64,000 bases of DNA from Candidatus Steffania adelgidicola (GTDB taxonomy: Bacteria; Pseudomonadota; Gammaproteobacteria; Enterobacterales; Enterobacteriaceae), in assembly GCF_020541225.1 (NCBI RefSeq), contig NZ_CP045889.1:930001-994000 (forward strand). Direction: 5' to 3'. Below the pieces are notes generated by a model. It did not search any database, was not told the origin of the DNA, and worked only from the letters and a program-made list of their open reading frames with translations. A program made the translations under genes and the position numbers. Below, in pieces: positions 1 to 64,000 of the stretch (the stretch's first letter is position 1; each line of letters begins with the position of its first letter).

Positions 1-871
1 CTTTAGCTTAATTCTGGGGTAAGAAAACAAAATTATATTTTTACTTCAGTATGTTGTCTATTCTGAGTGAATTCTTTTTCCATTTTCGGCGTACAGTATT
101 TATTTCTTCAATTTCTAATCATTGTTTTAACCTACCACACTCTCAGGGAAAAAAGATAGGCAAAATCAAATAGAAAACACCAGATAATAGTCAAAAAAAA
201 CATTAGGCATAAAATTTCAAGAAAAGAGTATTCGACAGAATATATCCAATTATCTAGATATAGATATGCAGTCTTTTTTATAAATAAAAAATGAAATTCA
301 ATAAAGTATTTGTTACATCAGGATAAAGGAATCAACTTAATAAATTTCTACACATTTATATAAAACTTAGAGCCTCGATAATACACGAAATGGAGTCTCA
401 ATATAAATCAAGGATATTTGACCAAAATCCATAAAATACTGATAGCTCTCGGAAAGGAATAAAAAGATAATTCTTTCAGAATTGTAACCACACACTGATC
501 AAGTGTAATATAGAGCTCACTATTTGTGTATTGAGTTTATTATAAAGTACGCTTTTACCTACCGCTAGATATCAGATGCTCAGGATATGGTTGAGTAACC
601 TTGTTATAAGAAAATTCTAAAAACCAGAATGTCTCTTTTGCTAAAAGAGAAATTACATGACGCTGATATTTTTAACTCTGTCTTCATATATTATTTTAAT
701 ATGCATCAGGAAACATAATTCCACTATGCTTTATAAAATATAAATTTATATTCAACAAGGAATTATTTAACAAAAATATTAGTTTTTTACAAAATTCAGG
801 CTGCATCTTCAAATTTAAATCATAATTTGAAATCACATCTATTTATCAATGTTAATGACAGGAGTCATATA
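1..871. other. Non-coding AT-rich stretch before gmhA
   Basis: No reading frame here resembles a protein. Stops are frequent in all frames and base composition is much more AT-rich than in the genes. A weak 8-bp hairpin (TCTCTTTT/AAAAGAGA) lies at 632-650. Any promoter for gmhA must lie here, but no -35/-10 pair stands out. Confidence 0.7.
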
Positions 872-874
872 ATT
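860..874 (+). promoter_or_regulatory. gmhA: Shine-Dalgarno that decides the gmhA start
   Basis: AGGAG at 860-864 is followed by seven bases and then ATT (872-874), the codon that aligns with the initiator Met of GmhA homologues. No comparable ribosome-binding site precedes the upstream TTG at 827. This supports initiation at ATT rather than at the longer TTG frame. Confidence 0.55.
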
Positions 875-1471
875 TATAACAACTTGATTCGTAATGAATT
901 TCATGAGGCTCTACGAATACTGCAAAACATCCTTAGCGATGATCGCCATATTCAGGCGATCGGAGATGCAGCTAAACGCATTGCTAATACATTTAAATCT
1001 GGAGGAAAAGTACTCTCCTGCGGTAACGGCGGTTCACATTGCGACGCAATGCATTTTGCCGAAGAATTAACCGGCCGCTATCGTGAGAATCGTCCGGGCT
1101 ATCCTGCAATCGCCATTTCTGACCCCTCTCATTTATCCTGCGTGAGCAATGATTTTGGGTACGAGCAAGTATTCTCGCGCTATATAGAAGCCATAGCCCA
1201 TAAAGGGGATGTTCTACTTGCTATATCCACCTCCGGCACTTCAGAAAATATTATCCGCGCTATTAACACCGCACGCGCTAAAGAGATGTGGGTGGTTGTC
1301 CTTACCGGAAATACTGGAGGTGGGATACTTAAAAGCGCAGACGTGGCTATCCATGTTCCCCATTGTGGTTATCCTGACCGCATTCAGGAAATACATATCA
1401 AGGTAATTCACATTTTAATTCTCCTCATCGAGAAAGAAATGGGAATACCAGGAATAACCACAGTCGGGTAA
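872..1471 (+). CDS. gmhA: Sedoheptulose-7-phosphate isomerase GmhA, probable ATT start
   Basis: Cytoplasmic isomerase making D-glycero-D-manno-heptose 7-phosphate, the first step of the ADP-heptose pathway for the LPS inner core. The SIS-domain signature [20 protein letters not shown] is intact at residues 49-68. The family catalytic residues Glu65 and His180 (in HIKVIH) fall at the same numbers as in E. coli, because I align the two proteins without gaps from residue 1 to about 190. Residue 1 then corresponds to an ATT codon at 872, with AGGAG at 860-864 seven bases upstream. An in-frame TTG at 827 is the only standard alternative and would add 15 residues not present in the family. The C-terminus is about seven residues longer than in E. 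coli (GIPGITTVG). It stands alone; the next gene is convergent. Identity is certain; the start is inferred. Confidence 0.95.
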
Positions 1472-2343
1472 CAAATTGTTTCTACAATAAACTAGAGTGA
1501 TGTATGTAGATTTCTACATACATTAAAACTAGTACATTCGGGAGGGAGGTATCGTGTATCTGATATCAGTCAAGTTTGTGACTTTTACTGCTCTGTCCTA
1601 AAAAACATGAGTGGCTTTTTACTACCCAACACATTTCTTAATAACTTTCTAGCTAGCATGTAATTCTCTATATCCCAAGATCTCTTATAAGAATCGCATT
1701 TTTAATATAAATATAAAACAAGCCATCTTATAAAATAAACTAGATAGAACTAAATTTTCAGCACTTGATGCTGGAACATACACGCCTAATAATCAATAGT
1801 ATTTTTATAAAATCTTTGCTATAAGAATCAAATTCTTAACTTCATATGGGGTTTTTTCTTAAAAAGAAAACAGAAGCATCAATGAATTTTTATCTATTTT
1901 ATAAAACGTAGATTTAAGTTATATAAATAACTCAATATAGCATGCATATTCAGCTATCATAATCTCAATACGTTTAAAAAATGTCGAGTTCCATTTCATA
2001 TACCTCTAGTGATACCATGTAAAAATGATTTCCATTCTTCAATTTAAGACATTACGGTGAATTCTTAATAAGAAATACACACCATATCTATCTATAGAAG
2101 ATTTCTATATCGTTAAAGTGATATTTGTTAAATACATGAGCTTTCCAGCAAGAAAATGCTATAAATTTTCGCTAAATTTAAACCTTGCCGACAGATAAAA
2201 AGGCAAACTCGAAAAGAAAAAAGATAGATATTTCAATATAAAATCCTATTTTAAATCTAAATTGATCTAAACAAAATTCAATCGCTTGGTTATATTAATC
2301 TTTAATGATTTTTCTAATGCTGTTAAAAGAATAACAACACCGC
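1472..2343. other. Non-coding stretch between convergent gmhA and ppa
   Basis: About 870 bases without a credible gene. The only structure seen is the inverted repeat at 1501-1522, just after gmhA. Confidence 0.7.
1501..1522 (+). terminator. Hairpin downstream of gmhA
   Basis: Perfect inverted repeat, 10-bp arms (TGTATGTAGA / TCTACATACA) with a two-base centre, about 30 bases after the gmhA stop. There is no T-run behind it, so if it terminates transcription it is a weak or decayed terminator. Confidence 0.4.
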
Positions 2344-2895
2344 TCAGCCAGCGGATTTTTTGTTCTCACTTTTTTTAGCACGCTCATAAGATGTGATAAT
2401 TTCAGATTTAGCCGCTTCAGAGTTATCCCAACCATCGATCTTAACCCATTTTTCTGCTTCTAGATCTTTATAATGCTCGAAGAAGTGGGCGATTTTTTTC
2501 AGTAGCAACGATGGTAGATCATGCACATTTTTAATATGATTATATTCTTTTGAAAGCTTCGTATGCGGTACTGCGATTAGCTTTGCATCTTCACCGGATT
2601 CATCAGTCATTTTTAAGATACCTACTGGACGGCAGCGTACCACGCAACCCGGTTGTAATGGGTATAGCGTAGGCACCAGCACGTCTACAGGATCGCCATC
2701 CAAGGCAAGGGTCTGGTTAATATACCCATAATTACAAGGATAAAACATCGCTGTAGGCATGATACGATCTACGAACAAGGTGCCGCTTCTTTTATCAACT
2801 TCGTATTTAATAGGATCGGCATTAGCTGAAATTTCAATCATCACATAAATATCTTCCGGTAGTTCTTTCCCTGCGGGCAACTGATTTAAGTTCAT
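2344..2895 (-). CDS. ppa: Inorganic pyrophosphatase
   Basis: Family I soluble pyrophosphatase hydrolysing PPi to phosphate, which pulls nucleic-acid and protein synthesis forward. The family signature DGDPVDV is intact near residues 66-72, and the flanking [10 protein letters not shown] and [10 protein letters not shown] blocks are conserved. At 183 aa it is slightly longer than the E. coli enzyme (176 aa) because of a Lys/Ser-rich C-terminal tail ([10 protein letters not shown]). The ATG start is preceded by AAGGAAAT, a good ribosome-binding site. It is monocistronic, with more than 850 bases of non-coding DNA on each side. Confidence 0.98.
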
Positions 2896-5602
2896 ATTAT
2901 TTCCTTAAGCTTTACAATAATGAAAACATTGCCTAGTGTAACTGATTTTTCCTTTCTAGGCATTAATATACATGTGGAGGAACGCATGATTTTTCATAAT
3001 TCAAACTGAATGTAGACACTCTAGTTTTCAGAACGCCGAGTTTCATTAAAATATATTTTAAAATACCTCGGCCGCGATTATCTCTTATTCAGATCATGAA
3101 TAGACAATCAGGTATAATATATTCAATATTATTAAGAAGAGACTAGGATATAATTGAGAATGCGAAATAATACTATAATTCTTCGAGGTTAATATTTTAT
3201 ATATGTTTTTCTGACAAGATACTTTCGACTAAGTTAGTTAATGAATACTAGCGATCATAGCTACCTTACTTGACTTATTTTAAACTACTAAATACAGAAA
3301 AAACTATTTGATCATTTATCACAAATAAGTCTACAGTATTATTGCTAATGCAAGATCAATCATCTTCCGGATTACCTAACAGCTTTAAATCTTTTGAAAC
3401 AAAAGACTTATATCTGATAAATACTTGCTTTTTATGAAAAATCGCATTAAACAAACAATTATCAAGGCTAAGTGCCATGCCTCAAAATTTTATAAGAGAT
3501 TATAATTTGTTCCTTAGAAATTTAGATAACATCATCTATATATATTCTATACAATATAAAGAAATATTAATTTTAGGACTAATTAAGGTAACCTTTGATC
3601 GTGGAAGTAAGAACATTAATAAATTTTAATTCATACCTGTCCGCCAGCATAGCTGTAATGTGTTTTTGAATACATCTAGTATAGATGCATTAAAAAATTC
3701 TGTTGATAGCTTCAGAATCTGTCAAGCTAAGATAGTGCTCCTGTCAATTTATATATATAAATATTCATACACATTTATGTACTAGCAGCAACTGCTTATA
3801 CATGGTCAAAGAGCACCTGTTCATTGCTTACTATTGTGATTTAGTAGTTATTTTTATCATCTTAAATGATATTTTTAAAATATATAAGATGCGTTATATA
3901 CAGAAACCTGTATCGATTAATGCAGTTATATAATGATGTTTTCTCCATTTGTCAATACTTGAGACATGGAATCTAGAATAAATTATTTACTTAATCAGTC
4001 CATTATAGAGTGATAATTAGAACCACCTCAGTAAGCGATAGAAATCTTATTAATCTACACACTCTCGTAGTACGTCTAACCTTCATTAATAAAAACTATC
4101 GGAACACGTATGTGCAGGGGGTAATTACAAAGTCTACTTTATCCGAAACTAAGAAATGTATCTTGAAAGTTATTTATATGTGCATAAAGTTAGCGAATCA
4201 GATTACGTATATTCTTTTTAATCTTTTAAACAGAGTTATCCACAGGCTTCCTTCTTCCCTTCCCATTATACACTGGGTTTCTGTTTTTTTTCTTTACTGT
4301 AATTGATTGAAAATCAAAGATATTTTTTTATTAAATATAAAACATATTACTTAAATTTTTTTTTTATAATTGACTAAATAAGAACTTTTATTTTTATACA
4401 CAGCGTACAGACAGTGTTAAAACGGTTTTTTTCAGTATATTCTCGTTTAAAAAACTTGATTATAGTCTTCCGTAATTGGGTTTTCTACTAAAACCACACT
4501 CTAGTTTTTCTTCAGCTAAACGAATGAATGTTAATTCCAACATCTACTCTGAAATAGAGTGTGTCTCTTATAACAAATATTTTTTACCGTTGTATTTTAC
4601 TAAATTAAATATAAATTAGATAAAACATATCTACCCTAATATTTAGAAAAAAAAATAAAATTCTTTCTGAAGAACCCAGATTACACATAAAAATACAACC
4701 AATCTTTTATTGGTAATAAAACATTTTATTAACCAATACCACTCTTTACTATACCTGATTCTAGCGTCTAAAATATGAACTTTATATGATGAAAAGAACA
4801 CTTAAAAAACAAAATTCTGACCTACAGTACTTTCTTCAGAAGAACTATACCATTCATTTTTAAAATCAGGAGGACCAAGTAAAACAAATTGCAAGATCCA
4901 AGATTAAGCAGACACTTATTGACTTCATCCCCCCTGTAGTAGAGCCATTTCTTAGATTAAAAAAGATTCTTTCTCTATTTTCTGTAGAAAATATACGTGG
5001 ATTATATTCATCCTCAGTTAAAAATTTAAAAAACTTTCCCTATTATACCTGCCATTTAAAAATCGATTTAGTTCATCTATCCCATCTCTTCAAAAAATTT
5101 TCTCCTGAAATTTACTTCACTTCTAAACGAAGATTACTTAACTCCTAACTTTGTTTTTAGGGAGGGGTATAATCATTTCTTCATATCAACCTAATCTCTT
5201 CTTTTATTACCCTGTATCAATGACAAAATAGTTGTGATCATCAATAGACTCATATTTTCCATATACACATAAAAACCTGAATAAGGCACGTTATACTTAT
5301 AAAATATTCTTTTATGTATTAAAAGGGTGCTTTACCGACTGATATAAACGAATCGTTATGATATACTGTTTTATATATATCTCTGATACATATATTTATC
5401 TACGGATAACATTAAGCACAATTCTGATATTATCAGAGCGCTAAATATTTTTATTAAATATCAACTTTTAAAAAGTGAAACCAGATATGTTCAGATCATT
5501 AAATGATAGCCCAAAGATTAAGAACGATCAGAAACTGTTAATCTCGAACTGAAAATATTATTTATAATAACAAGTAAGAAGATCAATTATTACATCTAAT
5601 GA
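2896..5602. other. 2.7-kb gene desert with a DnaA-box cluster
   Basis: No intact gene. One open frame of 98 codons (4010-4306, plus strand) shows no family resemblance and contains the DnaA-box cluster described separately, so I do not call it a gene. The rest is AT-rich with stops in all frames. Confidence 0.65.
4179..4402. other. Cluster of DnaA boxes, possible oriC-like remnant
   Basis: Three exact matches to the DnaA box TTATNCACA lie within 224 bases: TGTGCATAA (4179-4187, reverse), TTATCCACA (4236-4244) and TTATACACA (4394-4402). A one-mismatch box, TTATACACT, is at 4266-4274. The 16 bases ACAGAGTTATCCACAG (4230-4245) are identical to the R4 box and its flanks in E. coli oriC as I remember it. 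The stretch around 4280-4390 is almost pure A/T and could unwind. Against an active origin: there is no GATC cluster, no mnmG or mioC neighbour, and the genes to the right nearly all point leftward. Treat it as a candidate or relic. Confidence 0.35.
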
Positions 5603-6676
5603 TTAGCGTCTTAATAACATAATGATACTAATCATAAAAAATACCATACTTGGTAATAATGCTGCAAATGCGGGCGGCATATTGTAAACTAGACTCAATG
5701 GCCCGAAGATTTGATCTAATAGGTAAAATAAAAAACCCCAGCTTATCCCTGTGATAACCCGTACTCCCATAGGGACGTTACGAAGTGGTCCAAAAATAAA
5801 GGATAATGCCATGAGCATCATCACCGCCACCGAGAAAGGCGAAAAAATCTTGTTCCACATGTTTAGCTGATAACGGTTAGATTCCTGCCCACACTGTTTA
5901 AGATAGTGAATGTAGTTGTACAACCCTGAAATGGATAAGGAATTGGGCTCCAGTGCAATTACCCCTAGCTTATCAGGCGTTAGGTTGGTTTTCCAATCTC
6001 TATTGAGCGTTTGTTGATGGATAACCTGTTTACTATTAGTAAAATCCGATTCATCGACTTTTTGGAATTTCCAACTCCCGTTACTAAAGGTTGCAGTAGT
6101 GGCATAACGCAATAACTGTAGCCGTGGCTGTTCTGTCTGATCAAAATGGTAAATATTAATTCCAGCTAATTTATTACTGCCCACTACCCGTTCAATAAAC
6201 ACAAAATCATTACCGTCTTTGGCCCACACACCATTTTGAGTCGAAAGAACAGCGCCCCCGTAAATCGCTTGCGTGCGATATTTATAGGCTATTTTCTCTC
6301 CAGCAGGCGCTACCCATTCAGCAATGGCCATAGTCCAGATGACTAGCGGAATAGCAGTTTTAATCACGGAACCAGCCACCTGAAAACGACTAAAACCCGA
6401 TGCCTGCATCACAACCAGTTCGCTATGAGTCGCAAGCGAACCAAGACCGAGAAGTGCTCCAAGCAGTGTTGCCATCGGAAAAAAAATTTCGATATCTTTA
6501 GGGATGCTCAGCAAAGTAAACAAACCAGCACCAATCGCTGAATACCCTCCCTGCCCCACTTTACGTAGTTGCTCAATAAACTTAATGATTCCCGCTAGCG
6601 AAACTAGCATAAATAAAGTCATCATAATAAAACTAAAAATAGTTTTACCGATATAGCGATCTAATACAGAAAACAT
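5603..6676 (-). CDS. lptG: LPS export permease subunit LptG
   Basis: Inner-membrane half of the LptB2FG ABC transporter that extracts LPS and pushes it onto the LptC-A-D bridge. At 357 aa it is near the E. coli length (360). The first membrane-facing segment (VLDRYIGKTIFSFIMMTLFM) and the C-terminal membrane block with FGPLRNVPMGVRV are strongly conserved. The middle third is the periplasmic jellyroll domain and is more divergent. Its ATG overlaps the lptF stop by one base (TAATG), so the two are translationally coupled. The ATPase gene lptB is not in this window. Confidence 0.97.
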   Translation of the reverse strand: MFSVLDRYIGKTIFSFIMMTLFMLVSLAGIIKFIEQLRKVGQGGYSAIGAGLFTLLSIPKDIEIFFPMATLLGALLGLGSLATHSELVVMQASGFSRFQVAGSVIKTAIPLVIWTMAIAEWVAPAGEKIAYKYRTQAIYGGAVLSTQNGVWAKDGNDFVFIERVVGSNKLAGINIYHFDQTEQPRLQLLRYATTATFSNGSWKFQKVDESDFTNSKQVIHQQTLNRDWKTNLTPDKLGVIALEPNSLSISGLYNYIHYLKQCGQESNRYQLNMWNKIFSPFSVAVMMLMALSFIFGPLRNVPMGVRVITGISWGFLFYLLDQIFGPLSLVYNMPPAFAALLPSMVFFMISIIMLLRR

Positions 6677-7776
6677 TAGGCAGCTCCTCGAATATTTAAC
6701 CGATCACGAACTCTTCTAACCGGTACGGTATCCCATAAATTCAGTATTAATGCTAACGTTAGGTAGAGAATATTAGTTATCCACATCCAGAGCATTGGGT
6801 TGAGCTTTCCTTTAGCGCCATTAGAACGCAAGCAAGTTTGCAATAGAAAAAAAATCAGATACAACAACATCGCGGGGAGCATACTTAATATACGACCTTG
6901 CCTCGGATTAACCACAGATAAAGGTACCACCATTATTGCCATAATTAGCACAGATCCCACTAGCGTGAGCCGCCAGTGCAATTCGGCACATACTGCAGGT
7001 TCCTGTGACCACAAAAGCTGATAAAATGTCATTTGCTCAGCATCGTTCTTGTCTAGTACAACCGGCCGATGTCCTATAACCGCCTGATATTTAGTAAAAT
7101 TAGTAATGCGGAAGTCATGCAGCAACGAGGCCCACTCATACCGGGTACCTTTATCTAGTATGACTAGTTGCGAACCATCCTTCCGCTGAGTTATATACCC
7201 GTGATCTGCTATCACCACGAAGGGGTTGAGTGCACCCTTGGGCTTAATCTGTGCTAGGAATATATGTGTAAGATTTTTATTTTTCACATTACCGACGAAT
7301 AAGACTAAATTTCCATTTTCTGCTGATTTAAACTGACCCTCGATCAGCACCGCCATACTTGGATTGACCTTGACTTCTGACATCACCATATCCTGATGGC
7401 GCGATGACCAAGGGGAAATCCATATGAGATTTACTGCTGCGAATACCACAGTAATAAGACCAAGCAATAGTGCAGCGCGAATTACAATACTTTTTCCTAA
7501 CCCACAGGCGTACATAACCGTAATTTCGCTTTCAGCGTACATACGACTTAAAGTCATTAATAATCCCAGAAAGAGACTTAAAGGGAGAATTAATTGAATC
7601 ATTTCGGGCATACCTAAGCAGAGCAAAGATAGAACCAAGTTTATTGGAACATTACCTTCCACCACCGCCCCTAAAATCCGCACTAACTTTAGACAGAAAA
7701 AAATCAAAAGCAGAATAAACAGAATAGCGAATTGGCTTTTAAATGTCTCCCGCATCAAATATTTAGTGATTATCAC
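6676..7776 (-). CDS. lptF: LPS export permease subunit LptF
   Basis: Partner of LptG in the LPS extraction transporter. 366 aa, identical in length to E. coli LptF. Conserved blocks include the first membrane region (ILFILLLIFFCLKLVRILGA), SLFLGLLMTLSRMYAESEITVM, and the C-terminal VVPLSVVNPRQGRILSMLPA. The start is GTG, in the same place as in E. coli (I-I-x-x-Y-L follows). It is the first gene of a two-gene operon. In E. coli pepA is divergent from lptF; here the upstream kilobase is eroded and no pepA can be read. Confidence 0.97.
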   Translation of the reverse strand: MIITKYLMRETFKSQFAILFILLLIFFCLKLVRILGAVVEGNVPINLVLSLLCLGMPEMIQLILPLSLFLGLLMTLSRMYAESEITVMYACGLGKSIVIRAALLLGLITVVFAAVNLIWISPWSSRHQDMVMSEVKVNPSMAVLIEGQFKSAENGNLVLFVGNVKNKNLTHIFLAQIKPKGALNPFVVIADHGYITQRKDGSQLVILDKGTRYEWASLLHDFRITNFTKYQAVIGHRPVVLDKNDAEQMTFYQLLWSQEPAVCAELHWRLTLVGSVLIMAIMVVPLSVVNPRQGRILSMLPAMLLYLIFFLLQTCLRSNGAKGKLNPMLWMWITNILYLTLALILNLWDTVPVRRVRDRLNIRGAA

Positions 7777-8483
7777 TCTTATTTTGCCTGTAATAACTGA
7801 TCGTTATTTAGATATCTTGACCCCATATGTTTGATAAATGTAAGATGGGTAAGATTGATAGTATCTGTTTTTGTTTTAGTGCAGACGATTCAGTGCAGTA
7901 TCATGCTAATTCGCTATCAGACGCTTAACGTAAAATCTATAAGCAATATGCGAAAATATTCTAGCTTTATTGATATTATAAAAACGCTATACCAGCCGGT
8001 ATATCCCATGGAAATAAAGCGCTCTAGTACAAGAACTCGATCCTACCGATAAGTATGACTCTGATGATTATTGTGAGATATTTTGAAAAAATCACACCAA
8101 AACATGCTACTGATCGAGGTTATATCTTAAATAAATGATATTGTATAAAACAACAAGCACTTCATTTTGCATTAATTTTTTCTAGTATGTTAATCTTCGA
8201 TAATTAACTAAAGACATGAAGCAATTAAGAGATTCGGTGCAATAAAGACACACTTTACCATAGACCCCGTGTTGATGGATTTAACGACGTGATAGGGGGG
8301 GGTACATATTAACCCGATCCCCCTTAATTATTCATTTTTGAAAAATCATAGTGCTTGAGTGATGAAGAGGCATGGTTAGGGTATTTTACCCAAGTTTAGA
8401 TCCTAGTATCTACTTAGCTCTTCAGAAAGCTGAAAGGTAAATATTTACAAAATCATCCGAGACTACACAGGTAATAAAACACC

Positions 8484-8514
8484 ATTGCTCTCTATAAGAG
8501 AGCAATATTTTCTT
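8484..8514. terminator. Orphan terminator-like hairpin
   Basis: Nine-bp perfect stem ATTGCTCTC / GAGAGCAAT with a five-base loop (8484-8506), followed on the plus strand by ATTTTCTTT. Read on the minus strand the stem is followed by GGTGTTTTATT. No intact gene ends nearby. It lies 18 bases beyond the stop of the relic frame at 8524-8586 (minus), so it may be the terminator of a lost gene. Confidence 0.5.
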
Positions 8515-8523
8515 TAAAGTTTA

Positions 8524-8586
8524 CTATACGTCAAGACGCACGTGATCGATCTTGCCCCAGATGTAGTTCTCATATGTTTTAAGGAA
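8524..8586 (-). pseudogene. Possible 3' end of an eroded unidentified gene
   Basis: Reading minus from 8586 gives 20 codons ending in a stop at 8524-8526. The tail reads NYIWGKIDHVRLDV, is richer in G+C than its surroundings, and is directly followed by the hairpin at 8484-8506. An in-frame stop lies just upstream. I do not recognise the family. Location before a terminator suggests the last surviving piece of a decayed gene, but a chance open stretch is possible. Confidence 0.25.
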
Positions 8587-9002
8587 CTACATGAAAGTGT
8601 CTTACTGACAGTAAGACTAGCAATGAATATATTGGAATAATAACGGTTGTGCTCTAAAAAACAAAAAATATCGGACTACTAAACCCTAAAACTTATCTAG
8701 ATGAAAACAACCCCCACTCGATAATTAATGCTAACTTCTGGTATCTAATCTTTATTTGTCCTGCACTCATCATCTTGTAAGGAAAATACATTCCCAATAA
8801 AAAAGCGAAATTACTCTGCTTCACGCTCTAAGATTAAAAATCTTAATTATAAAACCATTTTTAGAATCAAAATTCATAAAATTGTTTGATAGTATATAAC
8901 ACTACGCTATTATCAAATAAATTTAATTTAAGTTCAATATTCGCTAAAATAGTACTATATCTGCATTTACGATGAAAAATATCGCCCCATACTACACACC
9001 GC

Positions 9003-9551
9003 TCAGAGGTGAGACATAATCTCAGGGAATAAATCCATAGAAAGATAATTTAAAATATAAAGGATTAAAATCACAATCATCGCTGAAAAGTCAATTCCCC
9101 CCATGGGGGGAAAGATGCAGCGCATTGGATGCATTAAAGATTCGCTTAATTGATAAAATATCATATCAATTGGACTATGTCCCTGGCTAACCCAACTGAG
9201 CAACGAACGGATAATCACCACCCAAAAAATCAGTTCACCAATTGCTTTGATCATGGCTAGCAGGCCAATTAGTAAATAAGAAGAATCGATAAATATAACC
9301 CGCATCTCAAGCACGGTCAATAACGGGAATTTAATCATTGCCAAAATAAACACTAATAACAATGAAGCGGTATCCAATGCTCCGCGTGAGGGGATTATCT
9401 GGCGTAAAATCCCAATAACCGGCTGAGTAATTTTAATAATGCATTGCGAAAATGGATTATAAAAATCACAGTGAGTCCACTGCATCCAAATACGCAATAG
9501 TAACATCATAATAGAAAAATCTATTAATGTCTTAACCAAAAACGTCAGCAT
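9003..9551 (-). CDS. yggT: YggT family inner-membrane protein
   Basis: Small integral membrane protein of two YGGT repeats, each with paired membrane helices. The first repeat has LLLRIWMQWTHCDFYNPFSQ, the second SWVSQGHSPIDMIFYQLSES and FPPMGGIDFSAM. 182 aa against 188 in E. coli. Exact role is not established; in other bacteria the family is linked to membrane or division functions and osmotic stress. AAGGAAAC lies upstream of the ATG. It follows yggS in the same direction, but a 280-base gap with a long hairpin now separates them, whereas in E. coli they adjoin. Confidence 0.93.
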   Translation of the reverse strand: MLTFLVKTLIDFSIMMLLLRIWMQWTHCDFYNPFSQCIIKITQPVIGILRQIIPSRGALDTASLLLVFILAMIKFPLLTVLEMRVIFIDSSYLLIGLLAMIKAIGELIFWVVIIRSLLSWVSQGHSPIDMIFYQLSESLMHPMRCIFPPMGGIDFSAMIVILILYILNYLSMDLFPEIMSHL

Positions 9552-9689
9552 AAGAGATGTGTTTCCTTATTCAGATTGACAAATGCAACAGTGACAAAGA
9601 TAATAAAGGATATTTTCCATACTCTTAACTTTTGAATTGTCACATTCTGCCGAATATGTGATATACGGCACGGGTTCTTATACGGCATC

Positions 9690-9735
9690 AGGCAAAGGCA
9701 TTAGGCGCTTTATCAAGCGTCTAATGCCTTTGCCT
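9690..9735. repeat. 21-bp-stem hairpin between yggS and yggT
   Basis: Inverted repeat with 21-base arms (9690-9710 and 9715-9735) around the loop TATC; all pairs are Watson-Crick except one G-T. The arm begins AGGCAAAGGCATTAGG. No T-run follows on either strand, so it is not a standard terminator. It is G+C-richer than its surroundings. Confidence 0.8.
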
Positions 9736-9831
9736 GCGATTTCATGGATTCCATAAACAAAAAAACAAATAGTATACGCTACCGACAGTAGCAATAACCC
9801 CATTAAGCGAGATTGATGGACGAAGGAGCTC

Positions 9832-10530
9832 TTAAGTTACTCTCCCGCCAAAAATCGCAGTACCAATGCGCACTAACGTGCTGCCGGCAGTGATAGCTGG
9901 CAACATACAGTTCGTCATTCCAAGTGAAAGTGTGTCAATACCATAATGAAAACGTTGTAAAGTCTTGTAAAGCTCAAACATATGCTTGAAGACCGCTAGT
10001 TTTCGCTGGAAATCTTCTTCTAAAGCCGGAATAGCCATCAAACCTCGGAGCTTCAAACGCGGGCATCTTGAAATTAGCGATGCTAGAGTTAACATCTGGT
10101 CAAACGCAATACCGGTTTTAGTTAACTCACAACTAATATTGATTTGGATAAGTACGTTAAGCGGTAACCGGCCTGCCGGACGCTGATTGTTGAGTTTCCT
10201 GGCTATTTTTGGGCGATCTAGAGTATGACACCAATCAAAATGCTCTGCGACTAAAGCACTTTTGTTAGATTGTAGTGGACCAATAAAGTGCCAGATAAGA
10301 GTGACACTTTGTAGACGTTCACGAAACCACACTATTTTTTTCACACCTTCTTTTACATAATTCTCCCCAAATGCCCGCTGGCCGGCAGCAATGGCTGATT
10401 CAATTGCTTCTATCGTTTGTGATTTACTTACAGCAACCAAATTAATCTGCTGTGGATCACGACCGCAATCGTGCGCTGCTAAGCGGATTTGGTAAAGAAC
10501 ATATTGTAGGTTCTGTTCGATTATACTCAT
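9832..10530 (-). CDS. yggS: PLP homeostasis protein YggS
   Basis: Pyridoxal-phosphate-binding protein of the YggS/PROSC family, which balances B6 vitamers and amino-acid pools and has no known catalysis. The PLP lysine is Lys36 in AVSKSQT, as in E. coli. Other conserved blocks are FGENYVKEG, WHFIGPLQSNKS, NVLIQINIS, LRGLMAIPA and the C-terminal GSTLVRIGTAIFG. About 232 aa against 234 in E. coli. Two ATG codons are adjacent (10533 and 10530); the second aligns with the family start. No clear ribosome-binding site is seen. yggT follows after the hairpin-bearing gap. Confidence 0.96.
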   Translation of the reverse strand: MSIIEQNLQYVLYQIRLAAHDCGRDPQQINLVAVSKSQTIEAIESAIAAGQRAFGENYVKEGVKKIVWFRERLQSVTLIWHFIGPLQSNKSALVAEHFDWCHTLDRPKIARKLNNQRPAGRLPLNVLIQINISCELTKTGIAFDQMLTLASLISRCPRLKLRGLMAIPALEEDFQRKLAVFKHMFELYKTLQRFHYGIDTLSLGMTNCMLPAITAGSTLVRIGTAIFGGRVT

Positions 10531-10674
10531 CATTTTACAACATCATATAACATTGAATAATCGCATAAGCGATCACATAAAACATAATCTCCATCTTAAT
10601 CCTAGTCGATTTCTGATAATTCGAACGTATAATTTACCGCAACTCTTTAAGATATTGATCTTAGTTGTTGTGGA

Positions 10675-10721
10675 GATTCGCTGCTAAACGATTCCAATCA
10701 GGAATCGTTTAGCAGCGAATC
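10675..10721. repeat. Perfect 21-bp hairpin upstream of yggS
   Basis: Arms 10675-10695 and 10701-10721 are exact reverse complements (21 of 21) around the loop AATCA. The arm starts GATTCGCTGCTAAACG. No T-run on either strand. It lies about 145 bases upstream of the yggS start. Confidence 0.85.
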
Positions 10722-11519
10722 AAGCTTGCTTTCACTATAAATTTTAAAAGTATCTCTATATCATATATTAAAATCGTTGTGTTTTTCTCTTATATGTACA
10801 CTTTGGGATGCTCAATTCGAATCAGTTCTAATAAATAAAGAACTGTATTCAAGTTAACCCCAGTAACGATGATGAATTACTGAATACAATGCATCATATG
10901 ACAATGAGTATGAATTACACTAATTACGTCACTGCTTATACATTTTCAATACGAGACTCAGTATAATAAAAATATCTCATACTTAACAAAATTCTGGTAA
11001 TCTTTTTTCCTATTTATCCTCCAAGCTTACGAAACTAATCATCATAAATCTATAAAATTATTTACTTTCAGTATTTGATGACCATGGTCTTTATGCAAAC
11101 ATAACTTAGAATCTCATATCTTTTACTAACTTATATTAAGAATATACTAATGAATCGTATTAAAAAACAGAATCTCCCCACCTTTATTTGTATAGATTAG
11201 AACATTATTAAAAAATATATTTTCCTACCATGCAGTAGATACCAATGTTTCATTGTAATACCGATAATAATACTTAGTTTAAGTATCATATGATAATAAA
11301 AATCATCACAAAGAAGAAATGCATTATTCAATATTAATTGAATAGCTGACTTATACCGCCCGCATTAGGATACGATCCTTAAGTAGAGTCTCTTTCCTCA
11401 AGGGTTGTTATAGAAAAAACTTCTACAGAAGTAGCTTAACTTTAGTCTAGTCACTAGATCAGTTCATCAGTTTAAGTGATGTTATCATGTCTTTTATATT
11501 AACCAATATACATGAAAAA

Positions 11520-11556
11520 GTGATAGTCTTAAAGACTATCACGATATTAAATATCG
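11520..11556. repeat. Two adjoining small palindromes
   Basis: GTGATAGTCTT / AAGACTATCAC around a single A (11520-11542), immediately followed by CGATATT / AATATCG around a single A (11542-11556). Both are perfect. Function unknown; decayed terminator structures are one possibility. Confidence 0.6.
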
Positions 11557-12447
11557 CTTATAAACACAGTTATTTTCTATTTATAATAGCAACCTCCCGT
11601 GTGTTTTTAGAAAAAAACATTATTCTTTCTATAAATAATTTCTAAAAATATTTTATGTAATTAATTCCCCATCGAGAATCAATTACAACTGAATCGTTGT
11701 TAAATCAAGCTTTAAAATATAACGGCTAAATAACATAAAGTGGATAAAAAACAAATACACCGCATAAAGAATTTTAGATAATAACCCGGACATATCCACA
11801 TAATATGTGTTACATCACTCCTATTTATGCTAAATAATATTTTATAAAATGTTATCTGGACCTAATTAAAACTTAAGAGGTATCTATCTCTCTTAAAAAA
11901 TCTTGAATATAATCAAGGCAAAATACCTCGCACAGTTTTAAGTAGATATGGCCTCCTCTGATAGAAAACAGATAAACCCGATATCTTTTTTAAAATTAAA
12001 AATAAACAACAGAAATATAAATTTCGCTGTTTATTTGTGAAACCTGATATAGAAAAAATCTTATACCTTTAAATTCATCAAAAATATAGGATATACCGAA
12101 CGCTGCAAACAAGATTTTAGAGAACATGCTAAAAATAAAAGCTCTTTACTAGAGAATAGTGGTATTCTACTACCACACTAATATTCTGACTTTAGAATTA
12201 TATATTTCCCCCATCAGTATTAAAGAAAAAATATAATGAATATCTATATAATCTTGTCACACAAGAAAACATAAAAAATGAAAGATGACTTACTTCAAGT
12301 CAGTAATAATTATTCGGGATTTTATCAAAAAATCAATGACAATATAGTTTATAATTATTAATAAAATCTTTACAAGCTTCTATTAATGTTAAAAAGGTTA
12401 ATTTATGAATGTGATGATATAAAAATAAACTAAAGACAGATACTGAT

Positions 12448-12473
12448 CTTGCCTATCTAGATCGATAGGCAAG
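12448..12473. terminator. Hairpin downstream of fpr
   Basis: Ten-bp perfect stem CTTGCCTATC / GATAGGCAAG with a six-base loop, about 80 bases beyond the fpr stop on its downstream side. No T-run follows on the minus strand. Plausible fpr terminator, possibly factor-assisted or decayed. Confidence 0.4.
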
Positions 12474-12553
12474 CATCCCCCCTTAGAAGATACCGCGCTA
12501 ATCGTTTAAATATTTTATTAAACTCAGATTAAGAACACAGAATAGCATTAACA

Positions 12554-13300
12554 TTACCAATAATGCTCACTAGTTATATGACCTGGCTTATACTTAAAAT
12601 GTTTTCGCATTCTCCGAGACTCCATTAAGAACTTCTGGGTATTGCGTACCATCTGCGGATTTCCACACAGCATGACATGGCTATTTTCGGCGTTTAATCT
12701 CAGATCTAGCGCTTCCTCCAGCGAACCATCGGCAATGAGTTTGGGAAATCGGCCAGTGAGTGATCCAAGAATCCGCTCTCGGCTGACTACTGTTTGAACA
12801 CGGAGCTTATTGTTATATCGCTGCTTCAGTTCCAGTACCTTCGGTAGGTAACTGAGATCTTGAGAAAAACGCACTGCGTGAACTAAAATAATTTGTTTAA
12901 ACCGTTCAAGTCCTTCGCCTTGTTCAAGAATGGATAAATAGGGACCTATAGCAGTACCCGTCGCTAGCATCCATAAATTTTCACAAGGTGGAATCTCATT
13001 TAGCACAAAGAAACCAGCCGACTCCTTAGTTAGCATCAAGCTATTTCCAGGCTGAAGAACCTGTAACGCGGGGCTAAGTGTACCTTTAGGCACACTGATA
13101 AGATAAAACTCTAGGTTATAGTTGCAAGGAGGATTAACGTAGGAATAAGCACGCTGAACTTTTTTTCCGTCAATGTCTAATCCTAGTTTAGTGAATTGTC
13201 CAGCGGTAAAAGGGGAAATAGGTGCATGTACAATCAAACTAAAAAGTCTATCCGTCCAGTATTTTAGCTGTACAACATTGCCGGTTATCCATTTATTCAT
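12554..13300 (-). CDS. fpr: Ferredoxin/flavodoxin-NADP+ reductase
   Basis: FAD enzyme passing electrons between NADPH and flavodoxin or ferredoxin. 248 aa, exactly the E. coli length. The FAD-binding RAYSYVN motif lies near residue 51, the NADP-binding GTAIGPYLS block near 115, CGNPQMV near 214, and the C-terminal EHYW is intact with the terminal aromatic that stacks on the flavin. It fits the other genes here: IspG, encoded in this window, takes its electrons from flavodoxin reduced by this type of enzyme. Monocistronic, with about 2 kb of eroded DNA on each side. Confidence 0.97.
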   Translation of the reverse strand: MNKWITGNVVQLKYWTDRLFSLIVHAPISPFTAGQFTKLGLDIDGKKVQRAYSYVNPPCNYNLEFYLISVPKGTLSPALQVLQPGNSLMLTKESAGFFVLNEIPPCENLWMLATGTAIGPYLSILEQGEGLERFKQIILVHAVRFSQDLSYLPKVLELKQRYNNKLRVQTVVSRERILGSLTGRFPKLIADGSLEEALDLRLNAENSHVMLCGNPQMVRNTQKFLMESRRMRKHFKYKPGHITSEHYW

Positions 13301-15344
13301 AGTATTTTATTCCTCATTATACCGGTAATAACTAAGATTATCAACGTTGATTTTTTTTTGCTGCGTTAGCAGTGTTGTCATACAGAACAAACCAACATTC
13401 GGTGCCTTCTCTCAATTAACACTTAAAATTTTCTATTATCACTTAAGTTCCTTCGCATATCCAACTATGGCATATAAAACAAGGTTACATACAAAAATAT
13501 AATTTTTACTGATGCCATCTTAATTATGGTTAATGATGAGATCATTATCAAGAACCTCTTTGTATATTACATATAATTTTGAAAAGGATAATTTCATATT
13601 TAATAAACTTGATTATTATTCTATTTTCCATACTCAAAACAAATTGCGTCATATAATATATATCTCTTTTTGATTCTTCACTTATTCTCGATAGGATTGG
13701 AATCCTGCGCAATATATATTTACCTATTCTAAGAGAATGCAGATTTCAATGCCGTCTAGTTTCGCATCACTGTAAATAGTATGCTACATCACAATGGATT
13801 GATTTCTTAAAAAGAAGAGATAGAGACTTTTATAATCTACATATAAACATGTTTTCTGCTTATCAGAATTCATTTATTATAAATAGATACCATATCTAAT
13901 AAATGTCTAATAATGTCAGACCAAACCTTTAAATTTCTAAATATTAGGTTGCAATCGTGTTAACATTTTAAAAATGTTTCGGATTCGTTAAAATCCTTAC
14001 ATTAAATCTCCTAGTCAAAAACATTCTTTCTTTATTTCAATACTCTATTTTGTTGATAAAATTTTATAAAACCATTGTTTTATATAGTACTTTATTTTTT
14101 TATAAAAAATAAATATCAATCTCCTTTAAAATAAGGCAATAATCTTTATGCCATGATTCTAAATCATGGCATAAAGATTATTTAATATTTTATAAAAATC
14201 TCGACATATCAGTTTCATGGTATTATTCAGTAGGGTTTTATAAAATCATTAAATTAATCCGCGAAAAATATAGATAAATCAGAAGTCTTTTTCTGATATA
14301 AGACTTCTCTACTGGTTAGTATATAGTATTAAGATAGCTTGTTTATTTCGAGACAAAAAATCAGATCGCAATATTAAAATATGCGTTTGTGAAAAAAGTG
14401 AAACACACATTAATTATTCACTTCCAGTTGGAGTGAACTGTTTGTTTTTACTGATGCAGACTTTACCACAGAGAAAATTTCATAAACTGAAATAGCGTTT
14501 CACTTCACGAACCTATAAAATAAACACAAGTTTTGCTAAATAAATCTAGTAAACTTTACTACATAATTTATCCATTAATATTTTTTAATATCCCATCTTT
14601 AAATACAGATTTAAGCCCGGCCAATACTGTATATTAAGTGCAGAAGATCTGCGGTAAAACTAATATTCAATATGGAATTGAATTTTCTTCGGAAAAGAAG
14701 ATGTGATCTTACTTTCATATTACCTTAAACATTGATAACATTTTTAATGTTTTCTTCATCTGCTACACATGCTTTATTCTGTTTGTACACCACGAACAAC
14801 GATTCCAATATCAAAAAGATACAGATAAAGCTCAAGAACATACGCACAATTCACCTGTGCGTCATCAAGACGGGGTCTTGAATCATATTTTCAAACAACA
14901 CACTTCGCTATGATATGCCGTACTGTTATAGTTTTACCATTTATACCCCCCTCCTTATTAATACTATAGCCTGGGCCAGGATAGATAAAAATATTACTTG
15001 TCTGAATGTTGATTCTGATTTGTAAAATTTTCGTTCCTTGGCTATTAAAGTAAACGCGTATGACATCCTATTCGAGACCAGAACCCATGAAAAAGCATAT
15101 TTCTATCATAAAAAGTGATTGATAAAAATCAATATAATAATCAAAGGTTAAATAGGTACATGGTTTAAACAAAAACCACATCTCTTTAGAGATTTAATTT
15201 TTTATGTTTTTATCGTGAGTCAGTTAGTAGAGAGGTGCATGACTCACCTGCTCTCAGGCAGAAAAAGTTACAAAGTTATCTCTTCCCGATAACAGACTCT
15301 TACTTTATACTCGGAGTATGACAAAGTCTTTTACTAATACCAAT
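13301..15344. other. 2-kb non-coding stretch with a 21-bp hairpin
   Basis: No recognisable gene. Structures seen: the perfect hairpin at 14138-14182, a 9-bp stem at 14281-14308, TCAAGAC/GTCTTGA near 14866, and an 8-bp stem GTGAGTCA/TGACTCAC at about 15215-15247 just before ydjM. No SOS box can be seen ahead of ydjM. Confidence 0.65.
14138..14182. repeat. Perfect 21-bp hairpin between fpr and ydjM
   Basis: Arms 14138-14158 and 14162-14182 are exact reverse complements around the loop CTA. The arm begins AATAATCTTTATGCC. It is followed on the plus strand by TAATATTTT. No sequence similarity to the hairpins at 9690 and 10675, although the stem length is the same. Confidence 0.85.
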
Positions 15345-15929
15345 ATGACAGCTGAAGGCCATTTTATCTTTGCCTTAGCTAGCACTATCTTAGCTAAAAA
15401 AACATCGATCACATCTACTCTTGCACAGGGGGACTGGTGGCATATTATTGCTGGAGGACTACTTGCTGGCATACTCCCAGATATAGACCACCCTAAGTCA
15501 ATACTGGGACAGCGATTAACTTGGCTTTCTATTCCTATTTCCAGGGTCTTCGGCCACCGAGGATTTACCCATAGCCTACTAGCAATCATCACCGGAATTG
15601 CGCTCTTTATCTTAGGAGTACCTTCTTCGAAAAACCTGATCCCTCTGGATGCATGGCATGGTATAATTATTGGTTATTTAAGTCATATCATAGCAGATAT
15701 GTTAACTCCAGCTGGAGTACCTCTACTATGGCCCTGCAGATGGCGATTTTGTATACCTATTTTACATCCCAAGAAAGGCAATCACGTTCAACGTCTTCTG
15801 TGTATTATACTCCTAATTTTTGCCTTGCAGCATCAGACTGGTACACCAATTACACAGCATCTGAGTATCCCTGATACTATTCATGTATTTTGGAAAAAGA
15901 TCCGCCATAGCTTATTGCAACCACCTTAA
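15345..15929 (+). CDS. ydjM: YdjM, DUF457 inner-membrane metal-dependent hydrolase family
   Basis: Polytopic membrane protein of the YbcI/DUF457 family. The substrate is unknown. Conserved blocks are LAQGDWWHI, LPDIDHPKS, GHRGFTHS, GYLSHIIADMLTPAG and VPLLWPCRWRF, whose His and Asp residues are the presumed metal ligands. The E. coli protein starts at MTAEGH, which is the ATG at 15345 (194 aa). An upstream in-frame ATG at 15318 would add nine residues, and its GGAG sits only one base away. In E. coli ydjM belongs to the LexA regulon; no LexA box is visible here. Its retention in a stripped genome is notable. It is one of only four plus-strand genes. Confidence 0.9.
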   Translation: MTAEGHFIFALASTILAKKTSITSTLAQGDWWHIIAGGLLAGILPDIDHPKSILGQRLTWLSIPISRVFGHRGFTHSLLAIITGIALFILGVPSSKNLIPLDAWHGIIIGYLSHIIADMLTPAGVPLLWPCRWRFCIPILHPKKGNHVQRLLCIILLIFALQHQTGTPITQHLSIPDTIHVFWKKIRHSLLQPP

Positions 15930-17545
15930 AGAATATCAAGTTGGGATATCTCTAACAGAAACGATCTTCTTCATCACGATCCAGAAGCTTTTTTTCTCCA
16001 AGCGAGAACGGCACTCATATTTCCCACTTCTTCACATATAGCAGAGTCTCTTTATTAAAAAGAGAAAAAAATACTAAGGTCCTTGAAATGGACTATTTAA
16101 AATCTTAGAAAAAGGAAAATCACTCATTAACACATCTATATTATTTCACAACTAAAAATCATTAAAATATTTAACTAAAATTACATGGCATTATTAAAAC
16201 TTAATGTTTTTATATTTAACCTTTATGCATAAAATTCCATAGATATATATTTTCCCTAAAAATTGAAACCTATTTTAGTTGTTTTATAGTTAATCATAAA
16301 ATTATGCTTATCATGAGGCATGGTTTTTAACCATCAAGGTTTCACTTCGTAAATAACCTTGCAGTTCTTAACACTCATTGAATCAATAAATAATTGTGAA
16401 AACGTCGAGGTTGTATCACATACTCCGATTTCCATAAATCAATAATCTACCCTTATTCAGGGTATACAATATCTTACGTTGAGAAAATCGTTTTAACACA
16501 TCCTCTCTTTTTGATACGATTACGGGATCAAACAACTTTGTATATCAAACCCTATATATAAACAATTAACTGCATATCTATGATGGCAATCATACTTATA
16601 TTATGGTAATAAACACAACAATATCAACTCGTACAATTTATCCCAACACCTATTAAAGGTGTATGTAGAATTTTCATTCATTTGCTTTTAACTGAATATG
16701 ACACTATTATCACAAGATAAACAGTGAAACTTTTTTGTCATCTTCACTCCGTATCGACGCCAATCATAGATTGATATAAATCAACTAGAAAAGTATCAAA
16801 AAGAAAAAAATTTTAAACACTAATACCAAGTATTATCTTGGTAGATGATGTTCTTATCCTAAAAGGATAAGGAATATAAACAAATATTTTTATTTATATA
16901 TACGCTAATTGTTTTGAATTCTTATAACGATTCATCAATCTGAGGATTGTTTTAGATTAACCAAAAGTCACACTCTGATCTTGAGTTTACTCCTTATCTT
17001 ACTATAGAGATACAACATTAAACTGTTGTACAGTTATCGTATTGTGGATTCAGTATCTTACTGTAATCAACAGTACGTAAGCGGATAACTAACTTAATTT
17101 AAAGTATATTATTACCAAGTAAAAAGAATCTCATTGTTAACATAATGATGTTTTTTTTACTTTTCTCTGCAATTTATTTATTCTTGAATCATACCTAGAT
17201 CTATACAATACAGGTTATTATTTTAGGCTATTTCCGGCTATCAATTACCACTAATTAAATAATCATTATTTATTGCCAGTAAGATACACGATTCTTATTA
17301 TCTAGTATTTAGCACATCATGATGCGAATGTATATCACTCAAGTATTTTATTAGGTAATCGCTTTGCTATAAGCGATAAGTTCACTTCCAATTATAAATG
17401 TCTTAATGAAGTTATAAGGTTTTTTGTGATGAAAAGAAACTAAGCAACGTCAATATAAACGCTAAGGATGTATGAGTATAAACAAGCAGAGGTTTCTTGA
17501 GACACAGATGATTTTACTTAACTATATTGTTTTTTTTCTCTTTCC
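15930..17545. other. 1.6-kb non-coding stretch
   Basis: Convergent region between ydjM and der with no gene-like frame. Minor hairpins only, such as CTTATCCT/AGGATAAG near 16852-16870 and ATCGCTT/AAGCGAT near 17357. Nothing else seen. Confidence 0.65.
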
Positions 17546-19021
17546 CTACCCTCTCGCTGATTTATTTTTTTTAAAATGACTTATCAAACGCTTGCGTTTA
17601 CGTAGCTGCGTTGGTGTCAGGACATTATGCCGGGAAGAAAATGGGTTGAAGGCATTCTTAAACTGAATTCGAATTGGCGTACCTATTATCTTCAATGTAT
17701 TGCAGAAATAATTTTTTAAATACCGCTTATAGGCATCCGGCAAACTTTGTACCTGCGTGCCATGAATGACGACAATAGGCGGATTATAGCCCCCAGCATG
17801 AGCATATTTTGGTTTTATTCGCCGACCACATAGCATCGGCGGTTGATGTTCATTTATCGCTATCCGCATGATTCGCGTTAGCAGCGCTGTACTCACCCGT
17901 TTTGTAGCACACTGGTAAGCTTCATTCACGGAATGAAACAGTTTTCCCACTCCATCGCCGTATAAGGCTGAAATAAAATGCACTCTGGCAAAATTGACAA
18001 AATCTATACGACGTTTGAGTGATTTTCGCACTTCTTCACACTTGTCACAAGACAATCTATCCCATTTATTAACCCCAATCACTAGCGAACGCCCACTATG
18101 AATAATAAAACTCAGCAATGATAAATCTTGATCAGAAATTCCTTCCCGCGCATCTACGATCAGGAGTACAACATTAGCATCTTGAATAGCCTGAAGCGTT
18201 TTAACAATAGAAAATTCCTCCACTTTTTTTATTACTTTACTACTTTTTCGTACACCGGCTGTATCGATTAAAATATACTGCTGTTCATCATGCATCATGG
18301 GAATATAAATACTATCACGGGTTGTACCAGGCATATCGTAAACCAGAACGCGTTCTTCACCGAGAAGATAGTTAGTGAGTGTAGATTTTCCAACGTTAGG
18401 ACGCCCGACAATAGCAAGCTTAATTGGTAATAATTTGGGGTTTAAAAGTGTTTTTTCATCTTTCTGCACCCCCATTATGATTTTATTATCTGCTAAAGAG
18501 AGTGAGGAACCTGCATCTAGATCATCTTCTCTCATTAGGGAAGGCAGAAACCTCTCAAGAAGAGAATCAATAGCATGACCATGGGATGCAGAGATAGGAA
18601 AAACATCTCCCATGCCCAAGGAATAAAATTCACTCAGTACATTATTAACATTCACCCCGTCGATTTTATTGGCAATAACCACTGTCGTTTTCTGGCGTAT
18701 TCGCAGATGCTGGGCAATATCTTGATCAGCCGCCATCAATCCAGAGCGAGCATCTACTATAAAGAAAACGATATCGGCTTCTTCTATCGCCTTTAAGGAT
18801 TGCCAGAGCATGCGAGTCTCGACTCCTCCTTCAGTGCTATCGATACCACTAGTATCGAGAACTATAAAATTATTATTTTTCCATTGACCACGACCATACT
18901 TGCGGTCACGCGTTAGCCCAAAAAAATCAGAAACAAGTGCATCACGAGTGCATGTCAGTTGATTAAAAAGCGTGGATTTTCCTACATTCGGGCGCCCGAC
19001 CAGCGCGATGACAGGTATCAT
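17546..19021 (-). CDS. der: Ribosome-assembly GTPase Der (EngA)
   Basis: Essential double GTPase for 50S subunit maturation. Domain 1 has GRPNVGKST (residues 8-16), DTSG and ANKID; domain 2 has a second GRPNVGKST near residue 207, DTAGV and NKWD. The KH-like C-terminal domain carries [17 protein letters not shown]. 491 aa, against 490 in E. coli. In switch I of domain 1 the usual DFPGLTRDR reads DFFGLTRDR. The acidic linker between G domains is eroded to a mixed sequence. It is the last gene of the ispG-hisS-yfgM-bamB-der block, about 146 bases after bamB with a hairpin between them. Confidence 0.98.
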
Positions 19022-19144
19022 TATTAAAACCTCATCCGATAAAAAATAGGGAATATATTAGTAGGTCGAATAATATTAGATCAAACGGCACCCGATGAAT
19101 TCAGAATTCACTCTAGGGGAATGCGTGTTAAACCACAAAATCCC

Positions 19145-19161
19145 GGGTGATAGCATCACCC
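19145..19161 (-). terminator. Hairpin between bamB and der
   Basis: GGGTGAT / ATCACCC stem with a three-base loop, seven bases beyond the bamB stop. On the minus strand it is followed by GGGATTTTG, a weak T-run. It may attenuate transcription into der or protect the bamB 3' end. Confidence 0.45.
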
Positions 19162-19167
19162 TTCCCC

Positions 19168-20352
19168 TTAACAAATAATAGCGTATACCTCACCATTTTT
19201 AGCCTGCACGATAAGTTTATCACCGGCAATAATCGGAGCCACCAGAAAACCAGCACTATCTACTTTTTGTTGCGCTACAAACTGACCGTTATTGGTATCG
19301 ATCCAATGCAAATACCCTTCTGAGTCACCAGTAACGATATAGTTTTTATATAAGACCGGAGAGGTTAGATTACGATACTTCAGTTCACTCTGTGACCAAA
19401 GGGTCATACCGTCTTGGGTATTTAGCGCCATTAAGCAATCATTCTGATCCAGCAGATAAATACGCTCCTTGTTAACCAGAAAATTACTAGAAGAACCAAT
19501 TTCCCGCAACCATTTCACCCGCCCACTTTGTAGATCTAAAGCTGCTATATTACCGTTATAGGCTTGGGCATAAACAACGTTGTTGACAACTACCGGTGTA
19601 CTTTGCACATCATGAATTCGGGTCATCTCCGTGGGACCACTCACCTTCGAAATTCGCTGCTGCCAAATCATCTTCCCTTGACTAATCATAACTGCGTTAA
19701 CCTGACCATTATCATCGCCTACAATGGCGGCGCCAAAGGCTGTAGTCGGAGCGGATTCACCGCGTAGTGTTAATACAGGTTCACTGAGAACAGCGGTCCA
19801 TTTTACTGCACCATCAGATTTATTAAGTGCCTGTAGCATACCGTTGCTGGTATGCACCAATACAACACCATCACTTACTACTGGCATAGAGAGGGCTTCG
19901 CCAGCCACCATCCTTTCCCAAACGAGCTTGCCGTTTTGACTATCAATCGCATAAACTTTAGCTAGCTCGCTTCCTATATAAATTCGTTTTCCCGCTACCG
20001 TTACCCCCCCGGAGAGCTGTGCTGAGTGAGTATACGAAAAAAATTTAGTACGAATAGCAAGATTTTTCGACCAAATTTCTTTACCACTCTCCGTATCCAA
20101 CGCCATAATCATGCCATAGGGATCAGCTACAAATACTCGACTAGCCTGGCTAGCCGGAGACAGTTTTGAATGAACATGGCTTAAGCCACCACTGCTAACT
20201 AAGTGCTTCCATAGCATCGTTGGTTGAAATTGATTCTCTACTTTTGGTAACGGCGACATAGTTATAACGTCTTCTTTACCACTAAACCACGCACACCCGC
20301 TGAGCGCAGTAAGTGCTAATAATCCTATCAACATAGTATTGCGCAATTGCAT
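19168..20352 (-). CDS. bamB: Outer-membrane assembly lipoprotein BamB
   Basis: Periplasmic-facing lipoprotein subunit of the BAM complex that folds beta-barrels into the outer membrane. The signal peptide ends in the lipobox LSGC with Cys20 as the lipidated residue. The rest is an eight-blade propeller of PQQ-like repeats (for example ALDTESGKEIW, AIDSQNGKLVWER, ALDLQSGRVKW, ALNTQDGMTLW). 394 aa against 392 in E. coli. Ten bases separate it from yfgM upstream, so it is co-transcribed. Retention implies that outer-membrane proteins are still inserted. Confidence 0.97.
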   Translation of the reverse strand: MQLRNTMLIGLLALTALSGCAWFSGKEDVITMSPLPKVENQFQPTMLWKHLVSSGGLSHVHSKLSPASQASRVFVADPYGMIMALDTESGKEIWSKNLAIRTKFFSYTHSAQLSGGVTVAGKRIYIGSELAKVYAIDSQNGKLVWERMVAGEALSMPVVSDGVVLVHTSNGMLQALNKSDGAVKWTAVLSEPVLTLRGESAPTTAFGAAIVGDDNGQVNAVMISQGKMIWQQRISKVSGPTEMTRIHDVQSTPVVVNNVVYAQAYNGNIAALDLQSGRVKWLREIGSSSNFLVNKERIYLLDQNDCLMALNTQDGMTLWSQSELKYRNLTSPVLYKNYIVTGDSEGYLHWIDTNNGQFVAQQKVDSAGFLVAPIIAGDKLIVQAKNGEVYAIIC

Positions 20353-20362
20353 AGCGTCCCTC

Positions 20363-20929
20363 TCAGCTGGATAGATTATTCAATTTCATACGGACTAGTG
20401 ATTGCAAAGCTGCGGACTGTAGTGCTTGTTCGTAGGCGAGCCGTGCGGCCTGATTATCTCCCTTTATCAGCTTAGCATCACCCCGAATATCCTCTGCTAG
20501 AGCCGCCCATCCTTGTCCCTTGACGCCATCCAACGTATTTAGTGCACCCTCTATATTTTTCTGTTGCATCTGTACGCGAGCTAAACGCAGTCTAATGACT
20601 GCTTGAAGATTAGACTCTCGGGTTTGAGAAAGCGCTTTCTTTAAATGCATTTCCACAGTCGAAAACTCGCCACGTTCGACATGTTGTCGAGCGAGCTCCA
20701 AAGAGCTGAAAGCACCCATGTTATTATTTTCTTTCTGGTTAGCAGTCACCACTTTCCAGACGCTGGATACTGCTATAATACCGTCTTTATGGTGGTTATA
20801 ATCCCAATAAGAAAACCCTATTAAAGTGAAAATCCCTATCACAACGCTTATCGCTAAAGCCTGCGCTTTATCAGTGAAGAAATAGCGAGATGCAGCGCGC
20901 GGTTTATTACCCATAGTATACAGTGCCAC
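20363..20929 (-). CDS. yfgM: YfgM, TPR ancillary SecYEG translocon protein
   Basis: Single-pass inner-membrane protein with a periplasmic TPR domain; in E. coli it binds PpiD at the SecYEG translocon and helps hand over periplasmic clients. One membrane helix (ALAISVVIGIFTLIGFSYW, about 24-42) precedes conserved TPR blocks LELARQHVERGEF, LRLARVQMQ, GWAALAEDIRGD and MKLNNLS. 188 aa against 206; the loss lies mostly after the membrane helix. The GTG start at 20929 makes the first 18 residues align gaplessly with E. coli up to FF, and GAGAGGAAC precedes it. It lies 13 bases after hisS. Confidence 0.9.
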   Translation of the reverse strand: MALYTMGNKPRAASRYFFTDKAQALAISVVIGIFTLIGFSYWDYNHHKDGIIAVSSVWKVVTANQKENNNMGAFSSLELARQHVERGEFSTVEMHLKKALSQTRESNLQAVIRLRLARVQMQQKNIEGALNTLDGVKGQGWAALAEDIRGDAKLIKGDNQAARLAYEQALQSAALQSLVRMKLNNLSS

Positions 20930-20942
20930 GATGTTCCTCTCC

Positions 20943-22220
20943 TTAACACAAAATTGAGGCTAGTCGTGCAGTTATCTGACTCTGCGGTATTGTTTCCTGT
21001 GTACCCGTTACCAAATTCTTGAGTACAATCTGCTGTAACGCCACTTCTCTTTCTCCGAGCACCAATGCAAAGCGAGCACTTTGCTTATCGGCGCGACTAA
21101 ACTGCTTTTTAAAACTGCCCCCACCGTGATTAGTCATCAACCGTAAGGCCGGTAAGGTATCGCGAAGCTTCTCCGCTAACCGTATCGCCATGCGCTGTAC
21201 GCTCTGATCCCCTACCGCTACTAGATAAGCATCTACTCGTTGCGCAGTAGCGAAATCCGGGTTAACCGCCTTGACCTGAAGGACTAGCCGCTCAAATCCT
21301 ATAGCACACCCAATAGCTGGGGTAGCCTGTCCGCCTAGGTGTTCGACTAGGCTATCATAGCGGCCGCCGCCACAAATTGTACACTGAGAACCTAAATGGC
21401 TGCTTACCCATTCGAAAACCGTCTGATTATAATAATCTAGGCCTCGCACCAAATGCGGATTCACCGTATATGAGATACCAGATAAATCCAAAAGTTCACA
21501 CAAACCAGAAAAGTGGGTGCGAGCATTATCGTCAAGATAATCCATTAGAATTGGTGCATCTTTAAGCAAGGCTTGGACATCACAATTTTTAGTATCTAGT
21601 ACTCGCATTGGATTAACATGCATGCGACGACGGCAATCTTCATCTAGGTGATCTTTGTGACGGATAAGAAAAGCCACAAGCGCCTTACGATAGCAAGTAC
21701 GTGCCGCTAGTGAACCGATAGAATTTAGTTCAAGCGACATATATTCGCTAATACCCAGCACTCGCCACCATCGGGCAGTGAGAAGAATAAGTTCAGCATC
21801 GACGTCTGGTCCCTTCTGACCAAAAATCTCAGCACCCATCTGTTGGAACTGACGGTAGCGACCTTTCTGCGGTCGCTCATAGCGAAACATAGGCCCTATA
21901 TACCACAACCTCTGCTCCTGATTATACAGAAGACCATGTTGAATACCGGCACGTACGCAGCCAGCGGTACCTTCTGGCCGCAAAGTAATGCTATTACCAT
22001 TGCGATCTGCGAATCTATACATCTCTTTTTCTATTACATCAGTAACTTCACCCATAGCCCGCTCAAATAATGAGGTCTGTTCAACGATTGGAAATCGGAT
22101 TTCACGGTAACCGTAGCTGCTTAGCACATTTTTTAGAGTTTCTTCAACGCACTGCCAGAATGCTGTCTCTTCCGGCAAATAGTCGTTCATGCCGCGAATC
22201 GCCTGGATGTTCTTTGCCAT
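20943..22220 (-). CDS. hisS: Histidyl-tRNA synthetase
   Basis: Class II aminoacyl-tRNA synthetase charging tRNA-His. Motif 1 ([12 protein letters not shown]), motif 2 ([17 protein letters not shown]), the histidine-specific [15 protein letters not shown] and motif 3 ([11 protein letters not shown]) are all present. 425 aa against 424 in E. coli. Its start ATG, with AGGTAGAG upstream, lies inside the last 77 bases of ispG in another frame. The C-terminal anticodon-binding domain with [19 protein letters not shown] is intact. Part of the ispG-hisS-yfgM-bamB-der cluster. Confidence 0.98.
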
Positions 22221-23349
22221 GTCGAATCTCTACCTGTATTAAATTGACCGCAATACGATTCTTGGCTTCTAGCATCGCTGCTTTCGCACGAATACGACTC
22301 TCTAATTGATCGATTATTAGTGCGTTATCAACACGTGTGCGTTGGCGAACACCGTCTTCGTAAAAACCGCTTTTATTATGAGCACCGGTCACCCCTAATG
22401 TGGAAACCAACGCTTCTCCGGGCCCGTTAACAACACAACCGATAATCGATACATCCATCGGAGTGAGCATATCTTCTAAACGTTTCTCAAGGGAGTTGAC
22501 GGTGCCAATAACATCAAACTCCTGACGCGAACATGTTGGACAAGCAATGAAATTAATACCACGCGCACGAATATGCAGCGACTTTAAAATATCGAAACCA
22601 ACCTTTACTTCCTCTACCGGATTCGCCGCCAAAGAAACACGTAGTGTATCACCGATACCCTCGGTTAATAACAAACCGATTCCGATAGCTGATTTTACCG
22701 CTCCGCTACGGGCTCCGCCAGCCTCAGTAATCCCTAGATGTAAGGGTTGATCTATTCGCGACGCTAACAATCGGTAGGATTGTACCGCTAAGAAGACATC
22801 AGAGGCTTTCACACTTACCTTAAACCCCTCGAAATTGAGCTTTTCCAAGATATCTACATGACGCATAGCAGATTCCAGCAGCGCTTCCGGTGTTGGTTCA
22901 CCATATTTCTCCTGCAGATCGCGCTCAAGAGATCCAGCATTTATGCCAATACGAATCGGGATGTTTCTATCGCGAGCACAATCGACCACTGAACGAATAC
23001 GCCCTTTATTCCCGATATTACCGGGATTTATCCGAAGACAATCAACACCATATTCAGCAACTTTAAGGGCAATGCGATAGTCAAAATGAATATCTGCGAC
23101 CAGTGGAACCGAAACTTGTTGTTTTATAAATTTAAAAGCTTCAGCAGAATCTATCGTGGGCACAGACACGCGAACAATATCAACACCCACACGCTCCAGC
23201 TCCTTAATCTGCTGCACTGTCGCCGCGACATCTGTTGTACAAGTATTAGTCATTGACTGCACTGCGATTGGGGCACCATCACCTACTGGAACCTTACCGA
23301 TATAAATACGTTTTGATTTTCGACGGGTTATCTGTGCGAAATTATGCAT
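22144..23349 (-). CDS. ispG: IspG, HMBPP synthase, with extended C-terminus
   Basis: [4Fe-4S] enzyme of the MEP pathway turning MEcPP into HMBPP. The three cluster cysteines lie in [10 protein letters not shown] and [10 protein letters not shown], with the nearby Glu that completes coordination. Conserved blocks [16 protein letters not shown] and RINPGNIG are intact. 401 aa against 372 in E. coli: after the family end near IQVEI the frame runs on about 29 residues ([15 protein letters not shown] and so on), overlapping hisS by 77 bases in another frame. This looks like loss of the ancestral stop. It depends on Suf for its cluster and on Fpr/flavodoxin for electrons. Confidence 0.96.
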
Positions 23350-25164
23350 TAATCTTTCTCCAACCTTACAAACTGCATTTACTCATTTGATCTGCTGTTA
23401 TAGTAAGCCTACACGACAACAAAGGCACCGATTTTTCATTCATACAGCATCTTCCGATGAGATATAGGATACTATACCGACATGCTAGATGCTGCTAAAC
23501 GATTTCTTACCCTTAACCTCGAGAATTCCTCTGGCCAGAAATCGCGGAAAGCGATTAACTAGTTTAATTTTGTGTTATTTTGTCCAGAGACAGAGTGGTT
23601 ACGCAACTGCCTTTGGCTTATTAGGTCCATAATTACTAATAGTATTACCCAGGTTAATTCTATTGACAATCTATCGCATTTCTTTCAACTTTCTCTAAGT
23701 AACACACTCTATATCAACAAATCTTTTCAAGATTTGATCAGAGCTTACTTAAGCATCATCGCCATTACTGCTTCTGCAGCAATATGCACGAGTCTTTTAT
23801 AGGAGGTATTATACGCCCTACAGAAAAATCAAGGCAAAAATTGAGATCCAGGAAGATCCTATTCACTCTCAAGTAGGATTGAGATCCTTAGACGGCGTTG
23901 CTCTACTATAGCCACGCTAACTCACTTAATATTTTAAAAGGTTGAAAAATTCGCCGTCCAGACTCATTAGCACTTGCTCGTAGAAGAACACAGTGTTTAA
24001 CAGATAGAATATTTATGGCACTAGTGGAAAACTTTATAAAATCTATGCGAAATCATCTGTGACAGTAGTTGAGTCGTTTGTTTAAACATAGCAAAACAAA
24101 TCTATAATCATAAAGTTTTGGGATACCTGGTAAAACATGCTGGTATGGCTTACCGATGGAATGCTTTTAACTTTTTCCTAAAGAAAAAGCAGAGAATTTC
24201 TACATTACCATCAATATCTTTTCGTAGATTACTGTGTGCATACACTCACCGTGTATGAAATCTGGTCTAGGGGTTAGCAACCAAAATAAGCAAAACAAAT
24301 CCTCCGCAAATATCTATTATCCATGACTAGGCACGGAATATAATATGCCTTGTATGAGGCGCATAACATGCTTTATTGTAAAAATACAATCTGAGAAAAT
24401 GCTTAGTTCAAAGCTATATAATAGCTAAGATTAAACCATAACAACTAATATCGTCGTGTATTTATCTAAATAACGAATATGCTCCTATCCTAAAAAAGAC
24501 TAATAGCATTTTTATCCTAAAATAATATTTCCTTTGAAAAATCAGCACAACACCTGTCATCAGGATGGGGTGATTGTCTCTCATCCTATTGCTCCTCTTT
24601 TTCAGAGGAAAAGTCCATACAACTTGCTTAAAAAATCCAAAACGATCTACTCGTTTTAAACCCTTTTGGTATATGCCATTCATTTATACTCTAGCTAAAG
24701 CATACCGACGTTTCTTATTCTCAGTATCTAATTTTAAATAAAAATTAATGACATGCTTGCCAAGCAAGTTTCATACCTTGTAGTATAGTAACCAGTATAC
24801 AGGAACAGTAAATTAGTTGATATTTACGATCTGTTCTGTTAAACAACATCAACATACACTGTAATTTTATTATCTTAGTGTTAAAGTCAGAAAGTGGAAG
24901 CAACTCTACATCGAGAGAGGTTATACTTACTGTTTATTCGTCTTTATCCCTTATCTACTGGAATAATCGCTAGATCAGTTTTTGATCTCTAGATTTCCCT
25001 TCGTAAAATAGAATCACTGGAAGTTAAACTAAACTCGGAAAAAACAATGCGATAAAGTCTTTTTCTGTTGGTTATCTAAATATACTGTTCTAAGTAGACA
25101 ATGTTGATTTGCGAATATTATTATATAACCTTCTATTAAATAAGATCAATGCTGAATTTGAGTC
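23350..25164. other. Eroded rodZ interval between ispG and rlmN
   Basis: In E. coli rodZ lies exactly here. A recognisable fragment remains at 24462-24720 (minus). A 76-codon plus-strand frame at 23572-23802 matches nothing. Minor hairpin CATACAC/GTGTATG at 24239-24257. The remainder shows no coding signal. Confidence 0.6.
24462..24720 (-). pseudogene. rodZ: Relic of rodZ
   Basis: Read on the minus strand, the frame from 24683 contains GLKR, then K-x5-F-x-L-KKR, MRD and ILMT in the same order and spacing as the RodZ stretch just before its membrane helix (GLEKQ, K-x6-F-S-L-GKRRKKRD, LMT). A preceding segment near 24690-24710, in another frame, recalls the end of the RodZ helix-turn-helix domain (SYARLV). 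Position between rlmN and ispG is that of rodZ in Enterobacterales. RodZ anchors MreB for cell shape. No continuous frame survives, so the gene is dead. The match is judged by eye. Confidence 0.45.
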
Positions 25165-26331
25165 TCAGACCGCATCTGCTTTTATAAGTTTAACATTCGC
25201 ACGTTTTCCTAGAATACGATCAATTACCTCCCCTACTAGCTGACCACAGGCAGCATCAATATCGTCTCCGCGCGTTTTACGCACAATAGTTGTAAATCCA
25301 TATCCCATAAGTACTTTGACAAAACGATCAATGCGGCTATGGGAACTAGCATCATAAGATGACCCAGGAAAATGGTTCCATGGAATCAGGTTAATCTTAC
25401 ACGGCGTATTTTTTAAGCATCTTGCTAGTTGATGTGCATGCTCGATCTCATCGTTAATATAGTTAAGCATGACGTACTCTACGGTGACACGACCTTGATT
25501 AGCGTTGGATTTCTCTAAATATCGGCGAACTGCTGATAAAAAAGCATCGATGTTATACTTGCGATTAATTGGCATAATTTCGTTACGAATCATATCATTC
25601 GGCGCATGAAGTGAAATCGCCAGTGACACATCTATCATATCGCCAAGCTTTTCCAAGGCGGGCACTACGCCGGATGTTGATAGTGTAACGCGGCGTTTAG
25701 ATAGCCCAAACCCAAAATCGTCTAGCATAATTTCCATTGCTGGTACCACATTAGTGAGATTGAGCAATGGCTCACCCATTCCCATCATGACGACATTTGT
25801 AATAGGCCGCCGCCTAGTAACGTTCGTAACGCTGATAATCTTAGCTGCGAGCCAAACTTGGCCTATGATTTCTGACACGCTTAAATTTCGGTTAAAGCCC
25901 TGCTGCGCGGTAGCGCAGAAGGTACACTGCAACATACAACCGACCTGGGAAGAAACACATAGTGTGGCACGACCCCTTTCAGGGATATAGACCGTCTCCA
26001 CCTGTTGTTCGCCGATCTTGATAGCCCATTTAATTGTTCCATCGGTAGAACGTCGCTCTTCAGAAATTTCTGGTGCAAGAATCACAGCCCGTGCTTTTAA
26101 TCTATCGCGTAACCCTTTGTTAAGATTTGTCATTTTATCAAAATCATCGCAACAGTAGTGATAGATCCATTTCATAACCTGATCCGCGCGAAAAGGTTTT
26201 TCTCCCATCGATAAGAAAAACTCACGAAGCTTCTGACGGTTCATATCTAGAAGGTTTTGTTTCTTCTGGACCGTACACTCAAGCGGAGGAGAAATCACTG
26301 CCATTGACGAAAACTCATGCATGATTACCAT
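25165..26331 (-). CDS. rlmN: RlmN, dual 23S rRNA/tRNA adenine-C2 methyltransferase
   Basis: Radical-SAM methylase forming m2A2503 in 23S rRNA and m2A37 in several tRNAs. The [4Fe-4S] motif CMLQCTFC lies near residues 132-139. Two further cysteines typical of the mechanism are seen: one in [15 protein letters not shown] near the C-terminus and one in the [11 protein letters not shown] context. 388 aa against 384. The annotated ATG has AAGG only one base upstream; the next in-frame ATG at 26322 has better spacing. Uses SAM (metK here) and a Suf-made cluster. ndk lies upstream in the same direction. Confidence 0.97.
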
Positions 26332-26450
26332 ACCTTATAACGCAAATACATATTAGAAGCAGACAAATCAAGTACAAATCAAGATTTATTATCGAAGATA
26401 AGCTATAGCGTAAAAGTAACACAGGCTGATTTAGGTATGATTGGTAATTG

Positions 26451-26882
26451 TTAGCGCAGACGGGTGAAAATTTCACTCTCAGAAAAGAAATAAGCGATTT
26501 CGCGTATGGCTGATGCAGGGGAATCTGAACCATGCACTGCATTTTCAGTAAGACTATCTGCATAGTCAGCACGCAAGGTACCGGCTAGTGCATTAACATG
26601 GTTCGTAGCACCCATGATTTCACGATTACGACGTACAGCATCATTACCTTCGCACACCTGTACCAAGATCGGGCCGGAAATCATAAACCTTACTAAATTA
26701 TCAAAGAAAGGTTGATCTTTATGTTCGGAGTAGAATTCTTCTGCCTGCCTACGGGTTAGTTTGAGCATTTTAGCACCAATGACAGTCATCCCACTATTTT
26801 CAATACGCTGGATGATAGCACCGATAATGTTTTTAACTACGGCGTTTGGCTTGATTATAAACAGGGTATGTTCAATAGTCAT
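26451..26882 (-). CDS. ndk: Nucleoside diphosphate kinase
   Basis: Transfers the gamma-phosphate of ATP onto other NDPs through a phospho-histidine. The catalytic His117 is in NAVHGSDS, and IIKPNAV plus [10 protein letters not shown] are conserved. Starting at the ATG at 26882, with GAGA upstream, gives 143 aa, the E. coli length. An in-frame ATG at 26906 would add eight non-family residues. ndk followed by rlmN is the E. coli order. The gap to rlmN is about 120 bases. Confidence 0.97.
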
Positions 26883-27598
26883 AACAATCTCTCGGCGATT
26901 TTCCATGCCCGAATTTATACGCCACTACTTTCGGCTGATACAAGTAAACAATCATTATAAATGATGAAGAGCGTGCTTTGCTACTCTTTTAATAATATTT
27001 TCATTCTTAACCCCTATATAGTACTTTTTTATAAATTATAACTTACTCGGTTCCACCTGACAACTAAATTTGTCAAGGACAAGATTAAATTGATTTTATA
27101 AGTTTCAATAATGAAACTTCTTAGGTTGTATCCATCTCTATAATACTTACACTACGGCCAAGCCGAGGCTGGGTTTGGCTAATATACTTATTGAAGTATC
27201 TTCACTAAATCTCTCTTATTGCCATTGACTAGATCACCATAAAAAATGATAAGAGATTTATAGACAATTTTTTGATCTAAAAACGTTATACTAGTTAGTA
27301 ATAAACCATTATAGAGTCATGCAGATATACTACAAAGTTACTGCTTTACTCAATAAAATGATAAAAATTTGCAGCATGCCGATATGTTAAGATCGATCAT
27401 AATCATTGTTATTACAATCTATAAAAAATTGGTTAAATAGCCAAACTTAAATTTTCTAAAAAACTCATAAATTCTAATAAGCTATAGCAGGCGCCACCTG
27501 CTGTGTATATTTATATTTCATAGTATTGAATCAATAATCTTACGGTTTACTGCGGAATCTTTTGCAATTACTGATATAAAGTAGACGGACAATAAAAC
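26883..27598. other. Non-coding stretch between rpoD and ndk
   Basis: About 700 bases without a gene. An 8-bp imperfect hairpin (GCCAAGCC with GGTTTGGC) lies near 27153-27175. No clear terminator follows rpoD. Confidence 0.6.
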
Positions 27599-29440
27599 TT
27601 AATCATCTAAAAAACTGCGTAGAACTTCAGACCTACTGGGGTGACGCAATTTGCGTAACGCTTTCGCTTCAATCTGACGAATACGCTCACGCGTAACATC
27701 AAATTGTTTACCTACTTCTTCCAGCGTATGATCTGTATTCATATCGATACCAAACCGCATGCGAAGCACCTTTGCTTCGCGGGCTGTCAGGCCGGATAAA
27801 ACATCATGAGTCGCTGACCGAAGACTTTCTGAAGTAGCAGAGTCTAACGGTAATTCCAGGGTGGTATCCTCAATAAAATCGCCTAAATGTGAATCTTCAT
27901 CGTCACCAATAGGTGTTTCCATAGAAATAGGTTCTTTAGCAATCTTTAGCACCTTACGAATCTTGTCTTCTGGTATCAGCATGCGTTCAGCTAGCTCTTC
28001 AGGTGTTGGTTCTCGTCCCATTTCTTGTAGCATTTGCCGGGAGATACGATTGAGCTTATTGATCGTCTCAATCATATGAACCGGAATACGAATAGTACGC
28101 GCCTGATCCGCAATAGAACGGGTGATGGCTTGACGAATCCACCAGGTAGCGTAAGTGGAAAATTTGTAGCCACGACGATATTCAAATTTATCTACCGCCT
28201 TCATCAAACCGATATTTCCCTCTTGAATGAGATCCAGAAATTGTAAGCCACGGTTTGTATATTTTTTTGCGATGGAAATAACCAAACGCAAATTTGCCTC
28301 TACCATTTCTTTCTTTGCACGTCGCGCTTTAGCTTCACCGATTGACATGCGACGGTTAATATCTTTCATCTGTTCGATAGTCAGACTAGTTTCGTCTTCA
28401 ATCTTCCGTAATGTCTTTAGGCTACGGTACACCTCATCGTCAACCTCGTGCAGTTTTTCTGACCAGAGTTTATTCATCGCTAGAGCGGCTTGAAACCAGC
28501 TTTCAGTCGTTTCATTACCAACGAATAATGTAACAAAATTTTTCTTTGGCATCTTACTGATATCGACGCACAACTTCATGATAAGACGCTCTTGGGTGCG
28601 CACTCGATCCATCATGCTCCGCATGCTATTAACAAGATAATCAAACTGTTTTGATACCAAGCGGAACTGTTTGAATACATCTGAGAGATTTAGAATCTCT
28701 AAGGCCGATTTAGCATGACTTCGTCCGTTATTCTTAATAACATTACGTGTAATTTCATACTGCTCACGCAGTACAAAAAACTTCTGACGCGCTAGCTCCG
28801 GATCGATGCTGTTATCAGCATCGCTGCTATCCTCATCAGTTTCTTCTGCATCGTCATCATCGATGATTTCTACGATGGAGATTTCAGAACCAATATGAGT
28901 CGCTGTAGGCGCTAAATCTTCTTCCGCATCTGGATCAATAAACCCAGTAATTAGATCGGATAAGCGTGCCTCACCGGCTTCAACACGGTCATACTGCTCT
29001 AAGAGATATGTAATAGCTTCAGGGTATTCAGCCACCGAACACTGGACTTCATTAATACCATCTTCAATACGTTTGGCGATCTCAATCTCGCCTTCGCGAG
29101 TCAGAAGCTCTACAGTACCCATTTCACGCATGTACATGCGGACTGGATCCGTCGTGCGTCCCACTTCAGACTCTACACTAGACAGAACCTGTGCAGCAGC
29201 CTCTGCTGCATCTTCGTCGGCGTCGGCGGTAGTTTCAGCTAGCAACAGATCATCAGCATCGGGTGCTTCTTCCATCACTTGAATGCCCATATCGTTTATC
29301 ATCTGGATGATATCTTCGATTTGATCGGAGTCGACAATATCCTCCGGAAGATGATCATTAACCTCGGCAAAGGTCAAGTAGCCTTGCTCCTTACCACGTG
29401 TGACAAGCAGCTTAAGCTGTGACTGCGGGGTTTGCTCCAT
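27599..29440 (-). CDS. rpoD: RNA polymerase primary sigma factor 70
   Basis: Housekeeping sigma factor. 613 aa, the same length as E. coli. Region 1.1 is at the N-terminus. An acidic non-conserved region follows near 190-215, where D/E-rich repeats are partly eroded. Regions 2.1-2.4 ([37 protein letters not shown]), region 3, and region 4.2 ([20 protein letters not shown]) near the end are essentially identical to E. coli. It ends the rpsU-dnaG-rpoD operon, 139 bases after dnaG, with a hairpin in between. Confidence 0.99.
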
Positions 29441-29478
29441 AAGACGGTATCCACACTTCAGAATAATATTGGGTATTG

Positions 29479-29501
29479 GTTAGTGACAGTGGGTCACTAA
29501 C
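29479..29501 (-). other. Hairpin in the dnaG-rpoD intercistronic region
   Basis: Nine-bp perfect stem GTTAGTGAC / GTCACTAAC with a five-base loop, 38 bases before the rpoD start. In E. coli the dnaG-rpoD junction is an mRNA processing site that separates a rare primase from an abundant sigma factor. A similar role here is inference. Confidence 0.45.
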
Positions 29502-29579
29502 ACGAGATCTGGACTTATTGCACTGTATCCCACAACAGGGCTGTGCCGAATATTAGCTTGCCAGATATAAAGTTAAGAC

Positions 29580-31334
29580 TCATAATTTGCTTTTTTTTGC
29601 TAATGCCTGATTTAGAGACCAAAGTTCTTTACGTTCTTCAGGCTTCAAGCCCTGAGTCCGATCGCGGGCGATAAGTGCTTCCTGGCGGGCTTCCAGTATA
29701 GAGCTATAAAAACTTGCCAGAGTATCGACAAATGTCGCCTCGAGCATCTCATCAATGATCATATGGTTCCATATTGCCAGGGTTTCAAGCTGGCGGTAGG
29801 CTTTATTCTCTCGATAACATTCCAGTAATTGACCAGTGGTTAATCCAGGATGGGCTTGGCACGTCTGAACTAATTTAATAAACAATGATACACCAGGCTG
29901 AGTTTCCTGCTCCAGTCCCTGTATTGTTGGCACTAGATCAGACAGCCGAGGACATTGAATCAATAAGGCTATTAGCATACGCATGCTAGTACGTTTTATT
30001 CGCGGTTGAAGAGAAATATTTATTTTTGGCATTGAATTTTGCAGTAATTTTTCTAGCCGTCTGTCATCAAGAATCCCTAATTTATTACCTAACTGCTGTC
30101 GTAAATAGAGCCGCAATGTTTCGCCTGGTATTTGACGTATTAGCGGAAGAGAGAGCTTACTTAACTTAGCGCGACCATCGGGGCTACTTAAGTCTACCTG
30201 CAGCATCAATGTTTCAAATAAAAATATCGACAGTGGCTTCGCCTGCTCAATACGTTGTTCAAATGCCTCTTTTCCAATTTTACGCACTAGCGTATCGGGA
30301 TCTTCCCCTTCTGGTAGAAACATAAAGTGTAGTTGGCGGCCGTCATTTAGGTAAGGAAGGGCTGTTGTCAATGCCCCCCAAGCAGCTCTACGCCCAGCGC
30401 GATCCCCGTCATAACAGCAGATGACTCGATCTGTAGCACGATAAAGTAGCTGAATATGGTCGGCAGTCGTCGAGGTACCTAGCACAGCAACTGCATAATT
30501 AACACCAAATTGTGCTAGCGTTACAACATCCATATATCCCTCAACTAAAAGTAGCCGAGATAATTCCGCTTCTTCCCGTTGGGCTTCATAGAGACCGTAA
30601 AGTTGTCGCCCTTTATGGAAAATCTCAGTTTCCGGTGAGTTCAGATACTTTGGTTGCCTATTGCCTAATATCCGCCCACCAAAGGCGATAACTCGGGCAC
30701 GTTTATCGCGAATTGGAAACATAATGCGTTCTCGAAAACGATCGTAGGATCGACCGTTGTTGTTAACAATCACCATACCTACGTTATTAAGGGCGGCAAG
30801 ATCCTCAGGTACACAACCAAAATGTTTCATGAGATTATCCCAACCCGTTGGTGCGAAGCCGATAGAAAAATGAGAAATAACAGTTTTAGTCAGCCCGCGT
30901 AGTTGCAAATACTCATACGCCTCCTTCGCCATGTGCTTATTTAGCATCTGCTGGTAGAAATCGCTAAGTTTCTGCATTAGTTGATACAGGCGTTTTCGCT
31001 GAAAACGTGCCTGCGGATTTGAAACAGAACCTGCTTCATATGGCACCTCTAAGCCATGTTGAGCGGCAAGTTCCTCAATGGAGGCAATAAATTCTAGCCG
31101 ATCATGCTTCATTAAAAAGTCAATAGCGTTTCCATGAGCGCCGCAGCCGAAACAATGATAAAACTGTTTCTCACTGTTAACGGTAAATGATGCGTTTTTC
31201 TCATGATGAAATAAACAACAGGCTTGAAAATTCTTCCCCTGCTTCTTCAGTTTAATCCTCGAATCAATTAAATCAACGATATCGGTACGAGACAACAAGT
31301 CATTAATAAAGATACGTGGGATACGTCCAGCCAT
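29580..31334 (-). CDS. dnaG: DNA primase
   Basis: Makes RNA primers for replication. The start MAGRIPR at 31334 matches the family and gives 584 aa (E. coli 581); the frame stays open upstream to 31409, but those residues are not family-like. The N-terminal zinc ligands are Cys40, His43, Cys61 and Cys64, at E. coli numbering, although the usual CCPFH reads CCLFH. The TOPRIM core has VEGYMD and YDGDRAGR. The C-terminal helicase-binding domain is the least conserved part. Middle gene of the macromolecular-synthesis operon. Confidence 0.98.
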   Translation of the reverse strand: MAGRIPRIFINDLLSRTDIVDLIDSRIKLKKQGKNFQACCLFHHEKNASFTVNSEKQFYHCFGCGAHGNAIDFLMKHDRLEFIASIEELAAQHGLEVPYEAGSVSNPQARFQRKRLYQLMQKLSDFYQQMLNKHMAKEAYEYLQLRGLTKTVISHFSIGFAPTGWDNLMKHFGCVPEDLAALNNVGMVIVNNNGRSYDRFRERIMFPIRDKRARVIAFGGRILGNRQPKYLNSPETEIFHKGRQLYGLYEAQREEAELSRLLLVEGYMDVVTLAQFGVNYAVAVLGTSTTADHIQLLYRATDRVICCYDGDRAGRRAAWGALTTALPYLNDGRQLHFMFLPEGEDPDTLVRKIGKEAFEQRIEQAKPLSIFLFETLMLQVDLSSPDGRAKLSKLSLPLIRQIPGETLRLYLRQQLGNKLGILDDRRLEKLLQNSMPKINISLQPRIKRTSMRMLIALLIQCPRLSDLVPTIQGLEQETQPGVSLFIKLVQTCQAHPGLTTGQLLECYRENKAYRQLETLAIWNHMIIDEMLEATFVDTLASFYSSILEARQEALIARDRTQGLKPEERKELWSLNQALAKKSKL

Positions 31335-31465
31335 AAGCCCTGTCAGATCCGTATTGTAACGACAACAATACCGCGCGATCCTTCCGGACAGCACGGCTTT
31401 CATACGCAACGAGCAAGTTTATTATATAATTACTTGTCCCGGGATAGGTAGCTAGCTTGATAAGC

Positions 31466-31696
<231 letters not shown>

Positions 31697-32228
31697 TTAA
31701 TATAATTGGGATTCTATCCGTGACATATTCAATACTCTTATAATAAAGAATTATACTACACATCTAACGGATTTGTCAACATCCGGTGTATATAATCTTT
31801 TGCTTGCTTAGGCGGCGAATATTATTTGTACTACCAGTACCACTTTACAATATCAAGCAAGAGCATACGCAACACCACCCTACTTAGTTGATATTGATGA
31901 ACACTGAAGTACTATGGCTAAACCTTCTATGGGCCAAAACAAAGGATCTCTGCCAGACATATATACTTCTTTTGGGTTCTCACTTATATTTACGTGGATT
32001 GCGCTCTTCTATCATTTATAACATAGTACTCTAACAGAGATCAGCTCTAGAACATAAATTATGCAGTACGTTCTGCATTTATACATTAATTTAATTATCC
32101 ATTAAAAAACTGAACTATATAAAATATCACCATGAGTAAAAACGGAATAAATATTAGAAAAATACAAGCGCTTTGATAAGCGATAGTCTTGCGGCAAAAT
32201 CATACGGAGTATATTGTAAAGTTGTAGG

Positions 32229-32306
32229 CGCGGGGTTGAGAAGATGGGGAGCTAGTTTAGCTTATGCCCCGAAGATCATCAGTGCAAATCCAGCGTCCTA
32301 CAACCA
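32229..32306 (+). pseudogene. Decayed initiator tRNA-fMet gene
   Basis: 78 bases align almost without gaps to enterobacterial initiator tRNA: CGCGGGGT at the 5' end, CCCGAAG with TC-T in the variable region, GT-CAAATCC in the T arm, and ACAACCA at the 3' end. About 50 of the first 72 positions agree by my alignment. The anticodon position reads TAT instead of CAT. The anticodon stem, D stem and acceptor stem have multiple mismatches, and the T loop reads TGCAAAT. It cannot fold as a standard tRNA. The flank GTTGTAGG (32221-32228) pairs perfectly with CCTACAAC (32297-32304) over the 3' end, an odd secondary palindrome. Confidence 0.6.
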
Positions 32307-32413
32307 ATTTTCTTATAGATAAGAATTCATGTTGCCATAATAGCGCAACCTACTTCTAGTTATACTCTAGCGTGTCAAATGCACATTGTGATATCAGTTC
32401 ATTCTTATAAATA

Positions 32414-32442
32414 CCTTATATTTTATATGCTGAAATATAAGG
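32414..32442. repeat. 10-bp hairpin
   Basis: Perfect CCTTATATTT / AAATATAAGG arms with a nine-base loop, about 100 bases after the tRNA relic. No T-run. Function unknown. Confidence 0.5.
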
Positions 32443-33824
32443 TGGAGCTTATTCGATTGCCCTTTTAAAGTGAATTACGTTTCTATCTAATAAAACAGCC
32501 TCCATAGGCTTGTATAAAAGCCACAAACTCTAGCAAGGTTTTTTTCTTCCTCTGCATATTGGTAGCATTTTCCTGTAAACAAAACTCGTCATTCCCATAT
32601 TAACGATAGTTTCCTGTCTGTCGGCTTAACTTGTTTTAAAATTATGTAAAATATCACAAGGGAATATAATATAACTCTTTACTATAGAGAATGGTGCAAA
32701 CATAAACAGACCCAATACCCAACATGGATAGTTTTGTAACTGTTTATTAAAAATAGATAATCCATCCCATCTAGCAGATGGGGAATAGTAACTTTATCAG
32801 TAGATATTTAATTTTTCATTCAATTATCATATCATATCTTTTATTGTTTTTGGATATAGAGGCATTCTAAAATTTAATGTCGATTACCTTATAACCTCAC
32901 CTGAACTTGAATTTTAAATACATTGGTAACTTAGAGTGTTTTAAGTAAGTCAAATAATTTATTTAGAGCAAAACATGTTAAAGAATTTAACTGTTTTTTA
33001 TCCAAAATTGATAGTAAAATTCACCATTGAAATCAGTATCTATTCTTCTATGTGATAGAAGAAAAAATCTTATAAAAAAGGAAAGCGTATCCATACGTTA
33101 AACACACTCAATATAAATACACAAAATATTTATGGATCTATAGAAGTCAATATTTTATACGCCATTAATACATGGTTTATTTAGTAGAATCTTTTTAACT
33201 TGATACGTTATTTAATTAGAAGATGTTATCTTCTAGATAAAAAACACAACATAAACGTATATAACGAGGTTGAATAGATTTTCATAAAACTATCTACCTC
33301 TCAAAAAAACAATACGCAACAATCTAATCCATAATTCATGGCATAAAGTTACAACAAAATATGATTTGAATGAGAAAAAAATTTTGGAAGAGAAATATAA
33401 GGTTTTTCTAAAAAACGAGAGTTTCATCTTAAAAAGATGGGAAGTCCATCATGATTTTCTAGTAAAATATAACGCTGACCCTTAATAATTGAGCTTAAGA
33501 AATAAATTCTTCTTACTCTGTACACTAAAAAAACAAATATTTCTTCCTTATAGAGCCAGCCTTATATTCTTTTCACCTATACCTATTTCTGTTTAGAGCT
33601 AGCGGTATTGATTTAAATAATAATTAAAATAAACAATTGATTCAAATCATATCATTTATATTTCATGTAAATAAAATCATTTATTATCAAGATAAAACAA
33701 AGTCAATGTGATAGATAATGTAATGTATTGCAATTGTTAACGATAAGTATTTAATAGTAATAATTTCATATATACTTCATGGCAATCGAGTAAAAAAGAT
33801 AACTCTATTACACCATGAATTCGC

Positions 33825-34247
33825 TTAATTGTATTGCTGAATAATTGCTTTCGCCCGAACATCCCGAACCATAGCCTCTAATCGCAAAGCTCGGGAAGGA
33901 GTTAGATGCTCAGTAAGCGCTAGTTTACTAAAAAAAGGCTGCACATCATAGGCAATAATCTCCGCAGGTGTTAAACCTTGATAAAGAATAAATACCATGG
34001 CAATCAGACCTTTAACAATCCCAGCATCACTGTCTCCATATAACTGAACACAACCAGTTTCACTTACGGTCAGGACAATCCACACCCGGCTTTGGCAGCC
34101 TGCGATAAGATGAACTGGGGTACGCATATCTTCCGTCATCAGAGGTAATAAATTACCCAATTCTATAATGTATAAATACTTTTCTTCCCAATTAGCACAG
34201 CGAGAAAAATTGCGCAGAAACTTCTCTTGATCAGGCAGATTTTTCAT
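33825..34247 (-). CDS. sufE: Cysteine-desulfurase sulfur acceptor SufE
   Basis: Accepts persulfide sulfur from SufS and passes it to the SufBCD scaffold. The active cysteine is Cys51 in GCQSRVW, at E. coli numbering when the ATG at 34247 is used; a GTG one codon upstream is possible. Conserved [26 protein letters not shown] and LTPSR blocks. 140 aa against 138. AGGGAGAGA gives the ribosome-binding site. Last gene of sufABCDSE, about 20 bases after sufS. No terminator is obvious downstream. Confidence 0.97.
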
Positions 34248-34268
34248 CACTCTCTCCCTATTAGGCTA

Positions 34269-35495
34269 TCAGCTCAATAAACGATGTACTCGTATTAAAC
34301 CAGCCACCAGCCGATCTATATCCTCCCGATTAGTGTACATCGCAAAAGACGCTCGGCACATACTCGCCACCTGGAAATAAGCTAAGAGCGGCATAGCGCA
34401 ATGATGACCGGTGCGAATCGCGATGCCATATTGATCTAGAAAACTCCCAACATCATAAGCGTGATGTTTCCCTAAATTAAATGCAACAATACCAATACGA
34501 TTCTCTGATCCATATAGCGTCAAGTTAGGCACCTGCCGGAACGCTTCAAGCGTATACTTCATCAGGTTGTTTTCATGGGCCTGAATTCTCTCCAGCCCCA
34601 CCTCTTCAATATAGCTAATAGCAGCACCTAACGCCATCACACCTGCTGAATTAGGAGAACCCGCTTCAAAACGCCACGGTACATCATTGAAGGTTGTACC
34701 GTCTATTAAGCTGACTCTTTGAATCATGGAACCACCACCTTGCCACGGAGGCATAGCTTCTAATAACGCTTGTTTAGCATAAAGAATACCAATACCTGAG
34801 GGGGCATATAGCTTATGCCCCGAAAACACATAAAAGTCGCAGTCTAGCGCCTGTACATCAACATTCTGATGTACTATACCTTGAGCACCATCTATTAAGA
34901 CCACTGCATCACTTAATGCACGAATCTGAATAATAAGGTTTGTTAGCGGATTAAGAGTACCCAGTACATTAGATATCTGAGTCACAGCGAATAGACGAGT
35001 TCGCTCATCAACCAACTCCGGTAATCGGGTTATATCGAGCGTACCGTCTGGTAGCAAAGGAATATAGCGCAACGAGAATTCTTGCTTTTCTGCCAACATT
35101 TGCCAAGGAACGATATTGGCATGATGCTCCATCTCGGTAATCAGAATATTATCACCTGGCCTTAGATTATACCTCCCCCAACTATTAGCTATTAAATTAA
35201 TCCCTTCAGTAGCACCTGTGACAAAAACGATTTCATTCGCTGAAGCTGCATGGATAAAGGACGCCACCTGACTACGTATATCTTCCATGCGAGTGGTAGC
35301 TTCACGGCTTAATGTATAAATACCACGATGAACTGCGGCGTACCCCTGGCGATAATATTCACTCTCGCAATCAATAACAGTGTTGGGTTTTTGCGCGCTT
35401 GCTGCACTGTCGAGATAGGTTAAACCCCGCTGATTCTTGACTTTCTGAGCTAGAATAGGAAAATCAGCTCGAATCCGTGTAATAGGATAGGTCAC
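34269..35495 (-). CDS. sufS: Cysteine desulfurase SufS
   Basis: PLP enzyme releasing sulfur from cysteine for Fe-S assembly. The PLP lysine lies in FSGHKLYAP, and the persulfide cysteine in RTGHHCAMP near residue 366. [12 protein letters not shown] and GHYD-type class V aminotransferase blocks are intact. 408 aa against 406. The start is GTG and overlaps the sufD stop by four bases (GTGA), so translation is coupled. No iscS is in this window; whether this is the only desulfurase in the genome cannot be seen here. Confidence 0.98.
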
Positions 35496-36778
35496 GTCGC
35501 CACCTTTTCTAAACTATCACTGATACATGTTAAAATCGCAGCACTAACCGATTCGTTATCGATTGCTCTAGTCACTTCCGAAGCAAAAGCATAAATAATT
35601 ATTTTTTTTGCATTTTCAAGACTAATACCCCGAGAACGGAGATAGAAAACCTGCTCTTTATCGATGATTCCAACAGTAGTTCCATGACTACATTTTACAT
35701 CATCCGAATAAATTTCTAATTGAGGTTTAGTATCCACTTCTGCAAGACGGTTGAGAATCAGATTATTATTATTCATCTTCGCATCAGTATGTGAGGCATG
35801 CTTTGCCACCTTAATCAAACCATTGAAAACGCCTCTACCACGGTCGCGGGCAATTACTTTATGCAACTGCCGGCTTAAGCAAGAACCCTTGTTGTGCTCA
35901 ACATAAGTTCTAGTATCGCTAATATCTCGCCCCGACGGTAACAACAGGCTGTTAATGACTAAATCAGCCTCTTCACCGTTTAGCTGTGCGCTTATCTGAT
36001 GTCTTGTTAAACCCGGCCCGATAATAAAAGTGCTACTACGCACCACTGCACAACGATTCATCCTGATATCGTTATGGCTGAAATGGTAACTAGCACGACT
36101 TTCAAAGGCTAATTTAATATGGCTTAGCGTCGCGTTATCATTAATTACCATTGAGGTACGTGAACCGCTGAAATGCCCTTCGGAACCCAGGCTAGTAAAA
36201 TGCTCAATAACCTGACCCTGTGCTCCAGCGCCAACATTGATATGGTGGCGGTAATGCAACGTACTCAGCGTTTCTTGATCTTCGCTTCCTTGACTAATAT
36301 GCAGGAGATATAAAGGACGCGGTTCTACCTTTCCCGGTTGTAAATAAATCCGTAAGCGAGCCTGACTTAAGCTTTCGGTTAAATGTAAAAATACCTCCGG
36401 TTGGATAGGGGGAGGCATCAATCGTCTACCACCATTTTCCTCAACTTCGATTTGCCATAGACCGGTATCATTATCGCTAAGGGATGGGGAGAGGTAGCCA
36501 TTGACCAATACCAACCGGTAAGCATTCAGTGTTAAACTCAAGGAGTTTCGATCGCTGACAGATGGCGTACAATTGGTAGCGGGAGTAAAACGGTGTGCTA
36601 GAAACCTATCAAGTGGAGTATATTTCCAATGCTCATGTTGGCACGTAGGTAACCCAAGGCGCTTAACATTCTGCCAGTGCCCACAGGCCTCAACAGAGCG
36701 GGCCATTCCCTGATCAGCAAACAATTGATGCCACTGTGTCAATACACAGGTGTTACTATTGTTCGGTAAGCCAACCAT
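35492..36778 (-). CDS. sufD: Fe-S scaffold subunit SufD
   Basis: Partner of SufB in the SufBC2D scaffold, needed for iron entry. The start GLPNNSN at 36778 matches the E. coli MAGLPNSSN start and overlaps sufC by 23 bases, the same arrangement as in E. coli. A longer in-frame start at 36793 is less likely. 428 aa against 423. The C-terminal beta-helix block [20 protein letters not shown] contains the conserved His associated with scaffold function, followed by FYLRSRGIS. The N-terminal half is more divergent. Confidence 0.97.
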
Positions 36779-37499
36779 AGCCTTGCTCCTCAAGCTGTTT
36801 CACTAAAGAAAAATCACCGGATTTTACAATGCAACCTTTATATAACACATGAATGTAATCAGGTTTGATGTAATCTAAAATACGCTGGTAGTGCGTAACA
36901 ATAATGAAAGAACGTTTTCCATCGCATAATCTATTTACTCCCTGGGATACAACTTTCAGGGCATCGATATCCAAACCAGAATCAGTTTCATCCAAAATGC
37001 ACAAATCCGGCTCCAATACTGCCATTTGCAAAATGTCATTGCGTTTTTTCTCACCACCAGAAAAACCCACGTTAACAGAGCGGGTCAATAGGTCAGGAGG
37101 CATTTTTAGCAATGCAATCTTAGCTTCGATAAAATCAGCGAAATCAAAATGGTCAAGTGACGGCTGTTCGCGATATCTTCGCACGGCATTCAAGGCTGTT
37201 TTCAGAAACAGCTGATTGCTAACACCTGGAATTTCTACTGGATATTGAAACGCCATGAACACCCCTTCCCCTGCTCGCTCCTCTGGTGTCATCGCTAGCA
37301 AATTTCGGCCCTTAAACAAAACATTTCCGGAGGAAATTTGATAATCTTCACGCCCGGCTAGCGTTGCTGACAGGGTGCTTTTTCCGGAACCATTTGGTCC
37401 CATAATAGCATGAATTTCACCAACATTCACTTCTAGGCTAAGACCTTTTAGGATAGCGTTACCTTCTACGCTAACGCTTAGATCTTTAATCGATAACAT
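36756..37499 (-). CDS. sufC: Fe-S assembly ATPase SufC
   Basis: ABC-type ATPase of the SufBC2D scaffold, soluble in the cytoplasm. Walker A GPNGSGKST at residues 35-43, ABC signature GFSGGEKKRNDILQ, Walker B CILDETDSGLD and the switch His in VTHYQR are all intact. 247 aa against 248 in E. coli. It overlaps sufD by 23 bases and follows sufB after about 60 bases. Confidence 0.98.
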   Translation of the reverse strand: MLSIKDLSVSVEGNAILKGLSLEVNVGEIHAIMGPNGSGKSTLSATLAGREDYQISSGNVLFKGRNLLAMTPEERAGEGVFMAFQYPVEIPGVSNQLFLKTALNAVRRYREQPSLDHFDFADFIEAKIALLKMPPDLLTRSVNVGFSGGEKKRNDILQMAVLEPDLCILDETDSGLDIDALKVVSQGVNRLCDGKRSFIIVTHYQRILDYIKPDYIHVLYKGCIVKSGDFSLVKQLEEQGYGWLTEQ

Positions 37500-37561
37500 C
37501 TTTCATTTTTCCTTTACCTGGCCTATCGGACTACTTGGGAAACGAATCCTATGCGCCTACC

Positions 37562-39007
37562 TTAACCTACGGAGTTTTCAAGGCTGATCGACAGCAACTT
37601 TTGTGCTTCTACAGCAAACTCCAACGGTAGTTTAGAGAACACGTCTTTACAGAAACCGTTGACGATCATTGAAATTGCATCATCTTTACTTATGCCACGC
37701 TGACGACAATAAAATAACTGATCGTCACCGATACGCGAGGTAGTGGCTTCATGCTCTAGCTGTGCTGTGTTATTCCGCACTTCCACATAAGGGAACGTGT
37801 GTGCGCCGCATTCACTGCCGATCAGCATCGAATCGCATTGAGTGAAGTTTCGCGCATTAGTAGCGCTCGCCATAATTTTTACCAACCCACGATAAGTATT
37901 ATCGCTCTGGCCAGCTGAAATTCCCTTCGAAATAATAGTCGAGTGGGTATTTTTACCAATATGGATCATCTTAGTGCCGGTATCAGCCTGCTGTTGCCCA
38001 TTAGTCATTGCGACCGAAAAAAATTCCCCTACGGAATTATCACCGCGTAAAATCACACTGGGATACTTCCAGGTAATAGCTGAGCCAATTTCAGATTGAG
38101 TCCAGGACATTTTAGCATTCTCTCCCGCGCATAGAGCGCGCTTGGTAACAAAATTCAGAATCCCTCCTTTTGAGTCACTGCCTGGAAACCAATTTTGTAC
38201 CGTTGAATACTTTACTTTAGCATCTTTCAGCACAATAACTTCTACCACAGCTGCATGTAGCTGATAGCTATCACGTATCGGTGCTGAGCAGCCCTCGATA
38301 TAGCTAACATCGCTTCCTACATCCGCGATAAGCATAGTGCGTTCAAACTGACCAGTTTTAGCAGCGTTGATTCGAAAATAGGTCGATAACTCCATCGGGC
38401 AATGGATATTCTTAGGAATATAAATAAAAGTCCCATCAGAGGCAACGGCCGCATTAAGGGCAGCGAAGAAATTGTCGTTTTCGGGGACTACTTTACCTAA
38501 ATATTGGCGCACCAATGTTGGGTATTTATGAATAGCTTCAATAAAAGAACAGAAAATTATACCCTGTTCTGAAAGTTTATCGCGATAAGTTGTTGAAACA
38601 GATACCGAATCAAAAATTGCATCCACCGCAACATTACTACCTTCGTGTACTGGTATTCCAAGTAAGTTAAACGCCTCTTCCACTTCATCAGTCAAATAAT
38701 TTCTCCCTCCTTGAATCTTGGACTCTTGTTTAGCATTGATCAACGACTTATGGCTGTCATCGCAAACAGGGCAAGATGGAGCAGAATAGTAACTGTAGTT
38801 GTTATACTCGATTGGATGATAATGGGCTTTCAGCCAGTGGGGTTCGTCCATGTCTAACCATGCTCGATAGGCATTTAAACGAAACTCCAACATCCAATCT
38901 GGTTCATCGCGTTTTTCTGAAATAGCGCGCACCACATCTTCATTAATGCCATATGCCAGTTCTTCGGTTACTAGTTGGGTAACAAACCCCTCTTTATAAT
39001 GCTTCAT
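37562..39007 (-). CDS. sufB: Fe-S scaffold subunit SufB, shortened N-terminus
   Basis: Core of the Suf scaffold where the cluster forms. From YKEGF onward it aligns with E. coli SufB to the last residue (SLENSVG), including the key Cys in [10 protein letters not shown] and the beta-helix core. The open frame starts at ATG 39007 and gives 481 aa against 495: the first 16 or so family residues are missing. They are recognisable upstream (39071-39012) in another frame, ending in W-I-K, so a frameshift at an A6 tract (39007-39012) has cut the gene. The cysteine-rich SCxxCDD loop after residue 75 is kept. Essential context suggests the product still works. Confidence 0.93.
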
Positions 39008-39071
39008 TTTTTATCCAGGGTTGACTGAGATCCATCGATTTAGGCGTATCAGTATTACTTAATATCATCAT
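39007..39071 (-). pseudogene. sufB: Out-of-frame N-terminal piece of sufB
   Basis: From ATG 39071 the minus strand reads [21 protein letters not shown] and then a stop, 12 bases past the start of the sufB frame. The spacing of S-NT-D-T and W resembles the E. coli SufB N-terminus (S-R-NT-E-A-T ... W). If the A6 tract at 39007-39012 were A8 or A5, W would join in frame to YKEGF; A8 restores exactly the E. coli spacing of six residues between W and Y. Confidence 0.55.
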
Positions 39072-39081
39072 GTTTCATTGC

Positions 39082-39456
39082 TCAAAGGCTAAAACTTTCA
39101 CCGCACCCGCAGGCGTGCTGAGCTTGAGGATTGTTGAATTTGAACATCTGATTAAGGCCTTCCTGTACATAGTCTACTTCTGTACCATCAATGAAAGGCA
39201 TCGCTTTGAGCGGTATATAAATTCTAGCGTTACCATGCCCATAAACTCGCTCGCTTAACTCAACTTGGATAACCTTTTCAATTATATAGCAAAACCCTGC
39301 ACAACCGGATGGTTTTACGCTAAGTCGCAACCCCAGCATATTGGGATCACTTTTTACCAGGCGAAGAATCTGCCGAGCGGCAGACTCTGTTAGTGTCAAG
39401 CCATGCCATATATTTTCCTCAGGGGAACATATCTTAACCGCATTCTCTACTTGCAT
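39082..39456 (-). CDS. sufA: A-type Fe-S carrier SufA
   Basis: Carries Fe-S clusters from SufBCD to target proteins. The three cluster cysteines are Cys52 in PSGCAGF and Cys116/Cys118 in the C-terminal CGCGESF. Conserved AMPFIDGTEVDYVQEGLNQ block. 124 aa against 122. It opens the suf operon and has an exceptionally strong ribosome-binding site (TAAGGAGGTA). Promoter elements such as OxyR, IscR or Fur sites could not be recognised upstream. Confidence 0.97.
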   Translation of the reverse strand: MQVENAVKICSPEENIWHGLTLTESAARQILRLVKSDPNMLGLRLSVKPSGCAGFCYIIEKVIQVELSERVYGHGNARIYIPLKAMPFIDGTEVDYVQEGLNQMFKFNNPQAQHACGCGESFSL

Positions 39457-39462
39457 CAGCCC

Positions 39463-39472
39463 TACCTCCTTA
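39463..39472 (-). promoter_or_regulatory. sufA: Full-consensus ribosome-binding site of sufA
   Basis: Read on the minus strand: TAAGGAGGTA, complementary to the anti-Shine-Dalgarno over eight or more bases, seven bases before the sufA ATG. Most other genes in the window have much weaker sites, which suggests that the suf operon is strongly translated. Confidence 0.7.
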
Positions 39473-40970
39473 AAACCTCTGGATCTAAATTTATCAGCAA
39501 ACCTAAAAACATTAATTAAGGCGGTCTTGTCATGTGTTTGAATAGGGGCATTTGATTTATACCATGCTGATTTTTTGATATATCAAAAAAAGTCTTTAAA
39601 TATTAAAACTTTATGCTTGATGATTAAAGAAATCCTTCATAGAAACAAAGTTTCTTACTAGTCGAAACAATAGCTTGTGCCTCAGCTTTCTTGATTAAGT
39701 ATATTTAATATTTTTAAATTCACTTATGGTAAAGATGAATATCTTTCGGTGAATTTGTATCGCAAACAATTGATTTATGTTTAATATCTATGAACTTTAT
39801 AAGTTCAACGCTACATCTTGCAGCAATCTTAAACATTTTCTCCTCTCATGTTGACAAAAAAAATAAATTAGCTACAGATATATTTAGGTATCAGCGTGTA
39901 GTGAAAATCAATAAATAACAACAGTCAGTCATACATCTGATTTTTTTAAAAAAAACTGCTTGCTTTTCAAAGTAAGCAGTTTTGATACGCATCGCTGAAT
40001 TTAATTGATATCATTCACTGATCGCCCATCTATTCTTGACGTCACATAACTAACTAAGCTCTTAAAGCTATATAAACCAGGTGTCCTGTGTCATACAAAA
40101 ATCTTTTTCTTATTGAATCATTTGTATGCGATAATTAACTAAGGGTATATTACTATTTCACAGTATCATCATTATTTATTTTATAATAGGAAACGCTCAC
40201 AAGGCGAATATTAAGCTCAATCATTTACTTTCCTACAACGCATTGCAAAGGTAACAAACATCAATTTAAATAATAACGTTAACCAACCAAGATCGAAGAA
40301 TGGTTTTAAAAAACCCTTTTATCCTGGGTTTTGTAAAGATAAAAGCCGATCGACCTTATCGATGCGTTTCATGAGTTACAAGATACCAACTTAATAAATC
40401 TCATTAAAAGTCTAGATTAGATTCCAAACTTGGAGCATGGGAATTACATTCCGGATTATATAGTCAACCGTCGGTGCCTGGTCTAGTTAATACTAATACA
40501 GCACAAAAGAATATAATCTAGAGCATCATCCTATGATGTGGTATTTCTATAACCAAGCAAAAAAAATACTACTGAAACCAACCGCGCTTTAGCGGCCTGT
40601 AATAATGCTGCCTCTTCGTTAATAGTCCTCGACTATATTCCTGCTTAGCTGCTACTGTAAAAAAAACCAAGCGCCGAAGAATTCCATAACGACATCAGAT
40701 GAAATAATCAGTAAAATACTATTTCTGGCTATTTACATTACATGTGGAACATTAAAGTGATATTCTCAATATATTATTTATATGATATTCACACTTATCT
40801 ATATCAACGATATAATCGGAAATAAAATAGTGGTGCAAGTGGTTATAAAAGGGAGTGTCAGACCAGAAAAAGAAGCGAGCCGCATAATTGTGAATTATAT
40901 CTCATCCGAAAAGAAAAAGCAGAGATCGTCGCAAGTAACATTTTAACGTTGCAGTTGTAAATCCGGGGCG
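39473..40970. other. 1.5-kb non-coding stretch between metK and sufA
   Basis: No gene-like frame. It contains an orphan minus-strand terminator (39952-39983) and a 7-bp stem AAAACCC/GGGTTTT at 40310-40332. The suf promoter should lie here; no clear OxyR/IscR-type operator seen. Confidence 0.6.
39952..39983 (-). terminator. Orphan rho-independent terminator
   Basis: Fifteen-bp stem (one G-T pair), arms 39952-39966 and 39969-39983, core CTGCTT/AAGCAG. On the minus strand it ends in an eight-T run. It is 1 kb beyond the metK stop and 500 bases before sufA, so it most likely ended a gene now lost, or it keeps leftward transcripts out of suf. Confidence 0.65.
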
Positions 40971-42137
40971 TTATACAACTAACTCTTTTAAACCGGCGGC
41001 AGCACGCAATCCCTCAGCTTTATCAATCTTTTCCCATGGAAAATGTTCGCGTCCAAAATGCCCGTAGGCAGCGGTTTTTAAATAGATGGGTTTTAATAAA
41101 TCCAGCATAGTAATGAGACCATAAGGACGTAAGTCGAAGACTTCGCGTACTAACGCGATCAGATTTTCTATAGGCATTTTTTCAGTACCAAAGGTTTCAA
41201 TGGTAATAGAGGTAGGCTCCGCTACACCGATAGCGTAGGATATTTGAATCTCACAACGTTCAGCTAAACGGGCAGCGACGATATTTTTCGCTACATAGCG
41301 TGCAGCATAAGCCCCGGAACGATCAACTTTAGAGGGATCTTTACCAGAAAACGCACCACCACCATGGTGAGCCATACCACCGTAGGTATCAACAATAACT
41401 TTACGACCGGTGAGACCACAATCGCCCATCGGACCACCAACAACAAAACGGCCTGCTGGGTTAATAAAATACTTCGTTTGAGACGATAGCCATTCTGCAG
41501 GTAAAACTGGTTTAATAATTTCTTCTAACACCGCTTTCTTTAATTTCGGTAAAGTGATGTCTTCTGCATGTTGCGTCGATAGCACAACAGCATCGATACC
41601 AACCACTTTTCCACTGTCGTAAATAAAAGTCACCTGACTTTTAGCATCTGGACGAAGCCAAGGTAATATCTTGTTTTTACGGACTTCTGATTGACGTACC
41701 ATTAACCGGTGTGCATAAATAATTGGCGCTGGCATAAGGACATCAGTTTCATTGGTAGCATAACCAAATATTAACCCTTGGTCGCCCGCACCTTGATCCA
41801 AGGGATCCGTGCGATTGACTCCCTGATTGATGTCTGGAGATTGTTTCCCAATGGCACTAAGTACGGCGCACGAATTAGCGTCAAATCCCATATCTGAATG
41901 AATATAACCAATCTCTCGAATAGTGCTTCTTGTCAATTCTTCAATATCTACCCAAGCGCTTGTGGTAATCTCACCACCGACTAAAACCATGCCGGTTTTA
42001 ACATAAGTTTCACAAGCAACTCGAGCTTTTGAATCCTGCGCTAAAATCGCATCTAACAAAGCGTCTGAAATCTGGTCTGCGATTTTATCAGGATGTCCTT
42101 CTGAAACAGATTCAGATGTAAATAGCTGTTTACCCAT
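40971..42137 (-). CDS. metK: S-adenosylmethionine synthetase
   Basis: Makes SAM from methionine and ATP. Conserved [19 protein letters not shown] at the N-terminus, [12 protein letters not shown], the P-loop-like GGGAFSGKD and the C-terminal [10 protein letters not shown]. 388 aa from ATG 42137 against 384 in E. coli; an upstream ATG at 42155 would add six residues absent from the family. It supplies the methyl donor and radical source for RlmN. Flanked by about 1.5 kb of non-coding DNA on each side. Confidence 0.98.
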
Positions 42138-42782
42138 GAGTCTTTTACCTTTCATACGGGTTAGAAATAACTAGATAACAATAAAAATGCTTTACGCATA
42201 ATACCAAACACCCGGATAATAACAGAATGTATCATGCTGCACTCCCGGAAATACATCATTCACCAGTAAGTGCTAACTTAAATTTATGGATACTAGTAGT
42301 ATGATTATATATCACCGAATGATTTTTCTCTGATGGTTACTCATTTTGAAACTAAATAACTTTAGTATAAAATATCGTTGATATTAATCAGTGGATTTAA
42401 CACATCTCCTCTATCGGCTCTGTGTATTCTTTTCTTCCTCTATAATTTCCTGAATACTATAAAAAATCCATAAATAGGTTACCCAACCAGATAATTTAAA
42501 ATCAATTCAAAATTTAATGAATTAGAATTAATAATAATTACATAAATGGTTAACTTGGTTTTGATTACGGAATCAAAATTCAAAAAAAATCTATATCACA
42601 GATAGATATATTTTTTAAAATTTTACTAGTCTCATTTATCTTAGATCAAAATAAAATAATATTTAGATATATTTTCTCTACCTGAAACCAGAATAAAATC
42701 ATAGCTGATTAAACCAATAATAGACTTTCTGATGAAACCATACGATATTTTTCTTCTGGTAAAGATTAATCGAAGCTAATTT

Positions 42783-42860
42783 GGTGATGTTGAAATTGAT
42801 GCGATTAGATATCGTGGTGATATGCTAGCAGCCTTACATCGCTACATCCCTAAGAAATAA
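42783..42860 (+). pseudogene. Possible 3' end of an eroded unidentified gene
   Basis: Plus-strand frame of 25 codons ending in TAA, reading GDVEIDAIRYRGDMLAALHR and then YIPKK. It is G+C-richer than its surroundings and is followed 34 bases later by a strong hairpin. A stop lies in frame just upstream. I do not recognise the family. It looks like the surviving end of a decayed plus-strand gene. Confidence 0.3.
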
Positions 42861-42894
42861 TTACGGAGATTGAAGTTTTTGCTATTGAGAAGCG

Positions 42895-42927
42895 AAATCA
42901 GGCGTGATTTATATCATCGCCTGATTT
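42895..42927 (+). terminator. Hairpin after the relic gene tail
   Basis: AAATCAGGCG / CGCCTGATTT ten-bp stem, extended inward by TGAT/ATCA with one bulged base. It sits 34 bases after the relic stop at 42860. The T-run is only three bases, built into the stem end. Probably the old terminator of the lost gene. Confidence 0.5.
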
Positions 42928-43486
42928 AGCAATGAATATTTATAAATTATTTGATATTGCATGAATATTGAATATTCCACTGAAATACTATATTCATTTA
43001 ATGATATATCAAAATCATCTGCTGATAACTCTTTTTTAAAATTTATGATATACTGTAAAGTAAGAAGATTGATGGTCTATACGTAAAGAAACAATCTTCG
43101 CGGATTTTTTAACATACTGACTGCATCGAGAATAAATTCAATATTTTTGAAAACAAAAATAATATAGATAGTATATTATCCACATATAGTATTAAATAAT
43201 AAAGACGGATGTAAATCGAGATAAAATAATTGTATTAAAGATCCTTATGCGAATGAACTGTTTAAAATAAATACAAATGTTGTTTGACAAAACATAACAA
43301 TCTATTCTTACAAAGATATGTAAATCATAACGACAACATTTTATTTCCGTACCTATAAACAGCTGTTTAATCGAAGTTATACAACTTAAAAAAACGACAT
43401 GATCTTTTTGGATATTGAGAACATTCTTAATACGTAATAGTCAATTAAGTAGCCACAGTAAATCGAGTAATTGATCCGCACTATCT

Positions 43487-43504
43487 AGGAGATCTAGATC
43501 TCCT
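43487..43504. repeat. Perfect 18-base palindrome
   Basis: AGGAGATCTAGATCTCCT, fully self-complementary without a loop, containing two GATC sites. Possible protein-binding site or chance; 138 bases beyond the aroC stop. Confidence 0.5.
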
Positions 43505-43534
43505 GCGATTACAGACAAGCGCTACTGATGGCGT

Positions 43535-43562
43535 ATCCATACCAACTACCGTTGGTATGGAT
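43535..43562 (-). terminator. 12-bp hairpin downstream of aroC
   Basis: ATCCATACCAAC / GTTGGTATGGAT with a four-base loop, 80 bases beyond the aroC stop. No T-run on the minus strand. Likely aroC transcript end structure. Confidence 0.5.
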
Positions 43563-43641
43563 TACCCTATGATCAGGATAATCTGTTTTACTAAAACATC
43601 TTAAATATTTAAACAACTAAAAGGCCTGATGTGTAGCATAG

Positions 43642-44718
43642 TTATGCCGGTGCTGTAACCTCTATACATTGGGCACGCTGGCGTAAAAAGTGATCCATTA
43701 GTACAATTGCCATCATAGCCTCGGCGATAGGCACCGCCCGAATCCCGACACAAGGATCGTGTCGACCACGAGTGATGATTTCTACTGCTTCGCCACGGCG
43801 GTTAACTGTCTGACCTGGCACCATGATACTAGATGTAGGCTTTAGGGCTATATGAACCAGAACTGACTGCCCGCTGCTGATACCACCAAGGATTCCACCA
43901 GCGTGATTACTTTTAAAGCCTGTAGGCGTTATCTCATCGCGGTTTTCGCTGCCTCGCTTACTGATTACCGAAAACCCATCCCCTATCTCCACCCCTTTCA
44001 CTGCATTAATACTCATGAGTGCATGTGCCAGATCGGCATCGAGACGATCAAAAACTGGTTCACCTAAACCAGCAGGTAGATTTTCTACTACTACTGTTAC
44101 CTGAGCGCCAATAGAATCTCCCGCTTTTTTAAGCGTACGCATTAGAAAATCTAGGTCTTTTAGACAATCAACATCAGGACAGAAAAATGCATTCTTTTCT
44201 ACCTGCGTCCAATCCTTAAGTTCGCATCGGATATGACCCATCTTCGCTAAAAAACCCCGTATCTGTACACCACATTGCTGGGATAAATATTTCTTAGCAA
44301 TAGCACCCGCAGCTACGCGTATTGCTGTCTCACGCGCCGATGAACGCCCGCCGCCGCGATAATCACGCCTTCCGTACTTCTTTTCATAACTATAATCAGC
44401 GTGACCGGGACGATAGAGATCCTTAATCGCACTATAATCCTGCGATCGCTGATCAGTATTCTCGATCATCAGTCCAATACTAGTGCCGGTAGTTACCCCC
44501 TCGAATACCCCAGAGAGGATCTTTACGCAATCTGGTTCGCTTCGTTGCGTGGTATAACGAGACCTGCCAGGCCGACGACGATCTAGATCGTGCTGTAGAT
44601 CCTTCTCGCAAAGAAACATCCCTGGCGGCATGCCGTCAACTACGCCTCCTAACGCTGGACCGTGGGATTCACCAAAGGTGGTGACTCGGAACAATTGCCC
44701 AATACTGTTTCCTGCCAT
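43642..44718 (-). CDS. aroC: Chorismate synthase
   Basis: Last shikimate-pathway enzyme, converting EPSP to chorismate with reduced FMN. Signatures GESHG (residues 14-18), [25 protein letters not shown] and [14 protein letters not shown] are intact. 358 aa against 361. TAGGAGCA provides the ribosome-binding site. Its presence suggests that aromatic compounds or folate/ubiquinone precursors are still made, although no other aro gene is in the window. Confidence 0.98.
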
Positions 44719-46615
44719 TGGATGCTCCTAATAGATAAGTGATTTGATTTTAATCACACCAACGAATTATACACAGAGTTTTTCTACTAATATCGATACA
44801 TCTTCTCTTTACTTTTCTTTTCTCTCGCTTTTCTTCCATTAAGTTTTGAACTCATAAAGTTTTTGATATGAACTCTATAAGAGTATATTATTTTTTTTAA
44901 AAAAATTGATATTAAAACATGTACTATTTTTTAGTCTGCAATGGCTCTTTATAAAAGACTACTCTTCTATATAAAGAAGGTTTTAAGAGGAAATATTTAA
45001 CATGAATAATAATGTCAACTGCCATTACTTGTGTGTTTTTTCTTACGATTAAGATATGCTAATAAAAACATATGAATCAAATATGTAACATGCTGCTTTA
45101 ATTTTATCTGACAGCGTTCCTAATTCCGACTTGATTTGTTCTTGTTACTATCTAAATTAGACAAAATATGTCTTTATGGAAGAAAAGAAATACTCACATA
45201 ATCTCTTTTATTTTTTAATAAAACGATTAAATAAAACAATTATATACTGAAATCCATTTACTCTATTTCTAATTCCTGTATCAATCATGGTCCCTTATGT
45301 TTATTTATAAAAACATAGTTCTGATAAAAACATTCGCGAACAAAAGAAAATGATAAGAGTTCTCAAAAGTTGGATACAGGAATCTTTTAAGATTTCATTG
45401 GCTATTTCTAAGAAAGAAATATTTATGGAATAATAGATTTTTCTTGTTTCCTATGATTTATACAATACAGTGCTTAACATAACATGAGGTTTTCATTAAA
45501 AAACGGATTTTTTCTTCTTAAAGAGATTTAAATAATTTTCATTAAACTGCCACTATTTAATATAGTGATGAACTCAGCTGTTTTTGAAAATAAAGAAGAG
45601 AATGCAAAAATCAACGCATAAAATTTTTAAACCCGGGTGGTTTTTTATCTAGCTACAAAATAGCCACCACCATATTGTACATACATCCTGATTATGGTTT
45701 TTATAAAAAATCACTTTAGTGATATCTTATAAACTGTTAATCAATCGCAGTATTCAATACCGATTGCAGAACCAAATACATCTATAATATATAATCTCAA
45801 ACTCTTTATGAAAAAGAGTTTTATTATACATATTTCTCAATACCAAGAGTATTGAGTTCTATCCAGAATCGACCTAATTAATATATCCCTAAACCTCACT
45901 GTTATACTGTCAACATTTTCTCAATATTTATTGGGAATCCCTAGTAAAGGTCATCAAAGAAGCGGGATGAATTTAACATGGCCTGAATGTGTTCGTGAGG
46001 ATTATAGAGGTATTGAATATATTGATATATAATTCAATAAAGTCATATCATCAAGTTATATTTTAACATTAGTGAAAAATGTTTTGTCTATGTTTAAATA
46101 ACAGAAATATTCTTCTGTTAAGTATTTTGTTCCTTAATTTAATGATTTCTACTTTATTTTCTATACAAATTATTTTTCATCTCTAAGTCAACAACTTTCA
46201 ATCCACCTCCTCGTGTATCATCAGGAGGATATATAAATATTATTTATTCAAAAATACCCGTAATGGAGTCAAATCTTTTTCTTTATAGAAAAATAGAATA
46301 GATTTCTAAATAGAAAATATAATTTTTATAAATATAAACCATTGGGTGCATATTCACTAATATTAATTCAACGTTATTTATGAGCAAGTAATTTTAAAAA
46401 TTAAAATACTTAGTTAAGATTTACATGGATTGTTCATTTTTCTTAAAAAAGATGTTTTAAGTATTTTTCATCTATCTATAGCACTAGACAATTAAATTGT
46501 TATTAAACTGACAGACATACTGAGCTCTATAATCTGACTTTAATTCATTACTATAAAAAGATATAGCAGCGCTATTGCACTATATGAAAAAATCTAGAGT
46601 TACGACTCAATCTTT
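44719..46615. other. 1.9-kb non-coding stretch
   Basis: Highly AT-rich, no coding signal. Small hairpins at about 45799-45822 (AAACTCTTT/AAAGAGTTT) and 45836-45856 (CTCAATAC/GTATTGAG). Nothing else seen. Confidence 0.65.
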
Positions 46616-47623
46616 TTAACACTGATAATGCTTGCGATACCACTCTACAAAACATTTTATCCCTTCTTTTATCGATGTCTTTGGTTTATAACCAATCACG
46701 CGATATACAGCTTGCATATCTGCACTAGTTTCCAACATATCACTAGGATCCATCGGCAAAAAATTTTGCTCTGCCTTGATATCCAGTGCGTCTTCTAAAG
46801 CTCCAATATAATCCATTAGTTTTACTGGCTGACTATTGCCAATATTATAGATGCGATAAGGTGCTGAACTTGCTCCAAGCGACCCGGTTTCTACAGTCCA
46901 CCCAGCATCTGAAGATGGAATAATATCTTGGAGACCAATAATCGTTTCAACAACATCATCAATGAATGTAAAATCACGCAGCATTTCACCACTATTGTAG
47001 ATATCAATCTGCTCACCATTCAGTATCGCCCGGGTGAATTTAAATAACGCCATGTCTGGGCGTCCCCAGGGGCCGTAAACACTAAAAAATCGTAGTCCAG
47101 TTGTTGGCAACCGATATAGATGTGAATAGGTATGCGCCATCAGCTCATTAGCTTTTTTAGTAGCAGCATATAGAGACACCGGATGATTGGCCGTGTCATC
47201 CGTAGAAAAAGGTAAGTTACGATGAAGACCGTAGACCGAACTAGATGAGGCATACAATAGATGCGCTACCTGATTCTTCCTGCATCCCTCAAGAACATTA
47301 AGATAACCAATTAAATTTGCTTCAGCGTAAGTAAGCGGATTTTTTAGCGAGTGACGTACACCAACCTGTGCCCCAAGATGAATGACTCGCTCCACTTCTT
47401 CCCCAGAAAAAAAGCTAGAAATACCTTGATGATCTGCCAAATCAAGCTTGTGAAAGGAGAAAGTCTCATAGTCCAGAAGACCCTTCAGACGGTCTTTCTT
47501 CAACGATACATCATAATAATCGCTTAAGTTATCAATACCCATCACTTGATGACCATCCGCAAGCAAACGCCTGCTAACATGGTAGCCGATAAACCCAGCT
47601 GCGCCAGTAACTAAAAATTTCAT
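46616..47623 (-). CDS. NAD-dependent nucleotide-sugar epimerase, UDP-glucuronate 4-epimerase type
   Basis: Extended short-chain dehydrogenase that most resembles UDP-glucuronate/UDP-galacturonate 4-epimerases (CapI/WbnF/Uge group). Rossmann motif GAAGFIG (residues 7-13), ASSSSVYG (125-132) and the catalytic pair Tyr152/Lys156 in YAATK are intact. RFFSVYGPWGRPDMALFKFT is typical of the uronate group. 335 aa, the usual length. GAGAG precedes the ATG. The product, UDP-galacturonate, is used for LPS core or capsule in relatives such as Klebsiella; with gmhA and lptFG here an LPS role is likely but inferred. The exact substrate is not proven by sequence. Confidence 0.88.
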   Translation of the reverse strand: MKFLVTGAAGFIGYHVSRRLLADGHQVMGIDNLSDYYDVSLKKDRLKGLLDYETFSFHKLDLADHQGISSFFSGEEVERVIHLGAQVGVRHSLKNPLTYAEANLIGYLNVLEGCRKNQVAHLLYASSSSVYGLHRNLPFSTDDTANHPVSLYAATKKANELMAHTYSHLYRLPTTGLRFFSVYGPWGRPDMALFKFTRAILNGEQIDIYNSGEMLRDFTFIDDVVETIIGLQDIIPSSDAGWTVETGSLGASSAPYRIYNIGNSQPVKLMDYIGALEDALDIKAEQNFLPMDPSDMLETSADMQAVYRVIGYKPKTSIKEGIKCFVEWYRKHYQC

Positions 47624-50600
47624 TGCGGTCTCTCATTCATAAGAAGCAACTCGTCATGTAGAAAATATCCATTAAGCATTATTCATATAAAATATGTATC
47701 CTTTATCGTCTACAAAAACTTTCACGCTCTTAACTTAGATAAAATAATTACACGTGAAGAACCAAATATCATTTAATGATGTCATTATGTATCAATTATA
47801 ATTAGGCGAAACAGATAACTATATCCATCAAACCTTTTTAGAATCATATTTCTCGCCTGGTAGATAGGTGTTTATAACAAACTAATTATCCTGGAAGAAT
47901 GGTATAAAGCTTTATTATTATTTTTGGCGCAATCAAAATACTTGACAAAAAAATATCATCAGCATCGTTCAGAATTTTCAGTTAGTCAAAAAATCAGCGA
48001 CTTATTTTACGACTTCATAGAATATTTCTTGCCTTTTGTTTATCCGAAAGCTTAGACAAATCTGATCAAGATTGATATACTTCCCACACTAAATCACTAA
48101 CAATAATGTGAGTCTATTGAATAGATTAAACCATCAAAAAACTTGGGTTATATATTAGTTCGTATTTTACATGAATCAAGTGAATTACATCAATTCTGTA
48201 ATGAAGATTTATTCCTGAGGTATCCCACCTGTAAAATCCTCGTTTTACTTCCGGTAAGTAACCAGCCTACATCTAGATTCGAAAAAATTAACCTCACATC
48301 TTTATAGATAACATCGTTAAAGTCTCTCTAAAATAATAATTTACTAGCACTGATAAGTATACTTAAGACTTCGAACTCGTTACATACCATTAATACAGTA
48401 AATCTTCTTATCTTCTTTGTAAGAAGAACCACAGATAAGCATAAATATTATTAAAAATATTTAGTATTAATGATTTTAATTGTTTCTATTCAAATATCCG
48501 ACATATTCACATATGTTAAAAATATCACAATACTCTTTTTGTAGATATAGCGCAAAATCGTGGTAGATTGTATCTGTTACATGAATACAAAATTAAAAAA
48601 TAATTAAAAAACAATACCGTTCGGACTATCTTTACTGAGTTTTCCCCTTGCGATTGTTCGCAATACGAACAAAGTGATAGAAAAGAACTGCTAGAGCATT
48701 TTATTAAACTCTAAAAACAATCGACTAGGAAAGGATATACATTTTACTAACACTCTGAAAATTTTTAAGATAAAATAGTATTGCTGCTGCTAACAGCAAA
48801 AAAACTTTAGTCAATTAATTGCAATAGGATAAGAATAGTATATAATACAGATATTCTTTTTATTCTGGTAATATACAAAATTGTATTTTTCGCTCTCTAA
48901 CTCATAGAGGAGACATCAGCTATGTTTCAATCCATAAAAACAAATTATGCACTTAAACCTATCTTATTAAAATTCATGTTGTTAAATAGATAACGCTCAA
49001 GTTGTAATTATGGTCTTCTCTTTAATAGAAAGAAGCTGAATCAGGTTTTATGGTACGTCTTCGAATCCGTTTAATGTTAAATTAAACGCGGATTTCTTTA
49101 TCTTGTTATCCAAGATACCGTCTGGCTTAATCGTTAAATAATGAAAAAGAATATCATCTCTGCCTTTATCTGAAAGGATACCACTAAAACCTATCAGATA
49201 CTTTAACCAATTGACTTTCCTTTGTTTCTATATATCCACATCATTCGCTAATGAGTATTTTACCTGATAAAAATCATCAATATTAAAAAAACTCCTTACT
49301 AAGATCGTGATATACTTTATATTTTGGGATGATGGTCATACGACTCCATATCTCAAGAGATACCCAATAACGTTATGGAATCTTAAATTCATCAATATTT
49401 TCACCGATTCTTCCTTAAACAGTTTCTAGTAACTCCGGAAAAAGTCTTGATCTTTAATCGGTTCTTATTATTCCTCATTGGAGGATAAAGGAAAAACACT
49501 TTTAAAAAAATACCAGTAATTTACTGTTCACACAAGATCACAAAAAAGCAAATGATAGACTGGATATATGCTATCTCACTCAAGAACAGATGCCATCCAC
49601 AATGAAATTCTTGCCGATATACAAAGCAATATTTATTAAAGACAACTGCATCTCCATAGCGTTTGTTATCAACATACTCTTTCGTTCTTTTCTTATAAAA
49701 TCAAATGTAGAAATGGCCTACTCTAAAGAAAAACAGCCAAAACGTCTACAATATCCCATCGTTTTATTTCCTAGCAACACCTAAAACAGTAATCAATTTA
49801 TTGAGAGAAGAAATCCTTCTTATCTAAAATTGAAACTTATTTCAACTATGTTTTTTTAGTAAAGCACATGAGCGTCGTGATACATGTGTAACCCTAAAAA
49901 AATTTCTTTTTCTGGAGTTAAACGCTCATGAGTACTCAAAACCCACACCGTTTATCGAGTATATTTTTCTTAAAAATCAGAAATGTTGATTACACCAAAT
50001 AGATAAACTTTAGTCTTAGGTAATTATGCAACAGCTTGAAATCTTCCATATCCAATCGTCCGGATAACGAGAAAGAGATCTAACAGCAATATTAAAATAT
50101 CAACTTTTTGGGATACGATATACTAAGCAAGTTTTTTTATATCAACCATAATATTCTCTGTTAGACACAGTTAATTCTGTTTTCCACAAAATCTATAAAA
50201 AGTAGATTCCAATACCAGATTTCAAACACAAGAAAAAACAACACCCCCCCCGCTAGAAAACCACATTAAAACTTTAGTGATAACCTTCATTAACAGTGAA
50301 TACTGAGTCCATCAACTAGCTAATGAACCGGTACTAGAAAAAAATGAAATATGCAGAATCTAAGAAAATCCAAAAAAATCTAACCAAGGTGATTTTTTGA
50401 GTTGCAGTACAGGTACTATACTCAAAATCAAAGTGATTCTATTGTTTTATCGAAAGACTCCAGCGTATGCTGTTCCAGCTTATCCCTCTCTTTAATAATT
50501 CCAAATATAGAGAACCATCTATCCGTTTAATTTTAGATGATCTATCAATATTCGTTCCTGTCCAAAGATGCGAAGGCACGTATAGGATTACTTTCATATA

Positions 50601-50932
50601 GTGAAAATCGATAATCAAAACAGATCCAAGATTAGTAAAAGCCAACCGAAATAAATCAAGGAAAAACAAAATAAAATATAAGTGCTAACAGATTTATGGC
50701 TGAAATAACGAGGATGCGAATTTTCCAGGCCTGACATTGAAATCAAGAGGCGAGTAATCTTTAAGCATGCGATAAGAAAAAGTTCAAGTACCGGATGATA
50801 GAGTCATGACTTCTCTTTAGATATTGTGAAAAATAAAAAAATCGGCAAGATCCCAGTATAAAGTAAATAATTTTATATTATACCGACGATAATTATCGCA
50901 GGAACCAGCCGAAATAAAATACTTCGACAATC
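47624..50932. other. 3.3-kb gene desert, the longest in the window
   Basis: No family-like frame. Open stretches at 49590-49784 (plus) and 50439-50669 (minus) match nothing I know. A C8 run (50244-50251) and a nine-base inverted repeat CATGAGCGT/ACGCTCATG 46 bases apart (49867-49930) are the only oddities. serW, which neighbours infA in E. coli, is not found. Confidence 0.65.
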
Positions 50933-51894
<962 letters not shown>

Positions 51895-53427
51895 TTAGTT
51901 TGACTGTACTAAGCACCGGAAGTGATCCGGACGCAATCCTAAAAGCCATAGCATGGTTAAATAGACAACCATCCCTATCACTACTACGGCGAGTAAATAT
52001 ACGAGCATACTATCCTGCGCCCATTCTGGCATCACTCTGAGTAATCCAATCAATACTCCCGCCATAATCATAACTGCTAGAAAGAGTCGACAAAAAAAAC
52101 CAAACCAACCTGGTTGCGGATAAAACAGTTTTTTCCGTCGAAGTTGCCAATATAACAAACTAGCATTAAGGCAAGCAGCTAGGCCAATAGAGAGCGACAA
52201 ACCAGCATGTTGTAGTGGACCAATAAAAAGTAGATTCATGACTTGTGTCATACACAAGGTAATTATCGCGGCACGTACTGGCGTTTTAATGTCCTGACGC
52301 GAGTAGAATCCAGGCGCTAATACTTTTACCAAGATTAAACCAACCAGGCCAACTGAATAGGTCATGACTGCTTTCTGCGTCATCAAAGCATCAAACGAGG
52401 AAAACTTCCCGTGCTGAAACAATGCTACAGTTAAGGGGTGTGCTAAAATAATAAGCGCTGCCATACTGGGCAAGGCTAACATAAAGCATAATCGCAGCCC
52501 CCAATCCAATAAACGGGAGTACTCATCATGATTACCGCGGTTAAAACTACGGGATAGCGAAGGCAGCAAAATGGTTCCCAATGCCACTCCGAAAACCCCA
52601 GAAGGCAATTCTATCAAACGGTCAGCATAATACATCCAAGACACTGAACCGGATACTAAAAAAGAAGCGAAAATAGTATTGATTACTAAAGAAATCTGAC
52701 TAACAGATACACCTAGAAGTGCCGGTCCCATCTGTTGCAATACTCGCCAAATACCCACATTCTTTAGCTGTATTCTTGGCAGAACGAGCATGCCGATTTT
52801 CTTTAAATGTGGTAATTGATAAACGAGCTGCATGAAACCGCCTGCCACTACTGCCCAGGCGAGTGTTATAACCGGCGGATGAAATAAGGGGGCACCAAGT
52901 AGAGTGAAACCAATCATGCTGATGTTAAGCAACGTTGGTGCAAAGGCTGGTACTGAAAAACAGTTCCAGGTATTCAGGACTGCACCTGCTAACGAGGTGA
53001 GCGAAATCAAAAGGATATAGGGAAACGTAATACGTAAAAGTTCTGTCGTTAAAGCGAATTGCGATGGCGTATCCGTAAATCCAGGCGCGGTGATCATTAT
53101 AATCCAAGGTGCCGCCAACATACCAGCCATAGTGATTAACGCTAGCACCAATGTTAGTAACCCAGCGATACCAGCGAGAAACCTGCGCGTTTCTTCATCT
53201 TCTCTACAGCTCTTGTATTCCGATAAAATCGGCACAAACGCTTGTGAAAAAGCACCCTCGGCAAAAATGCGTCGCAGCAAATTTGGGATTTTAAAGGCTA
53301 TAAAAAAAGCATCACTTGCCATACCAGCCCCAAATGCTCTTGCCATGATAGTATCACGGATAAACCCTAATATACGAGAAAAAAAAGTCATAGTGCTGAC
53401 TGCCGTCAGCACTTTTAATAAATTCAT
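51895..53427 (-). CDS. murJ: Lipid II flippase MurJ
   Basis: MOP-superfamily membrane protein that flips lipid II for peptidoglycan synthesis. Conserved [68 protein letters not shown] and [17 protein letters not shown]. About 510 aa against 511. The family start is ATG 53427 (MNLLKVL); the frame also opens upstream at GTG 53463, adding 12 residues that are not family-like, and neither start has a strong ribosome-binding site. It is divergent from rpsT, as in several gamma-proteobacteria other than E. coli. Confidence 0.96.
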
Positions 53428-53478
53428 AGTGTTATTTTTTGCTTCTACCAGATTTCTACCCACCTAAAGTAAATATAT

Positions 53479-53508
53479 CTCTCTAGTAGTCTTAAGACTA
53501 CTAGAGAG
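53479..53508. repeat. Perfect 30-base palindrome upstream of murJ
   Basis: CTCTCTAGTAGTCTT followed directly by its exact reverse complement, no loop. It lies 52 bases before the murJ ATG. It could extrude as a cruciform, bind a dimeric protein, or form an RNA hairpin in the murJ leader. Confidence 0.8.
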
Positions 53509-53821
53509 CACTAGTATACCCTGTTCAAAAATAATCGCTAATATAACCTTGTGATATATCACCCAGACTATCATCCAAAATGTTATTACATAATTAGGAT
53601 GGGTAATCAGTCTCTAGACATCCCATATGTAATATGGTTATTTAAATCAGATTTTCTATCGAAGAAATCTGATTAATTTTAGGTGTATTTTGATATCCAT
53701 ATAGAAAGATAAAAAGAGAGTATCTAAGATACGATGTAACAATTCTCTACTTGCTTTGTATCTTTACCCTAGTGAGGAAAAAGGTAAAAGCATAATCTTT
53801 TACCAAATAATAATGCTATTC

Positions 53822-53898
53822 ACTACTAACTATTAACTATTAACTATTAACTATTAACTATTAACTATTAACTATTAACTATTAACCATTAACTATTA
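53822..53898. repeat. Tandem repeat of ACTATTA, eleven copies
   Basis: Seven-base unit in register from 53822. Copy 1 is ACTACTA, copies 2-9 are exact, copy 10 is ACCATTA, copy 11 is exact. Such a uniform array should be prone to copy-number change by slippage. It does not lie in a gene. Confidence 0.95.
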
Positions 53899-55243
53899 AA
53901 ATCCATTTAATCAAATATTGATATATCATTTAACTTCAGATATACAGTATATATCTTAAAAATATTTAGATTATTTTTATTATCGAGACGCTTAAATGAG
54001 TATCAATTTGATAATGATCAATACAACATCCGTTGTTTAAAGTATAGAAACACTATATAAAACTTCTAAAGTGGCGTAAGCATCCCTTTAATTTTATTAA
54101 AACAAAATACTCATAACAAAATATATTCTACCGAAGAATAAAATAAAAAATGGATTTCGTGCTGAAAAAGATATCTCTCGCTTCTTATTTGAATTTTATG
54201 ATTATGTAATTAAAGATACTTATCTTAATGATACTTGGTAAAAGTGTTATGTAGAATACAATATTTATCTAGCTAAATAATTTGTACACTATCACATACT
54301 ATTGTTAATCAATCTAAATCAAGAATGCTTTACTATATACACATCTTTTATATTCTTCAGGTCATGAATAAAGTTTAATCCCTACTCTAGTAAGAGTTTA
54401 TTATAGCCTAAAGACTTAAAATAGAATATCCTTTACGTAACAGATAACTATTTTTTCGATTTTCCAGTATCCTACTCGATACCTCATATAATTTTGTATA
54501 TAAAGAATATACAGAGAAATACAATCGAAGATATTTAGTATTAATCAATAAAAATTGCATCTGCTTTTAATAAAGTAGCTTACTCTATCAAGAGTAAAAA
54601 TTTTTAGTAGTACTGAATCAAGACTTTGTAAAAACAGAAAATATCAAAATCATTCTTACTTATTATCCAACTCTCCTTCTCTAGGTTAAAATATGCTTGT
54701 TTTCTATGGAATAGAAATGCAATCATCCCCTTAAAACACTGTGCCTATTTTTATAATGAAGTAAGCTTTTAGATCTTGTTCCAAATCTTTTTCTAGCCTG
54801 TAGCTGATAATTTTACCTTTATATAGTTGCTCTAATAAGAGATATATTTTAAATTTATATCAATTAACTTAACTGTATCTTAGTCGTTGTATCCTTTATT
54901 CGTAATACCATCATTTAGATCTACAGTAAAATAAATCACTTACATAAAAAACATGATTCAAATTTAATCGTTTTACATCTTGATAAGAAAAGTTCAAAAT
55001 AGAACATTTAGTTTAATAACTCTATTATCATAATGTCTATAATAATGTCTTTGCTATTTTTTCTGGCTAAAAACTACTTTATTACTTTTTTCTGCTAAAA
55101 AATACTGCTATTATACTCAGAATTCTATTGCTAATAGACAATAGATGTTTGAGTGTCATTTTTTAAAAAATTTCTTGACAAGAATAAACAAGCCCTTTCC
55201 TTAACCTTTAAATTATTAAATATTAAATTTTAGGAGTGAAACC

Positions 55244-55507
55244 TTGGCTAATATCAGATCTGCTAAAAAACGTGCTCTACAGTCTGAAAAGCGTCGTCAA
55301 CATAATACAAGTCGGCGCTCTATGATGCGAACCTTTGTCAAAAAGGTTCATACTGCTATTGCTACCGGTAATAAAGAAGCAGCGCAGAATGCCTTCTTTG
55401 TCATGCAACCAATTGTGGACCGTCAAGCCAGTAACGGGTTAATTCACAAAAATAAAGCAGCGCGCTATAAATCAAATCTCACTGCAAAAATCAACGCTAT
55501 GCAGTAA
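55244..55507 (+). CDS. rpsT: Ribosomal protein bS20, TTG start
   Basis: Small-subunit assembly protein. 87 aa, as in E. coli ([42 protein letters not shown]). The start codon is TTG with AGGAG at 55232-55236, seven bases upstream. E. coli rpsT also starts with TTG, where the weak start takes part in autoregulation; its conservation here is worth noting. One of four plus-strand genes. No clear terminator directly follows. Confidence 0.99.
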
Positions 55508-57546
55508 TTTCTGCCATCTCGATCTAACCTAAAAACTCTTTTAAATCGCTGCCAAATTAACTAGATTCTTTAACCCAGACAATATATGTAAATCAACGAG
55601 TGCTTGTATAGAAGAAAAATGATATTTTTTACTTTTAGTTCATTTCAACAGCTCCAATTTTAAAAAAAAGTGGGATTTTTTGTATCCATTAGTCGAAATG
55701 AGCAACGATAAATCTCACTTATAAAGTGAATAGTTCACTAAACCAGATAAAATCACGATGGGCTTTATCTTTTTCACTTCAACTATGATTTTCTTTTTTT
55801 GTACGATAGTCCATACTAGTTCTGGATAAAACCAGTATTACATACTCATCCTGATCCTTGCCGTTTTTTCTTCTAGGCTAATAGCCCTTAACTAGAAAAA
55901 GCGGTAAAGATAAATATGAAAGAAATAATTCTTCACTTTAAACCTGTCGCTTAATCGTTTCCACGATTATTTCATTTATCATTAAAGAATATATAGTATG
56001 GGTAACCTTTTTTCTAAAAATTTTATTAGGTGTTAGCCGTTTAGGCAAAGAATATAGCATAACATCTTTTACTAGTTCTCAACCCTACGCCAGCATCAAC
56101 TCTATCTGTTCTTAAATTCTCTTCGCTAAGGTTATTCAGATAAACACAATATCCTCCCCCCATCATCCTTAAATAGACAGTATTGTCTCAACATCAATCA
56201 AGCCGGTATGATCATCAGGACAACACCTTAGCGTAAAAATGTCTATACCGTTTATAGCATGCTTATTATGCACGAGCCATGTATTGAATGAATAGATCTG
56301 CTCAGCAGCTTGTACTAAAAAAACTCATGCTATAAATAGTTTTTACTAAAAACACACAACTACAACAAGAACACAATGCTAAAACCCCTAGTCAAGCTAC
56401 TTAGTCAAAACAACGGCACTATTAAAGTTCATGACATAAACATAAATTTTAATAGTGTTGACCTAATCGCTTCTAGCTTACACAACTGCGTGTCCGTCAG
56501 CGGTAAGAAAAAAAACTCATCGCAAGATCAAAACAGCTAACTTTACACTTTATCTAAAATAAGTGTCGTATTAGCAGCATTATAGTCAACCTAGCGACAT
56601 TAAAACATCATTCATATAACATGCTGCAATCTTTGAAAAACTGTTTTGTATTTAATACTAATTAGAGATGCATATGAAACAGAAAAACAACATCTTGTTT
56701 TTTTTCGACTAGGCCGAGTAAATTCCAGCAAAGAATGGTAGGACACATCGCACTTATCGTTTTGATCTTCCTATCTTTTATGATAAATAAACGCGGAAAT
56801 ATATAGTTGTTAATAACAACTATATATATTTTACAGTATATAATGATCCTGCCCGTGTGGTGTGTGATTTTGAAGAAAATAGTTTTATTATTTAAATAGC
56901 CAAGCTAAGTATGTAAATACAAATGATATTGATTTTGAAGTGGAAACGCTTGTTGACTATTATGTAATAAATCAGTTTAATTTAACCACTCTCAATAGGT
57001 TATACATTCCTCATATAGGAATGTTCTCTACGAGAACCATCTTGTTAATTACTCCTATAGCATCTGTATACCAATCAGTAAAAATATAAGGAAAAGATAC
57101 TCATCTTGCTTTTTAAATAAGATCAAATAAGCATCAAGAGTACCCTATTTACTGAAGTAATATTATGATATTATCGGGCGAATAGATCATCTCGCTTATA
57201 ACTTAAACTTAAGGAGAGCATCTAAACTCCGAAAAGAGATTCTATATCGCACGATATTTCTCATATTTCATATTTTTCTTCTATCCATGCATTCTAATAT
57301 AAACTAAGCTTGGGTATATATAGGCTAGTAATCTAGAAAAGTTCTTAAACATCGATACTCGATTGTTAAATATAATAGCTTTTATCTTATTACTTAGATT
57401 ATTGTTTAAGGTATATAATACCTTTACTATTTATAAAAATAAATGGTTACACATGCATACTTGCATGTAAGTTGCTTTAATATTATCTTGAGCTTATATG
57501 GTACTTTGATAACCTAACGACCAATATCTGTTTTAGTTATCTCAAT
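55508..57546. other. 2-kb non-coding stretch
   Basis: No coding signal. An imperfect long hairpin (CCGTTTTTTCTTCTAG against CTAGAAAAAGCGG) lies near 55859-55907. Other hairpins are at 56799-56827 and 57004-57024. Confidence 0.65.
56799..56827. repeat. 14-bp hairpin
   Basis: ATATATAGTTGTTA and its exact reverse complement around a single A, followed on the plus strand by ATTTTA. Far from any gene end (1.3 kb after rpsT, 720 bases beyond the digH stop). Confidence 0.6.
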
Positions 57547-58818
57547 TTAAGGATTCCAACGGTATTTTAAATAGTCTACCGCAGTGGCAGTCTGTGGCTG
57601 GGTGAGATAAGCTTCCCTAAATAGAATGGTTCCGCTTATCTCTGGTAACTTATCGTTAAAATCTAATTCTCTCCTTAACTCTAACACTCCATTTTCTAAC
57701 CCCCAATCCGGTTCAGATTTTGTAGGGTTTCCTATTTTATATAGCGCAATACCAATATAAAGCTGAGTATCGGTATCGCGCACAACCTCAGACCACCATT
57801 TTGCTAACACATCATATCTGACTTTCTTGTGCTTTACAGGCCAATACAACTGCGGGGCAACATAGTCTATAAGTCCATTTTTTACCCACTGCCTAATATC
57901 TGCATAAGCGGTATCGTATGCAGCCCCCCCCCCTTCAGTAGCTGAACCCCGTGGATCATCTGCTATGTTACGCCATATCCCGTTAGGGCTAATACCAAAC
58001 TTAATATTCGCGTTAAGGGATTTTATTACGTGATATACCTGCTGCACCATGCACAATGTATTGCTGCGGCGCCAATCAGCTTTTTCAGTAAAACCTTGTC
58101 CATATTGATGATATGTAGCATCATCATCCAACTGAGAGTTTTTACTTTCATCATAAAAATAATCATCAAACTGAATCCCATCAACTTGATAATTATTGAT
58201 TAGTTCCCTAACTATGTTTGTAATCCAATTTCGAACATCTGGCAGTCCCGGATCCAGAACGTAATGGCTACGAGCTATCCGGATCCAGTCAGGATGCAAT
58301 GAGAAAACGCTCGCGGGTGATACACCAAGCATTACATGGAGTCTTAAAGAGGTTTTTAAGTGCGTATTTAGAGTAACTCGATATGGATTGAGCCACGCAT
58401 GTATTTTTAGACCTCTTTTATGCGCTTCTTCAAGAATAAATTCTAAAGGATCATAGCCCGGGTCCTGACCTGCTATTCCTGTTAGAACCTCAGACCAGGG
58501 TAAAATCGCAGAGTGATACAGAACATTACCATCGGGTTTGACCTGAAAAAAAACTGTATTAATCCCTAATCTTACTAGATTATCCAACTTAGCTACCAAC
58601 TCTTTTTTCTGCAATCGAATCCGCAAAACATCATTTTTTGCATCAAGACTAGAGATTGAAGGCCAATCAAGCCCATAAAGAGTAGTTAACCAGACACCAC
58701 GAACATCAAGTTCCTGAGACTTATTAGTTGAAAACGGCGCTAACTCTATCGATCGTTCATGCTTAGCACCTAGCAAAAACCCCAAGCAGAATAATACTAG
58801 CATGATGCTACGTACCAT
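57547..58818 (-). CDS. digH: DigH (YddW), glycosyl hydrolase-like peptidoglycan enzyme
   Basis: GHL10/DUF187-family enzyme; E. coli DigH is an outer-membrane lipoprotein cleaving denuded glycan strands at division septa. Conserved LGINTVFFQVKPDGN, LEEAHKRGLKIHAWLNPYRV, VDGIQFDDYFYDE, GISPNGIWRN, DYVAPQLYWP and PEISGTILFREAYL. 423 aa against 439. The N-terminus is a hydrophobic signal (residues 4-18), but the cleavage region GFLLGAKHERS has no lipobox Cys; the only Cys (residue 11) lies inside the hydrophobic core. Ten consecutive G encode the EGGGAA stretch (57924-57933), a slippage-prone tract. Next to no other division gene. Confidence 0.92.
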   Translation of the reverse strand: MVRSIMLVLFCLGFLLGAKHERSIELAPFSTNKSQELDVRGVWLTTLYGLDWPSISSLDAKNDVLRIRLQKKELVAKLDNLVRLGINTVFFQVKPDGNVLYHSAILPWSEVLTGIAGQDPGYDPLEFILEEAHKRGLKIHAWLNPYRVTLNTHLKTSLRLHVMLGVSPASVFSLHPDWIRIARSHYVLDPGLPDVRNWITNIVRELINNYQVDGIQFDDYFYDESKNSQLDDDATYHQYGQGFTEKADWRRSNTLCMVQQVYHVIKSLNANIKFGISPNGIWRNIADDPRGSATEGGGAAYDTAYADIRQWVKNGLIDYVAPQLYWPVKHKKVRYDVLAKWWSEVVRDTDTQLYIGIALYKIGNPTKSEPDWGLENGVLELRRELDFNDKLPEISGTILFREAYLTQPQTATAVDYLKYRWNP

Positions 58819-60826
58819 TTTATTATAACGCAGATCTATTCTCCTCTAAATAAACACATAACGCACTGATTATTAAGTTTTCTATGTAAAGATTTCGAAA
58901 TATTGTTCCCTCATCATCACAGCTAACTTTACATATTTTTGAGATGTAATAAGAGTATGATACTTAGCTATACATCTTAATAAGAGAAAAACAGAAAATA
59001 TTTTCTACACCAATTCTACACTAATTAATAGGGATAAGAGCATGGCCGCTACGAAACTTATTGTCACCCCCAAGCATATCCCTAAAGATAATCGTATTTA
59101 TTTTCAAGTCATTTATGTTAAAATTTTTAGGCTTCTATTGACTTTAATAAAGTTATTACGATCTGATAATAATCAAATCTTTGCTTAATCGCAAAGAGAA
59201 AGATTTTCTCACAGTATCATCTTAAGTACTGAATAATACTTCAGTTAACACATCTTTTATATACCTATATACATTGCTAGATTATATTTTTCCTTTTGGG
59301 ATATTACAATGAACTAATACATTGCTTGCTACAAAATGTAGACATTAACTAAGGAAAGTGCATATTTCCTTTCTCCATAAAAATGCGCTTGCTTGGAAAA
59401 AGCAAAAGTCTATAATTGTTTTTTGATTATTGTTTATTAGCACTTAACGTATAGTTATAAACACATGTAAAAACTCATTATGAATTATTCATCCTCTTCA
59501 CTTTATCACCAGGGATTAACAGTGATTATATTATATAATCTACGCGTACACATTTTTCATTAAGCAATGCTTGATTATGCTATTATATATTTTATACTGT
59601 AGACATAATATTTTCTCATGTATTTCACAAAAAATTCTCACTCTCTGATTCAGTAATCAGCACTTTCATCTGAATTCTCATATAAAAAAGCATCCCCATT
59701 TAGATTAAACTACTACTTAATTATCAAAAGATTACTGACAGATATCAGTATTCGTCCCTAACGCTTACATCTAAAAGATAGCATAGGATTGTATCCTAAA
59801 AACACCCACTCTCTAAAATTGATCATGTTGTTACCATTCACAAAACATTCATTGATCACTCCTATCGCCCTGAGCAAAAGCAAATAAAAGATTATAACTG
59901 ATCTGACGTGCAACCTTGATATTGGGCGTCATCACTTCATGCTTGTATCGACAAAGCATGATAGTATCTTACTTAACTAGATTTTTAATAGGCATTCTTT
60001 TATAAAGAAGATTGATAGATAAAAATTAATCGAATAATCAAGGCATATATTTATGCCTTAAATATAGCAAAAATTAGCTCTTGATTCAAAAATTCTAATG
60101 AATATTGATATTTTTATCAAATAGTAAACTTATTTAGCAGAAATATGATTGCTTACTCACTATCTACTAGTTTAGTAGATAGTGCTGAATCCATCCATAT
60201 TAAATCACACTAAAGTCAACATAATCCTATCTTAGGTAACAGGATCCTATCCTTATCTTTTAACACTTATGCTTAATGATTATTATAGAAGCATAGGAGA
60301 CTAGTCTTATTTGTTTTAAGCAAGACATATACACATATACAAAACAATTCTTAACACTATGCAACAAATTCAAAACAACCTACAAGATACATTTTGTCTT
60401 AGTTATTAATAGAAATTAATAAAGCATATTAAATCATCTAGCACTCACACCCGTAGATCTATTATAGATAATAGCATTAAGCAAATTTACTCTACTATAT
60501 CAAATGTAATAATCTATTTAAAAATCAGAAAAACATACAGTAAAAATATGTTATTAGGTGCTCTAAGCAACTCATTTAATTACAATCAAAATCTTCACCA
60601 CTATATCAATCAGTTAAAATGATAAATATTCGGCATATAGGATTATCTTGTTTATTAAATTCTCAGGGCTATGAGCCTTTATTTTAAACAGAAATAATTT
60701 CAATACAGGACTTTTTGTAAATTGCTCTAGAAGAAAATGAGCAAGCTTCTAAACATAGACTTTACCGTACAGAACGAGTATGAAATAATTAGAAGATCTT
60801 GCATCTTCTGTAATCGAGGTAGTCCA
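58819..60826. other. Divergent non-coding stretch between digH and rppH
   Basis: 2 kb without an intact gene. A small plus-strand frame at 59042-59188 (48 aa beginning MAATKLIVTPKHIPKD) has slightly higher G+C at its start but matches no family I know. A 12-bp hairpin is at 60158-60184. Confidence 0.6.
60158..60184. repeat. 12-bp hairpin
   Basis: CACTATCTACTA / TAGTAGATAGTG with loop GTT, perfect. No T-run. About 640 bases upstream of rppH. Confidence 0.6.
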
Positions 60827-61345
60827 GTGATCGATAATAATGGCTACCGATCGAATGTTGGTATTGTCATTTGCAATCTCAACGGGCAAGTGCTATGGGC
60901 TAAGCGCTATGGTCAGCGTTCCTGGCAATTCCCTCAAGGGGGTATCAATGCTGGCGAGACCGCTGAGCAGGCAATGTACCGTGAGTTATTTGAAGAGATC
61001 GGCGTAAGCCGAAAAGATGTAGATATCCTCGCTGCAACGCATTACTGGTTACGTTATAAACTTCCCAAGCGATTAGTGCGCTGGGATAGAAAACCAATAT
61101 GTATTGGTCAGAAACAAAAATGGTTTCTTCTACGACTTATATCTTCAGATGGAGCTATCAATATGCGCCAGGGAGAAATCCCTGAATTTGATATGTGGTG
61201 CTGGGTTAGCTTCTGGTATCCGGTACGTCAGGTCGTTTCTTTTAAACGAGACGTTTATCGTCGGGTAATGAAAGAATTTTCTGCGGCTATAACGTCAGGT
61301 ATGCACTCTTCAGTCTTTCCGCACAGACGAAAAAAATCTAAATAA
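60827..61345 (+). CDS. rppH: RNA pyrophosphohydrolase RppH
   Basis: Nudix enzyme removing pyrophosphate from mRNA 5' ends, which triggers RNase E decay. The Nudix box runs from GGINAGET to REL-EEIGV (residues 38-60), with Glu53, Glu56 and Glu57 at E. coli numbering. [20 protein letters not shown] and [20 protein letters not shown] are conserved. The family start aligns with GTG 60827, which has GAGGT six bases upstream; the frame is open upstream to ATG 60737, but those 30 residues are not in the family. 172 aa against 176; the tail is short and basic. In E. coli ptsP follows; here it is gone. Confidence 0.97.
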
Positions 61346-63757
61346 TCAGATAATACTGATACATTTTTAAGACATGCTCAAAAAGTCATCATCACAGAAA
61401 ATTTATCGGCTCTATTTCGCTTTTCTTAAACAACACATTTGAAGGGATATATACTAAAATCTGTTGGTTTTCTTTAAAGGAAACAGATCGTCATTTCTAT
61501 TACCTAGTATAAAAATACTATTTCAAATAAATTCCAGATCCCTACATGCGAAATGATAGTAAACAAGGGAGTTATTTGCAAGCTGATTCGAGATCCCGAG
61601 ATTCCTCTCAGGTTAAAAACCTGTCGAAAAGAATATGGATATATTAGCCACTTATTTAAGTGGCTAATACTCATTCTGACAGAGCAACGCAACGGTTTAG
61701 GTATTGGTCGTATGATAAAAAAATCAATCGTGTATTACTAACTTAGTAACCGGTATGTCTTTTTGTTTTTCGTACACATGAGGTATATCAATAGCCTGAG
61801 TGAGCGATGGATGTTGCATCTTGATGATAGTAAATAATCCGATTGAGTAACTTAAAACCTCATACAGATAATCATAAATGTCACATCTGATTCATTTTCC
61901 GTAATAAATTAGGAGAAACTTGATGGGGGTACTGCAGGATAACCCGCACAATACTAAAACATCACAGTTATTCTCAATACCGATTTAAGCGCACAATATG
62001 ACTAAAATCTTAATGATTGGTAGAGGATATAAATCTTTAGCTCACAGAGTCCTCCGAAAGCTAGAAAATATCGTTCTTTTAGAAAACAGGGGGAAATTCT
62101 ATTAAGAAAATTCCAAAGCTATTTCTAAAACAATCCTCGAAACGTTCTGCTAAGAACGTTACCTATTATTATCAACGTCAATTCTTATATACTGAGAAGT
62201 ATAAAATACATATCGAAGCTTACTCAACATCTGCATCACTTCTACTTAACCAGAGATGGTTATAATTTCAATATAAGCAATGTTTTGTCGCAAGACCCCT
62301 CTTATCCTCTAAGATGATCTTGCGTTTGATTATACGTGCACTCAATGCAAGCAATGAAGTACAATAATTTATTGATATTTTTTAAAAATTATCATGAAGG
62401 TGTTTATCTTTTGGTTCTATAAAAATAGGATTCCATAATCCTTAGAAGTTAAATAGGCGATAAGACACATCAAGCTATACAAGTAGAATTACTACATATA
62501 TGAAAATATTCAAACAGAAAAGCTTATTTTTCAGAACATGTAGAGAGAGAAATAGCCTAGTTATCTAAAACTGTGCATCCCACTTGAACTCATAACTAGT
62601 TGGTATCATAAACTGTGAATTAACACTCACAGCCTAAGATTCCTTAAATCCTGGCGGCCTAATTTAGGAATGGACAAAGCAGAGAAATCAACGAAGCGTT
62701 ATCATCATCAAACATAGTATTCCTGATACCATTGACTAACAATGTATGTACAACGGTGATTTTTAGGTGATCTCATTCTGAGCTGGTGCTAAGGAAGAAG
62801 ATTATTACACCTAGCGGTGTTATCTATTATTTAGCGATATTAGCGAAAATTAAAGCGTTACTCACAGTAGCGACTTACAGTCGTATACGTCTTTCACTTT
62901 TTCAGTTCCTCATAGCAACTCTAAGTAAGATGCTTAGATAAATAAAACCACTTCATACAATCGTATCTATTCACCTATTTGTATAATATTTTTCCTATAT
63001 TGAGTACAAAATTCAGATTGATTGATGGAATGTTGAGTGTATACGATTATATCCTCTTCCTTTCTTAATCTTTTGATACACTAATTCTCACTGCGAGCGT
63101 ATTAATAACAACAGCACACTAATGAATTTCTATTACCCTGATAACAGCACTGATACAAGAAACCTAATATTGAGGATAAGATTTATATCATCTATTACTT
63201 ATATATACCCCCACCAACACTACCGCATCTCGATTCAGACATGCATCTCTCGTGATGTTAAAAAGGAGCAAGGATCTGACTGGAGTTCTTCATGAATCAT
63301 GAAGATAAAAAGATAAAGTATTCCCAAAAAAGAAGCGAAAATATCTTACAAAATACCATATAAAATCTCACACAGCCATATCTCCCTTTGATATCAGAAG
63401 ATATCAATCTAACCGTTATCTATAGAATTTGATATAGGATAAAATATTCGCTTTCTAAAATAGAAAAAAGAAGGACTCATAATGAAACATAAGTCTTGCC
63501 ATGCAAATGTAAAGTTTTATATGAAATTACAGTGATATCTTTCTTTAAAATCAAAAATTATCCTTAAAATATCTTTATAGTTTAATTAATATACTAAAAG
63601 ATATATTTTCTTTAGAAAGAACCGCTGCATTTATGCTATAGCATCAAAATTCGAAATTCAGCTTAACTGTAGTTAAAAATCCTAATGTAATTAACATACT
63701 GAGGTCAAATAAATAACTAGTATTTATACATCATATTATCATAATTGTATTCGGTTT
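61346..63757. other. 2.4-kb non-coding stretch
   Basis: Convergent region between rppH and mreD with no coding signal; an open frame at 61553-61741 (plus) matches nothing. A 13-bp hairpin lies at 61642-61669 and an 8-bp stem AACGTTCT/AGAACGTT at 62141-62160. ptsP and maf/rng, the E. coli neighbours, are not readable. Confidence 0.65.
61642..61669 (+). repeat. 13-bp hairpin
   Basis: TATTAGCCACTTA / TAAGTGGCTAATA with a two-base centre, perfect, about 300 bases after rppH. Followed by CTCATTCTG without a T-run. Possible decayed terminator. Confidence 0.55.
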
Positions 63758-64000
63758 TTACTGTACGGAAAATTGACGATATATTTTTTGCATTAGTAGG
63801 GATAACCAAGGCCATAATATGCTATCCATCACGCTACTAAAGAATATTTCCGGGCGGAATGTAATATCAATAACTAAAAACTCTGTCCAAAATATGATAA
63901 TCTGGGTAGTTAATGACAGCAGCATTACAATTAGGGATTGTTGCCAAAGAACCTTATTACGCAAAAATGGAAATTTAAACACCACCAGATAGACGAGAAT
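63758..64000 (-). CDS. mreD: Rod-shape protein MreD, C-terminal part
   Basis: Inner-membrane component of the MreBCD elongation complex. The readable C-terminal half contains FLRNKVLWQQSLIVMLLSL, FRPEIFFSSV and the closing LWPWLSLLMQKIYRQFSVQ, which match the E. coli MreD tail residue for residue in most positions. The frame continues in phase to the window edge (ILVYLV), so the gene is cut by the window and not truncated. mreC and mreB would be expected further right. Retention of mreD contrasts with the decayed rodZ at 24.5 kb. Confidence 0.95.
   Translation of the reverse strand: MLVYLVVFKFPFLRNKVLWQQSLIVMLLSLTTQIIIFWTEFLVIDITFRPEIFFSSVMDSILWPWLSLLMQKIYRQFSVQ

What the first reader, a model, noticed from the sequence alone, without database searches (positions are those of the whole stretch)
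38997..39071. sufB has a 5' frameshift at an A6 tract
The sufB frame begins at an internal ATG (39007), 14 residues short of E. coli length. The missing N-terminus is readable just upstream in another frame (S-NT-D-T ... W-I-K), ending past a run of six A (39007-39012). Changing the run to A8 restores the exact family spacing between Trp and YKEGF; A5 also restores frame. In other insect symbionts transcriptional slippage on poly-A tracts is known to rescue such genes. SufB is the scaffold core of the only Fe-S system seen here, so either the short form works or slippage makes full-length protein.
Basis: partly seen in the sequence, partly recalled or inferred. Interest (0 to 1): 0.65.

Follow-up and report, generated by a model that had tools for sequence, protein, structure and literature searches.

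The report
SufB gene with trimmed front end
A one-letter insertion cut a short, loosely conserved tail off an essential iron-sulfur assembly gene in a genome-reduced bacterium, and the gene most likely just starts a little later, as it does in several other shrunken genomes.

Summary
The frameshift is real in the assembly: sufB opens at ATG 39007, and its old N-terminal tail lies just upstream in another frame. The A6 tract is probably not where the frame broke. Against the eight closest relatives (84-85% identity) the best single-base difference is one extra base just after the run (39002-39004), giving W-I-K-N-E-H-Y against W-V-K-S-E-R-Y in most of them. An event inside A6 fits 55-647 times worse.

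In a 21-sequence alignment the lost tail has no invariant residue after Met1. It lies outside SufB model TIGR01980 and gets low confidence in a structure model. Six loci from five other genera (of 48 reduced-genome loci tabulated) start SufB 4-7 residues before YKEGF or YKQGF. The rest of SufB is under strong purifying selection and keeps 8 of 8 known functional residues. No IscU domain was found in the genome.

Most likely short SufB is made from ATG 39007, perhaps by reinitiation after the remnant ORF, whose stop overlaps that start. Slippage rescue is unsupported: six A is shorter than the tracts in the papers I read. An assembly error cannot be excluded without reads. This is ordinary, mildly interesting gene erosion.

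The parts
37562..39007 (-). sufB ORF as it stands, 481 aa, ATG at 39007 (MKHYKEGF...)
   Evidence: NCBIfam NF008773 843.7 bits (cut-off 717) and TIGR01980 632.2 bits (cut-off 346.4)
38994..39068 (-). out-of-frame remnant of the ancestral SufB start and N-terminal tail, [24 protein letters not shown]-stop (an extra ATG at 39071 precedes it)
   Evidence: compared with the intact tails of relatives
39002..39004 (-). best-supported place of the single extra base relative to intact relatives (AAG of ATGAAGCAT)
   Evidence: MAFFT gap against 18 relatives; best of all single-base placements for 8 of 8 relatives tested
39007..39012 (-).
   Evidence: 4.0-6.5 nats worse as indel site than 39002-39004
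39082..39456 (-). sufA, intact, directly upstream
   Evidence: NF007050 183.1 bits (cut-off 161), but TIGR01997 120.6 bits is under its cut-off of 136.2
36756..37499 (-). sufC, intact
   Evidence: NF007134 489.4 bits (cut-off 400)
35492..36793 (-). sufD, intact
   Evidence: NF008194 616.2 bits (cut-off 489)
34269..35495 (-). sufS, intact (GTG start)
   Evidence: NF006791 699.9 bits (cut-off 661)
33825..34250 (-). sufE, intact (GTG start)
   Evidence: NF006792 210 bits (cut-off 160)

Best explanation
One base was gained just after the A6 run in an ancestor of this bacterium. It disconnected the first 20 or so codons of sufB and at the same time brought an ATG that had lain out of frame into frame, three residues before the Tyr of the conserved YKEGF. 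SufB is now made as a 481-residue protein from that ATG (39007) and works as the SufBCD scaffold. The lost tail was a loosely constrained, probably unstructured extension. Shown: the remnant, the homology, the position of the new ATG, purifying selection on the body, conservation of functional residues, an otherwise intact suf operon, and reduced-genome relatives with nearly as short tails. Inferred: that translation starts at 39007 (possibly helped by ribosomes that finish the remnant ORF, whose stop at 38996-38994 lies 11 bases past the new start, and reinitiate), and that the short protein is functional.
For: The sufB body is open over 481 codons. The 8 functional SufB residues named in Yuda 2017 (PMC5571166, passages read) are all present: R226, N228, C254, Q285, W287, K303, C405, E434 in E. 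coli numbering. Pairwise dN/dS of the body was 0.029-0.060 in the 6 of 13 pairs with finite dS (dS saturated in 7), like the pairs between intact genes, 0.012-0.056 in 11 of 12. dN to L003 is 0.084, against 0.082 for the intact reduced-genome gene L138. sufA, C, D, S and E each pass an equivalog cut-off. No IscU domain was found in the genome (PF01592: 0 of 1, while 12 of 14 controls ring). In a 21-sequence alignment the first invariant residue after Met is the Tyr of YKEGF. TIGR01980 starts there: protein residue 3 matches profile position 2. The model of an intact Citrobacter SufB has pLDDT below 50 over residues 1-26. Six loci of five genera with 0.4-1.2 Mb genomes (L009, L027, L163, L147, L154, L155) have no start more than 7 residues before that Tyr.
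Against: The new start has only a middling Shine-Dalgarno match: -3.1 kcal/mol against a median of -3.65 for 22 long ATG ORFs, and 31.5% of random sites are as strong. Nothing in the sequence proves initiation there. The remnant is no more decayed than intact tails of other reduced genomes (11 of 19 residues identical to L003, against 9-12 for L119, L123, L140, L141, L142). This fits a recent event, but also an assembly error or continued translation. Short tails are rare: besides the window, 6 of the 169 distinct loci are intact with such a tail, and those six are all from reduced genomes. The other 42 of 48 reduced-genome loci keep longer tails. In the model of the window protein, pLDDT is also low over residues 79-106 and 112-138, so low confidence is not special to the tail.
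Confidence: 0.68

Rival explanations
1. Assembly or sequencing error: the genome really has an intact sufB with the tail of its relatives and no frameshift.
For: It is a single-base difference beside a homopolymer in an otherwise intact essential gene, and the remnant is as well preserved as intact tails. Cooley and Wright 2024 (PMC11017572, abstract read) find that many putative pseudogenes come from assembly errors.
Against: The best-fitting site is an AAG triplet, not the A6 run, and such short repeats are unlikely homopolymer errors (general knowledge). The genome is one contig rated 99.98% complete, and the other suf genes are intact. Short tails occur in related reduced genomes.
Confidence: 0.17
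2. Frame is restored at expression: transcriptional slippage on the A6 run, or ribosomal frameshifting, makes a share of full-length SufB.
For: An A6 run sits at the junction. Slippage rescue is described for Buchnera and Blochmannia genes in PMC3017870 and PMC5009743 (passages read). The remnant keeps its start codon and much of its sequence. Baranov 2005 allows slippage on shorter runs in some bacteria, and single-base deletions in runs do occur in Buchnera transcripts.
Against: Six A is short: in a large share of the 108 genomes of Baranov 2005 selection against slippage shows at nine (PMC1088944), and the Blochmannia paper counts long tracts as nine or more. Slip rates rise exponentially with run length, insertions prevail in runs, and Traverse and Ochman saw no frame-restoring error (PMC5574713, passages). 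The best indel site is outside the run. Read by eye, the codons ATA AAA AAT GAA GCA TTA TAA show no plus-one shift motif known to me.
Confidence: 0.07
3. Early pseudogene: sufB has just lost its start and function, and decay will follow.
For: G195, in the same genus as the short-tailed G033, has sufB in pieces, and G028 has a broken sufB, so the gene can be lost in relatives.
Against: Strong purifying selection on the body and key residues kept, five other suf genes intact, and no IscU found in the genome to take over.
Confidence: 0.08

Closest known systems
Short-tailed SufB of other reduced Enterobacterales genomes (G033/L009, G021/L027, G189/L163, G119/L147, G155/L154, G109/L155)
   Same: SufB begins 4-7 residues before the conserved Tyr of YKEGF or YKQGF (3 in the window)
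   Different: By eye, no tail remnant could be read in the other frames of L009, L155, L027, L163 or L147; the window still shows it. L154 has an overlapping upstream frame that may be a parallel case.
Slippage-rescued poly(A) frameshift genes of Buchnera and Blochmannia (Tamas 2008, Wernegreen 2010: not held; seen only as cited in the passages)
   Same: Frameshifted but constrained gene in an AT-rich reduced genome
   Different: The run is six A, the indel is best placed outside it, and an in-frame start codon lies at the junction, so no rescue is needed.
E. coli SufB (PDB 5awf chain A)
   Same: Residues 3-481 align with E. coli 20-495 and the 8 functional residues checked are kept
   Different: E. 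coli has 17 more residues at the N-terminus; the window has a 3-residue internal insertion.

Membership tests
SufB Fe-S scaffold (TIGR01980 / NF008773) | Score over the curated cut-off, over essentially the whole model | tested here: met
   NF008773 843.7 bits against 717, profile 17-484 of 484; TIGR01980 632.2 against 346.4, profile 2-448 of 448
SufB Fe-S scaffold (TIGR01980 / NF008773) | Functional residues Cys254, Cys405, Glu434 and five others of E. coli SufB | tested here: met
   8 of 8 identical (residue list from passages of PMC5571166)
SufB Fe-S scaffold (TIGR01980 / NF008773) | Operon with sufA, C, D, S, E | tested here: met
   all five adjacent and each over an equivalog cut-off; sufA passes NF007050 but not TIGR01997
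Slippage-rescued poly(A) frameshift gene | Indel lies in a homopolymer tract | tested here: not met
   A6 event 4.0-6.5 nats worse than 39002-39004 for 8 of 8 relatives; MAFFT gap outside the run. Model-based, not absolute.
Slippage-rescued poly(A) frameshift gene | Long tract (about 8-9 A or more) | tested here: not met
   six A; lengths from passages of PMC1088944 and PMC3017870
Slippage-rescued poly(A) frameshift gene | Mixed mRNA lengths at the tract | not testable with these tools
   needs RNA-seq
Programmed plus-one ribosomal frameshift | Shift-prone codon with slow codon or stop and stimulatory signal | tested here: inconclusive
   codons read by eye only; no prfB-like motif seen (motif recalled)

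The most novel reading that the evidence does not exclude
Reduced genomes lose the SufB N-terminal tail repeatedly and independently, which would mean the tail serves a role needed only in free-living or stress conditions. In this lineage the loss is caught in the act: one insertion both cut the tail off and supplied the new start codon, with the remnant now acting as a translationally coupled leader ORF.
Probability: 0.25. Interest if true: 0.35.

Novelty: new member of a known kind. Interest (0 to 1): 0.2.

Why it matters
It shows how an apparent frameshift in an essential gene can be harmless, and that homopolymer slippage should not be invoked before the indel is placed against relatives. 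It also points to the SufB N-terminal tail as a dispensable part that can be tested directly in E. coli.

Tried and rejected
Slippage on A6: rejected as main explanation because the indel sits better outside the run and the run is short. A8 as the ancestral length: rejected because the eight closest relatives have Trp-Tyr spacing 6. Pseudogene: disfavoured by selection on the body and by the lack of an IscU hit. Shine-Dalgarno analysis: uninformative. dS was saturated in 7 of 13 pairs, so the ratios rest on 6. A second genome of the same genus was sought and none is held. The primary papers for the SufBC2D structure and for symbiont slippage are not held; the passages of the SUF review PMC6006206 say nothing on the tail. 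The structure models used 21 sequences and also have weak stretches elsewhere, so low tail confidence is suggestive only. Literature listings were seen as listings; passages were read in PMC5571166, PMC6006206, PMC3017870, PMC5009743, PMC1088944, PMC5574713 and PMC13345370, and only the abstract (with the section list) of PMC11017572. PMC13383532, listed with one mention each of sufB and frameshift, was not opened.

Rows dropped before the count of short tails: L030/L028 (broken gene of G028), L174 (in-frame TGA codons) and, of the three duplicates, L033 and L052 besides L028. The script printed 3 for L155; the translation shows 5 residues (MEHSQ) before Tyr, so I use 5. The 48 reduced-genome loci (genomes up to 2.4 Mb) were listed by hand and recounted. 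They are not a random sample, because I chose small genomes.

Full report
What is there. The window lies in a 1.37 Mb single-contig genome, and the window is 36% GC. By size, composition and nearest matches it is probably an insect symbiont of the Enterobacterales near Sodalis; that name is recalled and was not tested. The suf operon sufABCDSE lies on the minus strand. sufB is open from ATG 39007 to 37562, 481 aa, and scores over both SufB equivalog cut-offs. Directly upstream, in another frame, lies [24 protein letters not shown]-stop, from 39068 to 38994. Relatives L003 and L004 (85% identity) read MARSNTDTPEAIDATQPWVKSERYKEGF without a break.

Where the frame broke. A MAFFT alignment of the start region with 18 relatives puts the one-base gap after the ATG, in ATGAAGC. 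I also scored every possible single extra base, first against four relatives and then against the eight closest, with substitution frequencies taken from the sufB body. The best placement is 39004 for six relatives and 39002 for two (L115, L117). An event in the A6 run is worse in 8 of 8, by 4.00 nats (L115) to 6.47 nats (L004), that is 55-fold to 647-fold. Under this placement the window reads W-I-K-N-E-H-Y, against W-V-K-S-E-R-Y in most of the eight. Their spacing is Trp+6; A8 would give Trp+7, the spacing seen in Citrobacter (L046).

What the lost tail is. The total length differs from E. coli by 14, but residue 3 here aligns to residue 20 there, so 17 residues are missing at the front. In a 21-sequence alignment nothing between Met1 and the Tyr of YKEGF is invariant. 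NCBI's SufB model TIGR01980 starts at this point. AlphaFold2 gives an intact Citrobacter SufB pLDDT under 50 for residues 1-26. With 21 sequences, and with other weak stretches in both models, this is only suggestive. Of 169 distinct loci whose match reached the N-terminus, the intact ones with no start more than 7 residues before that Tyr are, besides the window, L009, L147, L154, L155, L027 and L163. They come from five genera with genomes of 0.4-1.2 Mb. They are 6 of the 48 reduced-genome loci I listed; the other 42 keep longer tails.

Is the short gene functional? The body shows dN/dS 0.029-0.060 in the 6 of 13 pairs with finite dS, as between intact relatives (0.012-0.056 in 11 of 12). 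Eight of eight functional residues are kept (list from passages of PMC5571166). The other suf genes are intact, each over an equivalog cut-off, though sufA misses the second one, TIGR01997. IscU was not found in the genome, while 12 of 14 control genomes rang. An IscS-like gene is present just outside the window, under the IscS cut-off (600.1 against 643.2 bits). IscS activity may therefore persist, but the scaffold of the ISC system is not seen. Other ISC parts were not searched for.

How it is probably made. The only start in the sufB frame ahead of YKEGF is ATG 39007; a stop lies two codons upstream. Its Shine-Dalgarno match is middling and uninformative. The remnant ORF ends 11 bases past this ATG, so reinitiation by ribosomes leaving the remnant is plausible; this is inference. 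The remnant is as similar to L003 (11 of 19 residues) as the intact tails of L119, L123, L140, L141 and L142 (9-12 of 19). The event is therefore recent, or the tail is always loosely held, or the base is an assembly error.

Slippage. Work read in passages puts clear selection against slippage at nine A or T in a large share of bacterial genomes, with variation and possible slippage on shorter runs in some (PMC1088944). It describes rescue at homopolymer tracts in symbionts (PMC3017870, PMC5009743). Traverse and Ochman report exponential dependence on run length, some single-base deletions in Buchnera runs, and no frame-restoring case (PMC5574713). An A6 run that needs minus one or plus two is a poor candidate. 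Runs of six or more A number 194 in the 64 kb, more than dinucleotide shuffles give (290 overlapping matches against a mean of 176).

Verdict. The frameshift is real in the assembly and its location was probably misread. The most likely reading is a harmless trimming of an expendable tail, with the short protein in use. I searched the paper library for sufB frameshift or start loss in symbionts and saw no report of this case in the listed rows; that covers open-licence papers only, and most listed papers were not opened.

Noticed in passing
L191 1501-2673 (genome 928834-930006, ending at window base 6): An IscS-like gene of 390 aa whose match to the IscS model ends at position 384 of 402, in a genome with no IscU hit. 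The missing C-terminal end is, from memory, the part of IscS that contacts IscU.
   Followed up: partly
L178, L179, L190 (G195): sufB matches fall into six separate pieces with stops in a 0.3 Mb genome of the same genus as G033, which keeps a short-tailed intact sufB.
   Followed up: no
L174-L177 (G308, G235, G369, G126): SufB frames with 3-6 in-frame TGA codons in four 0.3 Mb genomes of one genus: possible TGA-as-Trp code or decay.
   Followed up: no
L154 (G155), start region: sufB start MTFIKIYKEGF overlaps an upstream frame beginning ATG followed by eight A: a possible parallel start-region frameshift with a longer run.
   Followed up: no
L028/L030 (G028): sufB broken in several places in a 5.1 Mb genome rated 49% complete, by eye with a frame change also in the start region: assembly errors or decay.
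   Followed up: no
window 39542-40970: No ORF of 60 aa or more is listed in this 1.4 kb upstream of sufA: probably eroded sequence.
   Followed up: no
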